Shown: one piece after another, positions 1 to 64,000 of the stretch
Position numbering within the stretch: the first letter of the stretch is position 1
Layout: the number at the start of each line of letters is the position of its first letter
NCBI GenBank assembly: GCA_902776435.1
Contig: CACYQB010000010.1
Location: 31,925-95,924, forward strand
Length of the DNA stretch: 64,000 nucleotides
From: an uncultured Bacteroidales bacterium
Lineage (GTDB): Bacteria > Bacteroidota > Bacteroidia > Bacteroidales > Muribaculaceae
Direction of reading: 5' to 3'
Position numbers and translations under genes: made by a program
The notes under the pieces: generated by a model
What the model saw: the letters and a program-made list of their open reading frames with translations, nothing else
What the model was told of the DNA's origin: nothing
The model's database searches: none

Positions 1-6
1 TGAAGC

Positions 7-750
7 TTACATGCCGATGGAGTCGTTCTTGACTGTGGGCTCGATCTCACTACTGAGACGTTTCCACTCCTTAGATTTCAAGTAATCCATGATAATGTGG
101 GCATGCTTGAGGTTGTGCATGTCACTGCCCAGGTAGTCTATCATGCCATTCTTGGCAAACCAGAGGGCACTGTCGCGGGCCTCCTCTCCAAAGTAGCCAG
201 TAAACGAGAGGATATTGACCTGGAACCGCGCTCCAGCGTTGTGCAACTGCTCGTAACGCTTGCGGCGGCGGGAATAATACGGATAGCGTTCGGGGTGCGC
301 CAGAATTGTCTTATAACCCTTGACCTGCATATCAAACAAGAGTTCATCGAGATTCATCAACTCCTGTTGGAAGGAATTCTCAAGCAGGATGTGGTTACCG
401 GGCATCGGAATCAGATGGTCGGCCGCATATTCCTTGTCAAAGAACTCATCCATGCGGTACTCTGCGCTCAGGCTTAAATTGATATCCAAGCCCTCATCGG
501 TCACAGCGTCCTTGAGTTTAAGGAAAGCATCCATCAGGCGCTCACGCGTATTCTCGAACGTGACAGCCGTCACATGTGAGGTGAGGATGACATGGTTAAT
601 GCCCATCTCCTGCTCGGCACGCAGCATCTCAAGCGATTGCTCCATCGACTGCGAACCGTGGTCCACACCAGGAAGGATATGGCAATGGATATCAGTATTA
701 TAGAAGAGTTTAACCTGCTCTTTATTTCTCTTGAAGAGTTTGCCAAACAT
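7..750 (-). CDS. CpsB/YwqE-type PHP-family tyrosine-protein phosphatase
   Basis: Predicted cytoplasmic metal-dependent phosphatase of the PHP fold, the family that dephosphorylates tyrosine kinases controlling capsule or exopolysaccharide export. Visible metal-ligand motifs are DIHCHILPGVDHG near the start, E in LSAEYRMDE, the AHPERYPYY segment and the late GSDMHN. The length of 247 residues fits the family. The frame stays open up to 825, but a TATATTTG box on this strand at 794-801 places transcription start near 785-790, so the Met at 750 (MFGKLFKRNK) is the credible start. The gene is complete and ends at the window edge. No capsule genes adjoin it here, although WcaJ and RfbD homologues lie elsewhere in the window. 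The function is inferred from motifs. Confidence 0.85.
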   Translation of the reverse strand: MFGKLFKRNKEQVKLFYNTDIHCHILPGVDHGSQSMEQSLEMLRAEQEMGINHVILTSHVTAVTFENTRERLMDAFLKLKDAVTDEGLDINLSLSAEYRMDEFFDKEYAADHLIPMPGNHILLENSFQQELMNLDELLFDMQVKGYKTILAHPERYPYYSRRRKRYEQLHNAGARFQVNILSFTGYFGEEARDSALWFAKNGMIDYLGSDMHNLKHAHIIMDYLKSKEWKRLSSEIEPTVKNDSIGM

Positions 751-793
751 ATATTTTAAGTGCTCTATTTGTTTCAGAAATTCAAATGACCTG

Positions 794-801
794 CAAATAT
801 A
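794..801 (-). promoter_or_regulatory. Bacteroidetes -7 promoter box (TATATTTG) for the PHP phosphatase
   Basis: The reverse strand reads TATATTTGC, matching TAnnTTTG. It lies about 45 bases upstream of the Met at 750 and inside the longer open frame, which is why the shorter start was chosen. Confidence 0.6.
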
Positions 802-939
802 GCATTTTTTTTGATAATACAACACATCTATTCCAATTAAGTTATTTACAATTCAACGCATGGCAAAGAAAAATCCGCTAACACTTACTCCGTAAAGAGT
901 AAAAAAAACATAACCGAGAGCAAAAAAAAGCCAAAGCAT

Positions 940-969
940 TTTGGGGGAATAAAAATATCTATACCTTTG
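940..969 (+). promoter_or_regulatory. Promoter of trkA-trkH (TTTG-N18-TACCTTTG)
   Basis: TTTG at 940-943 and TACCTTTG at 962-969 are separated by 18 bases, a good match to the bacteroidal -33/-7 promoter. Transcription would start near 976 and give a leader of about 60 bases before trkA. Confidence 0.7.
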
Positions 970-1036
970 CCACCCAGAAGCAGCAATACTGCCGCATGTC
1001 AGAGAATTATGAATAATCCTAAAACCGATTCAAGTA

Positions 1037-2383
1037 ATGAGAGTCATTATTGTAGGCGCAGGAGCCATTGGAGCCCATCTTGCTGACTTGTTTTCCAAAA
1101 TCAAGCAGGACATTGTCATTATCGATGATGACGAGGAAAAACTGGAGCGCATCCAGGCCGATTGTGACCTGATGACCATTCACTCTTCGGCCAGCACCCC
1201 CATCCAAGCCCTCAAGGATGCCGGAGTGAACCGCTCCGACCTCTTCATTGCTGTCACCCGCGACGAGAACCTGAATTTAAGCCTGTGCGTACTGGCCAAA
1301 TCAATGGGGGCGCGTCAAACTGTGGCCAAGGTAGAGAACGCCGAGTTCATTGACCCGCAGATCGTTGAATCGTTCAAGGCTGCCGGCATTTCGTCCATCA
1401 TCTATCCCGACAACCTTGCAGCTCTCGACATCGTCAACGGACTGCAGCTGACGTGGACACGCCAACGATGGGATGTTCACGGCGGACTGCTCACCCTGTT
1501 AGGCATCAAGGTGAGGAACGGCTGCGAGATACTCAACCAGCCCTTCAAGGACATTTTCAAACCCGACTCACCCTACCACGTCGTTGCCATTAAACGTGGC
1601 GACACGACTATCATACCTTCAGGCAACGACATGCTCATCGAGGGTGATTTCGTCTATTTCATGACCACGAGAGAGTTCGTGCCCAACATGAAGAACATCA
1701 TGGGCAAGAGCCATTATCCTGACGTGAAAAACGTCATTATCGTGGGTGGCGGCAAGACTGCGGTAAGAGTCGTCAACATGCTGCCCCATGGCATGAAGGC
1801 CAAAATATTTGAAAATGACACGCACCGCTGCGAGGAACTGATCGACCTGGTGGACTCCGACCGCGTGATGGTCATCAACGCTGACGGCCGTTCGGTGGCC
1901 AACCTGCTCGAAGAAAACATCAAGAGCGCTCAAGCGTTTATCGCCCTGACAGGCAATGCCGAGGCCAACATTCTGGCATGCCTTACAGCCAAGCAACTGG
2001 GTGTGAGCAAGACCATTGCCATGATCGAAAACATGGACTATATGGACATTGCCGGCAATGTGGATATCGGAACCATCATCAACAAGCAGGCCCTGACAGC
2101 CAGCCACATCTATCAGCTGTTGCTCAATGGCGACGTGCGCAACATCCGCAATCTGATGACGGTCAATGCCGATGTGGCCGAGTTCACAGCACATTCCGGG
2201 TCTCGCATCACCCGCAAGAAAGTGCGTGACTTGGATTTCCCGCGGGAAGCCGAATTAGGTGGCTTGGTCAGAGATGGTGAAGGCATGCTGGTCAACGGTG
2301 AAACCCAAATCCAACCAGGGGATGTGGTGGTGGTCTTCTGCCACGGAACGGACATCAGCCGCATAGAGAAGTACTTTATCTGA
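1037..2383 (+). CDS. trkA: Trk potassium uptake system, NAD-binding regulatory subunit TrkA
   Basis: Cytosolic gating subunit of the Trk potassium transporter. It binds NAD(H) or nucleotides through RCK domains and associates with membrane TrkH. The protein of 448 residues begins with a Rossmann motif (IIVGAGAIGAHLA, residues about 3-15) and has a second one near residue 233 (IIVGGGKTAVRV). Each is followed by a TrkA-C type region, so the full two-RCK TrkA layout is present. The trkH homologue starts 11 bases after the stop, so the two are almost certainly one operon. A promoter lies upstream at 940-969. Confidence 0.95.
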   Translation: MRVIIVGAGAIGAHLADLFSKIKQDIVIIDDDEEKLERIQADCDLMTIHSSASTPIQALKDAGVNRSDLFIAVTRDENLNLSLCVLAKSMGARQTVAKVENAEFIDPQIVESFKAAGISSIIYPDNLAALDIVNGLQLTWTRQRWDVHGGLLTLLGIKVRNGCEILNQPFKDIFKPDSPYHVVAIKRGDTTIIPSGNDMLIEGDFVYFMTTREFVPNMKNIMGKSHYPDVKNVIIVGGGKTAVRVVNMLPHGMKAKIFENDTHRCEELIDLVDSDRVMVINADGRSVANLLEENIKSAQAFIALTGNAEANILACLTAKQLGVSKTIAMIENMDYMDIAGNVDIGTIINKQALTASHIYQLLLNGDVRNIRNLMTVNADVAEFTAHSGSRITRKKVRDLDFPREAELGGLVRDGEGMLVNGETQIQPGDVVVVFCHGTDISRIEKYFI

Positions 2384-2394
2384 TATTCCTCACG

Positions 2395-3852
2395 ATGTTC
2401 AACAGACGATTGATATTCAAGATTCTAGGCACTCTGCTATGGATAGAGGCCGCCTTCATGTCACTTGGTCTCATTTTAGCCATTTACCACAATGAGAGCG
2501 ACATCATGGCATTTGGGCTCACCATTGGCATCACGGCACTGGCTGGATTGATATTCAAACTACTGGGGCGCCGTGCAACGAATGTGCTAAGCCGCCGTGA
2601 CGCCTATTTGCTGGTAACCGTCGTGTGGATTGCCTTTACCATCTTCGGTATGCTGCCGTTTCTCCTTGGCGGGTTTATCCATAACGTTACCGATGCCTTC
2701 TTTGAGACGATGTCGGGGCTGACGACTACTGGGGCAACCGTCATTGACAAAGTAGAGGGCTTGCCCCATGGCATTCTGTTCTGGCGGTCGTTGACCCAGT
2801 GGATAGGCGGCTTGGGAATCGTGTTTTTCACTATCGCCATTATCCCCTCGTTTGTCGGCGGAACGGTAAAGGTGTTTGCCGCCGAGGCCACAGGGCCGAT
2901 CAAGAGCAAGATGCATCCACGGTTGACCACCACGGCTAAGGCCTTGTGGGGCGTATATCTGCTGTTGACATTTGCCTGCGCCGTCTGCTTTTTCTTGTTC
3001 GGGATGGATCCATTTGATGCTGTCAATTATGCGATGACCATTACTGCCACAGGCGGCTTTGCGACTCACGATGCCAGCACGGGTTACTTCAACAACCCAG
3101 CCATCGACTATACCGCCATCGTGTTCATGTTCCTTTCGGGCATTAGTTTTGCCCTGCTGTACACCGCGCTGTTCAAGGGTAAGGTCAAGCGGCTAATCAA
3201 GAACGCGGAATTCCGCCTTTACACCGCATTGGCTTTGACATCAACGGCAATCATCGTTTATTTCCTGCTGAAATACAACAACTACAACCTTGCAGATGCT
3301 ATCCGCGTAGCGCTGTTCCAGGTCGTATCGTTTCTCACCACGACGGGCATGTTTAACGAGGATGCGGCCCAGTGGCATCACATCACATGGGTGGTGCTGA
3401 GCCTTTGCATGTTTTTTGGCGGTTGTGCAGGAAGCACGGCCGGAGGATTCAAGTGCGCACGCGGAGTTATCGCCCTGAAAGTCTTGCGCAACGAAATCCG
3501 CCACATGCTGCACCCCAAGGCGTTGCTTCCCGTCAAGGTGAATGACTCGACAGTCCACACGGCAGGCCAGATCACACTGATGGCGTTCTTCCTCGCTTAC
3601 ATCCTCTTGTGCTTCACCGCCTACTTCATCATGATTCTCGCTGGGGTGGACAGCACCAACTCCTTTACCATCGCACTGAGTTGCGGCAGCAATGTCGGTC
3701 CCACGCTGGGCCTTGAAATCGGCCCGACCATGTCGTGGAGCATTCTGCCCATGATGGTCAAGTGGATCCTGTCGGCTCTGATGCTCATGGGACGTCTGGA
3801 AATCTTCACCATGCTGGTCATTTTCACGCCATGGTTCTGGAAAAACCACTGA
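2395..3852 (+). CDS. trkH: Trk potassium uptake system, membrane subunit TrkH
   Basis: Potassium-translocating subunit of the inner membrane. The 485-residue protein is strongly hydrophobic and has the repeated M1-P-M2 plan of the family. Pore-like segments are recognisable at [33 protein letters not shown] and [11 protein letters not shown], each carrying the filter glycine. It directly follows trkA with an 11-base gap and no promoter between them. No terminator is obvious before the L31 gene, which has its own promoter box. Confidence 0.95.
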
Positions 3853-3899
3853 TTATCAAAAAAAGAGTTGAAAAATTTTTCCAGTTCAAAAAATCGTCG

Positions 3900-3907
3900 T
3901 ACCTTTG
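3900..3907 (+). promoter_or_regulatory. -7 box (TACCTTTG) upstream of the L31 gene
   Basis: TACCTTTGC lies 77 bases before the L31 start codon. No convincing TTTG is found at the right distance upstream. Confidence 0.55.
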
Positions 3908-3983
3908 CACGCCATTACAAAAAATGAGGCGTTTACCACCGCCACAAGATTGTAAGTTTAACATTTTAAAGATATATCGAAAA

Positions 3984-4238
3984 ATGAAGAAAGATATCCA
4001 TCCCAGCAACTATCGCGAGGTTGCTTTCAAGGACATGTCTAACGAGGAGGTTTTCATCACTCGCAGCACTGTTAACACCAAGGAGACCATCGACATCGAC
4101 GGTAAGACCTATCCTCTGGTAAAGCTCGAGATCACCAACACTTCTCACCCCTTCTTCACCGGTAAGCAGAAGCTCGTCGACACCGCAGGTCGCGTGGACA
4201 AGTTCATGCAGCGCTACGGCAACCGCAAGAAGAAATAA
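3984..4238 (+). CDS. rpmE2: 50S ribosomal protein L31 type B
   Basis: Component of the large ribosomal subunit near the bridge to the small subunit. The 84-residue protein starts [13 protein letters not shown] and ends with a basic tail (QRYGNRKKK). No cysteine is present, so this is the zinc-independent C-minus form that in other bacteria can replace the zinc-binding L31. The open frame extends further upstream, but the TACCTTTG box at 3900 and family alignment both favour the Met at 3984. Two hairpins follow the stop. No zinc-responsive operator was recognised. Confidence 0.93.
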
Positions 4239-4255
4239 GAAGACAAGACATCATC

Positions 4256-4340
4256 ACTGTCGTGAGCGCTCGCGACAGTTACTACAAGACACAGCGACGC
4301 GCCCTTCCCCATCGAGGAGGGCGCGCCGCTTGTTATTATA
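4256..4340 (+). terminator. Tandem hairpins after the L31 gene, the second a likely terminator
   Basis: The first hairpin pairs ACTGTCG (4256-4262) with CGACAGT (4273-4279). The second pairs GCGACGCGCCCT (4294-4305) with AGGGCGCGCCGC (4318-4329), 11 of 12 bases, and is followed by a T-rich stretch. The second has the form of an intrinsic terminator. Confidence 0.65.
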
Positions 4341-4459
4341 CCGATTATTTAGTTGTTCTGAAACAAAGAGTCCAAAACAACCATGAAGATGTCAATCGGA
4401 ACCGACACTTACATCATCGGCCTATATTTATCCAATGGTGTCCGTTAAAGACGAGCAAC

Positions 4460-4540
4460 AGCGGCCATTAAGGCCGCTTCAAGGGGACGGTTCGGTTTGT
4501 AACAAACGATTTATCTTTTGTTGCTAACGGAACCGTCCCC
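4460..4540. repeat. Two adjacent palindromes, one with the GGGGACGGTTC arm (REP-like)
   Basis: AGCGGCC (4460-4466) pairs with GGCCGCT (4472-4478). Directly after it, a 24-base arm at 4483-4506 pairs with 4517-4540 at 21 of 24 positions around a 10-base loop. The arm begins GGGGACGGTTC and its partner ends GGAACCGTCCCC. Such arms recur as dispersed REP-like elements linked to Y1/RAYT transposases in many genomes, from memory. No transposase gene is present here. Confidence 0.6.
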
Positions 4541-4840
4541 ACGTAATAGGCAAGTGAAGAGAGGAACTTCATGATTGACAGGATTTTGGAGGATGTAGAA
4601 GTTCGTCTACGACGCACTTTCCACTTGATATGGCTGCCACCAAGCTGCGCTCATCTTCGATGAACTTGCATGGTGTTTTTCATAAATGTCGAGTCTTCGA
4701 CCCGACTTGCCTCTTCGAGGCAACAGCCAAGCCCATGATACAGCAGAAATGCTTATTCGATTCAGATATAGTGAATTATGCCGATGTTGAAAATCTTTAC
4801 CGGACAATAAAAATATTTATCAATGATGTAACTCATGAAA
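4541..4840. other. Non-coding stretch with small hairpins, no supported gene
   Basis: Open frames here on both strands lack recognisable motifs or promoter boxes. Two compact hairpins are visible, GTCGA/TCGAC near 4688-4702 and TTGCCTC/GAGGCAA near 4708-4724. The stretch lies downstream of both the L31 gene and the reverse-strand DUF3667 gene. I see no other signal. Confidence 0.4.
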
Positions 4841-5905
4841 TCATTTTATCAAAGCCTCTAAAAAAGCGCCGGGTCTCTGAATCTCAAGCACTGTCAGACA
4901 TATCACCATTACCGCGAAAAGCAGCAGGGTCAACAGCATCGACCTCCACACACCTTGTTCCCGCCAGCTCTTGCGGTTAATGGCATCGGTCAACGAAAGC
5001 AATGTGCCCAATCCTGCGGCAAAGCTCATGAAAATGAGAATCGGGCGGAAATGATGTGCGACCAGATAATCTGCTGGCTTGTTGAGAGCGACACTAATCA
5101 CAGCTATCATGAGACCTGTCAAAGCAATAATGGCAGCAATCAACACCATGCGCCATAGCGTCCCCCGCCATCCATAACCAAACAGCTGCTTGTAATCCAA
5201 AAGCACCATAAGAGGCAGAAGGAATACCGAAACGGCCCATGCCTGCTGGGCGCTCATACCTGTCCAAGCCAGCGCAAGTGATAAGACAAAATTCCAGATG
5301 AAGAACTGTGTGGTCATGAACACCTGGATGAAGAAGCCCTGGGGTAACGTATGGCGAGGATTGCGAGGAGCATGCCTGAAGACAAACCAAGTGGGCAATA
5401 TCAAAAACGAGAAAATGAACAGAATGCCCCACTCGGGATGGATTGACAACCAGTTAATAGCTTTGTCCACGTAATAGGATACACCGGTTGATGCGACTGT
5501 TGCCGGCTGATCGTCGATGATTTCGCCCCAATACTCCGGGAACAAAAACCGTCCAATGAAAAACACAAGCAATGTTACTATCACCAGCATCTTCACGGGA
5601 GGGAAACTCACCTGCCACTTCCCGCTAATGTAATCGCTAATAAAATAGCCAGGTCTCCACAGCAGCTGCCACACCGAATAGGGCAACGAGCGACCACCCA
5701 GGCCGAACAAGTCCATCAATCCGTTTCTAATGGTCGTCCACGTTATGCGGCCAGCCTTTGCCTTTTGCCCACAACGGGGACAGTAGGCTCCTGCATACTC
5801 CTGGCCACAGTTGCAACAGCAGTGCATCTCACTGCCAATTTCCTCGTATTTGTACGGATTGTGTTGCCAATCAAGGAATCGTTGATATAGCAGCTTCAAT
5901 CTCAT
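4841..5905 (-). CDS. DUF3667 zinc-ribbon membrane protein
   Basis: Member of the DUF3667 family, common in Bacteroidota and of unknown function. The 354-residue protein has an N-terminal zinc ribbon made of two Cys pairs (CNCGQEYAGAYCPRCGQK, residues about 31-48), an amphipathic segment (RNGLMDLFGLGGRSLPYSV) and then several hydrophobic helices filling the rest. Its ATG overlaps the stop of the upstream DUF308-like gene by one base (TGATG), which indicates translational coupling. Whether it transports, scaffolds or senses something cannot be told from sequence. Confidence 0.8.
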   Translation of the reverse strand: MRLKLLYQRFLDWQHNPYKYEEIGSEMHCCCNCGQEYAGAYCPRCGQKAKAGRITWTTIRNGLMDLFGLGGRSLPYSVWQLLWRPGYFISDYISGKWQVSFPPVKMLVIVTLLVFFIGRFLFPEYWGEIIDDQPATVASTGVSYYVDKAINWLSIHPEWGILFIFSFLILPTWFVFRHAPRNPRHTLPQGFFIQVFMTTQFFIWNFVLSLALAWTGMSAQQAWAVSVFLLPLMVLLDYKQLFGYGWRGTLWRMVLIAAIIALTGLMIAVISVALNKPADYLVAHHFRPILIFMSFAAGLGTLLSLTDAINRKSWREQGVWRSMLLTLLLFAVMVICLTVLEIQRPGAFLEALIK

Positions 5906-6531
5906 CAGCGAGCGGGTTCTTCATCAGTCACTTGGACCTCGGTAATGGTGTCGTCCTGTGCGACCGGAACGGCCTCGGCCGGTTGGGTGGCAGCATTGCG
6001 CACACGGCGCTCGGCGAGATATTCCTGCAGGCTGGTGAAGTTGAACAGCAGCAGGCAGATGCCGGTAATGAGCACCACAGTGGACACACTCTCGCGCAAT
6101 GCAGGCACCATGAGCGACAGCACACCGCACAATACCACAATCAGGGGACAGATGTGATACCAACCCTTAATGTTCAGGCTGTTCTTGGACAGTATCAGAT
6201 AGATGATGTGGAACAAGCCCAGCACCAGCAGCAGTACGCCCATGAGCAACTGCAGGATTTCGTCGAACAGATGCGCCTTGATCATCATCACCATGCCGAA
6301 ACACAAGCCGCCCACGGCAGGCAGCACACCCATGTATTCAGTACTGGTGCGGGCATCGGAGTGCCGCACGGCCACCATCACCAGATAGGCAATAGCCGGC
6401 AACATGAAAGTTGCACCCATCACCCGAGAACCCCAAATCAAAATGTTAGGCACATTGTGAAACACGATAAGGATGATGCCCGAGAGGAGCAAAATCACGT
6501 TAGTCAAGAGGTTAATGCTAACCTTTTTCAT
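5905..6531 (-). CDS. DUF308/HdeD-like four-to-six-helix membrane protein
   Basis: The 208-residue protein has about six hydrophobic segments arranged in short loops, beginning INLLTNVILLLSGIILIVF. It ends in a charged cytoplasmic tail of about 45 residues rich in Glu, Asp, Val and Ala. The organisation resembles DUF308/HdeD-type proteins, but I see no diagnostic residue, so the family call is tentative. It is the first gene of a two-gene unit with the DUF3667 gene. A TATTTTTG box at 6574-6581 on this strand is divergent from the lipid kinase promoter. Confidence 0.6.
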   Translation of the reverse strand: MKKVSINLLTNVILLLSGIILIVFHNVPNILIWGSRVMGATFMLPAIAYLVMVAVRHSDARTSTEYMGVLPAVGGLCFGMVMMIKAHLFDEILQLLMGVLLLVLGLFHIIYLILSKNSLNIKGWYHICPLIVVLCGVLSLMVPALRESVSTVVLITGICLLLFNFTSLQEYLAERRVRNAATQPAEAVPVAQDDTITEVQVTDEEPAR

Positions 6532-6573
6532 TGTTTTTTACTAATAAAAAAAGGGTTGTTAATATTTTTTTTA

Positions 6574-6581
6574 CAAAAATA
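6574..6581 (-). promoter_or_regulatory. -7 box (TATTTTTG) for the DUF308-DUF3667 unit
   Basis: The reverse strand reads TATTTTTG about 43 bases before the start codon at 6531. It sits back to back with the forward box at 6626. Confidence 0.5.
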
Positions 6582-6625
6582 TCTCAATTTCATCTATTAT
6601 CAAAAAAAAACACGTAAAAAAGTAT

Positions 6626-6633
6626 TATCTTTG
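6626..6633 (+). promoter_or_regulatory. -7 box (TATCTTTG) of the lipid kinase gene, ending six bases before the ATG
   Basis: TATCTTTG ends at 6633 and the only workable ATG is at 6640. A start 5-8 bases after the box would give an almost leaderless mRNA. Confidence 0.6.
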
Positions 6634-6639
6634 CAGGGA

Positions 6640-7545
6640 ATGGAAGAGAAACGTAGACACATACTCGCCATCATCAATCCTGTGTCGGGCATCGGCAGCA
6701 AGGATAAAATTCCACGCCTCATCGACACCGTTGTGAATCACGACATTAACGATGTGAGCATCGTGATGAGTGAGTATGCGGGTCACGCACGCGAAATCGC
6801 GACTCAAGCTGTCACCGACGGCATCGATGTTGTGGTTGCCATCGGCGGCGACGGCACAGTCAACGAAGTGGGCAGCGCCCTGTGCGGTACTCAAACGGCC
6901 TTGGCCATCGTTCCCAGCGGATCGGGCAACGGATTGGCACGCCACCTGCGCATCTCGATGAATGCCAGCCGCGCCCTGCAGGTACTCAACAACGGAGTGG
7001 TAGGCACGTTTGACTATTGTACCATCAACGGGAAGCCCTTCTTCTGCACATGTGGTATGGGCTTTGACGCCGCAGTGAGTGACAAGTTCTCAAATGAGGG
7101 CACCCGTGGCTTCATCGCCTATGTTAAAGCCGCTCTCTCCGAGTACCTGAAATACAAGCCTCAGGAATACCTCATCGACATCGACGGCGCCAAGTTGCGG
7201 GAAAAAGCCTTTGTCATCGCATGCTGCAATGCGGCACAATATGGCAACAATGCCTATATCGCCCCACGTGCGACCATGCAAGACGGCTTGGTTGACGTTA
7301 CTGTGATGCACCCGTTCAGTATCGTCGAGAGTCCGATTATCGGAGCACGGCTGTTCCTGCGACAACTGGGACACGACCACCACGTCAGCATCTATCGTGG
7401 CAAGCGTGTGGTCATCGAGCGCCAGCGCGATGATGTGGTCCATCTTGATGGCGATCCGCTCATCATGCCAGCCAGAGTCGCCATCGAAATCGTGAACCGC
7501 GGTATTCACATCCTGGTACCGCCCTCTCTTCCCAACGACGTTTAA
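6640..7545 (+). CDS. Diacylglycerol kinase-family lipid kinase
   Basis: Predicted ATP-dependent lipid kinase of the DAGK catalytic family (YegS/DgkB/LCB5 type), acting on a membrane lipid alcohol at the inner face of the membrane. In the 301-residue protein the nucleotide-binding motifs are NPVSGIGSK (residues about 11-19), the catalytic loop GGDGTVNEV near residue 69 and PSGSGNG near residue 92. The C-terminal half is the beta-sandwich lipid-recognition domain. The frame is open far upstream, but the TATCTTTG box at 6626-6633 and family length fix the start at 6640. The substrate cannot be deduced. The glycogen genes follow 45 bases later and may be cotranscribed. Confidence 0.88.
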   Translation: MEEKRRHILAIINPVSGIGSKDKIPRLIDTVVNHDINDVSIVMSEYAGHAREIATQAVTDGIDVVVAIGGDGTVNEVGSALCGTQTALAIVPSGSGNGLARHLRISMNASRALQVLNNGVVGTFDYCTINGKPFFCTCGMGFDAAVSDKFSNEGTRGFIAYVKAALSEYLKYKPQEYLIDIDGAKLREKAFVIACCNAAQYGNNAYIAPRATMQDGLVDVTVMHPFSIVESPIIGARLFLRQLGHDHHVSIYRGKRVVIERQRDDVVHLDGDPLIMPARVAIEIVNRGIHILVPPSLPNDV

Positions 7546-7590
7546 TAACCAAAACCTGAAGTTAACAACATCAAACCAAAATAAGACCTT

Positions 7591-9549
7591 ATGAGTTATC
7601 TAAAATTTGACAAAAATCTGATGATCAACTTAGAGCAGTCGCTGCCCAAGGAGATGTTGCGTACCAACCAATCGGGAGCATACCATTGCACCACTATCGT
7701 TGGCTGTAACACCCGCAAGCAGCATGGTCTGCTCGTCATCCCCGTTCCGGAGCTTGACGACAACAACCACGTGTTGCTGTCCACGCTCGACGAGACGGTC
7801 ATCCAGCATGGCGCGCCGTTCAACCTGGGTCTGCACCGCTACAAGGGCGATACTTACAGTCCCAACGGCCACAAGTATATCCGTGAGTATGACTGCGAGC
7901 GCGTTCCCACCACGACCTATCGTGTGGGTGGCGTGATTCTCAAGAAGGAGAAAATCTTCATCACCCACGAGAACCGTATCCTGATCCGCTACACGCTGGT
8001 GGATGCCCACTCGGCGACGACGCTCCAGTTCAGACCGTTCCTGGCTTTCCGCAATGCCAATGACCTGTGTGTCGAAAATGCTGTTGCAAGCCGTGAATAC
8101 CAGGAAGTGGCAAACGGTATCGCCACCTGTATGTACAACGGCTATCCCACCCTGTACATGCAGATGAACCACAAGCCCCGGTTTGTATTTGACCCCCACT
8201 GGTACAAGGACATTGAATACACCAAGGACCAGGAGCGCGGCATTCCCTACAGCGAGGACCTGTACGTGCCCGGCTACTTCGAGGTTGAAATCAAGAAGGG
8301 CGAGCCCCTCATCTTCTCGGCTGGTGTCGAGGAAGTGAACACCAGGACGCTGACCAAGATGTATGAGGACGAAATCAAGCCCCGTACGCCACGCACAAGT
8401 TTCTACAACTGCATGAAGAACAGCGCTAAGCAGTTCTATATCACCAACAAGGAAGGAAACTATCTGCTGGCAGGTTATCCGTGGTTTAAGATCCGAGCCC
8501 GCGACGAGTTCATCGCCCTGCCGGGTTGTACGCTGTCGGTACACCACCGTCAGGATTTTGAACTCATCATGGACACTGCCCAGCGCGCCCTTAACGACTG
8601 GATGCGCGACGGCACATTGGACAAGCACCTCGACGGCCTGGAATTGCCCGACATCCCCCTGTGGGCCATCTGGGCAGTACAGCGATATGCCCACGACCTG
8701 AATGCCGATGCCGCCCGCGAGCGCTATGGCAAGTTGGTCAAGGACCTTATCAACTTCATCACCGATGGGCACCACCCCAACCTGAAACTGGAGGACAACG
8801 GCCTGGTTTCAACCGATGGCACAAAACGCCCCGTCTCATGGATGAACAGCACCCACCTCGACGGCACTCCACTGATTCCCCGCACAGGCTACTTAGTGGA
8901 ATTCAATGCCCTGTGGTACAATGCCCTGCGTTTTGTCACCGATGAACTTTTCGCTGGTCAAGAAGAAGAGAAGGACTTTGTGGAGCGTTGCGCAAAGATT
9001 GCCGAAAAGTGCAAACCCGCCTTCATTGAGACATTCATGACCGACTACGGGTACTTGTACGACTATGTGAACGGCAGTTACACCGATTTGAGCGTACGTC
9101 CCAACATGGTTATCGCTGCAGGACTGGATTACAGCCCGATGGACCGTCGCCAGCGCAAACGCGTGCTCGACATTGCCACCCGCGAGTTGCTGACGCCCAA
9201 GGGCCTGAGAACGTTGAGCCCCAACAGCTACGGTTACATTCCTTGGTATCTGGGCACTCCTCAAGAGCGCCAGACGGCCTACTATGCCGGCAGTGCCCGT
9301 CCCTGGCTGATGGACTTCTACAGCAAGGCCTATATCCGCGTGTTCGGCCTGAACAGCATCTCGTTTATCGAGAGGATGATGATCGGCTTTGAGGACGAGA
9401 TGAAGGAGGGCTGCATCGGCTCGTTGAGCGAGCTCTATGACGGCAACCCACCGTTCATCGGCCGCGGTGCCGTGAGCTTCGCCCCCAACGTGGGCGGCAT
9501 CCTGCGTGTATTACGCACTTTCAAGAACCTGCACATCATTGACGAATAA
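7591..9549 (+). CDS. Glycogen debranching enzyme (amylo-alpha-1,6-glucosidase)
   Basis: Removes alpha-1,6 branches from glycogen. The 652-residue protein has a GDE_N-type N-terminal beta-rich domain (residues about 15-260, GAYHCTTIVGCNTRKQHGLLV near the start) and a C-terminal (alpha/alpha)6 GDE_C domain. The conserved catalytic-region motif RDEFIALPG lies near residue 306, and GYIPWYLG follows later. It is the first of three genes in the order debranching enzyme, GT4 synthase, GH57, which is the standard glycogen cluster of Bacteroidales. The gap to the next gene is 20 bases. Confidence 0.92.
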   Translation: MSYLKFDKNLMINLEQSLPKEMLRTNQSGAYHCTTIVGCNTRKQHGLLVIPVPELDDNNHVLLSTLDETVIQHGAPFNLGLHRYKGDTYSPNGHKYIREYDCERVPTTTYRVGGVILKKEKIFITHENRILIRYTLVDAHSATTLQFRPFLAFRNANDLCVENAVASREYQEVANGIATCMYNGYPTLYMQMNHKPRFVFDPHWYKDIEYTKDQERGIPYSEDLYVPGYFEVEIKKGEPLIFSAGVEEVNTRTLTKMYEDEIKPRTPRTSFYNCMKNSAKQFYITNKEGNYLLAGYPWFKIRARDEFIALPGCTLSVHHRQDFELIMDTAQRALNDWMRDGTLDKHLDGLELPDIPLWAIWAVQRYAHDLNADAARERYGKLVKDLINFITDGHHPNLKLEDNGLVSTDGTKRPVSWMNSTHLDGTPLIPRTGYLVEFNALWYNALRFVTDELFAGQEEEKDFVERCAKIAEKCKPAFIETFMTDYGYLYDYVNGSYTDLSVRPNMVIAAGLDYSPMDRRQRKRVLDIATRELLTPKGLRTLSPNSYGYIPWYLGTPQERQTAYYAGSARPWLMDFYSKAYIRVFGLNSISFIERMMIGFEDEMKEGCIGSLSELYDGNPPFIGRGAVSFAPNVGGILRVLRTFKNLHIIDE

Positions 9550-9552
9550 AAA

Positions 9553-9560
9553 AGAGGAGG
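9553..9560 (+). promoter_or_regulatory. Unusually strong Shine-Dalgarno sequence (AGAGGAGG)
   Basis: AGAGGAGG lies nine bases before the ATG at 9570. Most genes in this window lack such a site, so it stands out as the strongest classical ribosome-binding site here. Confidence 0.55.
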
Positions 9561-9569
9561 AAACAAGAT

Positions 9570-10832
9570 ATGAAAGCATTAATGTTCGGCTGGGAATTTC
9601 CGCCTCACATCCTGGGAGGTTTAGGAACAGCAAGTTACGGCCTGACTAAGGGTATGTGGGAAAACGGTGACATGGACATCACCTTTGTCATCCCCAAGCC
9701 CTGGGGCGATGAGCCCAAGGAATTTGCAAACATCATCGGCGCCAACTGCACGCCTGTGGCATGGCGCGACGTGAATATGGATTATGTGCAGAGCCGCATC
9801 GGCAAGGTAATGGATCCGCAGTTCTATTTCGACCTGCGCAACCACATCTACGGCGACTTCAATTACATGAGCACCAACGACCTGGGCTGCATCGAGTTCT
9901 CAGGCCGTTATCCTGAGAACCTGCTGGAGGAGATCAACAACTATAGCATTGTGGCTGGCGTGATTGCCCGCACGGTGGACTGTGACATCATCCACAGCCA
10001 CGACTGGCTCACCTACCCTGCCGGCATCCACGCCAAGCAGGTTACGGGAAAGCCTCTGGTTATCCACGTCCACGCTACCGACTTTGACCGCAGCCGCGGT
10101 AATGTCAACCCCACGGTATTCAGCATCGAGAAGGACGGCATGAACAACGCCGACCACATTATCACAGTGAGCAACCTGACACGCCGCACGGTTATCGAGA
10201 AGTATGGCATCAGCCCCGACAAAGTGACCACTGTACATAACGCCGTGGAACCGTTGAACGAGGAATTGCTCAATCTGGAAGCGCCCCCGGGCAAGACCAG
10301 CAAGGTCATCACTTTCCTGGGACGTATCACCATGCAGAAAGGCCCCGAGTATTTCGTCGAAGCCGCCGCACAAGTATTGCACAAGGTCAACAACGCGCAG
10401 TTTGTCATGGCTGGCAGCGGTGACATGATGGACAAAATGATACGCCTCGCCGCCAAACGCGACATCGCCGACCGCTTCCACTTCACCGGCTTCCTCAAGG
10501 GTAAGCAAGTGTATGAAATGCTGGCTGCCAGCGACGTCTATATCATGCCCTCGGTGAGCGAGCCCTTCGGTATCTCTCCCCTGGAGGCTATGCAGATGGG
10601 TGTGCCGTCAATCATCAGCAAGCAGAGCGGCTGTGCCGAGATTCTGGACAACGTCATCAAGATCGACTATTGGGATACCAATGCCATGGCCGACGCCATC
10701 TACAGCATCATCAAGTATCCCGCGATGTACAACGAGTTGCGTGAGCAAGGACTTGCCGAGGTGAACCAGATTACTTGGGACAAGGCCGGCGCCAAGGTCA
10801 TCAACCTCTACCGCAACTTGATCAACCGCTAG
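9570..10832 (+). CDS. GT4-family glycosyltransferase, probable glycogen synthase
   Basis: Predicted retaining glucosyltransferase extending alpha-1,4-glucan from a nucleotide-glucose. The 420-residue GT-B protein starts MKALMFGWEFPPHILGGLG, whose K/GG loop binds the sugar nucleotide. The C-terminal domain carries FLGRITMQKGPEYFVEA and the E-x7-E type motif EPFGISPLEAMQMG. Its place between a debranching enzyme and a GH57 enzyme supports a role in glycogen rather than cell-surface polysaccharide synthesis. It has a strong Shine-Dalgarno site. ADP- versus UDP-glucose use cannot be told from sequence. Confidence 0.88.
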   Translation: MKALMFGWEFPPHILGGLGTASYGLTKGMWENGDMDITFVIPKPWGDEPKEFANIIGANCTPVAWRDVNMDYVQSRIGKVMDPQFYFDLRNHIYGDFNYMSTNDLGCIEFSGRYPENLLEEINNYSIVAGVIARTVDCDIIHSHDWLTYPAGIHAKQVTGKPLVIHVHATDFDRSRGNVNPTVFSIEKDGMNNADHIITVSNLTRRTVIEKYGISPDKVTTVHNAVEPLNEELLNLEAPPGKTSKVITFLGRITMQKGPEYFVEAAAQVLHKVNNAQFVMAGSGDMMDKMIRLAAKRDIADRFHFTGFLKGKQVYEMLAASDVYIMPSVSEPFGISPLEAMQMGVPSIISKQSGCAEILDNVIKIDYWDTNAMADAIYSIIKYPAMYNELREQGLAEVNQITWDKAGAKVINLYRNLINR

Positions 10833-10893
10833 TAATCAGGCGAGAATAACCATACTAAAAAACCAAAACTGACAACTTAAAACCAAAAAATAT

Positions 10894-12357
10894 ATGAAAG
10901 CGATTTGTTTTTATTTCCAGATTCATCAGCCGTTCCGTCTGAAACATTACCGCTTCTTTGACATCGGTAACGACCACTACTATTATGATGACTTTGCCGA
11001 CGACGACATCATCACGCGCATTGCCCAGCGGTCTTATCTGCCCGCCAACGAGATGCTGCTCGACATGATCAAGGAAAACGGCAAGAAGTTCAAGGTGGCT
11101 TTCTCCATCAGCGGTACAGCGCTGGAGCAGTTGGAGCAGTATGTGCCTGAGTTCATCGACTCAATGAAGGAACTGGCCGCGACAGGATGCGTGGAATTCC
11201 TCAGCGAGACCTATGCCCACAGCCTGTCCTCGCTCTATGACCCCGACGAGTTCGTTGCCCAGGTCAAAGCGCATGACGCGAAGATTTTCCAACTTTTCGG
11301 CCAGAAACCTAAGGTGTTCCGCAACACAGAGTTGATTTATGACGACGACATTGCTTCGATGGTCTATTCCATGGGCTTCAAGGCTGCCATCACTGCCGAT
11401 GCCAAGCACGTCCTGGGTTGGCGTTCACCCAACTTCCTTTATAGTTCAGCCTCGGCACCCAAACTCAAGCTGTTGTTGAAGAACGGTAAGTTGAGCGATG
11501 ATATCTCCTTCCGTTTCAGTAATCCCGAGTGGGCTTCCTATCCTCTGACCGCCGACAAGTATATCCACTGGATCAACGAACTGCCGCAAGAGGAACAACT
11601 GGTCAACCTGTTCATGAACTATGACGCCCTGGGTGAGTTGCAACCGCGCGAGAGCGGCATCTTTGAGTTCATCAAGGCCCTGCCCCGCTTCGCTGCCGAG
11701 AGCGACATCGAGTTCTGGACCCCGAGCGAGGTGGTTTCCAAGTTCAAACCCGTCGCTGAACTTGCCGTGCCCTACCCCATGTCATGGACCGATGAGGCAC
11801 GCGACACCAGCGCATGGCTGGGCAACACCCTGCAGCAGGAAGCCGTCCGCAAGCTCTATTCTATCGGTGAGCGCGTGCGCCTGTGCACCGACCGCCGCAT
11901 CAAGCAGGACTGGAACTACCTGCAGGCCAGCGACCACTTCTTCTACATGTCCACCAAGCACAACGATGATGGCTCGGTACACAGCCACTACAGCCCCTAC
12001 GACTCGCCCTACACCGCGTTCACCAACTACATGAACGTCTTGAGCGATTTCATGACGCGCGTCGAGGAGCAGTACCCTGCCAGCATCGACAACGAGGAAT
12101 TGAACTCACTGCTGTTGACCATCCGCAACCAGGAGCAGGAAATTGAGAAACTGCACCGCGAGGTCGAGATGATGCGTAACAACATCGTCAAGGACACCAC
12201 CGGCGACTTCCCCATCGATGAGCCCGAGCCCGCTGCTCCAGCAGTGGAGGAAAAGCCCGTCGAGAAAAAGAAGCCTGCCAAGAAGCCTGCAGCTAAGAAA
12301 CCTGCGGCTAAGAAGGCTCCTGCCAAGAAAAAGGCACCCGCTAAGAAAGAGAAATGA
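10894..12357 (+). CDS. GH57-family alpha-glucan hydrolase or transferase with Lys/Ala/Pro tail
   Basis: Cytoplasmic glycoside hydrolase family 57 enzyme acting on glycogen or malto-oligosaccharides. The start YFQIHQPFRLKHY is the conserved HQP motif, and FRNTELIYDDD supplies the Glu-containing nucleophile region. The catalytic domain covers about residues 1-400, followed by a helical segment (NSLLLTIRNQEQEIEKLHREVEM). The last 45 or so residues are an acidic/proline linker and an AKKPAAKK-type lysine/alanine repeat like a histone H1 tail, which is unusual for an amylase. A terminator follows, so it is the last gene of the cluster. Confidence 0.9.
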   Translation: MKAICFYFQIHQPFRLKHYRFFDIGNDHYYYDDFADDDIITRIAQRSYLPANEMLLDMIKENGKKFKVAFSISGTALEQLEQYVPEFIDSMKELAATGCVEFLSETYAHSLSSLYDPDEFVAQVKAHDAKIFQLFGQKPKVFRNTELIYDDDIASMVYSMGFKAAITADAKHVLGWRSPNFLYSSASAPKLKLLLKNGKLSDDISFRFSNPEWASYPLTADKYIHWINELPQEEQLVNLFMNYDALGELQPRESGIFEFIKALPRFAAESDIEFWTPSEVVSKFKPVAELAVPYPMSWTDEARDTSAWLGNTLQQEAVRKLYSIGERVRLCTDRRIKQDWNYLQASDHFFYMSTKHNDDGSVHSHYSPYDSPYTAFTNYMNVLSDFMTRVEEQYPASIDNEELNSLLLTIRNQEQEIEKLHREVEMMRNNIVKDTTGDFPIDEPEPAAPAVEEKPVEKKKPAKKPAAKKPAAKKAPAKKKAPAKKEK

Positions 12358-12374
12358 ATTTGACTATTAAACCG

Positions 12375-12410
12375 TCAAGGCTGTCACCCGTTGGCAGCCT
12401 TGATTGTTTA
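12375..12410 (+). terminator. Intrinsic terminator of the glycogen cluster
   Basis: TCAAGGCTG (12375-12383) pairs perfectly with CAGCCTTGA (12395-12403) and is followed by TTGTTT. Confidence 0.75.
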
Positions 12411-12488
12411 GAATAATATATCAGATTAAGGGTGCAAATAACTTCAAAAAAACTGAAAACCGAGAACTGAAAACTGAAAACTTTATAC

Positions 12489-12496
12489 TAACTTTG
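12489..12496 (+). promoter_or_regulatory. -7 box (TAACTTTG) for the 5'-nucleotidase gene
   Basis: TAACTTTG lies 37 bases before the ATG at 12533. It follows an A/C-rich run of GAAAACTGAAAAC-like units. Confidence 0.55.
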
Positions 12497-12532
12497 TGGG
12501 TTAAAAGAAAATTTCAAAAAAGTTATAATACT

Positions 12533-14050
12533 ATGGCAAAGATTCGCAATTTCATGCTCCTGTGCTTGTGCGCACTGATGGTAGTACCCGCCCTGCGTGC
12601 CGAGCACTTGATGATTATCGCTGTTAATGACACCCATAGCCAGATCGACCCTGCCAGCGACGGCAAGGGCGGTGTGGCACGTCGCCGCGCCATTTACGAC
12701 AAGTTGCGCACCGACAACCCCAACACGGTGCTCATCCACGCTGGTGATGCCGTGCAGGGGACATTATTTTTCTCGCTATACCGCGGCGAGGTGGAATATG
12801 CGTTGATGGACACACTGGGCTATGACGCTATCATCCTGGGTAATCACGAGTTTGACAACGGCATGGAGGAACTTGCAGCCCATTACCGCAACGTGGATGC
12901 CGTTAAACTCAGTGCCAATTATGACTTCAGCGCCACACCGCTCAACGGCCTGTTCCAACCCTATTGGGTCAAGGCCGTGGGTGACAAGAGAATAGCGTTC
13001 TTCGGCATCAACGTGAACCCTGCCGGATTGATTGCCGACATGAATTGCGTGAACCTGGGATATCGGTACGCTCCCGATGTTGCCGATGCTACCGCCCGTT
13101 ACCTCAAGGAGGTACAGGGTGTGGACTATGCCATCATGGTTTCACACATCGGTTACAGCAGTTATGAGCCCACCGAGCCTAATGACTCTCTCATCATCAG
13201 CACGAGCCACTACATTGACATGGCCATCAGTTCACACTCCCACACTACCATCAAGCCTGGTAGTGATTGGAGTCGCGTGCGCAATGCCGCTGGCAAAATG
13301 ATTCCTATCGGACAAAACGGAAAGAGCGGCAAGTTAGTGGCCACCTACGATTTGGACCTGGAAACAGGCAACGTCGTTTATAACCACATTCCCGTGGATG
13401 CCAGCTGGGACGAGGCAGCCAGCCGTTACACCGCCATGAACTCCTGGCTCGACCAGTACCGCCATGGTGTTGACAGCATCATGAACAACCCTGTTGGCAC
13501 CAGTGCACGCTTCATGAGGAACTCCAGTCCTGCTGCCCAAAACTGGGTGAGCGATGCCACCATGGAAATCATTAAGGATCTCTCGGGTATCAAGAATATT
13601 GATTGTGCCATCATGAATAAGGGCGGTATTCGCACCGATATGCCTAAGGGCACCGTTACCGAAGGCGTCATCGGCTCAATGTTCCCGTTTGACAACCGCT
13701 TTGTAGTGCTGGAGATGCCAGGCACAGAACTGATAGAGAGCATTAAACTCATGTGCGGCCGCGGTGGTGATGCCGTGAGCAAGGAAATTAAGGCCACCTA
13801 CAACGCCAAGGGCGAAATGACCAAAGCCACACTTAAGGGTAAGAAAATCGACCCGAAAAAGACCTACATTGTCGCCACCATCGACTACCTGGCCAACGGC
13901 GGTGACTACATGACACCCATGACGCGTTGCAAACGCCTGTTTGTTGATACCCAGAAGTACGGCAACCACATCCTCAATTATGTCAAGCAACTTGAGGCTG
14001 CAGGCAAGAAGATTGACGCTAAAGATGAGGTGAGGATTCAGAGAAAATAG
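12533..14050 (+). CDS. Secreted 5'-nucleotidase / UshA-like metallophosphoesterase
   Basis: Exported two-domain nucleotidase or phosphoesterase, expected in the periplasm or at the surface. A signal peptide covers about residues 1-23 (hydrophobic MLLCLCALMVVPALRA). The metallophosphatase domain follows, with metal-binding motifs NDTHSQ, HAGDAVQGT, GNHEFDNG, VSHIGY and SHSHTT. The C-terminal 5_nucleotid_C domain binds substrate (MNKGGIRTDMPKG, then NGGDYMT). The 505-residue length is normal for a fused enzyme. The start was chosen because the open frame upstream reads through the promoter box and low-complexity leader. The substrate is unknown. Confidence 0.88.
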   Translation: MAKIRNFMLLCLCALMVVPALRAEHLMIIAVNDTHSQIDPASDGKGGVARRRAIYDKLRTDNPNTVLIHAGDAVQGTLFFSLYRGEVEYALMDTLGYDAIILGNHEFDNGMEELAAHYRNVDAVKLSANYDFSATPLNGLFQPYWVKAVGDKRIAFFGINVNPAGLIADMNCVNLGYRYAPDVADATARYLKEVQGVDYAIMVSHIGYSSYEPTEPNDSLIISTSHYIDMAISSHSHTTIKPGSDWSRVRNAAGKMIPIGQNGKSGKLVATYDLDLETGNVVYNHIPVDASWDEAASRYTAMNSWLDQYRHGVDSIMNNPVGTSARFMRNSSPAAQNWVSDATMEIIKDLSGIKNIDCAIMNKGGIRTDMPKGTVTEGVIGSMFPFDNRFVVLEMPGTELIESIKLMCGRGGDAVSKEIKATYNAKGEMTKATLKGKKIDPKKTYIVATIDYLANGGDYMTPMTRCKRLFVDTQKYGNHILNYVKQLEAAGKKIDAKDEVRIQRK

Positions 14051-14122
14051 GATTTATAGGCTTTAGGTGTTAGGTTTTAGACTTTAGGTATTGATTTAGA
14101 TTTTTTAGGTTTTAGGGTACTT
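14051..14122 (+). repeat. G/T-rich low-complexity run (TTTAGGTTTTAGG type)
   Basis: Repeated units such as GGCTTTAGGTGTTAGG and TTTTAGG start directly after the nucleotidase stop codon. Similar runs follow stop codons at 26324 and 37803. Confidence 0.7.
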
Positions 14123-14143
14123 TTTAGAAGAAAGGACAAGATA

Positions 14144-17100
14144 ATGACCAAATTCAATCGTATTCTGCTGATTATCTTTGCGGCAGGGCTTACACTGAGC
14201 GCTGCAGCACGGGGTAACGCTAAATTGCCCAACATGTTCAACCAGGTGGACCAGGTAGCGATGAACATGTGGGTGGACAGCGTGTTCAACACCTTGTCTC
14301 CCGATGCCCGCATCGGACAACTGATTGTTGCCGGCGTGACGCCCAAGAGTAATGACGCCACTCGCGAGCTGGTGCGTCGACTCGTCGCACAGAACCTGGT
14401 GGGTGGACTCATCTATGAGGGCAGCACCATCGCCGAGCAGGCCGAAGTAACCAACCTGGCCCAATCGCTGGCCACCATTCCCCTGATGATCACCATCGAT
14501 GGCGAATGGGGTCTGGGCATGAGACTGAAAGAGGTGCCCAACTTCCAGCGCAACCTTATCCTGGGCGCTCTGGACGACGACATGCTGTTGTATGAGTATG
14601 GTCGCGAGGTGGCTCGCCAGTGCCGCCGCATGGGCATCCAGGTGAATTTCGCTCCCGTGCTCGACGTGAACGATAATCCGTTGAATCCCGTCATCGGCGA
14701 CCGTTCCTTCGGCGAGAGTCCTGAACTGGTGGCCAGACACGCTATCGCCTTCGGGCGAGGCTTGGAAGATGGCGGCGTGATGGCCGTGGGCAAGCATTTC
14801 CCCGGCCATGGCTCGTCAAGCGAGGATTCCCACAAGACCCTGCCTGTCATCAACAAGACGTTGCAGGAAATCAATACCTGCGAATTAGTACCCTTCCGCA
14901 AGTTTATCGATGCCGGATTGAGCGGCATCCTCACTGCCCACCTCTTGATTCCTGCCATCGATGGAGGCAAAGCACCCACGAGTTTGTCCAGTAGCTGTGT
15001 CGCCACCCTGTTGCGAGACGAGTTGGACTTTGATGGCCTGATCTTTACCGACGCCCTCAACATGAAAGGCGCTACCCAACTGCTCAACGGTTCCCCTTGT
15101 GTGAATGCGTTGCTGGCCGGTAACGACGTGTTGCTCATGCCCGACAACATCGGTGAAGAAATCAATGCCATCAAAGCCGCTATCGCTAACGGGAAAATCA
15201 GCCAAAACATCATTGACGAACGCTGCAAGAAAATCCTGCGCTACAAGTATGCGTTAGGGTTGACTGAGCGCCAACATGTCAGCACTACCAACTTGGCAAG
15301 CGACGTCAATTCGCAACGTGCCGAGGTGCTCAAGCGCCAACTCACCGCCGGCAGCATCACCGTCATCAAGAACAACGACAACATCCTGCCCATCCGCAAC
15401 CTGCAGAGCCGCCACATTGCCGTTGCCACCATCGGTAACGAGAATGGCACAGCCAGCAAGTTCACTCGCCGCTGTGCCGACTACGCCGAGGTCAAGCGCT
15501 TCGATCTGGCGAAGGCAGGTTCGGCTCACGAACTCGCCGAGCAGATTCATGACGGACACTTCAACACCGTCATTGTGGAAGTGGGCGAAGACACCGAGGC
15601 TAACCGTGCAGCACTCGAGATTGTGGCCAAGAAATGCAAGAACGTCATTGCCGTTATCACGTCCAAACCCTACGACATCAAGAATTACGGCAACGTCATT
15701 ACCCACAAGCATGTCAAGGCCGTGGTGCTCACCTACCAGAACTCGACCATTGCCGAGGACTATGCCGCACAAACCATCTTCGGTGGCAACGCTGCCAATG
15801 GCAACCTGCCCGTATCACTCAGCTTCAAGGGCAAGAAGACGCGTTTTGATGCCGGTCATGGCATCCACTATGCCGCCAACCGCCTGGGTTACTCCATCCC
15901 CGCAGAGGTGGGCTTGGACAACCGCCTGACGGCGCAAATCGACTCGGTCTGCCGCCTGGGTGTGCAACAACATGCCTTCCCTGGCTGCCAAGTGATTGTT
16001 GCCCGTCACGGCAAGGTGGTTTACAAGGGCTCGTTCGGCACCATCGACTATAGCAGCAATGTCAAGGTCGATGACAATACGCTTTTCGGTTTGGCATCCG
16101 TATCTAAGGCTACAGGAACCATCAGCGGAGTGATGAAAGCCTTTGACGACGGTAAGTTCCGCCTCGATGACAAGGCAAGCCAGTATATCCCCGGCCTGCG
16201 TGACGGGGACAAGGAGAACATCACCTTCCGTGACCTGCTGTATCATGAGACAGGTATGCCCGCTTCACTCGACATGTGGAAAATGATGATGGATCCCAAC
16301 ACCTACACTGGCACATTGATTGCCGGAGCCGAGGATGCCACCCACACCATCAAAATCATGAACGGAGCATGGGGACACAAGGATGCCAAGATGCGTACCG
16401 ACATCCTTTCACGCGAAAAGACCGACAAGTTCAACATCGCCATTGCCGACGGCCTGTGGGGCGGTCGTGTGACCTACGATTCCATCATGAACCGTATGTA
16501 CCACGCCAAACTGGGCAAGAAGAAATACTTGTACAGCTGCTGCAATTTCTCGTTGCTGGCCGATGCCGTGCAACGCATGACGCACTCGCCGCTGAACTAC
16601 TATGTGAACAACTACATCTTTGCCCCGCTGGGAGCCTATCACACGATGTACCGCCCACTGAGCAAGTTCCCGCGCGATGAAATCGCCTATACCGAAAAGG
16701 ATACCTACCTGCGCCGACAGCACATCCACGGTTACGTCCACGACGAGTTGGCGGCCTTCTCGGGCGGTGTTCAAGGCAATGCGGGCCTCTTCAGTAACGC
16801 CAATGACCTGGCCAAGTTGTTCCAGATGTGGCTTAACGGCGGCACCTATGGCGGCGTGCGTCTGCTGAAAGCCTCGACTGTCGAGACTTTCCTGACGCAA
16901 AAGAGTCCCAACAGCCACCGTGGTCTGGGCTTCGATAAGCCTGTTGTAGGCAACCCTGATGCCAGCAACACCTGTGCCGAGGCAACTCCCGAGACCATCG
17001 GTCACACCGGATTCACGGGCACCTGCTTCTGGGTGGATCCCAAGAACGATATGTTCTACATCTTCCTGAGCAACCGCGTGAGCCCCACCAGGAACAACCC

Positions 17101-17167
17101 GAACTTCGGCCGCATCAGCGCCCGCAGCCACATCCAATCCCTCATTTACCGCGCCATCCGCGACTAA
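14144..17167 (+). CDS. GH3 beta-N-acetylglucosaminidase fused to a beta-lactamase-fold serine hydrolase
   Basis: Exported 1007-residue fusion. A signal peptide (about residues 1-24) is followed by a GH3 N-terminal barrel with the NagZ-type motif KHFPGHG near residue 217 and the nucleophile region FTDALNMKG near 300, then the GH3 C-terminal domain. From about residue 585 onward there is a beta-lactamase-fold domain with the S-x-x-K motif SVSK near 653, a YSCCNF motif in the place of the usual YSN, and HTG near 952. This two-enzyme architecture is known in Bacteroidota and fits peptidoglycan or amino-sugar cleavage plus a transpeptidase/esterase-like step. It is probably cotranscribed with the TlpA-like gene 31 bases downstream. 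Confidence 0.87.
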   Translation: MTKFNRILLIIFAAGLTLSAAARGNAKLPNMFNQVDQVAMNMWVDSVFNTLSPDARIGQLIVAGVTPKSNDATRELVRRLVAQNLVGGLIYEGSTIAEQAEVTNLAQSLATIPLMITIDGEWGLGMRLKEVPNFQRNLILGALDDDMLLYEYGREVARQCRRMGIQVNFAPVLDVNDNPLNPVIGDRSFGESPELVARHAIAFGRGLEDGGVMAVGKHFPGHGSSSEDSHKTLPVINKTLQEINTCELVPFRKFIDAGLSGILTAHLLIPAIDGGKAPTSLSSSCVATLLRDELDFDGLIFTDALNMKGATQLLNGSPCVNALLAGNDVLLMPDNIGEEINAIKAAIANGKISQNIIDERCKKILRYKYALGLTERQHVSTTNLASDVNSQRAEVLKRQLTAGSITVIKNNDNILPIRNLQSRHIAVATIGNENGTASKFTRRCADYAEVKRFDLAKAGSAHELAEQIHDGHFNTVIVEVGEDTEANRAALEIVAKKCKNVIAVITSKPYDIKNYGNVITHKHVKAVVLTYQNSTIAEDYAAQTIFGGNAANGNLPVSLSFKGKKTRFDAGHGIHYAANRLGYSIPAEVGLDNRLTAQIDSVCRLGVQQHAFPGCQVIVARHGKVVYKGSFGTIDYSSNVKVDDNTLFGLASVSKATGTISGVMKAFDDGKFRLDDKASQYIPGLRDGDKENITFRDLLYHETGMPASLDMWKMMMDPNTYTGTLIAGAEDATHTIKIMNGAWGHKDAKMRTDILSREKTDKFNIAIADGLWGGRVTYDSIMNRMYHAKLGKKKYLYSCCNFSLLADAVQRMTHSPLNYYVNNYIFAPLGAYHTMYRPLSKFPRDEIAYTEKDTYLRRQHIHGYVHDELAAFSGGVQGNAGLFSNANDLAKLFQMWLNGGTYGGVRLLKASTVETFLTQKSPNSHRGLGFDKPVVGNPDASNTCAEATPETIGHTGFTGTCFWVDPKNDMFYIFLSNRVSPTRNNPNFGRISARSHIQSLIYRAIRD

Positions 17168-17198
17168 AGACGAAAACCAACATTAAAAAGAATAGTAT

Positions 17199-18203
17199 AT
17201 GAAAAAGTTAGCATTTATTTTTTCCGCCCTGTTGTTGCTAGCATCATGCAGCAAGGGCTATAAGGTAACCGTGACTTTCCCTGACGAGAGCGCTAACGGT
17301 GAAACCGCATTCCTGACCAACTATGACACGGGTGACACCATTGCCACTGCTACTATTAGTGATAGCATTTGCACTTTCGAGGGTGATGCCGGCAAGGGAT
17401 TCTTTGCCCGTCTGCTCGTGGGAGGTAACCGTTACGGGTTCATCGTGGAGCCTGGCGATATCAAGCTCAACATTGCTGCTGGCACAGCCACCAGTCCGCT
17501 CAACGACAAGATGAGGGTTTGGGGCATGGAAATGCAGAAACTTGCCGACGACACAACTATCACCGAGGCTGAGAGCGATGCCCGATATGCTGAGGGGTTA
17601 ATGAAGTTCTACGAGGAAAACAAGGACAATGCCATCGGTCCGTGGGCCTTCTGCAACTTCTTGATGTATAAAGACTTCTCAGAGGCAGAAATTGACGAGA
17701 TGCTCAAGTCGGCACCCGCCGAGTACGCTCAATTGAAGCGCGTTGAGAAGGCTAAGAATGCCGCCCGTCAACTCATGCTTACCGCCGAGGGCAAGAAATT
17801 CACCGACTTTGAAGTCAAGGCCGAAGACGGAGCGATACAGAAGCTCTCAGACTATGTCGGCAAGGGAAAAATCACCCTCGTGGATTTCTGGGCCAGCTGG
17901 TGCGGTCCCTGCCGTGCTGAGATTCCCAAATTGCAGGCTCTCAAGGAAAAGTATGGTGACAAATTTGATGTGCTAGGCGTTGCAGTATGGGATAATCCTG
18001 ACGACACCCGCAAAGCGATGGAGCAAATGAACATTACCTGGCCTGTCATCATCGGCACCCAGCAACTCAACGAACCCACTGACCTCTACGGCATCAAGGG
18101 TATCCCCCACATCATCATCTTTGGCCCTGACGGCACGATCTACTCCCGTGGTCTCACAGGTGAAGATCTTGCAGCCCGCCTCGCCTCCTACCTGAAATTT
18201 TAA
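17199..18203 (+). CDS. TlpA-like thioredoxin-fold lipoprotein (DUF4369 + AhpC/TSA)
   Basis: Membrane-anchored periplasmic thiol-disulfide protein. A lipoprotein signal ends at LLLASC with Cys17 as the lipidation site. Residues about 22-125 form a DUF4369 domain, and about 195-334 a thioredoxin domain with the redox motif FWASWCGPCRAEIPK and a cis-Pro region GIKGIPHIII. The length of 334 residues fits the Bacteroidales family. It closely follows the GH3 fusion, and a perfect 18-base terminator stem lies after it. The redox partner is unknown. Confidence 0.9.
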   Translation: MKKLAFIFSALLLLASCSKGYKVTVTFPDESANGETAFLTNYDTGDTIATATISDSICTFEGDAGKGFFARLLVGGNRYGFIVEPGDIKLNIAAGTATSPLNDKMRVWGMEMQKLADDTTITEAESDARYAEGLMKFYEENKDNAIGPWAFCNFLMYKDFSEAEIDEMLKSAPAEYAQLKRVEKAKNAARQLMLTAEGKKFTDFEVKAEDGAIQKLSDYVGKGKITLVDFWASWCGPCRAEIPKLQALKEKYGDKFDVLGVAVWDNPDDTRKAMEQMNITWPVIIGTQQLNEPTDLYGIKGIPHIIIFGPDGTIYSRGLTGEDLAARLASYLKF

Positions 18204-18252
18204 TCTCTTTTACCTAACGCAAGAGACACCTCGTTCACAAGGTAACAATAAC

Positions 18253-18300
18253 AAACCAAGCGGTTGAGCCCATCTGAAGGCTCAACCGCTTGGTTTATTC
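18253..18300 (+). terminator. Strong intrinsic terminator after the TlpA-like gene
   Basis: A perfect 18-base stem joins 18253-18270 to 18279-18296, with an 8-base loop and T-rich ends on both strands. Confidence 0.85.
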
Positions 18301-18410
18301 TAGTAGTCTGTTTGTATAAACTATAATCTATATCACCAAATGGATTCGCGAAATAACGCAAATTCTGCGACGTTTTTACTCGAAAATCGTCGGGAAGCCT
18401 TCTGTGTGCA

Positions 18411-18444
18411 TAAGAAAGGGACCTGCCCATGCGGACAGGTCCCT
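18411..18444 (-). terminator. Intrinsic terminator of ppdK
   Basis: AGGGACCTG (18417-18425) pairs with CAGGTCCCT (18436-18444). On the reverse strand it is followed by TTTCTTA. It lies 27 bases beyond the ppdK stop. Confidence 0.75.
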
Positions 18445-18470
18445 CTTGTAAAGTATGTGTCTAAGTTAAC

Positions 18471-21185
<2,715 letters not shown>

Positions 21186-21245
21186 TTACTTTACTTTTTC
21201 TTTTGAATATTTAGTAAATAATTATTAGTTTCTTTATTGGCGGTG

Positions 21246-21253
21246 CAAAGTTA
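21246..21253 (-). promoter_or_regulatory. -7 box (TAACTTTG) of ppdK
   Basis: The reverse strand reads TAACTTTGC 61 bases before the ppdK start codon. No clear -33 TTTG was found. Confidence 0.6.
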
Positions 21254-21530
21254 GTGATTTTACCTCAATTTTCCACATAATGAGCCTTAAAATTACACAT
21301 TTTTATATAAAAACCTTACTTCCGCACTGATTCGTTTCACTCTGCAAGAGAAATACCCATTTTTGGTTACAAATCACATCAAAACACCGCCCATGAAACA
21401 CCTCAACCCATCCAATCTAATTGAAAATAAAACACTAGTTGCCCAATTACAATTTTTCACTACAAGGCTCCAGATTGAGGCCAGGAGATGATTTTTCGGC
21501 ACAAAAGGATGGTGAGAATGAAAAAAGCAT
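21254..21530. other. AT-rich spacer between divergent promoters, no gene seen
   Basis: The stretch separates the ppdK promoter from the forward TATCTTTG box at 21531. The forward open frame that crosses it has no start signal and reads through the promoter. I see no hairpin or repeat of note. Confidence 0.4.
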
Positions 21531-21538
21531 TATCTTTG
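21531..21538 (+). promoter_or_regulatory. -7 box (TATCTTTG) for the 124-residue unknown gene
   Basis: TATCTTTGC lies 36 bases before the ATG at 21574. Confidence 0.6.
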
Positions 21539-21573
21539 CCGATTGTAAACGAACGACATTGCTAATTAAAGTT

Positions 21574-21948
21574 ATGGACAAGAATACAAAAAAAATACTT
21601 GACGATGACACCAACGGGCTATTGACATATGAATATATAGCCAATAATATGGGCAACATCGACGCCGATATGCCCGCACTGGTGGATAATATGATAATGA
21701 AGGACCGCACGGGACAGTTTGTAGTGAGCACTGCCCGCTACCTGAATGCAATCGACCGCGAGAAGTTTGCCTCCAGCATCGACCTGCTGGTCAAGGCCGC
21801 TATCGCTAAGGACCGTGACCACGTCTATCTGTCCTATCTTGCCGCCTCGCTGTGGGGTGACGACTTCAAGGAGCGTGCCGCCGAGTTGAGCGCCACTGAT
21901 GACAACTTCCGCCGCATTTACAAGCGCCTGTATCCTGTCGGAATCTAA
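21574..21948 (+). CDS. Small cytoplasmic protein of unknown function
   Basis: I do not recognise this 124-residue protein. It has no signal peptide or membrane segment, is rich in Asp, Lys and Ala, and looks mostly helical (for example REKFASSIDLLVKAAIAKD and KERAAELSATDDNFRRIYKRL). Its start at 21574 follows a TATCTTTG box, and the longer frame upstream is excluded because it would begin before the promoter. The cyclophilin gene starts 30 bases after its stop, so the two may share a transcript. Confidence 0.65.
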   Translation: MDKNTKKILDDDTNGLLTYEYIANNMGNIDADMPALVDNMIMKDRTGQFVVSTARYLNAIDREKFASSIDLLVKAAIAKDRDHVYLSYLAASLWGDDFKERAAELSATDDNFRRIYKRLYPVGI

Positions 21949-21977
21949 TCGGAGTCAAATACAATCCCTATATTGTA

Positions 21978-22697
21978 ATGAGAAAGCACTTTTTATTATC
22001 CCTCGTGATAATGGCCTTCGCGTTTATCATGTGCTCGGCCAGCAACACAGGCATCGAGGGCAACAGCCCTGCAAGTCAAAAAAACAAAGGCAACAAGATG
22101 ACAAAAGTTAAATTGGAGACCTCGATGGGCGACATTGTGTTCGTACTCTTCAACGAGACTCCTCAGCACCGCGACAATTTTATCAAGCTGGTGAAGGAAG
22201 GTTACTATGACGGTGTGCTATTCCACCGCGTGATTAAGGACTTCATGATCCAGACCGGTGACTGCAATTCAAAGAACGCAGGCCCCAACACCATGCTGGG
22301 CGAAGGAGACCCCGGTTATACCATCGAGGCTGAATTTGTTTATCCCAAGTATTTCCACAAGCGTGGAGCCGTTGCAGCTGCCCGCACCCCAGACTTCATG
22401 AATCCCGAGCGCCGGAGCAGTGGCAGCCAGTTCTACATCGTCACGGGCAGGTATTTCAGCAGTGATGACCTGAAGAGGATGTCCGAAAGCAAGGGCATCA
22501 CCATGACCGATGAACAGATTGATGCCTACACCAGCGTGGGCGGCGCCCCTCACCTTGACGGCGAGTATACCGTCTTTGGCGAAGTCATCGAGGGCATGGA
22601 TGTCGTTGACAAAATCCAGAATGCCGAGACCAACCGCGACCTGGGCGACCGTCCCGTCACCGATATCAAGATCATCAAGGCGAGTATTGTGAAATAG
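21978..22697 (+). CDS. Cyclophilin-type peptidyl-prolyl cis-trans isomerase, exported
   Basis: Catalyses proline isomerisation during protein folding. The 239-residue protein has an N-terminal hydrophobic export segment ending AFIMCSASN, with a Cys at 19 that could be lipidated although the lipobox is imperfect. The cyclophilin domain covers residues about 43-239, with the conserved VLFHRVIKDFMIQTGD and GSQFYIVTG motifs. A loop insertion around DDLKRMSESKG is typical of Bacteroidales members. A strong terminator follows. Confidence 0.9.
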   Translation: MRKHFLLSLVIMAFAFIMCSASNTGIEGNSPASQKNKGNKMTKVKLETSMGDIVFVLFNETPQHRDNFIKLVKEGYYDGVLFHRVIKDFMIQTGDCNSKNAGPNTMLGEGDPGYTIEAEFVYPKYFHKRGAVAAARTPDFMNPERRSSGSQFYIVTGRYFSSDDLKRMSESKGITMTDEQIDAYTSVGGAPHLDGEYTVFGEVIEGMDVVDKIQNAETNRDLGDRPVTDIKIIKASIVK

Positions 22698-22731
22698 GTT
22701 ATAAGCCCGAGTTCACACTCGAGATACGGAT

Positions 22732-22774
22732 AGGACTCATAAGCCTTCCTTCGGCTTATGAGTCCTCTTTTTTT
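22732..22774 (+). terminator. Strong intrinsic terminator after the cyclophilin gene
   Basis: A perfect 14-base stem (22732-22745 with 22753-22766) is followed by CTTTTTTTC. Confidence 0.9.
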
Positions 22775-22815
22775 CGGAAAATAGTGTGAAAAACAAAAAA
22801 AATTGGAGAAATGGC

Positions 22816-22845
22816 TTTGTGATTGCGAAAAAATGCCTAAATTTG
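22816..22845 (+). promoter_or_regulatory. Promoter of the DUF349 gene (TTTG-N18-TAAATTTG)
   Basis: TTTG at 22816-22819 and TAAATTTG at 22838-22845 are 18 bases apart, a near-ideal bacteroidal promoter. It lies about 54 bases before the ATG. Confidence 0.75.
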
Positions 22846-22898
22846 GAGTTTGATTATGAACATCAAGCCAATTAGCGCTTGAACTAAACTAAACAATT

Positions 22899-24806
22899 AT
22901 GATGGAACCGCGTGAACAATCTGAATCGATGAACAATCTCGAGAAAGATCAGAACCTGAGCACTGAGCCCCAGACCGAGGCTCAGGAAGTTGTGAGTGAA
23001 GTAGTTAAAGTTGAGGAACCCGTTGCTGAAGAAGCGCCAACACCCGTTTTGGAAGAGACGCCCGCTCCCGTAGCCGAGCAAGCTCCTGCCGAGGAGGTGA
23101 AGGACACCAAACTCGACTTGGCCGGTAAGACCAAGGGCGAGCTGGTGGACATGATGCGCGAATTGGCCACCCGCCCCATAGAGGAAGTCAAGGATGAGGT
23201 GCAAGCCATCAAAGCAGCTTTCTTTGCCCTGCGCCGCGAGGAAGTGGCCAAGGAGAAAGAAGCATTTCTTGCCAACGGTAACGAGGATGGTGATTTCACC
23301 GCTAAGGAGGACACCGACGAGAACAACCTCAAGGAATTGCTCAACGTGCTCAAGGAACGTCGCACCGAGTTCAACGCGGCCCAAGAAGCTAACCGTGAGG
23401 CCAACCTCGAAAAGAAGCGCCAGATCATCAAACTCATCAACGAGATTGCTAACGATCCCGACAACATCAACCGCCAGTTCAACCGCGTGAAGCAGTTGCA
23501 GCAGGACTTCAAGGACGCCGGCGAGGTGCCCGCCAGCGCCGATACCGAGGTATGGAAGGAGTTCCAGCGCGCTACCGAGCGTTTCTACGACGTGTTGAAG
23601 ATGAACAAGGAGCTGCGTGACTACGACTTCAAGAAAAATCTGGAGCTGAAGCAGCAGTTGTGTGAGGACGCCGAAGCCCTTGACGAGGAGCCTGATGTGG
23701 TTTCCGCTTTCAGGAAATTGCAGGAGATGCACAACGAGTGGCGCGAGATAGGTCCCGTTGCCAAGGAGTTGCGAGAAGAACTGTGGGCACGCTTCAAGGC
23801 TGCTTCAAGTGCCATCAACAAGAAATATCAAACCTTCTTTGAGGATCGCAAGAGCAAGGAGAAGGAAAATGCCGACGCCAAGACCGAACTGTGTGAAAAG
23901 ATTGAGGCGATCGAGACCGACAACCTCAAGACTTACACCCAGTGGGACGAAGTGACCAAGCAGATCATCGCCCTGCAAGAGGACTGGAAGAAGTTAGGCT
24001 TCGCATCACGCAAGGCCAACGCCGCCCTATTTGCACGCTTCCGCAAGTCATGTGACGACTTCTTCGGCAAGAAGGCCGAGTTCTTCAAGTCGATGAAAGA
24101 AGAGCTGAGTGCCAACCTGGCTAAGAAAATCGAGCTGTGTGAACGCGCTGAGTCTCTGATGGACTCCACCGAGTGGAAAGAAACCACCGACAAGTTCATC
24201 GAGATGCAGAAGGAGTGGAAGGCCATCGGTCCCGTAGTGAAGAAATACAGTGACAGCGTGTGGAAACGCTTCATCGCCGCATGTGACCACTTCTTCGAGC
24301 AGAAGAAGAAACAGAACGTCAACGTCCACGCTGTAGAGCACGACAACCTGAAGGCCAAGAAGGAAGTTATCGCCACCCTTAAAGCCACCATCGAGGAGGC
24401 TGGCGAAGAAGCAGCCCAGACCGTCCGCGACCTGATGGACCGCTGGCAGAGCATCGGCCACGTTCCCTTCAAGGACAAAGATAAGATCTACGCTCAATAC
24501 CGTGAGTTGATCGACAAGGCGTTTGAGACGCTCAACATGCGTGGTTCACGTCCCAGTGGCGATGGTGGCACCCGTGGTCCCCGCCAGGGCGGCAACGACC
24601 GCGGCCTGAGTGAGCGTGACCGCCTCGTTCGCACCTACGAGCAGCGCATGAGCGAGTTGAAGACCTTTGAGAACAACATGGGCTTCTTGACCGCCAACAC
24701 CAAGAGCGGCAACTCATTAGTCCAGGAGATGGAACGTCGCATCGCCCGTCTCAAGGAAGAGATTGCCGAGTTGGAGCAGAAAATCAAAGATCTGGACAAC
24801 GCATAA
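22899..24806 (+). CDS. DUF349-repeat coiled-coil protein
   Basis: Cytoplasmic 635-residue protein built of DUF349 repeats, a family common in Bacteroidota with unknown biochemical role. After a low-complexity acidic N-terminus rich in Glu, Val, Ala and Pro (about residues 1-65), helical repeats with the signature W-x2-(I/L)G-x-(V/A) appear several times (EWREIGPVAKEL, DWKKLGFASRKAN, EWKAIGPVVKKY, RWQSIGHVPFKDKD). The C-terminal 45 residues form a heptad coiled coil (RIARLKEEIAELEQKIKDL). It is a single-gene transcript with its own promoter. A hairpin lies beyond the stop. Confidence 0.85.
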   Translation: MMEPREQSESMNNLEKDQNLSTEPQTEAQEVVSEVVKVEEPVAEEAPTPVLEETPAPVAEQAPAEEVKDTKLDLAGKTKGELVDMMRELATRPIEEVKDEVQAIKAAFFALRREEVAKEKEAFLANGNEDGDFTAKEDTDENNLKELLNVLKERRTEFNAAQEANREANLEKKRQIIKLINEIANDPDNINRQFNRVKQLQQDFKDAGEVPASADTEVWKEFQRATERFYDVLKMNKELRDYDFKKNLELKQQLCEDAEALDEEPDVVSAFRKLQEMHNEWREIGPVAKELREELWARFKAASSAINKKYQTFFEDRKSKEKENADAKTELCEKIEAIETDNLKTYTQWDEVTKQIIALQEDWKKLGFASRKANAALFARFRKSCDDFFGKKAEFFKSMKEELSANLAKKIELCERAESLMDSTEWKETTDKFIEMQKEWKAIGPVVKKYSDSVWKRFIAACDHFFEQKKKQNVNVHAVEHDNLKAKKEVIATLKATIEEAGEEAAQTVRDLMDRWQSIGHVPFKDKDKIYAQYRELIDKAFETLNMRGSRPSGDGGTRGPRQGGNDRGLSERDRLVRTYEQRMSELKTFENNMGFLTANTKSGNSLVQEMERRIARLKEEIAELEQKIKDLDNA

Positions 24807-24852
24807 CCGCGCCAGTGAGTGCAACCACATCACATTAACGCATTACATTGAC

Positions 24853-24886
24853 CATGCAGAGGGAGTGCGTCAACTCCCCCTGCATG
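24853..24886 (+). terminator. Hairpin after the DUF349 gene, weak terminator
   Basis: CATGCAGAGGGAGT (24853-24866) pairs with ACTCCCCCTGCATG (24873-24886) with one mismatch. No T-run follows, so termination is uncertain. Confidence 0.45.
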
Positions 24887-24925
24887 GGTGATGCGCACAA
24901 CATTAACCACCATTAATACCACCAC

Positions 24926-26323
24926 GTGAAGAGCAAAGGCCGATATGGACAATTCATCAGATTGGTATTCAGTATCATCGATATGCTGATTGCTAACCTG
25001 ACGTTTTTTGCCTCGATGATGCTCTATCGCGGCACGATTCCCACGACCGCAGAACTCTATTCACGTCCCATGTGGCTGGTACTCAATGTGGCGATGATGG
25101 TTTGCGTGTATTTCTACAGCAGCATCCACGAACGCCGCGCGTTCTATGCCGAGCGCGTTGTGGGCCAGGCATTGAAACTCGTGCTCACCCATGCCGGCAT
25201 CTTCATCACACTCTCCACATTCCTGGGCGCCCATAATGCTCCGTGGCAACGTGTGTTGCTGTTCTATGTGCTGTTTTTCATCGTCTTGTCAACTTGGTGG
25301 GTGCTTTCCCGCCAGGTGCTCAAGATATACCGTAACCAGGGTTTCAACTTCAAGCGCGTCATCATCATCGGTGGCGGTACAGTGGGTGTGCGCCTCATTA
25401 ACGAGATGCTGGCAGACCAAGGTTACGGTTATCACATCGTAGGCTTCTTTGACAACAATCCCAAGGCGCGATCAGCCTCTGCTGCCTATCAAGGCACGCT
25501 TGACGATGTGGAGCAATTTGTGAAGACCCACCAGGTGGATGAAATGTTCTGTGCCGTGCCTGATATCGAGGACAACCAGAACGTTTCCCGCATGATCCGC
25601 ATTGCCGATAACAATGCTGTGGATTTCTACTATGTACCCCAATTCGGCAGGACCGTGACACGCCAGTTCGAACTCAGTTCTGTAGGCGATGTCCCCATCC
25701 TTGCTGTTCACCCCTACCCCTTGAAGAACCCCATCAACCGTCTGTTCAAGCGCGCGTTTGACCTGTTGGTTTCAACCATTGCGTTAGTCTTGTCGCCGCT
25801 GGTCATCATTCCTGTAGCCATCGGCATCAAGTTGTCATCACCAGGTCCCATCTTCTTTGTTCAAAAGCGCACCGGCTACCGTGGACAGGCCTTCAACTGC
25901 TATAAATTCCGCACCATGCGTGTGAATGCCGACAGTGACACTTTACAGGCCACCAAAGGTGACCCCAGAGTGACCAAATTCGGCAACTTCCTGCGTCGCA
26001 CAAGTATCGACGAACTGCCCCAATTCTATAATGTGTGGTTGGGCGAGATGAGCATCGTAGGCCCCCGCCCGCACATGGTGGCTCAGACTGAGATGTACAG
26101 CGAACTCATCGACAAGTACATGCTGCGTCACACCATCAAGCCTGGCATTACCGGTTGGGCACAGGTGCGTGGCTATCGTGGTCAGACCGAAGAATTATGG
26201 CAGATGGAAAAGCGCGTCGAGTATGACGTGTGGTATGCTGAAAACTGGACCTTCTTCCTTGACCTCAAAATCATCTTCCGTACGGCATGGAATGCCATCA
26301 AAGGTGAGGATAATGCTTATTGA
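24926..26323 (+). CDS. Undecaprenyl-phosphate glucose phosphotransferase (WcaJ-type)
   Basis: Initiating enzyme of exopolysaccharide or O-antigen synthesis: it transfers a hexose-1-phosphate from a nucleotide sugar to undecaprenyl phosphate at the inner membrane. The 465-residue protein has four N-terminal membrane segments, a CoA_binding_3/Rossmann-like domain (RVIIIGGGTVGVRLI, residues about 137-151), a further membrane hairpin and the C-terminal bacterial sugar transferase domain. There the motifs KFRTMRVNADSD, RRTSIDELPQFYNV, GPRPHMV and GITGWAQVRGYRG are visible. It starts with GTG. No other polysaccharide genes adjoin it, which suggests it serves loci elsewhere. Confidence 0.9.
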   Translation: MKSKGRYGQFIRLVFSIIDMLIANLTFFASMMLYRGTIPTTAELYSRPMWLVLNVAMMVCVYFYSSIHERRAFYAERVVGQALKLVLTHAGIFITLSTFLGAHNAPWQRVLLFYVLFFIVLSTWWVLSRQVLKIYRNQGFNFKRVIIIGGGTVGVRLINEMLADQGYGYHIVGFFDNNPKARSASAAYQGTLDDVEQFVKTHQVDEMFCAVPDIEDNQNVSRMIRIADNNAVDFYYVPQFGRTVTRQFELSSVGDVPILAVHPYPLKNPINRLFKRAFDLLVSTIALVLSPLVIIPVAIGIKLSSPGPIFFVQKRTGYRGQAFNCYKFRTMRVNADSDTLQATKGDPRVTKFGNFLRRTSIDELPQFYNVWLGEMSIVGPRPHMVAQTEMYSELIDKYMLRHTIKPGITGWAQVRGYRGQTEELWQMEKRVEYDVWYAENWTFFLDLKIIFRTAWNAIKGEDNAY

Positions 26324-26370
26324 GGTTTTAGGTTTTAGGTTTTAGGCTTTAGGTTTTAGGGGGTAGTTTC
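26324..26370 (+). repeat. G/T-rich low-complexity run (GGTTTTAGGTTTTAGG)
   Basis: Five or so tandem units of the form GGTTTTA or GGCTTTA begin directly at the WcaJ stop codon. The same motif family occurs at 14051 and 37803. Confidence 0.75.
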
Positions 26371-26394
26371 TATCTAGATTTAGGGGGGGGTAAA

Positions 26395-28251
26395 ATGACA
26401 CGTGAAGAAAATGCTTTGATGTTGTTGAGGAGTTGCTATGGCTACGATAGTTTTCGTGGTCAGCAATGGGACATCATCAGCCATGCGCTTGATGGTGGAG
26501 ACAGCATCGTGCTCATGCCTACGGGCGGCGGCAAGTCACTGTGCTACCAGATACCCGGCCTGATGAGTCAGGAGGGATTTGCTATCGTCATCTCTCCACT
26601 GCTGGCGTTGATGAATGACCAAATCGATGCCTTGCAACAAAATGGTATCCCGGCTCTCGCATTGAACAGTGAGAAAAGCGATAGCGAGAACCGCCAGACG
26701 GTGGAATTGCTCTTGCAGGGCAAGGTTAAACTGCTCTACATTTCACCCGAAAAACTTCTCAGTGAGATTGACCGTTGGTCCAGTGCCATCACGGACAGAA
26801 TCTGTCTGTTTGCCGTCGATGAAGCCCATTGCATCTCGCAGTGGGGACACGATTTCCGCCCCGAGTACACCCAGTTGGGAACACTCAAGCAGCATTACCC
26901 CCATGTTCCCATCATGGCCCTCACGGCCACTGCCGACCGCATAACGCGTGATGACATTGCCCGTCAACTTCACATTCCAGAGGCACGATTATTCATCAGT
27001 TCTTTTGACCGTCCTAACATCTCGCTGAACGTGGTGCAAGGTTCCACAGGAAAGCAAAAATTCCGTCAGATTGTGCAATTCATCAATTTGCACCGTGGCG
27101 AGAGCGGCATCATCTACTGCCTGCGTCGCAAGGACACTGAGAACATGGCCGAAAAACTCACCGCCGCCGGCATTCCTGCCCGTCCCTTCCATGCCGGGAT
27201 GAGCGTGAAAGACAAGCAACAGGTTCAGCGCGACTTCATCAACGACGACCTGAAGGTGGTGTGCGCTACCATAGCCTTCGGCATGGGCATCGACAAGAGC
27301 AATGTGCGTTACGTCATCCATAGCAATATGCCGCGTAACATCGAGGGTTATTACCAGGAAATAGGACGCGCTGGACGTGATGGTCTGCCAGCCGAGGCGC
27401 TATTGTTCTACTCCTATGGTGACGTGGTCACTCTGCAACAGTTTGCCCGGCAATCGGGTCAAGTGCAGGTAAATATGGACAAGTTGCGCAGCATGCAGCA
27501 ATTTGCCGAGAGCGGAGTGTGCCGCCGTCGCATCCTGCTGAGTTACTTCAATGAGCGCTATGACCACGATTGCCACAACTGTGACGTGTGCGACAATCCG
27601 CCTGCGCGATTTGACGGCACGACGTTTGCCCAGATGGCGTTGAGCGCCATCAAGCGTACAGACGAACAGGCGGGCATGTACACCGTGACCGACATCCTGC
27701 GCGGCTGGCGCAAGGCCGAAATCATCGAAAAAGGCTATGACAATTTGAAAACCTTCGGTGTCGGACGCGACCTGACTGTCACTGAGTGGAACGCCTATCT
27801 GTTGCAGATGTTACAGATGGGCTTGTTCGAGGTCGCCTATGACGAAAACAATCACTTGAAAATCACAGAATACGGCAACGAGGTGCTGTATGGCCGACAA
27901 CGCATCGAGCTCAACAAATTTGAACGCCGTGGCTTCAATGTCAAGAAAGCGCCCATTGCCAAGCCATCTGAAATCCCCGACCTCGGCTTCTCAACTACTC
28001 CCGCCAAGCAGATGGACAAGGCGCTGTTTGAGCGGCTGCGCGACGTGCGCAAGGCATTAGCGACAGCGAGCCATATCGCACCCTACATGGTATTCAGCGA
28101 TAAGTCCTTACAGGCAATGGCGACCGAGAAACCGACCACCCAAGCTGAGTTCAGCATCATTTATGGCGTGGGTGACCTCAAGTGCCAAAAGTATTGGCGC
28201 CCCTTCACCGCCGCCATCAACGACTACCTCAATCAGAGCAAGCGACAATAA
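26395..28251 (+). CDS. recQ: ATP-dependent DNA helicase RecQ
   Basis: 3'-5' superfamily 2 helicase acting in recombinational repair. The 618-residue protein has Walker [11 protein letters not shown] near residue 43, the DEAH box with aromatic loop ([17 protein letters not shown]), the helicase C motif [10 protein letters not shown] and a RecQ-type zinc-binding Cys set (C-x-n-CHNCDVC near residues 378-401). A winged-helix region and a C-terminal HRDC-like domain ([13 protein letters not shown]... [12 protein letters not shown]) follow. The order matches the canonical RecQ. The ATG is preceded by a G-rich run and no clear promoter box. Confidence 0.95.
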
Positions 28252-28287
28252 GACAACAGGTTACCCTCTTATTCCCAAACAAAGAAA

Positions 28288-29634
28288 TCAGATGATGCCC
28301 GTGAGGTAAAGGAAGATGAAGAAGATGGATACGGGAGCAACGTAACGCAGGCAGAAGATGAGGAACGGCTCCATGACGGTCGGCTTAAGGCGACCACCAT
28401 TGGTCAACTGGTCGTGAACAACCTTGCGGTCGAGAATCCATCCCACATAAACCGCGGTAAACAATCCACCCAAAAGCATAAAGATGTTGCTTGCAGCATA
28501 GTCCATGATATCAAAGATGTTCATGCCCCACATCTTGATGTCATCGAGGACATTAAACGACAAGGCGGCAAGCACAGCAAGCACAAAGGTGAACAATGCC
28601 GTCCACATGATTGCGCGGCGGCGGGACATATTGTGCTCCTCGATCATGAAGGTGATGGGAATCTCGCTGAGCGAAATGGTCGAGGTTAATGAGGCAAAGA
28701 ACACAAGGAGGAAGAAGAGAAATGCCCAGATATATCCACCTGCCATCTGCTGGAATATGCCAGGCAGCACCTCAAAGATGAGGCGAGGTCCCGCTGTGGG
28801 TTCAACGCCAAACGAGAACACAGCCGGGAAAATCATTACGCCCGAGAGAATCGCAACCAACGTGTCGAGTGCCGCCACCGTTGTGGCATCCTTAGTGAGC
28901 GAGGTATCATCCTTAAAATAGGAACTATAAGTCACCAGGCACGAGATACCTATCGAGAGAGACAAGAAGGCCTGACCGAAGGCATCGAGTACGCCACGCA
29001 TGGTCAACTGAGAGAAGTCAGGATAGAAGAGAAAATTCAACCCCTTGGATGCGCCTGGCAACAAGAGTGAATTGACGCAGAAGACAATAAGGATCACGAA
29101 CAGCAACGGCATCATGACGCTCGCCACGCGTTCAATCCCTTTCGCAATGCCTCGGCTCATTACCAGGAAATTAAGGAGAAGGAAAACTACCGTCCACCCG
29201 ACACAGCGCCACGGACTGGCCACTAACGCCGTGAACATGTCACTATACTCTTGAGGCGTGTGCCCTCCGAGTCTGCCGAGGGCAGCTTGGTAGAGGTACT
29301 CGATAATCCAACCGCACACCACGCTATAAAAGCCGATGACGACAAAACTGCCAAAGATGCAGACATAGGTAAACAGGTAATATTTTTTACCGGGAGAGAG
29401 CCGCTTGAGCGCCGCCTTCATGTTGCTATGAGTAGAACGACCGATAATGAACTCACTCAATATCACGGGAATGCCCATCACCAGGATGCAACCGATGTAC
29501 ACCAGGATGAAAGCACCGCCGCCGTTCGCTCCTGCCTCATAGGGGAAGCGCCAAATGTTACCCAAACCCACTGCTGAGCCCACCGCTGCAGCGATAGCGC
29601 CCAAACGTGTCGCAAATCCTACTCGTTTTGCCAT
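28288..29634 (-). CDS. Sodium-dependent transporter of the NSS (SNF) family
   Basis: LeuT-fold sodium symporter of the inner membrane, probably for an amino acid or related amine. The 448-residue protein has about 11-12 hydrophobic helices. The conserved first helix is intact (AAAVGSAVGLGNIWRFPYEAGANGGGAF) together with the sodium-site region of helix 6 (DAFGQAFLSLSIGISCLVTYSSY). A TACTTTTG box on the same strand at 29660-29667 lies 26 bases before the start. It converges with recQ, and I see no terminator between them. The substrate is unknown. Confidence 0.9.
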   Translation of the reverse strand: MAKRVGFATRLGAIAAAVGSAVGLGNIWRFPYEAGANGGGAFILVYIGCILVMGIPVILSEFIIGRSTHSNMKAALKRLSPGKKYYLFTYVCIFGSFVVIGFYSVVCGWIIEYLYQAALGRLGGHTPQEYSDMFTALVASPWRCVGWTVVFLLLNFLVMSRGIAKGIERVASVMMPLLFVILIVFCVNSLLLPGASKGLNFLFYPDFSQLTMRGVLDAFGQAFLSLSIGISCLVTYSSYFKDDTSLTKDATTVAALDTLVAILSGVMIFPAVFSFGVEPTAGPRLIFEVLPGIFQQMAGGYIWAFLFFLLVFFASLTSTISLSEIPITFMIEEHNMSRRRAIMWTALFTFVLAVLAALSFNVLDDIKMWGMNIFDIMDYAASNIFMLLGGLFTAVYVGWILDRKVVHDQLTNGGRLKPTVMEPFLIFCLRYVAPVSIFFIFLYLTGII

Positions 29635-29659
29635 TGTCTATCGTATTTAAGATTTTTCA

Positions 29660-29667
29660 CAAAAGTA
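29660..29667 (-). promoter_or_regulatory. -7 box (TACTTTTG) of the NSS transporter
   Basis: The reverse strand reads TACTTTTG 26 bases before the start codon at 29634. Confidence 0.55.
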
Positions 29668-29757
29668 ACACTAATCCTTGAATCGCACAAAAAAGGAAAA
29701 GAGATTTTGTATCTAGCGCTACGGTTGACCTCAATCCAACATAAATACTGATGCACC

Positions 29758-30081
29758 TTAAAACTGTGGGAGCGGGTCCACATTCCTGGGGCGCTGTTTA
29801 GGCTTTTCCTTACGCTGTGGTTGTTGCCGTTTCTTGCGGGACTTGCCTTTTACTGATACCGATCTTGGTTTGCTCTTTGGTTTTTCATCAGCAACTTGAA
29901 TCGAATCGACCTCAGCCTCAAAGAGTTGCATTTCACTTACCTTAACATCATCAGGGACTGGCGGTTTAGATCTCTTGAAGGTAAACGAAAGAATAAGCAA
30001 CACAGCAATGATGCACAACACAGCAATGGTGCCGCGCCGTTCACGCTTTGTCATTGTAAAAAAGTCTCGACCAGTTGGCAT
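29758..30081 (-). CDS. Small single-pass membrane protein with basic tail (ComEA N-terminus-like)
   Basis: A 107-residue protein of unknown function. The N-terminus MPTGRDFFTMTKRERRG followed by one membrane helix (IAVLCIIAVLLILSF) resembles the N-terminal region of Bacteroidota ComEA-like helix-hairpin-helix proteins. Here the helix is followed only by a Pro/Lys/Arg-rich, presumably periplasmic tail (KGKSRKKRQQPQRKEKPKQR) and no HhH domain. The start at 30081 is inferred from a TATTTTTG box at 30106-30113. A later Met at 30054 is possible. The family link is weak. Confidence 0.55.
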   Translation of the reverse strand: MPTGRDFFTMTKRERRGTIAVLCIIAVLLILSFTFKRSKPPVPDDVKVSEMQLFEAEVDSIQVADEKPKSKPRSVSVKGKSRKKRQQPQRKEKPKQRPRNVDPLPQF

Positions 30082-30105
30082 CCCTATCAATTCTGATTTA
30101 TCGCA

Positions 30106-30113
30106 CAAAAATA
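30106..30113 (-). promoter_or_regulatory. -7 box (TATTTTTG) of the small membrane protein
   Basis: The reverse strand reads TATTTTTG 25 bases before the Met at 30081. This rules out the longer open frame that begins at 30141. Confidence 0.5.
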
Positions 30114-30208
30114 CATCAACTTTGATAATTGACCACCCCACTTTTCAAAAAAACCATCGATAAATCATTTTTTCCTTCAAAAACAATTAATACTTATGAA
30201 AAAATGAG

Positions 30209-30216
30209 TACCTTTG
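30209..30216 (+). promoter_or_regulatory. -7 box (TACCTTTG) of the VanZ-like gene
   Basis: TACCTTTG lies 31 bases before the ATG at 30248. Confidence 0.6.
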
Positions 30217-30247
30217 TCGGTTCAAATTCAGAAAAGACACTTTAGTA

Positions 30248-30706
30248 ATGAAATCTTTCATCCTATCTATACCCAACGGCTTGGCATCAGTAGTTATGGT
30301 GCTGATCGTCATGTTTTTTACTTTTGTAAACAATCCGCTGGGAGTAAACTCACTCAGATTATTCCCCTATGCCGAGCAAGTCGGCCACTTTATACTTTAC
30401 TTTATCACGGCACTTGTATTTATTCTTGATTATGCCAAGACACGCCTGCCGCACCACAGCAAAATCAATCAGGAGATTGCATTTGCCGCCGTGGCATCGG
30501 TGTTGGCGCTGATGATGGAGATTGGCCTGATGATTTACACCAACGGTTACGAATATGATATCAATAACTGGTATGCAGCCAGTGTCGGTGCAGTGTTGGC
30601 ATTCCTGTTCTACCACTTCTGGCTCTTGCATCCGTTCCGTTACTACCTGTATCACTCGATACAGCACCACTGGCGTTATCAACACCGCCGCAAGAAAAAG
30701 AAATAA
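30248..30706 (+). CDS. VanZ-like membrane protein
   Basis: A 152-residue inner-membrane protein with four hydrophobic segments and a His/Arg/Lys-rich C-terminal tail. The arrangement and the region QVGHFILYFITALVFIL fit the VanZ-like family, whose function outside glycopeptide resistance is unknown. It has its own TACCTTTG promoter box. The 99 bases between it and the next gene hold a long palindrome that covers the next promoter and could also fold as a weak transcription end. Confidence 0.65.
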   Translation: MKSFILSIPNGLASVVMVLIVMFFTFVNNPLGVNSLRLFPYAEQVGHFILYFITALVFILDYAKTRLPHHSKINQEIAFAAVASVLALMMEIGLMIYTNGYEYDINNWYAASVGAVLAFLFYHFWLLHPFRYYLYHSIQHHWRYQHRRKKKK

Positions 30707-30733
30707 TCATCAATCGGTTTTATCGTATATTTT

Positions 30734-30776
30734 TAGGCAATATATTTGGACAATTCCAATATATTGCCTAAATTTG
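30734..30776 (+). promoter_or_regulatory. Palindromic operator overlapping the methyltransferase promoter
   Basis: TAGGCAATATATT (30734-30746) and AATATATTGCCTA (30758-30770) are perfect inverted 13-base arms around an 11-base centre. Within them lie the -33 TTTG (30745-30748) and, at the right edge, the -7 box TAAATTTG (30769-30776), spaced 20 bases apart. A protein bound here would occlude RNA polymerase. Confidence 0.7.
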
Positions 30777-30804
30777 TCAAATCCAAACAAATCCATCCAC
30801 CGCT

Positions 30805-31992
30805 ATGTTATTCTCGGACAAAATCAAACAGTTGCGCATAGAGAGCGGCAAGCGTCAGAAGGACCTGGCCATGGCCATCGGCGTTGACGTGCCCGCCTAT
30901 AGCCGATATGAACACGGCGAACGCCGCCCCAAGCGCGATCAGGTACTCAAGTTGGCCCGCATCTTCAAGACCGACCCCAATGAACTTGTCGCCATGTGGC
31001 TTGCCGATGAAGCCTACTCCCACATCGCTCAGGACAAGATGGCACAGCGAGCCGCTGTGCTGCTTCATGGGGTGTTGCTTGGTGACACGGCCGAAAAGCA
31101 GGAGAATCAGCCAGCAAGCATTGAGACGCCTAGTATTGTTGGAGAGGAAGAGGGTGTTGTCCGAGACATGGTCAAGAAAATGAGGCGCTCCATCATGCCC
31201 CACTACGAGCAGGGAGAGGCCAACAAAGTCATGCAGCGCATCGAGGACGAGAGCATCGATTGTATCGTCACCACCCCGCCCTACTGGCGCCGCCGCAGCC
31301 AAGGTACCGAGAGCATCACGGCACGCACGATGGACGAGTTTATCGATGGAATCGTAAAGACAATGGCTCAGGCATGGAGAGTGCTCAAACCGCAGGGATC
31401 GTTGTGGATCAATATGGGGGATGATACAACAGACGGCTTTGTGCAGGGCATTCCCTGGCGCATTGTCCTTGCCATGATAGACCAGCAGGGATGGCGATTG
31501 GTCAACGAGGTGGTGTGGAACAAAACCACAACGTCGCCACAGGGCAGCCAAGACCACCTGCGCAAGGTACATGAATTCATGTTCCATCTGGTCAAGACCG
31601 ATGAATTCTACTATAATGACGAGGACCTGAGACGGACATTCGCCCTGATTGTGCGCAATGACGGCAAGGTGCGTAAGAAAACCGACAAAATCAAGGAACA
31701 CTACCTGCAGCCCGAAGGCGGCCATGGCCTCGTGCCTGGTGACGTGTGGACCATCGGAGTGCAACGGTCAGGCATTGCCCACTACTGTGTTGCCCCTGAT
31801 ACGCTCTACCGCCTGCCCATCGTAGCCACATGCCCTCGCGACGGCATTGTGCTGGACCCCTATTGTGGAACAGGCACAGCCTGCAAAATCGCCTACGAGA
31901 TGAACCTTCGCAGCATTGGCATCGACGTGAACGGCGATTACATCAAGCAGGCACGGGCCAGCATCGAGCAGAAGCCACTGAGCCTATTCTAA
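30805..31992 (+). CDS. DNA methyltransferase with N-terminal XRE helix-turn-helix domain
   Basis: Predicted site-specific DNA methylase fused to a DNA-binding regulator domain. Residues about 6-60 are a Cro/CI-type helix-turn-helix (RQKDLAMAIGVDVPAYSRYEHGERRPKRDQ). After a linker, the methylase has motif IV TTPPYW near residues 155-160 and the AdoMet-binding motif I DPYCGTGTACK near 351, in the order IV then I. That is the beta-class arrangement, typical of N4-cytosine or N6-adenine enzymes. No restriction endonuclease is adjacent, so it is an orphan. A long palindrome over its promoter suggests autoregulation through the N-terminal domain. The target sequence cannot be deduced. Confidence 0.85.
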   Translation: MLFSDKIKQLRIESGKRQKDLAMAIGVDVPAYSRYEHGERRPKRDQVLKLARIFKTDPNELVAMWLADEAYSHIAQDKMAQRAAVLLHGVLLGDTAEKQENQPASIETPSIVGEEEGVVRDMVKKMRRSIMPHYEQGEANKVMQRIEDESIDCIVTTPPYWRRRSQGTESITARTMDEFIDGIVKTMAQAWRVLKPQGSLWINMGDDTTDGFVQGIPWRIVLAMIDQQGWRLVNEVVWNKTTTSPQGSQDHLRKVHEFMFHLVKTDEFYYNDEDLRRTFALIVRNDGKVRKKTDKIKEHYLQPEGGHGLVPGDVWTIGVQRSGIAHYCVAPDTLYRLPIVATCPRDGIVLDPYCGTGTACKIAYEMNLRSIGIDVNGDYIKQARASIEQKPLSLF

Positions 31993-32050
31993 ACCGAGAG
32001 GCGCTTGACAAACGGGAGTAACGGGATTTGGGAGGTTGCTGAGTTTTTTG

Positions 32051-32058
32051 TAATTTTG
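32051..32058 (+). promoter_or_regulatory. -7 box (TAATTTTG) of the ABC-F gene
   Basis: TAATTTTG lies 22 bases before the ATG at 32081. Confidence 0.55.
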
Positions 32059-32080
32059 CGGTCTCAATTACAATTCGGTC

Positions 32081-34018
32081 ATGATTTCAATTCAAGGACT
32101 TAAGGTGGAGTTCGGCAGTCAGGTACTGTTCGAGAACATCAGTTATGTGGTCAACAAACGTGACAAAATCGCGCTTGTGGGCAAGAATGGCGCCGGCAAA
32201 ACCACCATGCTAAGAATCATTACTGGTGAGCAACAGCCCACCAGCGGAACTGTCGCGCGTCAAGCAGATATCACCATCGGTTACCTGCCACAGCAGATGC
32301 AACTCAAGGATGAACTCACCGTCAAGCAGGAAGCCGGACGAGCCTTCGAGCACCTGCAACAGATGGATGCCGCTATCGAGCACATGAACCAGGAGTTGGC
32401 CGATCGCACCGATTATGACAGCGAGGACTACCAGGAACTCATCGAACGTGTAGCCGAGAAGACCGAATTGCGAGCCTTGATGCAGAGCGAAAACATCGAG
32501 GCCGAGATAGAAAAGACGCTGATGGGACTGGGATTTGAGCGCACTGACTTTGACAGGCCTACCAGCGAATTCAGCGGAGGATGGCGCATGCGTATTGAGT
32601 TGGCCAAACTGCTGCTACGTCGCCCCGACGTCCTACTACTCGACGAGCCGACCAACCACCTGGACATCGAGTCCATCCAGTGGTTGGAAACCTTCCTGAA
32701 GAACCGCAACGGCGCGCTATTGCTCGTTTCCCACGACCGCGCCTTCATTGATAATGTCACCAATAGAACCATCGAAATCTCGTTAGGCAAAATCTATGAC
32801 TACAAAGTGAGTTACAGCCAGTTTGTGGAACTGCGCAAAGAGCGTGTGGAACAACAGATGCGTGCCTACGAGAACCAGCAGAAACTCATACACGACACAG
32901 AGGATTTCATCGAAAGATTCCGCTATAAAGCCACCAAAGCCGTTCAGGTACAGAGTCGTATCAAGATGCTTGAGAAACTTGAGCGCATCGAGGTGGACGA
33001 GGTGGACCGCTCACGCATGAGGCTGAAGTTCCCGCCCGCCCCGCGCAGTGGCGACTATCCTGTCATTGCCGAAGACCTCAGGAAAGATTACGGTAGCCTC
33101 AACGTGTTCCACGACGTGACATTCACCATCAAACGTGGCGAGAAGGTTGCCTTTGTGGGAAAAAACGGTGCTGGCAAATCGACCCTGGTCAAGTGCATCA
33201 TGGATGAAATCCCCTTTGACGGAAAACTGCAGATCGGGCACAATGTCAAGATTGGTTATTTTGCTCAAAATCAAGCACAACTGCTTGACGAGAACTTGAC
33301 GGTTCACGATACCATCGACTATGTGGCCGTGGGCGATATCCGCACGCGCATCAACGACATCCTGGGCGCATTCATGTTCGGCGGCAAGAATGCCGACAAG
33401 AAAGTCAAGGTGTTGAGTGGAGGTGAAAAAAGCCGCCTGGCCATGATACGTTTGCTGCTGCAACCCGTTAATCTGCTCATTCTCGATGAGCCAACCAACC
33501 ACCTGGATATGCCCAGCAAGGATGTACTGAAAGAGGCCATCCAAGCCTTTGAGGGCACAGTCATCGTCGTTTCCCATGACCGAGACTTCTTGAACGGCAT
33601 CGTGAACAAGGTGTATGAATTCGGCGACCATCGCGTTCGTGAGCATCTGGGCGGCATCTACGATTTCCTGCAGAAAAAACAACTCGACTCCCTGCAACAA
33701 CTGGAAATCAAGAACGCCCCGGTCTCTACTTCATCAGTTGAGGAAATATCCGAGCCCGTCAGCCAAGGCAAGATGGACTACCAGCGCCAGAAAGAACGTG
33801 AGCGCCGCATCCGCCAAGCCGAGAAAAAGGTTAAAACCTGTGAAGCCAAAATTGCCGAACTAGAACAGCAACTCGCTGAAATCGAGGACAAACTATCCAC
33901 CGCAACCAGCGAAAACGTAGATATTTACTACAAGCATTCCCAAATCAGCCGCGAACTCGACGACGTCATGGCCCAATGGGAAACCGCTAGCGCCGAACTT
34001 GAGGAAGCCAAAAGTTGA
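32081..34018 (+). CDS. ABC-F family ATPase (Uup/EttA-like)
   Basis: Soluble twin-ATPase that acts on ribosomes rather than in transport. The 645-residue protein has two nucleotide-binding domains: Walker A GKNGAGKTTM near residue 36 with signature FSGGWRMR and Walker B LLLDEPTNHLD, then a linker rich in Arg/Lys, then GKNGAGKSTL near 364 with LSGGEKSR and LILDEPTNHLD. A C-terminal coiled coil of about 85 residues (RIRQAEKKVKTCEAKIAELEQQ) resembles Uup. No membrane domain is present. The following GNAT reading frame begins 7 bases after its stop. Confidence 0.92.
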   Translation: MISIQGLKVEFGSQVLFENISYVVNKRDKIALVGKNGAGKTTMLRIITGEQQPTSGTVARQADITIGYLPQQMQLKDELTVKQEAGRAFEHLQQMDAAIEHMNQELADRTDYDSEDYQELIERVAEKTELRALMQSENIEAEIEKTLMGLGFERTDFDRPTSEFSGGWRMRIELAKLLLRRPDVLLLDEPTNHLDIESIQWLETFLKNRNGALLLVSHDRAFIDNVTNRTIEISLGKIYDYKVSYSQFVELRKERVEQQMRAYENQQKLIHDTEDFIERFRYKATKAVQVQSRIKMLEKLERIEVDEVDRSRMRLKFPPAPRSGDYPVIAEDLRKDYGSLNVFHDVTFTIKRGEKVAFVGKNGAGKSTLVKCIMDEIPFDGKLQIGHNVKIGYFAQNQAQLLDENLTVHDTIDYVAVGDIRTRINDILGAFMFGGKNADKKVKVLSGGEKSRLAMIRLLLQPVNLLILDEPTNHLDMPSKDVLKEAIQAFEGTVIVVSHDRDFLNGIVNKVYEFGDHRVREHLGGIYDFLQKKQLDSLQQLEIKNAPVSTSSVEEISEPVSQGKMDYQRQKERERRIRQAEKKVKTCEAKIAELEQQLAEIEDKLSTATSENVDIYYKHSQISRELDDVMAQWETASAELEEAKS

Positions 34019-34025
34019 GACTTAT

Positions 34026-34568
34026 ATGCTAAAGCCTGTTATCATTCATAGTGGGAATGCAGGGGATGCCGCATTGAGGAAATTGTATGAGACGGCATTT
34101 CCTGTTGGGGAGCAGATTCCATACGATGAACTCATTCATCTGCTGGATGTCATGGATATTGACTATACAGCTTATTATGAGGGCGATACGCTGGTGGGCT
34201 TGACGATGGTATTGCGGTTGCCCCGATATAATTGGGCATGGTACTTTGCCGTTCGGGAGGAGTTGCGAGGCAAGGGATACGGCCAAGAGATCTTCTCGGC
34301 CATGGTGAACTAATACCGCAACGGGCGGCCCTATATCATTGACATCGAGTCACCGTTCCAGGCCGATGCGCCCAACCCCGAACAGCGCAAACGACGCTAC
34401 GCCTTTTACCTTCGCAATGGCATGAGAGACACAGGTACCTGCCGCACCTATAATGACATTACATTCACTATTTTGACCAACAGCGATGAACCGTTCACCC
34501 TTCAAGACTATGACGACATAGTGGCGGCCTTGCGTGCCGCATGGGGCACCATGCCTGGTCAGCAATAA
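34026..34568 (+). pseudogene. GNAT acetyltransferase interrupted by an in-frame TAA
   Basis: The 180-codon frame reads as one GNAT-like protein, but codon 96 (34311-34313) is TAA. Upstream it encodes the acetyl-CoA-binding core including VREELRGKGYGQEIFSAMVN. After the stop the same frame continues without shift as YRNGRPYIIDIESP, QRKRRYAFYLRNGMRDTG and so on to a second TAA at 34566. A single change from AAA, GAA or CAA would explain it. The first part alone (95 residues) lacks the C-terminal half of the fold, so function is doubtful. A sequencing error cannot be excluded. Confidence 0.8.
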
Positions 34569-34587
34569 GACTATTTAACCTTTCTCG

Positions 34588-34619
34588 TTTGTCCAGTTTG
34601 CTGTAACTGATTACATTTG
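34588..34619 (+). promoter_or_regulatory. Promoter (TTTG-N20-TACATTTG) ending four bases before a start codon
   Basis: TTTG at 34588-34591 and TACATTTG at 34612-34619 match the bacteroidal consensus with a 20-base spacer. The downstream ATG is at 34624, so the mRNA would be leaderless or nearly so. Confidence 0.65.
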
Positions 34620-34623
34620 CGGC

Positions 34624-35583
34624 ATGAAGCGGGTAATTTCCATAATCATAGCGCTAGTCGCCCTCGTTGGGGCGGCCCAAGAGAATCAAGGCCTCAAACT
34701 GCAGTTTGACCAGTCCAAGATCAACCCGCAGTTCACCCTTCCCGAATTGCCCGCCACCGTCTCTCCCGCAACCAACATCAAGCCCACTTTCAACGCTAAC
34801 TTACCGACAGCAGCCGACCTCCATCTCGACTTCCAGAATCACTTTGCCGACTCGTTAACCATCTATCAGCAAGACTGGAACAATAACGCCCTATCTTCTC
34901 TACCCCGTTTCCACTACGACACGAACCCCTATAGCCGCGACTGGTCCTCGTCTGGCGTCATCAGCCGTGTGGGAGGCGGTTACCTCACGGGAGCAGGTTC
35001 ACACACGACCTATCCCGGCCTGGGCAACACGGCAAGCGCCAGCGTAGCCTTCACCATGCCGATGGGCGAGCGCTTCCAGGTCACAGCAGGCCTGACGGGG
35101 AGCAAATATCACTTTGACCGCAATGCGTGGAACGATTACGGCATATTCGGCAACGCCTCGTTCCGTCTCAATGACCGTCTGTCGCTCAACGCCTTCGGCC
35201 AATACTACATTAATCAGCAGTTCCACTCGGTTGCAGCGATGCCGTTCCTGGGCAGCACATCCTATGGCGGCACCCTGGGTTGGAAAGCCAGCGACAATTT
35301 TTCGCTCGACGTGGGCGCCCGCCGCATCTACGACCCCTACACAGGCAAGTGGCGCACCCTTCCGGTTGTGCAGCCCACATTCAGTCTGTTCGGTGCACCC
35401 ATCTCCTTTGACGCTGGGCCACTGCTTTACCAAGTACTTGACTATATATTCGGCAGCGGCAAGAACAGCCGCAACTGGGGCGACCCCAGGTACCGTCCAG
35501 TCACCATCCCCGACGCCGTGATGAAGCAACCAGGCTTCAACCCCAACAGCCCAGTGCCCATTCCCGACGCCTTCCGCCATTGA
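34624..35583 (+). CDS. Exported protein with small beta-barrel-like domain, function unknown
   Basis: Not recognised beyond general features. The 319-residue protein has a signal peptide (RVISIIIALVALVGA). It then has a low-complexity N-terminal part, and from about residue 115 alternating amphipathic strands separated by tight turns (RFQVTAGLTGSKYHF, ASFRLNDRLSLNAFGQYY, GTLGWKASDNFSLDVGARR). These suggest a short outer-membrane barrel or beta-sandwich. The C-terminus is rich in Pro, Asn and Asp. The promoter box ends four bases before its ATG and no later Met is suitable, so it may be translated from a leaderless mRNA. A strong terminator follows. Confidence 0.65.
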   Translation: MKRVISIIIALVALVGAAQENQGLKLQFDQSKINPQFTLPELPATVSPATNIKPTFNANLPTAADLHLDFQNHFADSLTIYQQDWNNNALSSLPRFHYDTNPYSRDWSSSGVISRVGGGYLTGAGSHTTYPGLGNTASASVAFTMPMGERFQVTAGLTGSKYHFDRNAWNDYGIFGNASFRLNDRLSLNAFGQYYINQQFHSVAAMPFLGSTSYGGTLGWKASDNFSLDVGARRIYDPYTGKWRTLPVVQPTFSLFGAPISFDAGPLLYQVLDYIFGSGKNSRNWGDPRYRPVTIPDAVMKQPGFNPNSPVPIPDAFRH

Positions 35584-35596
35584 ACCTTTACTCTAC

Positions 35597-35635
35597 AAAA
35601 AAAATGTAGCTAAAGACTAAAGCTACATTTTTTTT
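35597..35635. terminator. Bidirectional intrinsic terminator
   Basis: A perfect 15-base stem (35597-35611 with 35621-35635) has A8 on one side and T8 on the other. It serves the forward gene and the convergent VapC gene. Confidence 0.9.
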
Positions 35636-35653
35636 AACTGATATATCCAGTTC

Positions 35654-36070
35654 CTATCTTTTATAATTGGATTTTTGTGCCCAATCTTCAATCTTGATGT
35701 TTGGAATGTGGTCAAAATGCTTGACATTGGAAGTCACCATCACCAAATCATTGTAAACAGCGCACGATCCGATGAGCAAGTCAAACTCACCAATCATTTG
35801 GCCTTTAGCTTCCAGTCCAGCCTTGTGAACGCCATAAAGCTGAAGCGAAGAAAAAATCGGCATTAAATCAAATGCCAGTAATAAGTTTTTCACATCGTCA
35901 AAATGCTCTTGACGCCCCGACTTTGCAGCGCCATAGAACAATTCAGCTATCGTGATTTCAGAAACAAAACAGTTTTCAGCACCCACCGTTTCTATCTTCT
36001 CAAGAACACTCTCATTGTGCTTGAAAAGTTCAATGCATGCATCAGTATCTAATAGGTATTGCACTTTCAT
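35654..36070 (-). CDS. vapC: VapC-like PIN-domain toxin ribonuclease
   Basis: Type II toxin: a PIN-domain RNase expected to cleave specific RNA when free of its antitoxin. The 138-residue protein has the acidic metal-binding set in usual places: D in YLLDTDACIE, E in ITIAELFYGA, D in GEFDLLIGSCA, and a late NVKHFDHIP. Its ATG at 36070 overlaps the antitoxin stop as TGATG. A Met two codons earlier is possible. The order antitoxin then toxin from one promoter is standard. The RNA target is unknown. Confidence 0.87.
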   Translation of the reverse strand: MKVQYLLDTDACIELFKHNESVLEKIETVGAENCFVSEITIAELFYGAAKSGRQEHFDDVKNLLLAFDLMPIFSSLQLYGVHKAGLEAKGQMIGEFDLLIGSCAVYNDLVMVTSNVKHFDHIPNIKIEDWAQKSNYKR

Positions 36071-36300
36071 CACCATTCATTTACGGGACGACCATGGTAA
36101 TCATTGTTACGCATATCTTCGGCAACCATGCCAGTCCAGTCCCCGCTGAAGCACGTTCTCAAATCAGGTCGAACACGATTTGAGATTCGTTTCATGCGTA
36201 TTGACTCTGATAACTTAGATATCAAATCCAACTTATCTTCATCGCTCAATGATGACAATATCGTCATATACATGTCAGTAATACTATGCGAACCAGTCAT
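36070..36300 (-). CDS. VapB-like antitoxin partner
   Basis: A 76-residue protein directly upstream of, and overlapping by one base, the VapC gene. It is called antitoxin mainly from this context. The N-terminal half is helical (LSSLSDEDKLDLISKLSESIRMK). The C-terminal half is rich in Arg, Asp and aromatic residues (FSGDWTGMVAEDMRNNDYHGRP), as expected for a toxin-neutralising tail. A typical AbrB or RHH DNA-binding motif is not obvious. The start at 36300 is set by the TATCTTTG box at 36333-36340; the longer frame begins upstream of the promoter. Confidence 0.72.
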   Translation of the reverse strand: MTGSHSITDMYMTILSSLSDEDKLDLISKLSESIRMKRISNRVRPDLRTCFSGDWTGMVAEDMRNNDYHGRPVNEW

Positions 36301-36332
36301 TACTCTATCTTTTACAATGTGGTACTTGTTCG

Positions 36333-36340
36333 CAAAGATA
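36333..36340 (-). promoter_or_regulatory. -7 box (TATCTTTG) of the VapBC pair
   Basis: The reverse strand reads TATCTTTGC 33 bases before the antitoxin start codon. Confidence 0.6.
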
Positions 36341-36459
36341 ATCATTATTTCTATATTTTTAATCAAAATGACATAAAATTTGAAAAAAAGCATTTCTTTG
36401 CCCAACTTGTGGAATGAGACATCAGATAATGAGGTTTTAGGGATTTTTAGGGGTGTGGT

Positions 36460-36491
36460 TTTGCATAGGTGGGAAAGTTGTTGTAACTTTG
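36460..36491 (+). promoter_or_regulatory. Promoter of the CRP/FNR-type gene (TTTG-N20-TAACTTTG)
   Basis: TTTG at 36460-36463 and TAACTTTG at 36484-36491 are 20 bases apart. Any start codon before about 36498 is therefore excluded. Confidence 0.7.
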
Positions 36492-36515
36492 CACGTTAAA
36501 CCAAAGCAGAATGGC

Positions 36516-37232
36516 ATGCCATCAAACGGAATGGTAAAAAAGAGCACGATTGAAGATATAATCAGGGAGGATTTGGCGGATATCTGGTCAATCCTGAACA
36601 GCGAGGAGAAGCATCTCATTGCTGAGAACTTCGTCGTCCACACCTATAGAAAGGGACAAATCATCTATGCCGAGAAAGACGAGCCCGAATTCCTGTGGGT
36701 GCTTATCAAGGGCAAGGTGAAACGCTTCAAGAATGGTATCGGCGGCAAGCAACAGATCCTGCGCCTGTACCGCCCCATCCAGTACTTCGGCTACCGTGCC
36801 TGGTTTGCCAAGGAGCCCTATGTTGCGAGCACAATGGCCATCGAACCGTCACAGGTGGGCTGCCTGCCCATGACCCTGGTAAAACAGCTCATCGACGGCA
36901 ATATGGCGTTGGCATGGTTCTTCATCCACGAGTTATCTAAGCATTTGGGAGGCAGCGACTCCAAGGTGGTGACGTTGACCCAGAAGCACATCCGTGGCCG
37001 CTTGGCCGAAGCCCTGTGCATGCTTGTGGACAACTACGGCTATGAGGACGACGGCAAGACGTTGAAGATTTACATGGCCCGTGAGGACTTGGCCAACCTG
37101 TCGAACATGACTACCGCTAATGCCATCCGCACCCTTTCTACCTTTGCCCAGGAACGTATCATCACTGTTGACGGCCGCCGCATCCGCATCGTTGACGAAC
37201 CCACATTGCGCAACATCAGCCGATTTGGATAA
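36516..37232 (+). CDS. CRP/FNR-family transcriptional regulator
   Basis: Cytoplasmic one-component regulator. Residues about 20-140 form a cyclic-nucleotide-binding-like beta-roll (TYRKGQIIYAEKDEPEFLWVLIKGKVKRF), followed by the dimerisation helix and a C-terminal winged helix (MAREDLANLSNMTTANAIRTLSTFAQERII, then VDGRRIRI). No Cys cluster of the FNR iron-sulphur type is visible in the N-terminus. The start is 36516 or 36531, since the promoter ends at 36491. The DUF4924 gene follows 12 bases after the stop, probably in the same operon. The ligand and target genes are unknown. Confidence 0.87.
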   Translation: MPSNGMVKKSTIEDIIREDLADIWSILNSEEKHLIAENFVVHTYRKGQIIYAEKDEPEFLWVLIKGKVKRFKNGIGGKQQILRLYRPIQYFGYRAWFAKEPYVASTMAIEPSQVGCLPMTLVKQLIDGNMALAWFFIHELSKHLGGSDSKVVTLTQKHIRGRLAEALCMLVDNYGYEDDGKTLKIYMAREDLANLSNMTTANAIRTLSTFAQERIITVDGRRIRIVDEPTLRNISRFG

Positions 37233-37244
37233 TCCCACGACGCC

Positions 37245-37805
37245 ATGATCATCGCTCAACAGAAACGCAAAGAAAACATCGCCGAATATCTCCTGTACCT
37301 GTGGCAGGTAGAGGACTTGCTGCGTGCCTGCAAACTGGACATCAACACAGTCGAGAAGGTTGTTATCGCCCGCTATGACGTGGATGAGAAAACCCGCCAC
37401 GACATCAGGGAGTGGTATGAGTCGCTCATCCAGATGATGGAAATGGAGAACGTTAGGGAGCGGGGGCACATCCGCGTTTGCCACAACGTGCTCATCCGCC
37501 TCAACGACCTGCACCAGCAATTACTGGCCGATCAGGGCCGTTTTCCCGACTATCACGCCGATTATTACCGCACCCTGCCCCACATCGTGCAACTGCGTGC
37601 CACCCTGCCCGAGCAGGAACGTCCAGGCGAGTTGGAGACATGCTTTAATGCCCTGTATGGCGTGATGCTACTGCACCTGCAAGGCAAGGAGATTTCACAA
37701 GACACCGCTGCCGCGATTTCCCAAATCTCGCACTTTATCGGCATGCTAGCCGCCTACTACAAGCGTGACGAGGAGAAACCGTTGTTTGGCGAGGATACGG
37801 AGTAG
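37245..37805 (+). CDS. DUF4924 family protein
   Basis: Cytoplasmic 186-residue all-helical protein of the DUF4924 family, found in Bacteroidota and without known function. Recognisable parts are the N-terminus QKRKENIAEYLLYLWQVEDLLRA and the middle region LETCFNALYGVMLLHLQGKEIS. No membrane segment or enzyme motif is seen. It follows the CRP/FNR gene by 12 bases and is likely cotranscribed, which hints at regulation by or a partnership with that protein. A G/T-rich repeat run begins at its stop codon. Confidence 0.82.
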   Translation: MIIAQQKRKENIAEYLLYLWQVEDLLRACKLDINTVEKVVIARYDVDEKTRHDIREWYESLIQMMEMENVRERGHIRVCHNVLIRLNDLHQQLLADQGRFPDYHADYYRTLPHIVQLRATLPEQERPGELETCFNALYGVMLLHLQGKEISQDTAAAISQISHFIGMLAAYYKRDEEKPLFGEDTE

Positions 37806-37857
37806 GCTTTAGGTGTTAGGTTTTAGGCTTTAGGTGTTAGATTCTTTTAGACTACAG
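37803..37857 (+). repeat. G/T-rich low-complexity run (GGCTTTAGGTGTTAGG)
   Basis: Two copies of a 23-base unit built from GGCTTTAGGTGTTAG-like words lie between the DUF4924 stop and the rfbD start. The unit resembles the runs at 14051 and 26324. Confidence 0.7.
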
Positions 37858-37863
37858 ACTACA

Positions 37864-38763
37864 ATGGAAGTTACCAATATACTCATTACCGGTGCTAATG
37901 GCCAATTAGGGCACGAGATGCGTAACGTGCTGGCCGATGACCAGCGCTTCAATGCCATCTTTACCGATGTGGCAGGCGACAACATCACCATGCTCGACAT
38001 CACTGGCGAAGCCTCTGTGGAACGAATGGTTGCCGACAACGGCATCACCATCATTGTTAACTGTGTGGCTTATACCGCCGTGGATGCCGCCGAGGACAAC
38101 GAAGCCCAAGCCTCGCGCCTCAATGCCGAAGCCGTGGGCATCCTGGCCCAAGTGGCCAAGCGACATGGCGCGCGCATGGTTCACGTCTCAACCGATTACG
38201 TCTTTGACGGTCAAGGCTGCACGCCCTATACCGAGGAGATGGCGACCAACCCACAGTCGGCTTACGGCCGCACCAAGCTCGATGGCGAACGCCTGCTGCT
38301 CGACACGTTGAACGACGATGCTGTTATCCTGCGCACCGCATGGCTGTACTCTCCCTACGGCAAGAACTTCGTTAAGACGATGCTCACCTTGGGCAAAGAC
38401 AAACCCGCGCTGAAGGTCGTGTTTGACCAGATAGGTTCACCCACCTGTGCCCGCGACCTGGCCAAGGCCATCGTTACCGTAATCACTGCCGACGAGTGGC
38501 ATCCCGGCATCTATCACTACAGCAACGAGGGCGTTATCTCGTGGTATGACTTCACCCAGGCGATCCATCGTCTGGCAGGCATCACCACCTGTGACGTGCA
38601 ACCCTGCCACAGCGATGAATTCCCGGCCAAGGCTCACCGCCCAGCCTACAGCGTGCTGGACAAGACCAAATTCAAAACCACCTTCGGGGTCACCGTCCCC
38701 TACTGGCTCGACAGCCTTCAGGATACCCTTCAACAACTCTCATCTTTAAACAGCAAACTCTAA
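37864..38763 (+). CDS. rfbD: dTDP-4-dehydrorhamnose reductase
   Basis: Last step of dTDP-L-rhamnose synthesis: NAD(P)H-dependent reduction of dTDP-4-dehydro-rhamnose, feeding surface polysaccharides. The 299-residue extended SDR has the nucleotide-binding motif ITGANGQLGHEM at residues about 7-18, the catalytic region STDYVFDG and YGRTKLDGE (Y-x3-K), and a C-terminal substrate domain. The ATG at 37864 fits the family start. The other rhamnose genes (rfbA, B, C) are not in the window. The prfC gene begins 18 bases later. Confidence 0.92.
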   Translation: MEVTNILITGANGQLGHEMRNVLADDQRFNAIFTDVAGDNITMLDITGEASVERMVADNGITIIVNCVAYTAVDAAEDNEAQASRLNAEAVGILAQVAKRHGARMVHVSTDYVFDGQGCTPYTEEMATNPQSAYGRTKLDGERLLLDTLNDDAVILRTAWLYSPYGKNFVKTMLTLGKDKPALKVVFDQIGSPTCARDLAKAIVTVITADEWHPGIYHYSNEGVISWYDFTQAIHRLAGITTCDVQPCHSDEFPAKAHRPAYSVLDKTKFKTTFGVTVPYWLDSLQDTLQQLSSLNSKL

Positions 38764-38781
38764 ACTACAAACAACTACTAT

Positions 38782-40356
38782 ATGTCTCTGACAACTGAAA
38801 TCACCCGCCGCCGCACTTTTGCCATCATCTCCCACCCTGATGCCGGCAAGACAACGTTGACCGAGAAGCTGCTGCTCTTCGGTGGCGCAATCCACGTAGC
38901 TGGTGCGGTGAAGTCCAATAAGATTAAGAAAACCGCCACCAGTGACTGGATGGAGATTGAGAAGCAACGTGGCATCTCGGTCGCCACCTCGGTCATGGGA
39001 TTCAACTATGGCGATTACAAAATCAATATCCTTGACACGCCTGGTCACCAAGACTTTGCCGAGGACACTTACCGCACCCTCACCGCCGTCGACAGCGTTA
39101 TCATCGTGGTCGATGTCGCCAAGGGTGTAGAGGCCCAGACGAGGAAGCTGATGGAGGTGTGCCGCATGCGCAACACTCCGGTCATCATCTTTGTCAACAA
39201 GCTCGACCGCGAAGGCCGTGACCCGTTTGACATCCTCGACGAACTGGAGCAGGAACTGATGATAGACGTTCGCCCCTTGAGTTGGCCCATCAACATCGGT
39301 GCCCACTTCAAGGGTGTTTACAACATCTATGAGCACAACATCAGCCTGTTCAAGCCCGACAAGCAACACGTGACAGACCGCGTGGACATCAGCGACATCA
39401 ACGACCCCGCCATCGACAAGGCCATCGGTGCCGCCGACGCCGAGAAACTGCGTGCCGACATCGAACTCATCGACGGCGTCTATCCCGATTTCAACACGCT
39501 CGACTACCTGGATGCCAAGGTGGCGCCTGTATTCTTTGGCTCAGCGCTGAACACCTTTGGTGTCAAGGAGTTGCTGGACTGCTTCGTTCGCATCGCCCCG
39601 TCGCCCCGTCCCGTGAATGCCATCGAACGCACAGTGGAACCCGGGGAAGACAAATTTACGGGCTTCGTGTTCAAGATCCACGCCAACATGGACCCCAACC
39701 ACCGCAGTTGCATCGCCTTTGTCAAGGTGTGCTCGGGCGTATTCCAGCGCAATGGCAACTACAAGCACGTGCGCAGCGGCAAGAGTTACCGTTTCAGTGC
39801 CCCCACGGCGTTCATGGCCCAGAAGAAGGAAATCATCGACGAGGTCTATCCTGGCGATATTGTGGGCTTGCCTGACAACGGCATCTTCAAGATTGGAGAC
39901 ACCTTAACCGAGGGCGAGGAACTCCATTTCAAGGGTTTGCCCAGCTTCTCTCCCGAGATGTTTAAGTACATCGAGAACTCTGACCCGATGAAGACCAAAC
40001 AGCTCAACAAAGGTCTCGAACAACTGATGGATGAGGGTGTGGCCCAGATGTTCATCAACCAGTTCAACAACCGCAAAATCATCGGCACAGTGGGCCAACT
40101 GCAGTTTGAGGTTATCCAGTACCGCCTGCTGCACGAGTATGGCGCCCAGTGCCGTTGGGAACCCATCCACCTGTACAAAGCCTGCTGGATTGAGAGCGAC
40201 GAGGAAGCCCTCGACGCCTTCAAGAAGCGCAAGCACCAGTTCATGGCGCTCGACCGCGAAGGCCGCGACGTGTTCCTTGCCGATTCCAACTACGTCCTGC
40301 AGATGGCGCAACAGGATTTCCCGAAGATCACCTTCCACTTCACCAGTGAATTCTAA
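38782..40356 (+). CDS. prfC: Peptide chain release factor 3
   Basis: GTPase that recycles class I release factors from the ribosome. The 524-residue protein shows G1 [14 protein letters not shown] near residue 17, the switch region [13 protein letters not shown]3 [15 protein letters not shown]4 [10 protein letters not shown] and the RF3-specific domains II and III after about residue 290 ([22 protein letters not shown]). The length and order are standard for RF3. It lies 18 bases after rfbD. An A/C-rich run fills the gap to the next gene. Confidence 0.95.
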
Positions 40357-40369
40357 TACTATTCATAAC

Positions 40370-40430
40370 AACAATAAACTTGAAACTAAAAACTAAGGAC
40401 TAAGGACTAAGAACTAGAAACTAAAAAACC
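40370..40430 (+). repeat. A/C-rich low-complexity run (AACTAAGGACTAAG)
   Basis: Units such as AAACTAAA, AACTAAGGACTAAGG and GAACTAGAAACT fill the 5' side of the kinase-RapZ gene and end eight bases before its ATG. Confidence 0.7.
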
Positions 40431-40437
40431 GATAGCA

Positions 40438-41904
40438 ATGGAAAGATTGAAAAGATTATACGAGAGCTTTGTGGGCAGCCAACCCACCGAAGTCGTTCTG
40501 ATGGACAAGGCCGGTTCCAACCGCCAGTATTACCGCCTGCACGGCGAGCGCTCGATCGTGGGCGTCATCGGCGAGTCACGCGAAGAGAACGACGCGTTCA
40601 TCTATATGGCTCACCACTTCCGCGAGCAGGGCTTGTCGGTGCCTGAGGTTTATGGCGTGAGCGATGACCACATGGCCTATATCCAGGAGGACTTGGGCAA
40701 GAAGCCCGAAAACATCCTGTGGAACAAAATACGCCGCAGTGCCTTGACTCACGCCTTCACCAGCGAGGAGAAAGAGCTGCTGCGCCGCACCATGCGCGAC
40801 CTGGTGGATATCCAGTTCCGCGGAGCAGAAGGCTTTGACTACAACAACTGCTATCCCGCCAAGTGCTTTGACGAGCGCTCCATCAAGTGGGACTTGAATT
40901 ACTTCAAATACTGTTTCCTCAAGGCCACCGGTGTGGTGTTCAACGAGGACAAATTGGAGAACGATTTTGAGAGAATGACACGCGACCTGCTGTCAGTGCC
41001 CAGCGAGACATTCATGTACCGAGACTTCCAGTCACGCAACGTGATGCTCGTGGGTGATGCCGACCACCCCGCCGACTGCAAGTTGGCCTTCATCGATTTC
41101 CAGGGCGGCCGCCGCGGTCCGTATTACTATGATGTGGCATCGTTCGTGTGGCAGTCACGCGCCAAGTATCCCGACGAGCTGAAGAAAGACCTCGTCAAAG
41201 CCTATCTCGAGAAACTCAAGGAGTACCAGCCCGACCTTAATGAGACGGATTTCTATAACAACCTGCGCCTGTTCGTGCTCTTCCGCACGCTGCAGGTGTT
41301 GGGAGCCTACGGTTTCAGGGGTTACTTTGAGAAAAAGCCCGACTTCATGAAGAACAGCATCGTGCCCGCTGTGGCCAACCTGCGCAGGCTGGTTATCGAC
41401 AAGCCTTTCACCCAGTATCCCTACCTGAGCCTCGTCATCGACGAACTCGTCAACCTCAAGGATTTTGTGAGCGAGGACAAGGGCCTCACCGTCAGGGTAA
41501 TGAGTTTTGCTTACAAGAAGGGTATTCCTCATGACGCATCGGGTAACGGTGGCGGCTTCGTGTTTGACTGCCGCGCCTTGAACAATCCTGGCAAGTACGA
41601 CAAGTATAAAGCATTTACCGGTCTGGATCAGAATGTCATCGAATTCTTGCAGAAGGAGAGTACTATTGACAAGTGGCTGGAACATGTGTATGCCCTGGTT
41701 GACGAGTCGGTAGAGCGCTATGTCAAGCGCAGTTTCACCGACCTGATGGTATGCTTCGGCTGTACTGGCGGACAACACCGCTCGGTCTATGCCGCTGAGC
41801 ACCTGGCCGAACACATTCACGACAAATTCAACGTGCGCGTGGAGCTGTCGCATCGCGAGCAGCCCGACCACGAGCGCACCCTCAACCCTATTGACAAGCA
41901 ATGA
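40438..41904 (+). CDS. APH-fold sugar kinase (AmgK-like) fused to a RapZ C-terminal domain
   Basis: The 488-residue protein joins two modules. Residues about 1-340 are an aminoglycoside-phosphotransferase fold with ATP-site features, catalytic YRDFQSRNVML near 194 (Tyr in place of the usual His) and IDFQGGRRGPYYYD. Residues about 350-480 match the RapZ C-terminal domain, with SFAYKKGIPHDA, FDCRALNNPG and CFGCTGGQHRSVYAAEHLAE. The downstream MurU-like gene overlaps by four bases, so the kinase is probably the anomeric MurNAc/GlcNAc kinase of the peptidoglycan-recycling route. The RapZ module, which in enterobacteria senses glucosamine-6-phosphate, may sense that pathway. The substrate is inferred from context. 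Confidence 0.82.
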   Translation: MERLKRLYESFVGSQPTEVVLMDKAGSNRQYYRLHGERSIVGVIGESREENDAFIYMAHHFREQGLSVPEVYGVSDDHMAYIQEDLGKKPENILWNKIRRSALTHAFTSEEKELLRRTMRDLVDIQFRGAEGFDYNNCYPAKCFDERSIKWDLNYFKYCFLKATGVVFNEDKLENDFERMTRDLLSVPSETFMYRDFQSRNVMLVGDADHPADCKLAFIDFQGGRRGPYYYDVASFVWQSRAKYPDELKKDLVKAYLEKLKEYQPDLNETDFYNNLRLFVLFRTLQVLGAYGFRGYFEKKPDFMKNSIVPAVANLRRLVIDKPFTQYPYLSLVIDELVNLKDFVSEDKGLTVRVMSFAYKKGIPHDASGNGGGFVFDCRALNNPGKYDKYKAFTGLDQNVIEFLQKESTIDKWLEHVYALVDESVERYVKRSFTDLMVCFGCTGGQHRSVYAAEHLAEHIHDKFNVRVELSHREQPDHERTLNPIDKQ

Positions 41905-42665
41905 AAGCGCTGATATTTGCGGCGGGACTGGGCACACGCCTGCGCCCGTTGACCGATGACCGTCCCAAAGCGATGGTCGAGATAGCCGGCAAGCCCATGC
42001 TGCAGCACGTCATCCAACGCGTGGCGGCAGCCGGCTTTGACGACATTACCATCAACATCCACCACTACGGGCAGATGATTATCGACTTCTTGGAGAAGAA
42101 CGAAAACTTCGGGCTCAACATTCACATCAGTGATGAACGCGGACTGTTGCTCGACACGGGCGGCGGCATACTGAAGGCTCGCCAGTGGCTGGACGGTGAT
42201 GAACCGTTCCTGGTACATAACACCGACATCATCAGCACGCTGGATCTGAAGGCCTTCTATGATTACCACATCAAGCATGATGCACTGGCAACCATTCTGG
42301 TCAAGGAACGCAAGACGCAGCGCTATTTCCTGTTTGACGAGAATGACCGCCTGTGCGGCTGGACCAACAAAGCGACCGGTGAATTCAAGCCTGACCCCGA
42401 GAAACTGCAGGGCCGCAACCTGAAAGAACTGGCCTTCGGCGGACTGCATGTCATCTCGCCGCGCATTTTTCCGCATCTGGAACGTTACCGCCGTCAGGAA
42501 GGGGAGAAATTTTCCATTACGCCATTCTATGTGAACGAATGCAAGCATCACCTCATCCACGGTTATCACCCTGACAGCGATTACCAGTGGTTAGATATCG
42601 GCAAGCCCGAGACTCTCGCCCAGGCCCAAGAGTTACTATCGCCTAACCCAAACACCTCACGCTAA
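41901..42665 (+). CDS. MurU-like sugar-1-phosphate nucleotidyltransferase
   Basis: Predicted to convert MurNAc-1-phosphate (or a related sugar phosphate) and UTP to the UDP-sugar. The 254-residue GT-A protein begins with the nucleotidyltransferase signature LIFAAGLGTRLRPLTDDRPKAM, then IAGKPMLQHVI and DTGGGILKA. It overlaps the kinase-RapZ gene by ATGA, meaning coupled translation and a joint pathway. The last codons (Ser-Arg-stop) lie inside a dispersed 30-base repeat, so the C-terminus may have been set by repeat insertion. Other sugar nucleotides remain possible. Confidence 0.85.
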   Translation: MKALIFAAGLGTRLRPLTDDRPKAMVEIAGKPMLQHVIQRVAAAGFDDITINIHHYGQMIIDFLEKNENFGLNIHISDERGLLLDTGGGILKARQWLDGDEPFLVHNTDIISTLDLKAFYDYHIKHDALATILVKERKTQRYFLFDENDRLCGWTNKATGEFKPDPEKLQGRNLKELAFGGLHVISPRIFPHLERYRRQEGEKFSITPFYVNECKHHLIHGYHPDSDYQWLDIGKPETLAQAQELLSPNPNTSR

Positions 42666-42686
42666 GTCGCAAAGACGCTAAGTTTT
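42657..42686 (+). repeat. Dispersed 30-base repeat, copy 1 (CGCTAAGTCGCAAAGACGC)
   Basis: This copy is identical over 30 bases to 44048-44077. It overlaps the last two codons and stop of the MurU-like gene. It also contains the internal near-duplicate CGCTAAGTCGCAAAG / ACGCTAAG. Confidence 0.85.
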
Positions 42687-42739
42687 CTTTTAAACTTTCG
42701 GGAAGTTTTTCCATCTAAACGTCAGGCAACAGTAATCAT

Positions 42740-42774
42740 ACTAAAAACTTAAAACTAACAACTAACAACTAGAT
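42740..42774 (+). repeat. A/C-rich low-complexity run before the FMN-binding protein
   Basis: ACTAAAAACTTAAAACTAACAACTAACAAC-type words, interrupted by few other bases, end four bases before the ATG. The lead-in ATCATACT recurs before the A/C runs at 46800 and 48604. Confidence 0.65.
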
Positions 42775-43227
42775 ATGAAAAAGACTATCATCATTGCAGC
42801 CATCATGCTTCTCGTGGCAGGCACCGCTTCGCTCGACGCCCGCACCAAGAAGAAAGCGACCACCAAGAAGGCAGCTACCACACAGGTCATCTACACTGGC
42901 GACATCGCCAACAAGGTCATCGGCTATAACGGCACCACGCCGCTCAACATCACCGTCAAGAACGGCGTTATTGAGAATATCGAGGTACTGCCCAACCAGG
43001 AGTCGCCCGCTTACCTCAAGCGCGCCAAAGAAAAAGTGTTGCCGCAATACATCGGCAAGACAGTTACCGAGGCCAAGAAACTCAAGGCCGACGTTGCCAC
43101 TGGCGCCACCTACACCAGCGAAGCGCTCATCAAGAACATCCAGATGGGCCTCGAACAAACAAAGTCCACCAGTACCACCAAAGGCAAAGCAACTACCAAA
43201 AAGAAATCAACAAAAAAACGCCGCTGA
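42775..43227 (+). CDS. Exported FMN-binding domain protein with lysine-rich ends
   Basis: A 150-residue exported protein. After a signal peptide (about residues 1-22) a lysine/threonine-rich stretch leads to an FMN_bind domain (about residues 40-128). Its key motif TGATYTSEAL contains the Thr to which FMN can be attached through a phosphoester bond by ApbE-type transferases. The last 20 residues are again Lys/Thr-rich (TKGKATTKKK). No partner redox genes adjoin it. The homologous domain in RnfG/NqrC carries electrons, but here the donor is unknown. Confidence 0.8.
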   Translation: MKKTIIIAAIMLLVAGTASLDARTKKKATTKKAATTQVIYTGDIANKVIGYNGTTPLNITVKNGVIENIEVLPNQESPAYLKRAKEKVLPQYIGKTVTEAKKLKADVATGATYTSEALIKNIQMGLEQTKSTSTTKGKATTKKKSTKKRR

Positions 43228-43238
43228 TATTCATACAT

Positions 43239-43399
43239 CTCCCCCTCTAAGACTAGAGCGCGAACTCCTCCCCCGCCCGGGGGGAGGTGGCACGAAGTGC
43301 CAGAGGAGGGGGAGTAAGCAAGGGCGTTGATACTACCATGACGATGCATGCCTTAGGAGGTATCGACGCCCCCAGCCCCCTCTAATCCAAGAGGGGGAG
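43239..43399. mobile_element. 161-base MITE/BIME-like element with terminal inverted repeats
   Basis: Terminal inverted repeats of 19 bases (43239-43257 and 43381-43399) match at 16 positions. Inside are a GC-rich hairpin around 43266-43288, TGGCAC/GTGCCA (43288-43302) and a 12-base stem (43322-43333 with 43360-43371). It has no coding capacity and sits between two genes of the same strand. Non-autonomous mobility is inferred from structure only. Confidence 0.65.
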
Positions 43400-43445
43400 C
43401 TAAGTATCAACAGTTTATTTTCATCGAACTCATGTGTATCACAAG

Positions 43446-43967
43446 ATGAAGAGTTATCTGGAAATCAAAGTGCCCATCTCCTTTGACGATTATTGGTTCA
43501 GGGAGTTGAGAGACCTGCTGGATGGAGTCGATATCCGCTGGCAGCGAGGATATTACCATATCACGATGGCATTCCTGGATTTTGCGCCCGACGGCGTGAA
43601 CTTGGTGCCCGGGCTGAGCCACATACTCGATGATGCGATGGCCCCTACCCTCACGTTCGATCAACTTGACGCTTTTGCCTCGGGCTATCACCGACAGGTC
43701 ATCCACCTCACGACCACCGACGCCCCTGCCGACTTCCTGGCGCTCGTCGAGGACGCCAGGCGCTATTTCAAGGCCAAGGGCTGTGAGATACAGTCTGATT
43801 TCAAATTGCACGTCACCCTTGGCAGGGTGCAGGATCCAAGGATGAACGTGCGCAAACTCCAAGACATCATCGGCCAAGTGGATCTACCCTCGTTCACGAT
43901 GGAATTAACCGATGTCGAGTACCGCATCTTCCGTGGCAAGACCCTCGGCCTGTGGAAACTCAAATAA
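43446..43967 (+). CDS. 2H phosphoesterase / 2'-5' RNA ligase-like protein
   Basis: A 173-residue cytoplasmic protein of the 2H phosphoesterase superfamily (LigT/ThpR-like). The two signature H-x-T motifs are present as YHITMAFLDF (residues about 33-42) and LHVTLGRVQD (about 123-132). They would hydrolyse cyclic phosphodiesters on RNA ends or nucleotides. An in-frame GTG lies four codons earlier at 43434, but the ATG at 43446 is preferred. It is flanked by a repeat element upstream and a dispersed repeat downstream. Confidence 0.82.
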   Translation: MKSYLEIKVPISFDDYWFRELRDLLDGVDIRWQRGYYHITMAFLDFAPDGVNLVPGLSHILDDAMAPTLTFDQLDAFASGYHRQVIHLTTTDAPADFLALVEDARRYFKAKGCEIQSDFKLHVTLGRVQDPRMNVRKLQDIIGQVDLPSFTMELTDVEYRIFRGKTLGLWKLK

Positions 43968-44047
43968 CCCCTCTTCTCATTCCCAATACTTTGATCGCGC
44001 TACGCACGAGAAAGTAACCATTCAGCCAAAACACCCGTCACCGAATT

Positions 44048-44077
44048 TCACGCTAAGTCGCAAAGACGCTAAGTTTT
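44048..44077 (+). repeat. Dispersed 30-base repeat, copy 2
   Basis: Identical to 42657-42686 (TCACGCTAAGTCGCAAAGAC and so on to AGTTTT). Here it is fully intergenic. Confidence 0.85.
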
Positions 44078-44084
44078 TGAACAT

Positions 44085-44117
44085 CATAAAAAAAGAATCG
44101 CCCCCATGGAGCGATTC
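44085..44117 (-). terminator. Intrinsic terminator of the reverse-strand secreted-protein gene
   Basis: GAATCGC (44095-44101) pairs with GCGATTC (44111-44117). On the reverse strand the stem is followed by TTTTTTT. Confidence 0.8.
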
Positions 44118-44149
44118 CATTCTATAACTTGAGCCCTTGGGCCGATGGC

Positions 44150-44602
44150 TTACTCGGGATGGGTCCTGATCTCGTAGATGACCTTAGCGGCTTCGGCTAC
44201 GGTCTCGATGGGTGAGCCCGCGGGAATGACGCTCTCGGTCGAGGCCATATCAGGATTGGCATACTGGTCGATGATGTTGCCCTGCTCGTCATAAACCGAC
44301 ACTTGAACGATGTTGAATTTGTTCCAGTCATCAGTGAACTTGTAGAGGGTCAACTTGTAGGCTACGGTCTGTTCATAGCCACGGTCACGGGTATAAAATT
44401 CACGCGACTCGGGCAGGTCAAATGAGTTGCGCACCCACACCAGGTAACTCTTGCCCTTGTCCGAAGTGGAGATATCAGGATTCACTGCAAGGGTCTCACC
44501 GCCATCGGACAACACGTCAAACCAATCGGTGGCATGGGTGGTCGCTGGAGCGGCAAGCATCAGCGCGATGAGCGCGATGAATCTTAAAAAGAATTTTTTC
44601 AT
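44150..44602 (-). CDS. Small secreted protein of unknown function
   Basis: A 150-residue protein with a clear signal peptide (residues about 1-24, FIALIALMLAAPATTHA). The mature part is mostly beta-strand in appearance (KSYLVWVRNSFDLPES, QTVAYKLTLYKFTDDWNKFNIVQVSVYDEQGNIID), like the surface-adhesin/antigen-E sandwich proteins of about this size in Bacteroidota. That resemblance is only by eye. It stands alone, with its own terminator. No promoter box was found upstream. Confidence 0.65.
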   Translation of the reverse strand: MKKFFLRFIALIALMLAAPATTHATDWFDVLSDGGETLAVNPDISTSDKGKSYLVWVRNSFDLPESREFYTRDRGYEQTVAYKLTLYKFTDDWNKFNIVQVSVYDEQGNIIDQYANPDMASTESVIPAGSPIETVAEAAKVIYEIRTHPE

Positions 44603-44772
44603 TGTCTATCGTTATATAATATATAAATAAATAGCGTTTTTGCTGCAGCGACAAAGGTATAAATAATTCATAATATCAAAGTACTTTTGAGACTTTTTTC
44701 CTGAAAAAAGTATCCGAAACCCGTCATTTGGGGCACAAAAATGGCTTTAAAAACAAAATAATGTTCAAAATA

Positions 44773-44804
44773 TTTGCTCAAATCATTCTCATGCCTTAAT
44801 TTTG
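44773..44804 (+). promoter_or_regulatory. Promoter (TTTG-N20-TAATTTTG) with no gene directly after it
   Basis: TTTG at 44773-44776 and TAATTTTG at 44797-44804 fit the consensus with a 20-base spacer. Transcription would start near 44811, just before a terminator hairpin. Confidence 0.65.
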
Positions 44805-44810
44805 CAGCAA

Positions 44811-44870
44811 TATGATACTTTTTTCCTAGCAAGGCAGCTTCGTCGTGAGACGAGGCGCTTTTCTTTTTTA
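44811..44870 (+). ncRNA. Candidate short RNA of about 60 bases
   Basis: The stretch runs from the predicted start of the 44773-44804 promoter to the end of an intrinsic terminator. The terminator stem pairs GGCAGCTTCGTC (from 44833) with GACGAGGCGCT (to 44859), with one bulge and a GTGA loop, followed by TTTTCTTTTTT. It contains no credible reading frame. A second promoter for the downstream mutase follows, so this is either a free small RNA or an attenuated early leader of the mutase. Confidence 0.5.
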
Positions 44871-44906
44871 TGAAAAACGGAAATTATCGTGTTAATTTTT
44901 GAAATA

Positions 44907-44938
44907 TTTGGAAGATTCGGGAATTTGCAGTAAATTCG
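44907..44938 (+). promoter_or_regulatory. Promoter of the phosphohexomutase (TTTG-N20-TAAATTCG)
   Basis: TTTG at 44907-44910 and TAAATTCG at 44931-44938 are 20 bases apart. The -7 box differs from consensus at one position. Confidence 0.55.
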
Positions 44939-44988
44939 CACGTTTAAAGGCTAACCAACTATAACAACCTAAAATAAACCGACCAAGT

Positions 44989-46746
44989 ATGTACGACGAG
45001 AAATTATTACAGGAAGTGACCGCAAAGGCCCAGACGTGGCTCAGTGACAGTTATGATGAGCAAACGCGTGCCGAAGTGCAGGCAATGCTCGATAACGAGG
45101 ACAAGACAGAACTTGTGGAATCGTTCTACAAGATTCTCGAGTTTGGCACCGGTGGCCTTCGCGGCATCATGGGTGCCGGCTGCAACCGCATGAACATCTA
45201 CACGGTGGGCAGCGCAACCCAGGGCTTTGCCAACTATCTGAAAGAGGCTTTCAAGGATCTGCCTCAGATTTCGGTAGTGGTAGGTCACGATGTGCGTAAC
45301 AACAGCCGCCTGTTTGCCGAGACGGTAGCTAACATTTTCAGCGCCAACGGCATTAAGGTCTATCTGTTTGAGGGCCCGCGTCCCACTCCCGAGGTGAGCT
45401 ATGCCATCCGTCGCCTGGGATGCCAGAGCGGTGTGAACATCACGGCCTCGCACAATCCCAAGATCTACAACGGCTACAAGGCCTACTGGGATGACGGTGC
45501 TCAGGTAGTGGCTCCCCACGACGTGAATATCATCAACCACGTCAACGCCATTGAGGACGTCCGCGAAATCAAGTTTGAGGGCAACCCCGACCTGATCCAA
45601 ATCATCGGCGAAGACGTTGACGGTCCCTACATCGAGGATATCCACACCTTGTCGCTCAGCCCGGATGTGGACAAGAAATACCACGACCTGAAGATCGTCT
45701 ATACCCCCATCCACGGTGTTGGCCGGTACATTATTCCGCGTTCCATCGAGCGTTGGGGATTTGACAACATCATCCACATTCCCGAGCAGGACGTGATGAG
45801 CGGAGAATTCCCCACCGTTGATTCGCCCAACCCCGAGATGCCTAGCGCAATGCAGATGGCTATTGCCAAGGCCGAAGAGGTCCAGGCCGACTTGGCCCTC
45901 GCCAGCGACCCTGATGCTGACCGCATCAGCCTGGTCATCAAGAACACCAAGGGCAAATATGAACTGGTGAACGGTAATCAGATTCAGATTCTGTTCCACT
46001 ACTACCTGATTGAGCGCAGCCGTGAGCTGGGTATGCTCAAGGGCGACGAATACATCGTCAAGACCATCGTGACCAGCGAGACCATCGCCCGCATCGCCAA
46101 GAAGCAGAACATCAAGATGTTTGACTGCTACACCGGTTTCAAGTGGATTGCCACTGTGATGCGCGAGATGGAGGCGGCAGGCAAGGGACGCTACCTGGGT
46201 GGTGGCGAGGAGAGCTACGGCTTCCTGCCCGAGACCTTCGCCCGCGACAAGGATGCGGTATCGTCTATCCCCCTGATGTGCGAGATCGCAGCATGGGCCA
46301 AGGACAAGGGCATGACACTCAACGACCTGTTCATCAACTGCTACATCAACTACGGCTACAGCAAGGAGCGCGGCATCAGCGTCGTGCGTCCCGGCAAGAG
46401 TGGTGCCGACGAGATTGCCCAGATGATGGTCAACTTCCGCGAGAACCCGCAGAAGGAAATCGACGGCTCGCCCGTAACCATCGTGAAGGACTTCCAGAAA
46501 CTCGAGCAGCGCAATATGCTCACCGGCGAGGTCACCAAGCTCGACATGCCCACGACCAGCAACGTGCTGCAATACTTCACCGAGGATGGCACCAAGGTTT
46601 CCATCCGCCCGTCAGGCACCGAGCCCAAGATCAAGTTCTACATGGAGGTGCATGACAAGCTCGACAAGCCCGAGAACTACAACGACAAGAACGACTGGGC
46701 CGACGCCAAGATGGACCGCATCTGTGAGTCCCTGGGCATCGCGTGA
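44989..46746 (+). CDS. Phosphohexomutase (phosphoglucomutase/phosphomannomutase family)
   Basis: Interconverts hexose-1- and hexose-6-phosphates, linking glycolysis to sugar-nucleotide and glycogen synthesis. The 585-residue protein has the four-domain alpha-phosphohexomutase plan: catalytic phosphoserine loop NITASHNPKIYNGYK near residue 145, metal-binding loop SDPDADRISL near 305, sugar-recognition GGGEESYGF near 404 and phosphate-binding RPSGTEPKIKFY near 540. The N-terminal extension and length match the long PGM2/PgcA-like bacterial form. Its substrate range cannot be fixed from sequence. Confidence 0.93.
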   Translation: MYDEKLLQEVTAKAQTWLSDSYDEQTRAEVQAMLDNEDKTELVESFYKILEFGTGGLRGIMGAGCNRMNIYTVGSATQGFANYLKEAFKDLPQISVVVGHDVRNNSRLFAETVANIFSANGIKVYLFEGPRPTPEVSYAIRRLGCQSGVNITASHNPKIYNGYKAYWDDGAQVVAPHDVNIINHVNAIEDVREIKFEGNPDLIQIIGEDVDGPYIEDIHTLSLSPDVDKKYHDLKIVYTPIHGVGRYIIPRSIERWGFDNIIHIPEQDVMSGEFPTVDSPNPEMPSAMQMAIAKAEEVQADLALASDPDADRISLVIKNTKGKYELVNGNQIQILFHYYLIERSRELGMLKGDEYIVKTIVTSETIARIAKKQNIKMFDCYTGFKWIATVMREMEAAGKGRYLGGGEESYGFLPETFARDKDAVSSIPLMCEIAAWAKDKGMTLNDLFINCYINYGYSKERGISVVRPGKSGADEIAQMMVNFRENPQKEIDGSPVTIVKDFQKLEQRNMLTGEVTKLDMPTTSNVLQYFTEDGTKVSIRPSGTEPKIKFYMEVHDKLDKPENYNDKNDWADAKMDRICESLGIA

Positions 46747-46840
46747 GTTAGAAGTTAGAAGTTAGAAGTTAGGAGTTGATTGACGGTAGGCGTTAGTGAT
46801 CATACTTACAACTTACAACTTAAAACTTACAACTCAATAA
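46747..46840 (+). repeat. Paired low-complexity runs: GTTAGAAGTTAGAAG then CTTACAACTTACAAC
   Basis: A G/A/T-rich run starts at the mutase stop (three GTTAGAA units). An A/C/T-rich run (ACTTACA and ACTTAAA units) follows after about 25 bases. The two are partly complementary and could form an imperfect hairpin. This is the clearest case of the two repeat types together in one gap. Confidence 0.65.
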
Positions 46841-46889
46841 CGAGAAACCATTAATATCAACCAAATAACAATTTTAAAAACAACATTTT

Positions 46890-48515
46890 ATGTCAGAAAA
46901 GATTCAGACTTTAAGAGATTCTGCTGCAATGCGCTGGACAGCGCTGTTGTTGCTCGCACTGGGCATGTTCTGCAGCTACATTTTCATGGACATCCTGTCG
47001 CCCATCAAGGACTTGATGGAGTCAACCCGCGGCTGGAGTTCATCGGCATTCGGTACCGAGGAAGGCGCTGAGGTATTCCTCAACGTGTTCGTATTCTTCC
47101 TGATTTTTGCCGGTATCATCCTCGACAAGATGGGCGTGCGCTTCACGGCCCTGCTGTCGGGAGTTGTGATGCTCATCGGTGCCTGCATTAAGTGGTATGC
47201 TGTAACCGATGCCTTTATCGGCACCGGACTGGAGCAGTGGTTCACCAACAACTTGAACTACATCCCTGGTTTTGAAGAACTCGGTGTTGCACCGTTCACC
47301 GCCGAAATGCCCGCCAGCGCCAAGGTGGCTGCTCTGGGCTTCATGATTTTCGGTTGCGGTGTTGAGATGGCCGGTATTACCGTTAGCCGTGGTATCGTAA
47401 AGTGGTTCAAGGGCCGAGAGATGGCATTGGCAATGGGTAGTGAGATGGCTCTGGCCCGCCTGGGTGTTGCCACCTGTATGATTTTCTCGCCCTTCTTTGC
47501 CAAGTTGGGTGGCGAGGTCAGCGTATCTCGTTCAGTAGCTTTCGGTGTTGTGCTGATGTGCATCGCACTGATTATGTTCATCGTTTACTTCTTCATGGAC
47601 AGCAAGCTCGACAAGCAGACGGGTGAGGCCGAGGAGAAGGACGATCCGTTCAAGGTGAGTGATATTGGCAAGATTTTGACCAACAAGGGTTTCTGGATCG
47701 TATCGATGCTGTGCGTGCTCTATTACAGCGCTATCTTCCCCTTCCAGAAATATGCCGTTAACATGCTGCAGTGCAACCTCACGTTCACCGAGGTTGATCC
47801 CAACTCATTCTGGGCCAGTGAGAGTCTGACTATCTATCAGTATATCATCATGCTCGTAGTAGCTGCCACCGCATTCATCAGCAACTTCATGAAGAACAAG
47901 GGTGCCAAGTATGGTCTGCTCATCGTCTCGATTGCAGCCCTCATCTGCTACTGCTACATGGGTTACATGCGCCAAAGCGCCGAGAGCGTCTTCGCCGTAT
48001 TCCCCTTGCTGGCTGTGGGTATCACCCCCATCTTGGGTAACTACGTGGATCACAAGGGTAAAGCCGCTTCGATGCTCGTCCTGGGTTCATTGCTGCTGAT
48101 TGCTTGCCACTTGACCTTCGCCTTTATCCTGCCCATGTTCAAGGGTAGCACCGCTGCTGGTTTCATCGTAGCCTATCTGACCATCCTCGTGCTGGGTTCG
48201 TCATTCTCACTGGTTCCCGCCGCCCTGTGGCCCAGTGTACCCAAGCTGGTGGATGCCAAGATTATCGGTAGCGCCTATGCGCTGATTTTCTGGATTCAGA
48301 ACATCGGTCTGTGGCTCTTCCCGATGGCTATCGGCAAGCTTCTTGACAAGACTAACCCCGGTATTACCGATCCCACCCAGTACAACTACACCTGGCCGCT
48401 CGTGATGCTGGCTTGCTTGGGTATCGCAGCCCTGCTGTTCGGTCTCTACCTCAAGGTGGTTGACAAGAAGAAACACCTCGGCCTCGAGGAGCCCAACATC
48501 AAGCCTGAGGCTTAA
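46890..48515 (+). CDS. MFS transporter, first of a tandem pair
   Basis: A 541-residue inner-membrane protein with about 12 hydrophobic helices and a central charged loop (KLDKQTGEAEEKDDPFKV). The MFS helix 2-3 signature appears as ILDKMGVRFTALLSG, and helix 4-5 as RGIVKWFKGREMALAMG. Residues about 112-140 form an extra non-membrane insert (NNLNYIPGFEELGVAPFTAE) that the next gene has only in part. It is clearly paralogous to the following MFS gene. A terminator separates them. The substrate is unknown. Confidence 0.88.
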   Translation: MSEKIQTLRDSAAMRWTALLLLALGMFCSYIFMDILSPIKDLMESTRGWSSSAFGTEEGAEVFLNVFVFFLIFAGIILDKMGVRFTALLSGVVMLIGACIKWYAVTDAFIGTGLEQWFTNNLNYIPGFEELGVAPFTAEMPASAKVAALGFMIFGCGVEMAGITVSRGIVKWFKGREMALAMGSEMALARLGVATCMIFSPFFAKLGGEVSVSRSVAFGVVLMCIALIMFIVYFFMDSKLDKQTGEAEEKDDPFKVSDIGKILTNKGFWIVSMLCVLYYSAIFPFQKYAVNMLQCNLTFTEVDPNSFWASESLTIYQYIIMLVVAATAFISNFMKNKGAKYGLLIVSIAALICYCYMGYMRQSAESVFAVFPLLAVGITPILGNYVDHKGKAASMLVLGSLLLIACHLTFAFILPMFKGSTAAGFIVAYLTILVLGSSFSLVPAALWPSVPKLVDAKIIGSAYALIFWIQNIGLWLFPMAIGKLLDKTNPGITDPTQYNYTWPLVMLACLGIAALLFGLYLKVVDKKKHLGLEEPNIKPEA

Positions 48516-48550
48516 TCACACTGTTAGCTATTAGCTGAACATACAACCAT

Positions 48551-48592
48551 TGGGGCACTTGTTGCCATGCGCCGCAAGTGCCCCACTTTTTT
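48551..48592 (+). terminator. Strong intrinsic terminator between the MFS genes
   Basis: TGGGGCACTTG (48551-48561) pairs perfectly with CAAGTGCCCCA (48575-48585), followed by CTTTTTT. Confidence 0.9.
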
Positions 48593-48603
48593 AGCTATAA
48601 GTC

Positions 48604-48648
48604 ATCATACTTAAAACTAAAAACTTACAACTAAAACTGAAAAATCAC
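48604..48648 (+). repeat. A/C-rich low-complexity run before the second MFS gene
   Basis: ATCATACTTAAAACTAAAAACTT-like sequence with further ACTAAAACT words ends at the ATG. It shares its lead-in with the runs at 42735 and 46797. Confidence 0.6.
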
Positions 48649-50019
48649 ATGAGAGAACAAGTAAGAGAAACGATTGCGACACGTGCGTGGGCACGATGGA
48701 CCGTGCTGGCTATCGTGTCGTTTACCATGATGGCAGGATATGTGGTAGCCAAGGAAATGTCCCCCTTGCAGTTCATGCTCGAGAAGGCCGCCCAGGATGG
48801 CGGTATGGGTTGGACGAGTGGTGAATTCGGCATCTTTGCCGGGTCACGCGGTTTCTTTAACGTGTTCCTGCTGATGCTCTTTGTGGGCGGTATCATCCTC
48901 GACAAGATGGGTGTGCGCTTCACGGGCATTCTCTCGTGTGTGCTGATGCTGACTGGTGCGGCAGCCGTTTATGGCGTCATCACCTACACCTCGCCCGACC
49001 CCTTGTGGAGTGTACCCCTGCTGGGCACCATCAAGCGGCAGGTGGCATTGGCGGCGTTGGGATTTGCCTTCTTCGGCATCGGCTATGAAATGTGCGGCAT
49101 CACGGTGTCTAAGGTCGTGGTGCGCTGGTTCTCGGGCAAGGAGATGGCCCTCGCGATGGGCCTGCAGGTAGCCATGGCACGACTGGGCACTGCATTGGCG
49201 CTCAACTTTAGCCTTCCCATTGCGCTGAACTGGGGACTGCCACGTCCTTTGCTCATCGGCCTGTTCTGTGTGGGCGTGGGTCTTATCGCCTATCTCTACT
49301 ACTGCACGATGGATCGCCGCCTCGACAAGGAGCGGGGCAAACAAGACACCTCTCAAGGTGAAGACGAAAAGTTCCATTTCGCCGACATGAAGCTCACGGT
49401 GAAGAACCCCGGTTTCTGGCTCATCACCCTGCTCTGCCTGTTCTACTATTCCGCGCTCTACCCCTTCCTCGACTTTGCCACCAAACTGATGATTTCCAAA
49501 TATGGCGTCGAGGCTGAGTTGGCTGGAGCCATCCCCTCTATCCTCCCCTACACCAGCATCGTGCTCACACCGTTGTTCGGAGCTTGGTTTGACAACAAGG
49601 GCCGTGGTGCCACCATGATGGTTATCGGCAGCGTGCTACTGACCATCACCCTGTTTGTGTTCGCCATGCCCCTCAACTCCAGTTGGCTGGCCGTGACACT
49701 GATGTGCGTGCTGGGCATCGCCTTCTCGCTGCTGCCAGCCGCCCTGTGGCCCGCCGTGCCCAAAATTGTGCCCATGAAGCAATTAGGCACCTCCTACTCT
49801 ATCATCTATTACATCCAGAACATCGGCCTGATGCTCATTCCCGTGCTCATCGGCATGGTGCTGGAACGCAACACCATCGGCGACCAGGTGGACTACACCC
49901 ACTCGCTCATCATTTTCGGCGTAATCGGCGTGGGCGCCATCATCACCTCATCATTGCTCTTGTGGATGGACCGCAAGCGCCACTACGGCCTCGAGAGCCC
50001 GAACATCGATGAGAGATAA
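48649..50019 (+). CDS. MFS transporter, second of a tandem pair
   Basis: A 456-residue inner-membrane transporter with about 12 helices. It shares motifs with its neighbour: IILDKMGVRFTGILS, VVRWFSGKEMALAMGLQVAMAR, the central loop CTMDRRLDKERGK and the closing KRHYGLESPNIDE (the neighbour ends KKKHLGLEEPNIK). These show an old tandem duplication. Divergence and separate transcription units suggest different substrates or regulation. A strong terminator follows. Confidence 0.88.
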   Translation: MREQVRETIATRAWARWTVLAIVSFTMMAGYVVAKEMSPLQFMLEKAAQDGGMGWTSGEFGIFAGSRGFFNVFLLMLFVGGIILDKMGVRFTGILSCVLMLTGAAAVYGVITYTSPDPLWSVPLLGTIKRQVALAALGFAFFGIGYEMCGITVSKVVVRWFSGKEMALAMGLQVAMARLGTALALNFSLPIALNWGLPRPLLIGLFCVGVGLIAYLYYCTMDRRLDKERGKQDTSQGEDEKFHFADMKLTVKNPGFWLITLLCLFYYSALYPFLDFATKLMISKYGVEAELAGAIPSILPYTSIVLTPLFGAWFDNKGRGATMMVIGSVLLTITLFVFAMPLNSSWLAVTLMCVLGIAFSLLPAALWPAVPKIVPMKQLGTSYSIIYYIQNIGLMLIPVLIGMVLERNTIGDQVDYTHSLIIFGVIGVGAIITSSLLLWMDRKRHYGLESPNIDER

Positions 50020-50124
50020 AAGACATTAGAGCGAGTGCGGGCAACAGCAACAAGACTGCCGCCACTCCTTCTATGTCATCAAGATTATCAAAGCGATTAA
50101 GAAATAAGAAAGTTTAGATGGTAA

Positions 50125-50168
50125 ATTAGAGTTGTCAAGTCGATTCCTTGACAACTCTAATTTTTAAT
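50125..50168 (+). terminator. Strong intrinsic terminator after the MFS pair
   Basis: A perfect 15-base stem (50125-50139 with 50147-50161) is followed by TTTTAAT. Confidence 0.88.
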
Positions 50169-50201
50169 AACTGCTATGAACTAAAACCTAAAGTCTATTA
50201 T

Positions 50202-50232
50202 TTTGCGTTTTACCGAAAAAGCAGTACCTTTG
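50202..50232 (+). promoter_or_regulatory. Promoter of the riboswitch transcript (TTTG-N19-TACCTTTG)
   Basis: TTTG at 50202-50205 and TACCTTTG at 50225-50232 have a 19-base spacer. The start would be near 50239, a few bases before the riboswitch. Confidence 0.75.
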
Positions 50233-50244
50233 TTGCTGTAATAC

Positions 50245-50480
50245 GATGTGCTCTGGTGTCTCATGCCCTCTTGGCATGGGAATTAAAAGGGAATCAGGTG
50301 CAAATCCTGAACAGTACCCGCTGCTGTGAGTCCTCCATCCAAGTCCCAACACACGAGGGACACACGTCGGTTCACACATCAAGCCACTGGCCAACTCTAC
50401 CTGACAACAGGCTACATCATGACCGGGAAGGCGTGAACACGACGGGGACGAGTCAGAAGACCTGCCCGAACACAAAGCCT
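50245..50480 (+). promoter_or_regulatory. Cobalamin (B12) riboswitch
   Basis: Characteristic segments occur in the right order: GGGAATCAGGTGCAAATCCTG (50289-50309 region), ACAGTACCCGCTGCTGTGAG (50311-50330), the B12 box AAGCCACTGG (50381-50390), GGGAAGGCG (50425-50433) and the closing GAGTCAGAAGACCTGCC (50449-50465). The aptamer starts close to the predicted transcription start. Cobalamin riboswitches repress uptake and synthesis genes when B12 is plentiful. The only gene downstream on this transcript is the 2060-residue DUF4465 protein. Confidence 0.92.
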
Positions 50481-50750
50481 TACTTTTCCACCCATCTGTG
50501 CCCCAGCACAATAGGGTGGCGAAAGGTCCACGAGGCATTTGGACCCGAGGCAAAGAAAATGATGTAGTCGCTCCCCTATCGACGTGCGTCTAGTTTTTTT
50601 CACACACGAGCCAATGGCGGCAACCATGTTTTGACCCGACAAAGCATGAAGCGATTGATGCTTTGCTATGAATGCCACAAGTGGCCTTTCATGAAATGAT
50701 TAACAGTTGATTAAGAAACCCTTTTTGTATTAACTAATTAATAACATTTT
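50481..50750 (+). other. Leader between riboswitch and giant gene, probable expression platform
   Basis: No reading frame is supported. Hairpins visible are CCACCC/GGGTGG (about 50489-50520), GGTCCA/TGGACC (about 50525-50546), AAAGCAT/ATGCTTT (about 50641-50665) and GCCACAAGTGGC (about 50675-50686). A T7 run lies at about 50594-50600. No TAnnTTTG promoter box is seen, so the downstream gene most likely depends on the riboswitch promoter. Which hairpin acts as terminator or ribosome-site sequester is unclear. Confidence 0.5.
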
Positions 50751-53700
50751 ATGAAAGCATTAAAGATCTACCTGTTCATGATGATCGCGCTGCTAGGTGG
50801 TGCGTTCATCGATGCGAGTGCGGCAGAGCCATCAAAGGGATGGAGCGATGCTGACGGTGTTTTCTACCTCAAGACCAATGATGGCCTTGAGCAATACACT
50901 GTCGATGGCACCATCACCTTCAAGGCTGTTGCCGACGGGAACACGATTCCCAGTTATCGCGATTGTGGTGTGGTTTTCTCTCCAGCCAATGAGGGAGAAA
51001 TTATCCAAATCACGGTCAACAGTATCGACTTGAGCGGCGACAACTATCTGCTGCTCTATGACGGCGCCATCGAGAAAATCGGCTATGGCGTTGGTGGTAA
51101 TCAAGGTCAAGCCAGCTACCTTCCCGATGGATTTGTGCGCTGGTACACCAGCGAAAGCGTTGGCGAGAGCTATACTTCGACCAGCGAGGATGGCAAACTG
51201 TCGTTTGGTTTCCACTCCAAGAGTCCTGCGGGCCAGACGGGATTTAATATCACCGTAACAAGCCTATCTCCCAAGGACATGGAGTACAAGGGCATCGAGG
51301 TGATTGACAATCTGTCAAGTACTTATCGCAATGCCAAGAATCAAGCCATCTATGGTGTGAACGTCATCACCGACGGTAGTAGCAATGCTCTCACGCTAGA
51401 TGAGCTTTCCATCAATGCCAGCGTTCTCACGGGCAGCGACCAAGTGACTAACGTGCGGCTGTATCGTGGTGAGCAGTTTACCGACGATGCTCTGCTGGCA
51501 ACAGCATCCAGCGTTGGTGCCAACCTAGCGGCCAGCAATGTCACACTCAAGAGCGGCAACAACAAGTTCATGGTCGTTGCCGACGTTCTGCCTAATGCCA
51601 CAGGCGATATTCCATCATTGCAATTTGTAAGTGCAAGTGTGGCAGGTGTGGCGTGCACGCCTGAAACAACAACGGGCAATGCTATCACCATCGACAACAC
51701 TATCCTGATGCCAAGCGAGGCTACCACATTCACCATCGGTGACGCGGCGAACTTCTATGACGATGGTGGTATCGATGGCAAGGTGGGACTTCATTTCACG
51801 GGCACTGTGACCTTTATTCCCGCTACCCCTTGCCATGCTATCAAGGTTGATTTCTCAAAGCTTGCCATCTTTAACACCTCGACGGTTGGCATGAACGACA
51901 TCCTCAACTTCTACAACGGCCGCACGGCCGACGAGGCCAACCTCATCACGACCTTGCTCACCGAGGCTGAGACCGTGAAATCGACTGCCGAAGACGGTTC
52001 GATGACTATCACACTGACCAGCACCACTGGTGTCCCTGCCGATGGTTGGGAAGCTATGGTTTCGGAATTCCTGCCTGGCGACATGACCTTTGCGGGCCTC
52101 AACGTCACGTCAAGTTCATCGACAACGGTTGCTGCTGGCGATCAAGCCAATATGCTCATCGTTGACGTGATGACCGACAATCAGAGCAATCCTCTGTCGC
52201 TCACGGCATTGAATCTAACCTGCACCGACGCCAGGAACATCGACAAGGCCACTGCTTATTACCTGGGCAAAAAGAATGTCATGAGCACTACCAACCCCTT
52301 TGGCGAAACTACTGTCACCGATGGCAATATCACCATCAACGGCAATCAGGAACTCACCGAGGGACACAACTACCTAGCCATCGTTCTCGATGTCAAGAAC
52401 ACAGCCCTTAATGGTGAACAGATCGACTTGACTTTGGCCTCGGCAACTGTGGGTGAGAACATTCAAACTCCTGCTCAAGCAGTCACGGCACAATGTGCTG
52501 TGGCCAACGTCTGCCACGCTACACAGGGCAGCCACGGCCACACCATGTATGACGAGTGGACCTTTACCCACACCGAGTCTTCTATCACTCCTGGAAAGTA
52601 TGAATATGAAGATGCCGAGTACATCGTCACATTCACTCCTGCTGAGGCAGGCAAAGTGGCACAGTTGGATTTCTCATCGTTTGACGTGACCTATTCCAAC
52701 ACCAGCTACGGCGTAAAGGCCGTGTTTGAAGTGTATAGCGGTACGAGCGTGAATGCCAACAATCTGTTGTGGGCACTGAGCGACGCCAGCCAGGCAATCA
52801 CTGGCCCAGGCAGGACCTTGCGCTCTACAGCAGCCGACGGCTCAATGACCATTCGCTTCAACCCCAAGACTACCAGCAGTTACTATGCTGGCAGTGGCTG
52901 GATGGCAACCGTAATCCCCTTCCAGAACCATGCAATGGAAGTTGAAAGCGTAACCGTCAACCAGAGCAGCATCGATGTTGTGCCCGTTGGTGCTACCGAT
53001 GCCCAGATTATCGACTTTGACATCGTCACTAACGGTTCTCTCACCGTCAAGACGGTGTCCGAGGTCAATCTTGACCTGAAAGACGGCCAGCAGAATGTGG
53101 CCAAAGTCAATGTTCTTTATAACAATACAAACGACCTGGCAACCGCTGTCGCCTTTGGCAGCATTGAGTATCCCCAAAATAGTGCAGTCACCGTAACTGG
53201 TGAACGTGTACTTGTCGAGGGTGACAACTACTTCTGGGTAACCCTTGACGTCAAGAGTGACGCCCAGAGCGAGCAGGCCATCGACGCACGCCTCGTGTCG
53301 ATAAAGGATGCCGAGGGCAACGTCATCGAGGTGTCCAACGGCGACCCCGAGGGTGAGCGCATCATCAAGAGCATGCTCATCATGCAGAATGGTGTGAATG
53401 TTGTCACCGTGACACAACCGATAATGTTCTATGATGACGGCGGCCCCGATGAGAACTTTAGTAAGGGCTTTGATGGCACCATCACCTTTGTTCCCGGTGT
53501 TGAGAACTGCGGTATCGAAATCAACGCCATCAGTTTTGCAACAGGTTCCAGCAGCTACAACAAGTTCACTGTCTATCATGGCAGTGTGGTGAGCGACGAG
53601 TATAAGGATGGCGGCAACTACTATGCCACCTACGGTCCCACCTACCTGCTTTCAAAGGCCGATGACGGCTCATTAACCATCACCTTCACCACCAGCAGTT

Positions 53701-56700
53701 CATCTTATGCAAGTCAAACTGCCGGTTGGGAAATCGAGGTTTATCTGCATGAGTACAAGCCTCTCGCAGTTGATCAGGTAAGTTCCAACGCAGCCACAAC
53801 CGAGGAAGTTGTGCGCGGTAGCGTTGATGCCAAGTTGGTCAAGGTGGAGGTCAAGGTGGACAACGACAAGGAGAGTGTCAACCTCAACGACTTTATCTTC
53901 TCGACCACCGGTACCACCAATTCGAGTGACGTCGTTGCCGCCAAGCTGTACTACACTGGAAAGGTGGACAACTTTGGCACCCAGAATCTCATTGCTACCG
54001 TCACCGACTATAGCGCCAGTGACATCACCTTCACGGCTACTGAGCCCATCACCATCACCGAGAATGGCACTTATTACCTGTGGATGGCTCTCGACCTGGC
54101 CGAGGATGCAGAAGCGGGCGATATCGTTGCCGCACAGTTGACAGGCATGAGCGGATTGACCGACACGACCGAGGTCAATGGCACCGTAGCCGAGCGTGTT
54201 ATCAAGAGCGGCTTCCACGGCACCTACACCATCGGTGCAAGTGCTGACGCCGACTATACCACCTTCACCGCTGCAGTAGCGGCGATGAGCGGCGGTATTG
54301 ATGGAGCTGTCCGCTTTGAGGTCGAGGATGGCCAATATGCCGAGAACATCGAACTGACCAACATTGCCGGCACTAGCGAGGCACACAACATCACTTTCAC
54401 GAGCAAGAGCGGTAACTGCGATGCTGTGGTCATCAAGGGTAACACCAACACCGGTAACGGCGGTATGGTCCTGATTGACGGCACATCATTTGTTACCCTG
54501 GAGGGCATGAGCTTCATCCCCACCAGTCAGAGCTATGCCAACGTGATTCTCGTGCGCAACGAGAGTCGCCACTTCACCCTGCGCGACAGTTATGTTAAGG
54601 CCGAACCCGTCACCTCGGGCTATAGCGGCATGAACCTCGTGCGCACCACCAGTGGCAGCGGCGACGGCATGAACAATGACTATGCCACCATCGAGGGCAA
54701 CACCCTGGAGGGCGGTTACATCTCCCTGTACCTGAGCGGTCCTAGCCCAGTGGCTTATCAAGACGCTATCGGCTATGTGGTGCGCAATAACTCCATCAGT
54801 GATCCCCGCGGCAAGTCTATCTACATGATGGACGTACAGGATGCAGTAATCGACGGTAACACCATCAGCCAGAGTTTCACGACCTACAACAATTACAATG
54901 GTATGGACCTGTACAGGTTGAGCGGTGCGTTTGTAGTATGTAATAATGTGGTCATCAATACCCATAGTGCTTACTCCAACGGTATCTACCTGCGTCAGGA
55001 ATGCCAAGGTGAGAGTGAATCACGTCCCGCACTCATTTATAATAATAGTGTGGTCATCACCAACTCGCCCAACAACAACACGGCTGGTTTGCAGATCAAC
55101 AGCGATGCCCGCAACATCCATGCCTACTATAACACCGTGCGTGTAGCAGGTTCTGGTGGCTATTGCTTCTACAATGGCAATAACAGCAACCGATACAGCA
55201 ACATCAAGTTGCAGAACAACCTGTTCCAGAACTTCACTACCGATGGCTATGTCGCCCTGTTCTACGATGAGAACAAGGTTGTAGCCACTGACATGCGCAA
55301 CAACGTGCTGTATGCTGCCAGCGGTAACATCGTCAAGGATTACGCCCTCACCATCGATGACCTCAATGCCCTCGTCGGCAACGAGACCAACACCGTAGAG
55401 CAGGCTACTTTCCTGAGCGACGTTGATAATCACCTCAAGTTGGCAGGAAACCTATTAACGGCCATGCCCATCGATTTCATCACAACCGATGCCGACGGCA
55501 ATAGCCGCCATGCCGAGACACCCACAGTTGGTGCCTATGAGTATGCCGACATTGTGGTTGTCACTCCTGAGATTGCCGAAGGTTATCCTCAGGTAATCAC
55601 CGTGGGAGAGACCAATGCTAACGTCAAGACCAAGTGGAACGTGAGCGGCAAGCTCTACAGTCTGGTTCAAACCAATGACGCTAATGACGTCACCATCGAG
55701 AACCTGCTGGCCACCACGCCTGTTGATTACACTGCTGATAGTGAGCAAACCACAGCGTTCAAGGATTTGACGCCCTCGACCGACTACAAGGCTTACTTCC
55801 TGCTCGTGAGCGCCCTTGATGGCAGCCAGAGCGAAATCGTAGTGAGTGATATGTTCACTACCCTGCGCCACATCGATGACCTCATGGTTGACTTTGGCAC
55901 GACAGGCTATGTGACCATTGAAGCTGGTGAAGAGGCTACCCTCGCACCCGTTATCACTGGCGGTGATGAGCCTTACACCTATGAGTGGCGCGACCAAATG
56001 AATAATGTGGTGGGCACTGAGGCCACCCTTACTGCCGCTCCCGATTACACTTGGGGCTACAAACTCACCGTAACTTCGGCCGACGGTCAGACCATCCAGG
56101 CCAAGACCGCTATCCGCGTACAGGGTGACGCCGTAACTGCGACTTTCGACGACAATTATTTGCCCGCGAATAGTTTCTTCATTGGCGACCAGGAGAATGA
56201 TGTATTCTACAGCGGTTCTTTTGCCTTCAATGTATCTAATATGGACGGCTGGTGGTATGGCTACGGCATGAGCAACCAGATGGACACCACCTTTACCAGC
56301 TTGAACGATCAATACCACTCAGCCGTTGGGGGCGGCGTTGGCGGTTCACAGTTCTGTGTCGCTTTCCCCAGTGGAACGACGGTTGACGTGACCAATGACG
56401 TTGATGGTGACTTGATCAATGGTGTCATGATCACTAACTCGGCCTATGCTTACTCCAGCATGAAAAACGGTGATAGCTTTGCCAGAAAGTTCACTACCGG
56501 CGACTGGTTCTTGCTGACTATCATCGGCACGCACAGCGACGGTACATCCAGTACAGTAGAAGCCTACCTTGCCGACCTGCGTGATGCCGACACAACCAAG
56601 CACTACATTCTGGATAGTTGGAAGTGGGTTGATCTTTCATCGCTTGGCGAGGTCAAGAGTCTGCGCTTTGACCTGAGTAGTAGTGACGTGGGTCAATGGG

Positions 56701-56933
56701 GCATGAATACACCCGCCTATGTCTGCATCGACAATTTGGGAGCCGGCAAGCCCACAGGCGACATCAACTGCGACGGTGTCACCAGCATTGTTGACGTAAC
56801 TACACTCATTGACTATCTATTAGGCTCTGAGGTAAATCCGTTCGACCAGGAGGCTGCCGATGTCAATCACAATGGTACAATCTCCATCTCGGATGTTACC
56901 GCACTGATTGACATTCTCTTGGGCTTGAATTAA
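50751..56933 (+). CDS. Giant secreted modular protein with DUF4465 and dockerin domains, candidate cobamide-binding protein
   Basis: A 2060-residue exported protein. The signal peptide is about residues 1-25 (ASA/AEP cleavage, no lipobox Cys). Four tandem units follow, each a CUB-like sandwich (FYDDGG motifs at about 338 and 892) plus a module like BNR_assoc_N: about 45-300, 325-565, 584-850 and 883-1140. Residues about 1155-1595 look like a right-handed beta-helix. Fn3-like (about 1600-1700) and Ig-like (about 1705-1793) modules come next, then DUF4465 (about 1795-1998). Two dockerin calcium loops end it (GDINCDGVTSIVD, DVNHNGTISISD). DUF4465 is the family of B12-binding BtuH proteins, from memory. 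With the upstream cobalamin riboswitch, a role in cobamide capture is inferred. No btuB or btuG is adjacent. Confidence 0.85.
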   Translation: MKALKIYLFMMIALLGGAFIDASAAEPSKGWSDADGVFYLKTNDGLEQYTVDGTITFKAVADGNTIPSYRDCGVVFSPANEGEIIQITVNSIDLSGDNYLLLYDGAIEKIGYGVGGNQGQASYLPDGFVRWYTSESVGESYTSTSEDGKLSFGFHSKSPAGQTGFNITVTSLSPKDMEYKGIEVIDNLSSTYRNAKNQAIYGVNVITDGSSNALTLDELSINASVLTGSDQVTNVRLYRGEQFTDDALLATASSVGANLAASNVTLKSGNNKFMVVADVLPNATGDIPSLQFVSASVAGVACTPETTTGNAITIDNTILMPSEATTFTIGDAANFYDDGGIDGKVGLHFTGTVTFIPATPCHAIKVDFSKLAIFNTSTVGMNDILNFYNGRTADEANLITTLLTEAETVKSTAEDGSMTITLTSTTGVPADGWEAMVSEFLPGDMTFAGLNVTSSSSTTVAAGDQANMLIVDVMTDNQSNPLSLTALNLTCTDARNIDKATAYYLGKKNVMSTTNPFGETTVTDGNITINGNQELTEGHNYLAIVLDVKNTALNGEQIDLTLASATVGENIQTPAQAVTAQCAVANVCHATQGSHGHTMYDEWTFTHTESSITPGKYEYEDAEYIVTFTPAEAGKVAQLDFSSFDVTYSNTSYGVKAVFEVYSGTSVNANNLLWALSDASQAITGPGRTLRSTAADGSMTIRFNPKTTSSYYAGSGWMATVIPFQNHAMEVESVTVNQSSIDVVPVGATDAQIIDFDIVTNGSLTVKTVSEVNLDLKDGQQNVAKVNVLYNNTNDLATAVAFGSIEYPQNSAVTVTGERVLVEGDNYFWVTLDVKSDAQSEQAIDARLVSIKDAEGNVIEVSNGDPEGERIIKSMLIMQNGVNVVTVTQPIMFYDDGGPDENFSKGFDGTITFVPGVENCGIEINAISFATGSSSYNKFTVYHGSVVSDEYKDGGNYYATYGPTYLLSKADDGSLTITFTTSSSSYASQTAGWEIEVYLHEYKPLAVDQVSSNAATTEEVVRGSVDAKLVKVEVKVDNDKESVNLNDFIFSTTGTTNSSDVVAAKLYYTGKVDNFGTQNLIATVTDYSASDITFTATEPITITENGTYYLWMALDLAEDAEAGDIVAAQLTGMSGLTDTTEVNGTVAERVIKSGFHGTYTIGASADADYTTFTAAVAAMSGGIDGAVRFEVEDGQYAENIELTNIAGTSEAHNITFTSKSGNCDAVVIKGNTNTGNGGMVLIDGTSFVTLEGMSFIPTSQSYANVILVRNESRHFTLRDSYVKAEPVTSGYSGMNLVRTTSGSGDGMNNDYATIEGNTLEGGYISLYLSGPSPVAYQDAIGYVVRNNSISDPRGKSIYMMDVQDAVIDGNTISQSFTTYNNYNGMDLYRLSGAFVVCNNVVINTHSAYSNGIYLRQECQGESESRPALIYNNSVVITNSPNNNTAGLQINSDARNIHAYYNTVRVAGSGGYCFYNGNNSNRYSNIKLQNNLFQNFTTDGYVALFYDENKVVATDMRNNVLYAASGNIVKDYALTIDDLNALVGNETNTVEQATFLSDVDNHLKLAGNLLTAMPIDFITTDADGNSRHAETPTVGAYEYADIVVVTPEIAEGYPQVITVGETNANVKTKWNVSGKLYSLVQTNDANDVTIENLLATTPVDYTADSEQTTAFKDLTPSTDYKAYFLLVSALDGSQSEIVVSDMFTTLRHIDDLMVDFGTTGYVTIEAGEEATLAPVITGGDEPYTYEWRDQMNNVVGTEATLTAAPDYTWGYKLTVTSADGQTIQAKTAIRVQGDAVTATFDDNYLPANSFFIGDQENDVFYSGSFAFNVSNMDGWWYGYGMSNQMDTTFTSLNDQYHSAVGGGVGGSQFCVAFPSGTTVDVTNDVDGDLINGVMITNSAYAYSSMKNGDSFARKFTTGDWFLLTIIGTHSDGTSSTVEAYLADLRDADTTKHYILDSWKWVDLSSLGEVKSLRFDLSSSDVGQWGMNTPAYVCIDNLGAGKPTGDINCDGVTSIVDVTTLIDYLLGSEVNPFDQEAADVNHNGTISISDVTALIDILLGLN

Positions 56934-56941
56934 TCTCTCGG

Positions 56942-56970
56942 GCGTTAGAAGAGATATCTAACGCTTTAAG
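56942..56970 (+). terminator. First hairpin after the giant gene
   Basis: GCGTTAGA and TCTAACGC form an 8-base stem around a short loop, followed by TTTAAG. It is probably a secondary terminator ahead of the stronger one. Confidence 0.5.
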
Positions 56971-56981
56971 AGAACGCATTA

Positions 56982-57034
56982 ATTAAATAGACGAGGTGGC
57001 TCAATAAGAGAGTCACCTCGTCTATTTAATTATA
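56982..57034. terminator. Strong bidirectional intrinsic terminator
   Basis: A perfect 17-base stem (56982-56998 with 57014-57030), AT-rich at the base, separates the giant gene from the convergent SDR gene. Confidence 0.88.
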
Positions 57035-57062
57035 TCATTCCCAGACCCTTAACCCCTAAGGC

Positions 57063-57818
57063 CTAACGCCTTACAATCACGCTACCGCTGGCTTGGTGGG
57101 TGGCGAGGACGAGGAGTTCGGCAATCTGGACGTGGGCAGGTGCGTTCACGGCGAAAGCGACGCACTCGGCGATGTCTTCGGCCGTCAGCGGTTGGATGCC
57201 TTTATAGACGTTGTCGGCTTTTTCCTTATCACCGTGGAAGCGGATGACCGAGAAGTTGGTCTCGACCAGGCCGGGCTTGATGTTGGTCACACGCACCTTG
57301 GTGTGGGCAACGTCAATACGCAGGCCGTCACTCAAGGCTTTCACAGCCGACTTGGTGGCACAATACACATTGCCATTGGCGTAAGCGGCATCACCTGCCA
57401 CACTGCCGATGTTGACCACATGGCCATGGTTACGCTCTACCATTCCCGGCACGATGAGGCGTGTCATCGTCAGCAAGCCCTTGATGTTGGTGTCGATCAT
57501 CGTATCCCAGTCCTCGTAGTTTCCCTCGTACTCGGGCTCAAGGCCCAGGGCTCCACCGGCATTATTCACCAACACGTCGATTTCCTGCCACTCGGCGGGC
57601 AAACTCTTGATCGCGGTGGTGGCCGCCTCGCGGTCCCTCACGTCGAACTCGAGCGTTATCACCCCGACGCCCAGAGCGGACAGCTCCTGAGCAAGAGCAT
57701 CCAGGCGGTCGGCCTTACGGCCCGTAATAATCATGTTGTAGCCATTCACAGCCAATTTGCGCGCGCAGGCTTCTCCGATGCCGCTTGTCGCGCCAGTCAC
57801 TAAAGCAATTCTCTTCAT
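57063..57818 (-). CDS. Short-chain dehydrogenase/reductase (YdfG-like)
   Basis: NAD(P)-dependent oxidoreductase of the classical SDR family, probably acting on a hydroxy acid or related alcohol. The 251-residue protein has the cofactor motif TGATSGIGEACA (residues about 8-19), NNAG near 88, the catalytic Ser in NIGSVAG and the Y-x3-K pair in YCATKSAVKAL near 153. The C-terminal LVLATHQASGSVIVRR matches YdfG-type enzymes. Two Met codons precede (57824 and 57818). The second is chosen because it directly precedes KRIALVTG. Confidence 0.88.
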   Translation of the reverse strand: MKRIALVTGATSGIGEACARKLAVNGYNMIITGRKADRLDALAQELSALGVGVITLEFDVRDREAATTAIKSLPAEWQEIDVLVNNAGGALGLEPEYEGNYEDWDTMIDTNIKGLLTMTRLIVPGMVERNHGHVVNIGSVAGDAAYANGNVYCATKSAVKALSDGLRIDVAHTKVRVTNIKPGLVETNFSVIRFHGDKEKADNVYKGIQPLTAEDIAECVAFAVNAPAHVQIAELLVLATHQASGSVIVRR

Positions 57819-57887
57819 TGTCATTAAGGATTAATCAGATTTCTTATTGGTGCAAAGGTACAACATTCTTCACACACTGGCAACCCC

Positions 57888-59228
57888 TCAAGGGTTGTGG
57901 ACGGGTATCGGTTGGGGTATCGTATCCAAGACGAAGTCAGGGAAGATGATTCTTTTGTCGAGGCGGGGCTGCAGTGGTGACCCGTCAGCATCATTAGCGG
58001 ACATCACAGTCATCGTTTTGACCGACGGCTGAACGTGTTGATAGCGGGGCATGCAACGGCCGATGGGAGCCCCGATATAGGAGGGATCACAGATGAGGTA
58101 GTAGTCATCTCCGTAGTAATAGCCGTTGCCCCTAGTGAAGCAATCGGTAAAACGCACCGCAGTGCAGTCGTGCCCGGGATAGTGGACAAACTGCACATCC
58201 AAATCCAACAACGTCCTGACGAGGAAAGCATACAGAACCGAGCGGTCCTCGCAGTCATTCTTGTCATAATAGAAATTTTCCTCGATGAAGTTGACTTTTT
58301 CCTGACCATACTGGGCATCATCCTCCTCATAGCCAAACACGTACTGCACAAAGTGCAGCAAGGCATCGGCCGCGTCACACTGGCTCATGCCCTCGAGTTG
58401 AGGTACCAGTTGTTCCAGGATGGCCTCGTGGAATTGCGGCAACACGACCGAAGCGGCATAGCAGCGCAGGTCCATGAGTGGATAGTTATGCAACATCTTC
58501 ATCACACTGGGGTTGACAGAGCATGCGACGTGAATCTGACCGTCGTCAAAGTCGCACATACGATCCTCGCCAGTGGAGACATTCAGTCCCCTATCCTTGA
58601 ACAGCAGACTGAACGACTGCCCCTTGCCCAAGTCCTTCTTGGACGGATCACATGGATAAACGACAGAAATCTCGTTCATGTCGGCCTCTATATCATCATA
58701 GAACAGATAATAGTCTTTTCCGCCGATAGTGATAAAACCGAGTTCATACACTTCCTCCTCAAAGGGGACCAAGAGTATCAATTGCCGCTCGGTACGAGCC
58801 AGGCGAATGTCATATCCCAAGCCCATCAGTAGGTAATGTTCCAGCAGCACACGGTCCATGGGTGATTCCGTCTTCAATAACGCATCGGCATAATTCCTAA
58901 CCAACTGGAAGACAAACCAATCGTTAAGCCCCAATTCAGTCGAGAGCATCGAGAGCGAAGCCAGCACGTTACCGGCACCACGCGTCCGATAGTCATTCCA
59001 CGCCTTGATTACATCATGGTCTCGCACCGAATTTACCTTGACAGGATCCAGCCTTGCTGCACGGAGCGTGAGACCGTAAAAATTGAAATCCAATTCTGTT
59101 TCTTCAGGAATTATTCCGGCTGAAATCGATGGCAGGGAAGGCAACTTGTCTCCAGCAGCAACATGCATCGCCAGCATCAAGGTGATGCAGGCCAGCAAAA
59201 TCATCCGATATGTGTGTTTTAACTTCAT
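57888..59228 (-). CDS. Exported transglutaminase-like cysteine protein
   Basis: A 446-residue protein with a signal peptide (MILLACITLMLAMHVAAG). The C-terminal third has a transglutaminase-like catalytic triad: Cys in KNDCEDRSVLYAFLVR, His in YPGHDCTAV and Asp in LICDPSYIGAP. Such domains cleave or cross-link peptides. The middle part has predicted beta strands and no known motif. The start at 59228 is set by a full promoter on this strand at 59254-59285; the longer frame would begin upstream of it. No neighbour indicates a substrate. Confidence 0.75.
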   Translation of the reverse strand: MKLKHTYRMILLACITLMLAMHVAAGDKLPSLPSISAGIIPEETELDFNFYGLTLRAARLDPVKVNSVRDHDVIKAWNDYRTRGAGNVLASLSMLSTELGLNDWFVFQLVRNYADALLKTESPMDRVLLEHYLLMGLGYDIRLARTERQLILLVPFEEEVYELGFITIGGKDYYLFYDDIEADMNEISVVYPCDPSKKDLGKGQSFSLLFKDRGLNVSTGEDRMCDFDDGQIHVACSVNPSVMKMLHNYPLMDLRCYAASVVLPQFHEAILEQLVPQLEGMSQCDAADALLHFVQYVFGYEEDDAQYGQEKVNFIEENFYYDKNDCEDRSVLYAFLVRTLLDLDVQFVHYPGHDCTAVRFTDCFTRGNGYYYGDDYYLICDPSYIGAPIGRCMPRYQHVQPSVKTMTVMSANDADGSPLQPRLDKRIIFPDFVLDTIPQPIPVHNP

Positions 59229-59253
59229 AATATGACACTTACAATTAATGCCG

Positions 59254-59285
59254 CAAATATAATGAAGAAAACGAATAAAAACAAA
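59254..59285 (-). promoter_or_regulatory. Promoter of the transglutaminase-like gene (TTTG-N20-TATATTTG)
   Basis: On the reverse strand TTTG (59282-59285) and TATATTTG (59254-59261) are 20 bases apart, with the start codon 26 bases downstream at 59228. Confidence 0.7.
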
Positions 59286-59390
59286 CGTTTTTCCGATATT
59301 TTTTAAGAAAAACAGCCTCAAATTATTCTTTTGCGAATTAATCCAGCAAATGCAAAAGATAGGCTCTTGCCTTGACTATGCTCAAATAAA

Positions 59391-59422
59391 TTTGGCATTG
59401 TGCTCGGCTTGCACTATCTTTG
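59391..59422 (+). promoter_or_regulatory. Promoter of typA (TTTG-N20-TATCTTTG)
   Basis: TTTG at 59391-59394 and TATCTTTG at 59415-59422 are 20 bases apart, giving a leader of about 15 bases before the ATG at 59445. Confidence 0.75.
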
Positions 59423-59444
59423 CACCCAAATTCAATAAGGGAAT

Positions 59445-61262
59445 ATGCAAAACATCCGCAACGTGGCCATTATCGCACACGTCGATCATGGCAAGACAAC
59501 TTTAGTAGATAAGATGTTAGCGGCAGGTAACCTGTTCCGCGACAACCAAAACATGGGCACCCAGATCCTTGACAGCAATGACCTGGAGCGCGAACGCGGC
59601 ATCACCATCCTGTCCAAGAACGTGTCCATCTCCTACAAAGACTACAAGATCAACATCATCGACACTCCGGGGCATAGCGACTTCGGTGGTGAGGTGGAGC
59701 GTGTACTCAATATGGCCGACGGCTGCTTGCTGCTGGTCGATGCCTTTGAGGGCCCGATGCCCCAGACACGCTTTGTGTTGCAGAAAGCCCTTCAATTGGG
59801 ATTGAAGCCCATCGTTGTCATCAACAAGGTGGACAAGCCCAACTGCCGCCCCGACGAGGTGCAGGAGATGGTCTTTGACCTAATGTGCAACCTTGACGCC
59901 AACGAGGACCAGCTGGACTTCCCCACCATCTTCGGCTCGGCCAAGGAAGGCTGGATGAGCGAAGACTGGCAGGAACCCACCGACAATATCAATGCCGTGC
60001 TTGATGCCATCATCAAGTACATCCCCGAACCCGAGATGATCGAGGGCGACGCCCAGATGCTGATCACGTCACTCGACTACAGCAGCTACGTGGGACGTAT
60101 CGCCGTGGGACGCGTGCATCGTGGCACTCTCAAGGACGGCATGGAAGTCGCCCTGTGCAAACGAGACGGTGAGGTCGTGAAGCAGAAAATCAAGGAGCTA
60201 CGCACCTTCGAGGGCATGGGACAGAAACATGTCGAGAGCGTGAGCAGCGGTGACATCTGTGCCATCATCGGTCTTGAAGGCTTTGAGATTGGCGATACCG
60301 TCACCCTGCCTGCTAACCCCGAGGCCCTGCCCCGCATCGCGATTGACGAGCCCACGATGTCGATGCGTTTCTGCATCAACGACTCACCCTTCTTCGGCAA
60401 GGATGGCAAGTATGTGACCTCGCGCCACATCTGGGACCGCCTGCAGCGCGAGTTGGACAAGAATCTGGCCCTGCGTGTCGAGCGCACCGAGAACGAGGAC
60501 GCGTGGAACGTCTTCGGCCGTGGTGTGCTACACCTTTCAGTGCTCATCGAAGAAATGCGCCGCGAGGGCTACGAGCTCCAGGTTGGCCAGCCTCAGGTCA
60601 TTATCAAGCACATCGACGGCGTGAAGTGCGAACCGATTGAGGAACTGAGCATCAACGTCCCCGAGGAATACTCCAGCAAGATGATTGACATGGTGACACG
60701 CCGCAAGGGCGAAATGACCATGATGGAGACCCAGAACGACCGTATCCACCTCGAGTTCAAGATACCGTCACGCGGCATCATCGGTCTGAGAACAAATGTC
60801 CTCACGGCTAGTGCCGGCGAGGCCATCATGTCGCACCGTTTCCTGGATTACGAGCCCTGGAAAGGCGAGATTTCCCGCCGCACTAACGGTTCACTCGTTG
60901 CTATGGAAGGCGGCACGGCTTACGCCTACGCGATCGACAAACTGCAAGACCGCGGCCGCTTCTTCATCTTCCCGCAGGAGGATGTCTATGGCGGACAGGT
61001 CGTTGGTGAGCACACCAAGGAAAAAGACCTTGTCATCAACGTCACCAAGTCCAAGAAACTCACCAACATGCGTGCCAGCGGTGCTGATGATAAGGTGAAG
61101 ATCGTTCCTCCCATCGTGTTCAGCTTGGAGGAGGCTCTGGAGTACATCAAGGCCGATGAATATGTGGAGATTACACCCAACCACATCCGCATGCGTAAAA
61201 TCATCCTTGACGAACTCGAGCGCAAGCGCATCGCCAAGCAGAACGGCCAGGACGAAGACTAA
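59445..61262 (+). CDS. typA: Translational GTPase TypA/BipA
   Basis: Ribosome-associated GTPase involved in ribosome assembly and stress adaptation. The 605-residue protein has G1 [15 protein letters not shown] (residues about 11-25), switch motif RERGITI, G3 [15 protein letters not shown]4 [10 protein letters not shown], an EF-Tu-like domain II, two EF-G-like domains and the BipA-specific C-terminal domain with [17 protein letters not shown]. The length matches the family. It precedes rpsO, which has its own promoter box. Confidence 0.96.
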
Positions 61263-61337
61263 CGCGTAAATCCGTATTCGGGAAAATATTTATTGAAAAA
61301 AACGGTGCAAATACATCGCCAATTCAAAAAATGGTTG

Positions 61338-61345
61338 TATCTTTG
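61338..61345 (+). promoter_or_regulatory. -7 box (TATCTTTG) of rpsO
   Basis: TATCTTTGC lies 39 bases before the rpsO ATG. Confidence 0.6.
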
Positions 61346-61383
61346 CACCGCTTTTACGAAATAATTTTTAAATACTTATTGTA

Positions 61384-61610
61384 ATGTACTTAGATTCAGA
61401 GAAAAAGAAAGAGATCTTTGGCACTTACGGCAAAAGCAATACTGACACTGGTTCTCCCGAGGCCCAGATAGCATTATGGATCATACGACTCAGCGTGCAC
61501 TTAAGATGTTGGTAGGTAAGCGTCGCAAATTGCTCGATTACCTGATGCGCGTGGACATCAACCGTTACCGTGCCCTCATCGCAAAGAAGGAACTCGGTAT
61601 CCGCAAGTAA
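61384..61610 (+). pseudogene. rpsO: 30S ribosomal protein S15 gene with internal frameshifting deletion
   Basis: The frame from 61384 encodes an intact S15 N-terminus through [16 protein letters not shown] (31 residues), then runs out of frame to a stop at 61513-61515. The S15 C-terminus resumes in another frame at 61479 ([16 protein letters not shown] to ELGIRK) and ends at 61610. Compared with the usual 89 residues, about 15 codons are missing between IAL and DHTT and two stray bases remain, so roughly 43 bases seem deleted. S15 helps 16S rRNA assembly and is normally conserved. An assembly error, a second copy elsewhere or a real lesion are all possible. Confidence 0.85.
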
Positions 61611-61643
61611 TCCGACATTCTGCACTGAAAGAAACTTTGAACA

Positions 61644-61687
61644 AAAACACCGCCGCAAATCATGTTGCGACGGTGTTTTGTTTTAGT
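61644..61687. terminator. Intrinsic terminator after rpsO
   Basis: AAAACACCGCCGCAA (61644-61658) pairs with TTGCGACGGTGTTTT (61665-61679) at 14 of 15 positions, followed by GTTTTAGTT. It may also stop the convergent HD gene. Confidence 0.82.
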
Positions 61688-61699
61688 TATGTTGAAGAT

Positions 61700-62266
61700 T
61701 TACAGCGTTGCGGGGTCGCCGAAGAGAGCCACCAGGGCTTCAAAGCGCTCGAGCGTATCACCGCCGAATTTCGCAAGTGACTTGCGGGCACGATCCAGGG
61801 TCTTGCGCGGCTCGTCAAGACGGCTCTTGGAGAAGAATTTGTCAGCGTAGCAGACAAGCTTCTCCTCGAGGCTCTCAGGCAAGAGGTCACGCGGGGGGTC
61901 GATGGGTAGATGCTGAGAGATAATCTCGGCTGCTGTAATGCCAGAGCCCGTGTGGCGCTCACAGACGCGTCCATGACGATAGAGGCCCATCCCGTCAAGC
62001 ATCTTGCGTCCCAAGATGCCGTGCAGGATGTAAGGCTCGGTACCATAGCAGTGGATGCCAGGGGCATTGGTGCGGCACATGCCTATATCGTGCAGCATTG
62101 CGGCTTCCTCGACAAATTCAATATCAAGGGGCTCATGGCGGTCAATGAGCCGCTGCCCCAGAGCGATAGCCAAGTCGGCCACTTGCCTGCTATGAAGAAC
62201 CAACACCCGGTAATCATCATTACCGGGTGTGTAGTATCGCTGGATGATTGATAAACAATCAAGCAT
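61700..62266 (-). CDS. HD-domain phosphohydrolase
   Basis: A 188-residue cytoplasmic protein of the HD superfamily, metal-dependent phosphohydrolases often acting on nucleotides. The metal ligands are visible: H in LVLHSRQVADLA (residue about 25), the HD pair in AAMLHDIGM (about 58-59) and a downstream H near ERHTGSGI plus D in CYADKFFSKS. It lies 13 bases after the ilvE stop on the same strand, so both are probably cotranscribed. The substrate is unknown. Confidence 0.82.
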   Translation of the reverse strand: MLDCLSIIQRYYTPGNDDYRVLVLHSRQVADLAIALGQRLIDRHEPLDIEFVEEAAMLHDIGMCRTNAPGIHCYGTEPYILHGILGRKMLDGMGLYRHGRVCERHTGSGITAAEIISQHLPIDPPRDLLPESLEEKLVCYADKFFSKSRLDEPRKTLDRARKSLAKFGGDTLERFEALVALFGDPATL

Positions 62267-62279
62267 TATTTAACGGGAA

Positions 62280-63308
62280 TTAGTCCACAAAGACTACCCA
62301 GCCGTGCTCGTCGGGATAGTCACCCATCTGGATGGCACGCAGGCGGTTGTACAAGGCAGTCACCTTGGGACCTACTTCACCATTCTTGGAGATGACATAG
62401 TGCACGTCCTTGTCCATGTCAACCACCTCGCTGATGGGAGCGGTAACGGCTGCGGTGCCGCATTCTGCTGCCTCATCGGCCTCGGCAAGTTCCTCGAGAG
62501 GAACGGGACGGGCCTCAACCTCCATACCCAGGTCACGGGCAATCTGCTGGAGACTCATATTGGTAATCGAGGGCAAGATAGAACCTGACTTGGGAGTGAT
62601 ATAGGTGTTACCCTTTACGATAAAGAAGTTAGCGGGACCGCACTCATCGAGATACTTCTTCTCCTTGGGATCAAGGAAGAGGGCTGCGCTGTAACCAGCA
62701 GCCTTAGCACGGGCGGTAGCACCCATACCTGCAGCGTAGTTACCACCGACTTTCCAACGGCCGGTACCGCAGGGAGCGGCACGGTCATACTCGCGGAAAA
62801 CAGCCACCTTAGTGCAGTGGAAGCCTTCCTTAAAGTACGGGCCTACAGGAGTAACGAAAATAATTACCATATATTCATCGGCGGGGTTCACACCAACGCG
62901 GGGTGAAATACCGATCTCTACGGGACGCAGATACAGTGAACTGCCACTGCCATAGGGCGGGATGAAGCGCTCATTGAGCTTTACGACTTTCTTGCACATC
63001 TCCAAGAAGATATCCTCGGGCAGCGGCTCCATGAGGATACCGCGTGCGCTATTCTGGAGGCGCTTAGCATTCTCGTCGGGACGGAACAAGCGGATTTTGC
63101 CGTCCTTGCCGCGGAAAGCCTTAAGACCTTCAAAGATTTCCTGGCCATAGTGCAGACAGCTTGCAGCCATGTGCAGATTGACAGTCTCGTCTTGGGTGAC
63201 TTCGATTTCACCCCACTTACCGTCCTTGAACGTGCAACGCACGTTGTAATCGGTCTTCATGTAACCAAAAGGCAGATGTGCCCAGTCAATGTTCTCTAAA
63301 TTAGTCAT
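62280..63308 (-). CDS. ilvE: Branched-chain amino acid aminotransferase
   Basis: PLP-dependent transamination in the last step of valine, leucine and isoleucine synthesis and the first of their breakdown. The 342-residue class IV aminotransferase has the typical long BCAT form: AASCLHYGQEIFEGLKAFRG near residue 52, RLFRPDENAKR, the PLP-lysine region GRWKVGGNYA near 186 (Lys in KVGGNYA) and ECGPANFF for substrate/cofactor binding. No promoter box was recognised upstream. The HD gene follows closely. Confidence 0.95.
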   Translation of the reverse strand: MTNLENIDWAHLPFGYMKTDYNVRCTFKDGKWGEIEVTQDETVNLHMAASCLHYGQEIFEGLKAFRGKDGKIRLFRPDENAKRLQNSARGILMEPLPEDIFLEMCKKVVKLNERFIPPYGSGSSLYLRPVEIGISPRVGVNPADEYMVIIFVTPVGPYFKEGFHCTKVAVFREYDRAAPCGTGRWKVGGNYAAGMGATARAKAAGYSAALFLDPKEKKYLDECGPANFFIVKGNTYITPKSGSILPSITNMSLQQIARDLGMEVEARPVPLEELAEADEAAECGTAAVTAPISEVVDMDKDVHYVISKNGEVGPKVTALYNRLRAIQMGDYPDEHGWVVFVD

Positions 63309-63377
63309 ACTTTCTGTTTAGTTAAGGTTATTAAATGGTTTTAGTCATTGCCTTTGTTGATAACGATGTGACATCAA

Positions 63378-63710
63378 TTATATTGCCACCTTCTGTGTCA
63401 TATTGCCTATCCTCACCAGATAGATGCCTCGGGATCCAAGCCGCAGTTCTGAAGTGCCAGGTTGCAGAGTAGCCTGTGAAACCACCTGTCCCAGGATGGT
63501 ATAGACTCGCACCGAGATGCGCTTGGGTGTAACGATGGTAATGGTACCATTGCGACCGTAAATCTCGATGCCGTCACTCGCCTTAGGGTCATTCCAACTC
63601 TTTCCCTGGACTTCACGATTGGTCTCACGCCACTGCACTTCGGCCAGAGCTACACTTTGCAGCCCCAAGCTAAGCACAAGAATCAATATGGCAATCAGAC
63701 GTCTCATCAT
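63378..63710 (-). CDS. Tiny exported protein consisting mostly of a T9SS-type C-terminal domain
   Basis: A 110-residue protein. A signal peptide (about residues 1-23, LIAILILVLSLGLQSVALA) is followed by about 30 residues. The C-terminal 60 residues then resemble a Por-secretion-type sorting domain, with VRVYTILGQVV, a turn, SELRLGSRGIYLVRIG and a closing TQKVAI. Such domains usually sit at the end of large cargo proteins; here almost nothing else is present. It may be a remnant of a larger gene or a free-standing domain. A Met at 63707 is an alternative start. Confidence 0.6.
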   Translation of the reverse strand: MMRRLIAILILVLSLGLQSVALAEVQWRETNREVQGKSWNDPKASDGIEIYGRNGTITIVTPKRISVRVYTILGQVVSQATLQPGTSELRLGSRGIYLVRIGNMTQKVAI

Positions 63711-63924
63711 TTTTAATCAATCAACAAAGTTAGTACTATTTTTCGGAGCCTCCAAACCTTTAAAGAATTTTTTCTTTTTTTCAACAAAAAAACGAGCCAC
63801 CCACCATTTCACCACAGGCACCCTTCCCCTCCCCATCATCGAGGTAATGCTCTCCATGTCATGAGAGCGAGCCTTGTTGCTGCGTTGCCAGCCTTGTCAG
63901 CGTAATGCGAGCCACCGGCTCGTA

Positions 63925-63966
63925 TATAAAAAACGAGGGAGCCGCTGTCTTAACAGTGACTCCCTC
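63925..63966 (-). terminator. Terminator of a ribosomal RNA operon
   Basis: GAGGGAGCCGCTGT (63935-63948) pairs with ACAGTGACTCCCTC (63953-63966), with a TTAA-type loop. On the reverse strand it is followed by GTTTTTT. It lies directly after the 5S rRNA end. Confidence 0.8.
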
Positions 63967-63971
63967 TTAGG

Positions 63972-64000
63972 GGGCGGTTACCTACTCTCCCACTTTCGCA
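63972..64000 (-). rRNA. rrf: 3' end of 5S rRNA (partial, cut by window edge)
   Basis: The reverse strand reads TGCGAAAGTGGGAGAGTAGG and then TAACCGCC, the conserved 3' part of 5S rRNA, followed by a strong terminator. The rest of the gene and the rrn operon lie beyond position 64000 and are transcribed toward this window. Confidence 0.8.

Follow-up and report, generated by a model that had tools for sequence, protein, structure and literature searches.

DUF4465 proteins, or BtuJ, were reported in 2025-2026 as vitamin B12 binders (PMC12751083, PMC13398666). High-affinity binding has been demonstrated for eight members (PMC13398666), and a tyrosine motif in the HI loop is described in both reports. 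BtuJ1 and BtuJ2 of Bacteroides thetaiotaomicron (DUF4465, IPR027828) are small lipoproteins encoded in btu operons; their solved chains have 256 and 305 aa. C-terminal sorting motifs are borne by 38% of 824 DUF4465 sequences (PMC12751083), in a survey covering IPR026444 and IPR013424 but leaving dockerins uncounted. The solved chain of another member, D5EK51 (9hmu, PMC13398666), has 250 aa and its crystal holds B12. The word "multidomain" is absent from the main text of PMC12751083, and neither "multidomain" nor "dockerin" occurs in that of PMC13398666. BtuH (BT_1956, 7biz; PKD or beta-propeller fused alleles), a lipoprotein widespread in gut Bacteroidetes, has a B12-binding domain different from DUF4465, and more than 80% of its homologues lie in operons with btuB (PMC8941943).

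We have analysed a 64,000-nt stretch of DNA from an uncultured Bacteroidales bacterium (the window), in which a cobalamin riboswitch precedes a giant DUF4465 gene. The encoded protein shares with BtuJ1 and BtuJ2 the predicted jelly roll, the HI-loop tyrosine, a riboswitch locus and a signal sequence. Unlike them, it has 2060 aa, no lipobox, a CUB-like/Ig/beta-helix arm, a C-terminal dockerin and, here, its own transcription unit. With the sorting-motif DUF4465 proteins it has in common a putative C-terminal targeting module after DUF4465 in place of a lipobox, and D5EK51, its solved chain far shorter, is the closest solved relative of its domain. Its resemblance to BtuH lies in a C-terminal B12-binding domain (predicted as such in the giant) placed after Ig-like domains and in riboswitch loci, whereas the B12-binding domain itself is another one and BtuH2 has 593 residues. 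The sequence evidence suggests, with a probability of roughly 0.8, that the giant is a riboswitch-controlled, secreted cobamide binder of the DUF4465/BtuJ family.

Results

The pattern search of the window located TTTG-N19-TACCTTTG at 50202-50232 (+ strand), confirming the full promoter of the initial annotation. As that annotation also had it, we take TTTG/TAnnTTTG to be the Bacteroidetes promoter consensus. The window has 13 instances of TTTG-N18-21-TAnnTTTG where 0.39 would be expected, and 0 of 100 shuffles contain as many. The cobalamin aptamer claimed as complete was recovered by the RF00174 covariance model at 50237-50483 (+), with 91.8 bits (gathering score 31.5; E 1.9e-21) over the full model (1-189), and this is the window's sole match at gathering score. 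The leader from aptamer to start codon (50484-50750, +) contains no second exact TAnnTTTG, in line with the reported lack of another promoter box; TAGTTTTT at 50591 is a box with one mismatch, and a TTTG at the proper distance is absent. The single downstream gene of 2060 codons was likewise found, as one ORF starting with ATG (50751-56933, +). It is flanked by an MFS transporter gene (+ strand, ending at 50019) and, downstream, by a short-chain dehydrogenase gene (- strand), both unrelated by Pfam. A terminator-like 23-bp inverted repeat (56980-57032) lies downstream of the giant gene, between the convergent genes; a scan for sigma-70 promoters and terminators yielded nothing beyond shuffle level, and this repeat is absent from its output.

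The aptamer-to-start gap is 267 nt in the window and 170-253 nt in 9 of 12 relatives, the remaining three having 339, 378 and 749 nt (the last with a misplaced start); start codons were set mechanically, so that single distances are approximate (the L044/L074 start sits too far 3', and the starts assigned to L068, L069, L120 and L122 are probably wrong too). The fold of segment 50466-50760 is more stable than that of its shuffles (z -5.2), and the start codon is paired in the predicted leader fold. The hairpin GGTCC[ACGAGGCATTT]GGACC (50525-50545, +) follows the aptamer, and its loop core CGNGGNNTT is kept among leaders while the stem bases vary. Loop core plus a stem of at least four pairs was counted in 32/41 leaders, some of them near-copies, against 13/2050 simple shuffles, with a pattern drawn from these very leaders; it replaced, after inspection of the alignment, an earlier pattern that matched 6/41. 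This is probably the regulatory hairpin of the expression platform, presumably P13 in riboswitch nomenclature. Among the same 41 leaders preceding giants (window counted; L088 and giants that lack their own leader omitted), 40 contain the TAnnTTTG box and 22 the complete TTTG/TAnnTTTG pair.

Sequence comparison indicates conservation along the whole length of the giant in relatives (CUB-like/Ig pairs, beta-helix, DUF4465 and a variable tail), and the window protein aligned with 13 members of its genus has a mean column identity of 64%. The window's family, apparently the Muribaculaceae, contains giants, as do a Dysgonomonas and a soil Bacteroidetes. The annotated order of riboswitch and giant DUF4465 gene recurs in dozens of these relatives, which we have compared in overlapping sets containing some near-copies. 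In the same genus (set a), all 14 complete giants besides the window's are riboswitch-linked, 12 directly 3' of RF00174 and two as the fourth gene of a riboswitch-led run (TonB receptor, DUF5074 gene, 397-aa gene, giant); four partial giants without a 5' end (L054, L057-L059) were left out. Set (b), from named genomes of which many are shared with set (a), had 52 loci. Five were dropped as fragments or dockerin-only (L110 is a contig-end fragment in which the pattern finds a riboswitch, L111 and L112 match in part, and L113 and L114 have the dockerin alone), leaving 47 with a giant ORF, 7 of which end at a contig end before DUF4465. Linkage was seen for 43 of the 47: 40 are direct, L099 being recognised by cmscan and the other 39 by pattern, and three lie within runs (L083, L098 and L088). 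Two others lie at contig ends and are unscorable, and two are without a riboswitch, the distant giants L104 and L109 having none at gathering score. The riboswitch pattern recovered 20/20 cmscan hits of L040-L062 with no extras; it missed L099 and a second riboswitch in L088, being weaker for distant sequences. Giants listed outside the comparison include at least G186, G098, G215, G169, G145, G137 and G234.

Set (c) comprised giants chosen by DUF4465, ORF length and genus, blind to the riboswitch; 13 came from eight other genera, and at least L124 is apparently also a set (b) record. Here cmscan placed 14/14 directly downstream of a riboswitch. This conserved linkage contradicts a chance association, in which the riboswitch of a lost btu operon would have been left beside a giant that drifted alongside; L104 and L109 are its sole support, and we regard it as extremely improbable.

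The giant lies inside btuB-btuG-like or btuF-like operons in some genomes (in L088, a Peripla_BP_2, BtuF-like, gene stands between riboswitch and giant), while in most genomes inspected the riboswitch-giant pair has no btu-like genes directly between or after. The description as free-standing thus holds for the window genome and fails for those with btu-like operons. Because riboswitch linkage is near-universal and some giants belong to such operons, B12-repressed cobamide capture by the giant is likely on gene context, and to this extent the capture role first proposed is upheld.

The source genome has three RF00174 matches besides the window's, preceding a TonB receptor and DUF5074 (BtuG-like) pair, a DUF5074/dockerin and short DUF4465 pair, and a TonB receptor and CbiK pair. 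The giant therefore does not stand "instead of btuB", since riboswitch-led TonB-receptor and BtuG-like loci are found elsewhere in the genome. Cobalamin-synthesis genes are also encoded (CbiC, CbiG, CbiD/CbiJ and CobS), on which ground we rejected a simple auxotrophy. A search of the genome for the MetH activation domain gave no match; with the synthesis genes, this makes the need for capture less plain than in an auxotroph.

The protein starts with a Sec-type signal peptide, judged by eye (50751-50825, +). No lipobox was found, and the first cysteine is residue 72. Compared with BtuJ lipoproteins, the window giant is thus without a lipoprotein signal; it also lies outside a btuB/btuG locus, within which the L060/L061 relatives are located. 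Four pairs of CUB-like and Ig-like (BNR_assoc_N) domains span residues ~24-1152 (50820-54206, +), as judged from Pfam, self-comparison and a predicted model (pLDDT 88). Pfam detects BNR_assoc_N in the window protein and 14/14 members, and CUB in 9/14 members; the window protein itself has no CUB match at E 0.01, its CUB/Ig repeats being visible in self-comparison with boundaries set by eye. The N-half, compared with the rest of the genome at E 0.001, finds only itself, ruling out a paralogous scaffold. Its top Foldseek match is cubilin bound to intrinsic factor-B12 (3kq4), which also has tandem CUB domains, at 10% identity and TM 0.11/0.24. Since neuropilin and enteropeptidase also match strongly, we discarded homology to cubilin; the likeness is probably that of the CUB fold and nothing more.

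A right-handed beta-helix region follows at residues ~1153-1600 (54207-55550, +), assigned from relatives' profiles and the C-half model (pLDDT 85); the Beta_helix profile matches 12/14 members and, at E 0.01, not the window protein itself. Foldseek aligned the C-half with the lacto-N-biosidases TnX, LnbX and BsaX (E 1e-8 to 4e-8; TM 0.39-0.46 over target; 12-14% identity), as would suit an enzyme, either a glycoside hydrolase or a lyase, that releases bound cobamides or has glycans as its substrate, DUF4465 being an accessory domain. Right-handed beta-helices, however, widely resemble one another, and a scan of 14 members against Pfam and NCBIfam at E 0.01 gave no match to a catalytic family, which makes an enzyme very unlikely. 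Fn3-like and Ig-like domains, named by eye from the model, occupy residues ~1604-1795 (55560-56135, +), and the second part of this region has profile matches to decoration proteins (E about 2e-6).

The DUF4465 domain given by the initial annotation was recovered with PF14717 at residues 1833-1996 (56247-56738, +; 177 bits, E 5.9e-52). Its equation with BtuH had to be abandoned: the family is BtuJ, BtuH carries another B12-binding domain (PMC8941943), and BtuH2 (7biz) is only a weak global match (rank 29, TM 0.07/0.13). By sequence, the domain matches the B12-complex structures 9hmu, 9fct/9qpm and 9i2l, the closest being 9hmu (E 3e-25). The predicted structure is an augmented beta-jelly-roll, with TM 0.73-0.76 over target against 9hmu and BtuJ1 (9fct, 9qpm) and 0.54-0.59 against BtuJ2 (9i2l). 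The HI-loop motif NTPAY (1986-1990; 56706-56720, +) holds the presumed B12-ligand tyrosine Y1990. The pocket comparison covered the HI and DE loops of 31 complete giants: the HI-loop tyrosine is present in 31/31, and the DE-loop position (Y1899 in the window, which aligns as the counterpart of Y146 in BtuJ1) is tyrosine in 28/31, L064, L099 and L104 differing. A tree built from 52 DUF4465 domains separates the giants from four short BtuJ-like domains of the ordinary kind (support 100/99), a split that includes one very long branch. The eight short domains in the tree are thinly sampled; L031 and L034 came from eight loci tried, the pattern having recovered none of the other six.

The most conserved stretches of the giant fall within the second and third CUB-like domains (351-450 and 651-750), with 69-79% mean pairwise identity, above the 50-59% of the DUF4465 region. 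That the arm is partly more conserved speaks against capture and would fit a protein serving mainly as an adhesin or matrix component, with DUF4465 as a B12 sensor or store and attachment under B12 starvation, not BtuB feeding, as its main function. The arm also makes up most of the protein, and most inspected pairs stand without adjoining btu-like genes. Nevertheless, the ligand tyrosine is conserved and some giants share runs with btuB/btuG-like or btuF-like genes, and we consider such an adhesin unlikely.

The protein ends in a type I dockerin, identified by profile (residues 2003-2056; 56757-56918, +), in place of Por_Secre_tail, which was searched for and is absent. Relatives bear other tails: the dockerin was found in 1/14 giants scanned, and Por_Secre_tail in three of four distant giants scanned (L088, L099 and L104, not L085). 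The source genome also encodes the type IX protein SprA. At least 150 dockerin matches in this genome, one of them terminating a riboswitch-led DUF5074 protein of 859 aa, could point to a cellulosome-like assembly in which the dockerin plugs B12 capture into a cohesin scaffold. We consider this arrangement quite improbable given the few cohesins, namely three matches (two above the cut-off and one below), all of them in ORFs whose coordinates also include a dockerin match; no scaffoldin was recognised, and the variable tails of the relatives also argue against it.

Discussion

Taking the giant as a secreted cobamide binder, we propose that, by analogy with characterised Bacteroides riboswitches, low cellular cobamide would leave the giant gene on and cobamide on the aptamer would lower its expression. 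The signal peptide would export the protein, and the C-terminal module would set it outside the cell, through a type IX-like tail in many relatives and possibly through the dockerin here, although a dockerin is not an established sorting signal and few cohesins were matched. The adjoining DUF4465 jelly roll would bind cobamides via tyrosine-lined loops, as proposed from the conserved residues and the eight tested family members, and may hand them to a separately encoded BtuG/BtuB-like pair for uptake. The ~1,700 residues ahead (CUB-like/Ig, beta-helix, Fn3/Ig) could form an extended arm for reaching or gripping a partner in the environment.

A more specific and rather doubtful version is that B12 starvation leads to display of a ~2000-residue capture fibre, whose CUB-like/Ig and beta-helix arm would grip a specific partner (a glycan, a vesicle, another cell or a B12-carrying protein) while DUF4465 near the membrane takes the cobamide. 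If true, it would be a counterpart, in principle and not by descent, of the CUB-domain receptors for carrier-bound B12, and would couple attachment to the need for the vitamin.

As for an undescribed acquisition strategy, it was already published that DUF4465 binds B12 and that some members are non-lipoproteins with sorting motifs (PMC12751083); the part that stands is the giant architecture with its conserved riboswitch, of which we found no description. In the open-licence literature we found no paper on giant DUF4465 proteins and none on cobalamin riboswitches together with Muribaculaceae.

The same riboswitch-giant pair in many relatives suggests an oversized, little-studied B12-capture tool, and a long multidomain protein without assigned use gains a candidate ligand and a candidate expression signal. 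Competition over cobamides shapes gut communities, and the surface cobamide tools characterised in the literature covered are much smaller and mostly from Bacteroides thetaiotaomicron. A riboswitch-controlled giant across the family and in a Dysgonomonas would add to these a capture device of far greater size.

Organization and predicted regulation of the giant locus

Read along the + strand, the locus starts with a Bacteroidetes promoter at 50202-50232. Next come a cobalamin riboswitch matching RF00174 at 91.8 bits (50237-50483), a leader, one single giant gene of 2060 codons (50751-56933) and, 3' of it, a 23-bp inverted repeat (56980-57032). No second exact promoter box was found in the leader between the riboswitch and the giant gene, and Pfam placed a DUF4465 domain at residues 1833-1996 of the product (E 5.9e-52). 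The initial annotation had described the promoter, the riboswitch and one downstream gene for a DUF4465 protein, with no other promoter box in the gap, and the observation was confirmed in every testable point. The upstream gene encodes an MFS transporter and ends at 50019, and the downstream gene, for a short-chain dehydrogenase, lies on the opposite strand. Hence, the giant gene is probably transcribed alone.

A hairpin 3' of the aptamer, in which the stem bases vary around the loop core CGNGGNNTT, is common to the leaders of the giants (very long DUF4465 proteins). This loop-core hairpin, whose pattern was picked from the same leaders, was present in 32 of 41 versus 13 of 2050 simple shuffles, and its counterpart in the window (50525-50545) is probably a regulatory hairpin. 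In Bacteroides thetaiotaomicron, B12 nearly silenced every uptake-operon promoter tested (PMC12751083), and from this we infer that B12 would repress the giant gene.

The riboswitch accompanies the giant in relatives

We have scored the upstream riboswitch in three overlapping samples of giants. In the genus (set a), DUF4465 was found in 57 of 61 genomes and a DUF4465 ORF of 1990-2211 aa in 15 of the 61, the window's own included. The 14 other giants were homologous to the window protein along its length (45-57% identity), and RF00174 lay directly upstream in 12. In the remaining two, a riboswitch heads a run of four genes, namely a TonB receptor, a DUF5074 (BtuG-like) gene, a gene of 397 aa with a dockerin at its end and, in fourth place, the giant; the domains of this run were scanned in one genome, the ORFs of the other being near-identical. 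Four partial genus giants lacking the 5' end were left unscored.

The named genomes (set b, which takes in many genomes of set a) provided 52 loci, 47 with a giant ORF, seven of these cut before DUF4465. The riboswitch was directly upstream in 39 by pattern and at L099 by cmscan. Two loci (L083, L098) were of the operon type, and a soil locus (L088) carried the riboswitch, a Peripla_BP_2 gene and then the giant; two others (L092, L103) begin near contig ends, and two giants (L104, L109) had no riboswitch.

The family-wide search behind set (c) detected DUF4465 in 127 of 197 genomes. Among the matches listed, 14 giants, 13 of them from eight other genera, were chosen on the basis of genus, ORF length and the presence of DUF4465; one (L124) is apparently the record of locus L082. 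Each of the 14 genes follows RF00174 directly, with both on one strand, and the encoded proteins are 28-51% identical to the window protein. In some genomes (loci L051, L055 and L063) the giant has as neighbours a TonB receptor and a short DUF4465 gene that comes with a second riboswitch.

Other elements were seen near these loci. A partial giant gene is followed, about 140 nt from its end, by a SAM-II riboswitch (L057, 1789-1847), and a giant's riboswitch in L123 has an FopS sRNA match (8248-8315) about 120 nt ahead of it. Adjoining the soil giant locus, a cobalamin riboswitch precedes genes resembling, by eye, an anaerobic ribonucleotide reductase and its activase (L088, 18883-22149), and in L129 the giant likewise has a gene of similar kind next to it. 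A family with a PAPGQF motif near its start recurs in riboswitch-led B12 loci (L060, 3696-4889; L051, 1677-2897; N-terminal part of L008, 7510-10089), either alone (397-406 aa) or ahead of DUF5074. At E 0.01, the lone form of L051 had no Pfam match and the L053 copy of the L060 gene matched dockerin only. This family is possibly another cobamide-handling protein.

Protein architecture and C-terminal end

Besides DUF4465, the Pfam matches of the window protein were Ig-like stretches of the BNR_assoc_N type and a dockerin at the C-terminus. The 14 full-length members scanned were the window protein and 13 others from the genus; all 14 had DUF4465 and BNR_assoc_N, 12 had Beta_helix, nine CUB and one a dockerin. 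At E 0.01 neither CUB nor Beta_helix matched the window protein itself, and these parts were therefore assigned from alignment with relatives, self-comparison and predicted models. The layout assigned in this way consists of four CUB-like/Ig pairs followed by a beta-helix, then Fn3- and Ig-like domains, DUF4465 and a tail, the latter modelled with low confidence (pLDDT <50 over the last 57 residues). The N-terminal half matched cubilin, neuropilin and enteropeptidase, all with low TM-scores; these matches are probably explained by the CUB fold, and homology to cubilin was rejected.

No lipobox was found in the window protein, its first cysteine being residue 72. A Por_Secre_tail ended three of the four distant giants scanned (L088, L099 and L104; absent in L085), and the tail YVN..G..SD.PF.G.N, a loose pattern that some close variants escaped, ended 15 of 30 complete giants from named genomes. 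The L085 giant, of 2360 aa, belongs to Dysgonomonas sp. BGC7, a strain that has probably been isolated, as its record carries no MAG label. The source's own genome had seven Por_Secre_tail matches and SprA, and we infer that the dockerin of the window protein replaces a sorting tail. Type I dockerin matches number at least 150 in this genome, versus three for cohesin (two above the cut-off), and every cohesin ORF has a dockerin match as well; thus, the dockerins probably have a role different from that in a classical cellulosome.

The DUF4465 domain and possible B12 binding

The initial annotation had taken the domain for that of BtuH. This did not hold, as BtuH is a different protein with a different B12-binding domain (PMC8941943); the published name of the DUF4465 family is BtuJ, and BtuG is described in PMC6143338. 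The closest solved relatives were D5EK51 with B12 (9hmu, E 3e-25), BtuJ1 (9fct/9qpm, about 3e-13) and BtuJ2 (9i2l, 2e-6). The predicted domain gave TM-scores of 0.73-0.76 over the target with 9hmu and BtuJ1, versus 0.54-0.59 with BtuJ2. All 31 complete giants compared have the HI-loop tyrosine (Y1990 in the window protein), which is reported for 97% of homologues (PMC13398666), and 28 of them have Tyr at the DE-loop position (Y1899). Eight distant DUF4465 proteins bind B12, as the same source reports. For BtuJ1 and BtuJ2, tight B12 binding and a role in vesicles are described, and 38% of 824 family members carry C-terminal targeting motifs (both from PMC12751083).

In a tree of 52 DUF4465 domains, in which short forms are thinly sampled, four short BtuJ-like domains of the ordinary kind branched apart from the giants at support 100/99; the short ones include a very long branch. 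The short forms beside giants in L051, L055 and L063 nested among the giants, as if excised from them; L056, a fourth short form, fell on the giant side as well.

Other B12 genes in the genome

The initial annotation had proposed that the riboswitch controls the giant instead of btuB. The genome had three more cobalamin riboswitches (four RF00174 matches altogether), leading a TonB receptor and DUF5074; DUF5074/dockerin and a short DUF4465; and a TonB receptor and CbiK, so that the giant does not take the place of btuB. The second (L008 on contig C24, 7125-11101) encodes an 859-aa BtuG-like protein ending in a dockerin, followed by the short DUF4465 gene; with the giant, this makes two proteins with a dockerin encoded behind riboswitches in this genome. 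The third (L009 on C33, 8885-12113) includes a 363-aa protein with the CbiK (cobalt chelatase) domain.

A further locus (L115 on C7, 801-12606) carries CbiC and methylase, CbiG and methylase, a CbiD/CbiJ fusion and CobS, with FecCD and Peripla_BP_2 genes; none of the four RF00174 matches lies on its contig. No MetH activation domain was matched in this 95%-complete genome. The Cbi/CobS genes and this missing match spoke against a plain B12 auxotroph and, more than anything else, weaken a simple starvation account. The organism may be a producer of cobamides that maintains several systems for their capture as well.

In the open-licence literature searched, we have found no published description of such a giant. 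It is a non-lipoprotein, riboswitch-controlled BtuJ-type protein, kept across wide distances in Bacteroidetes.
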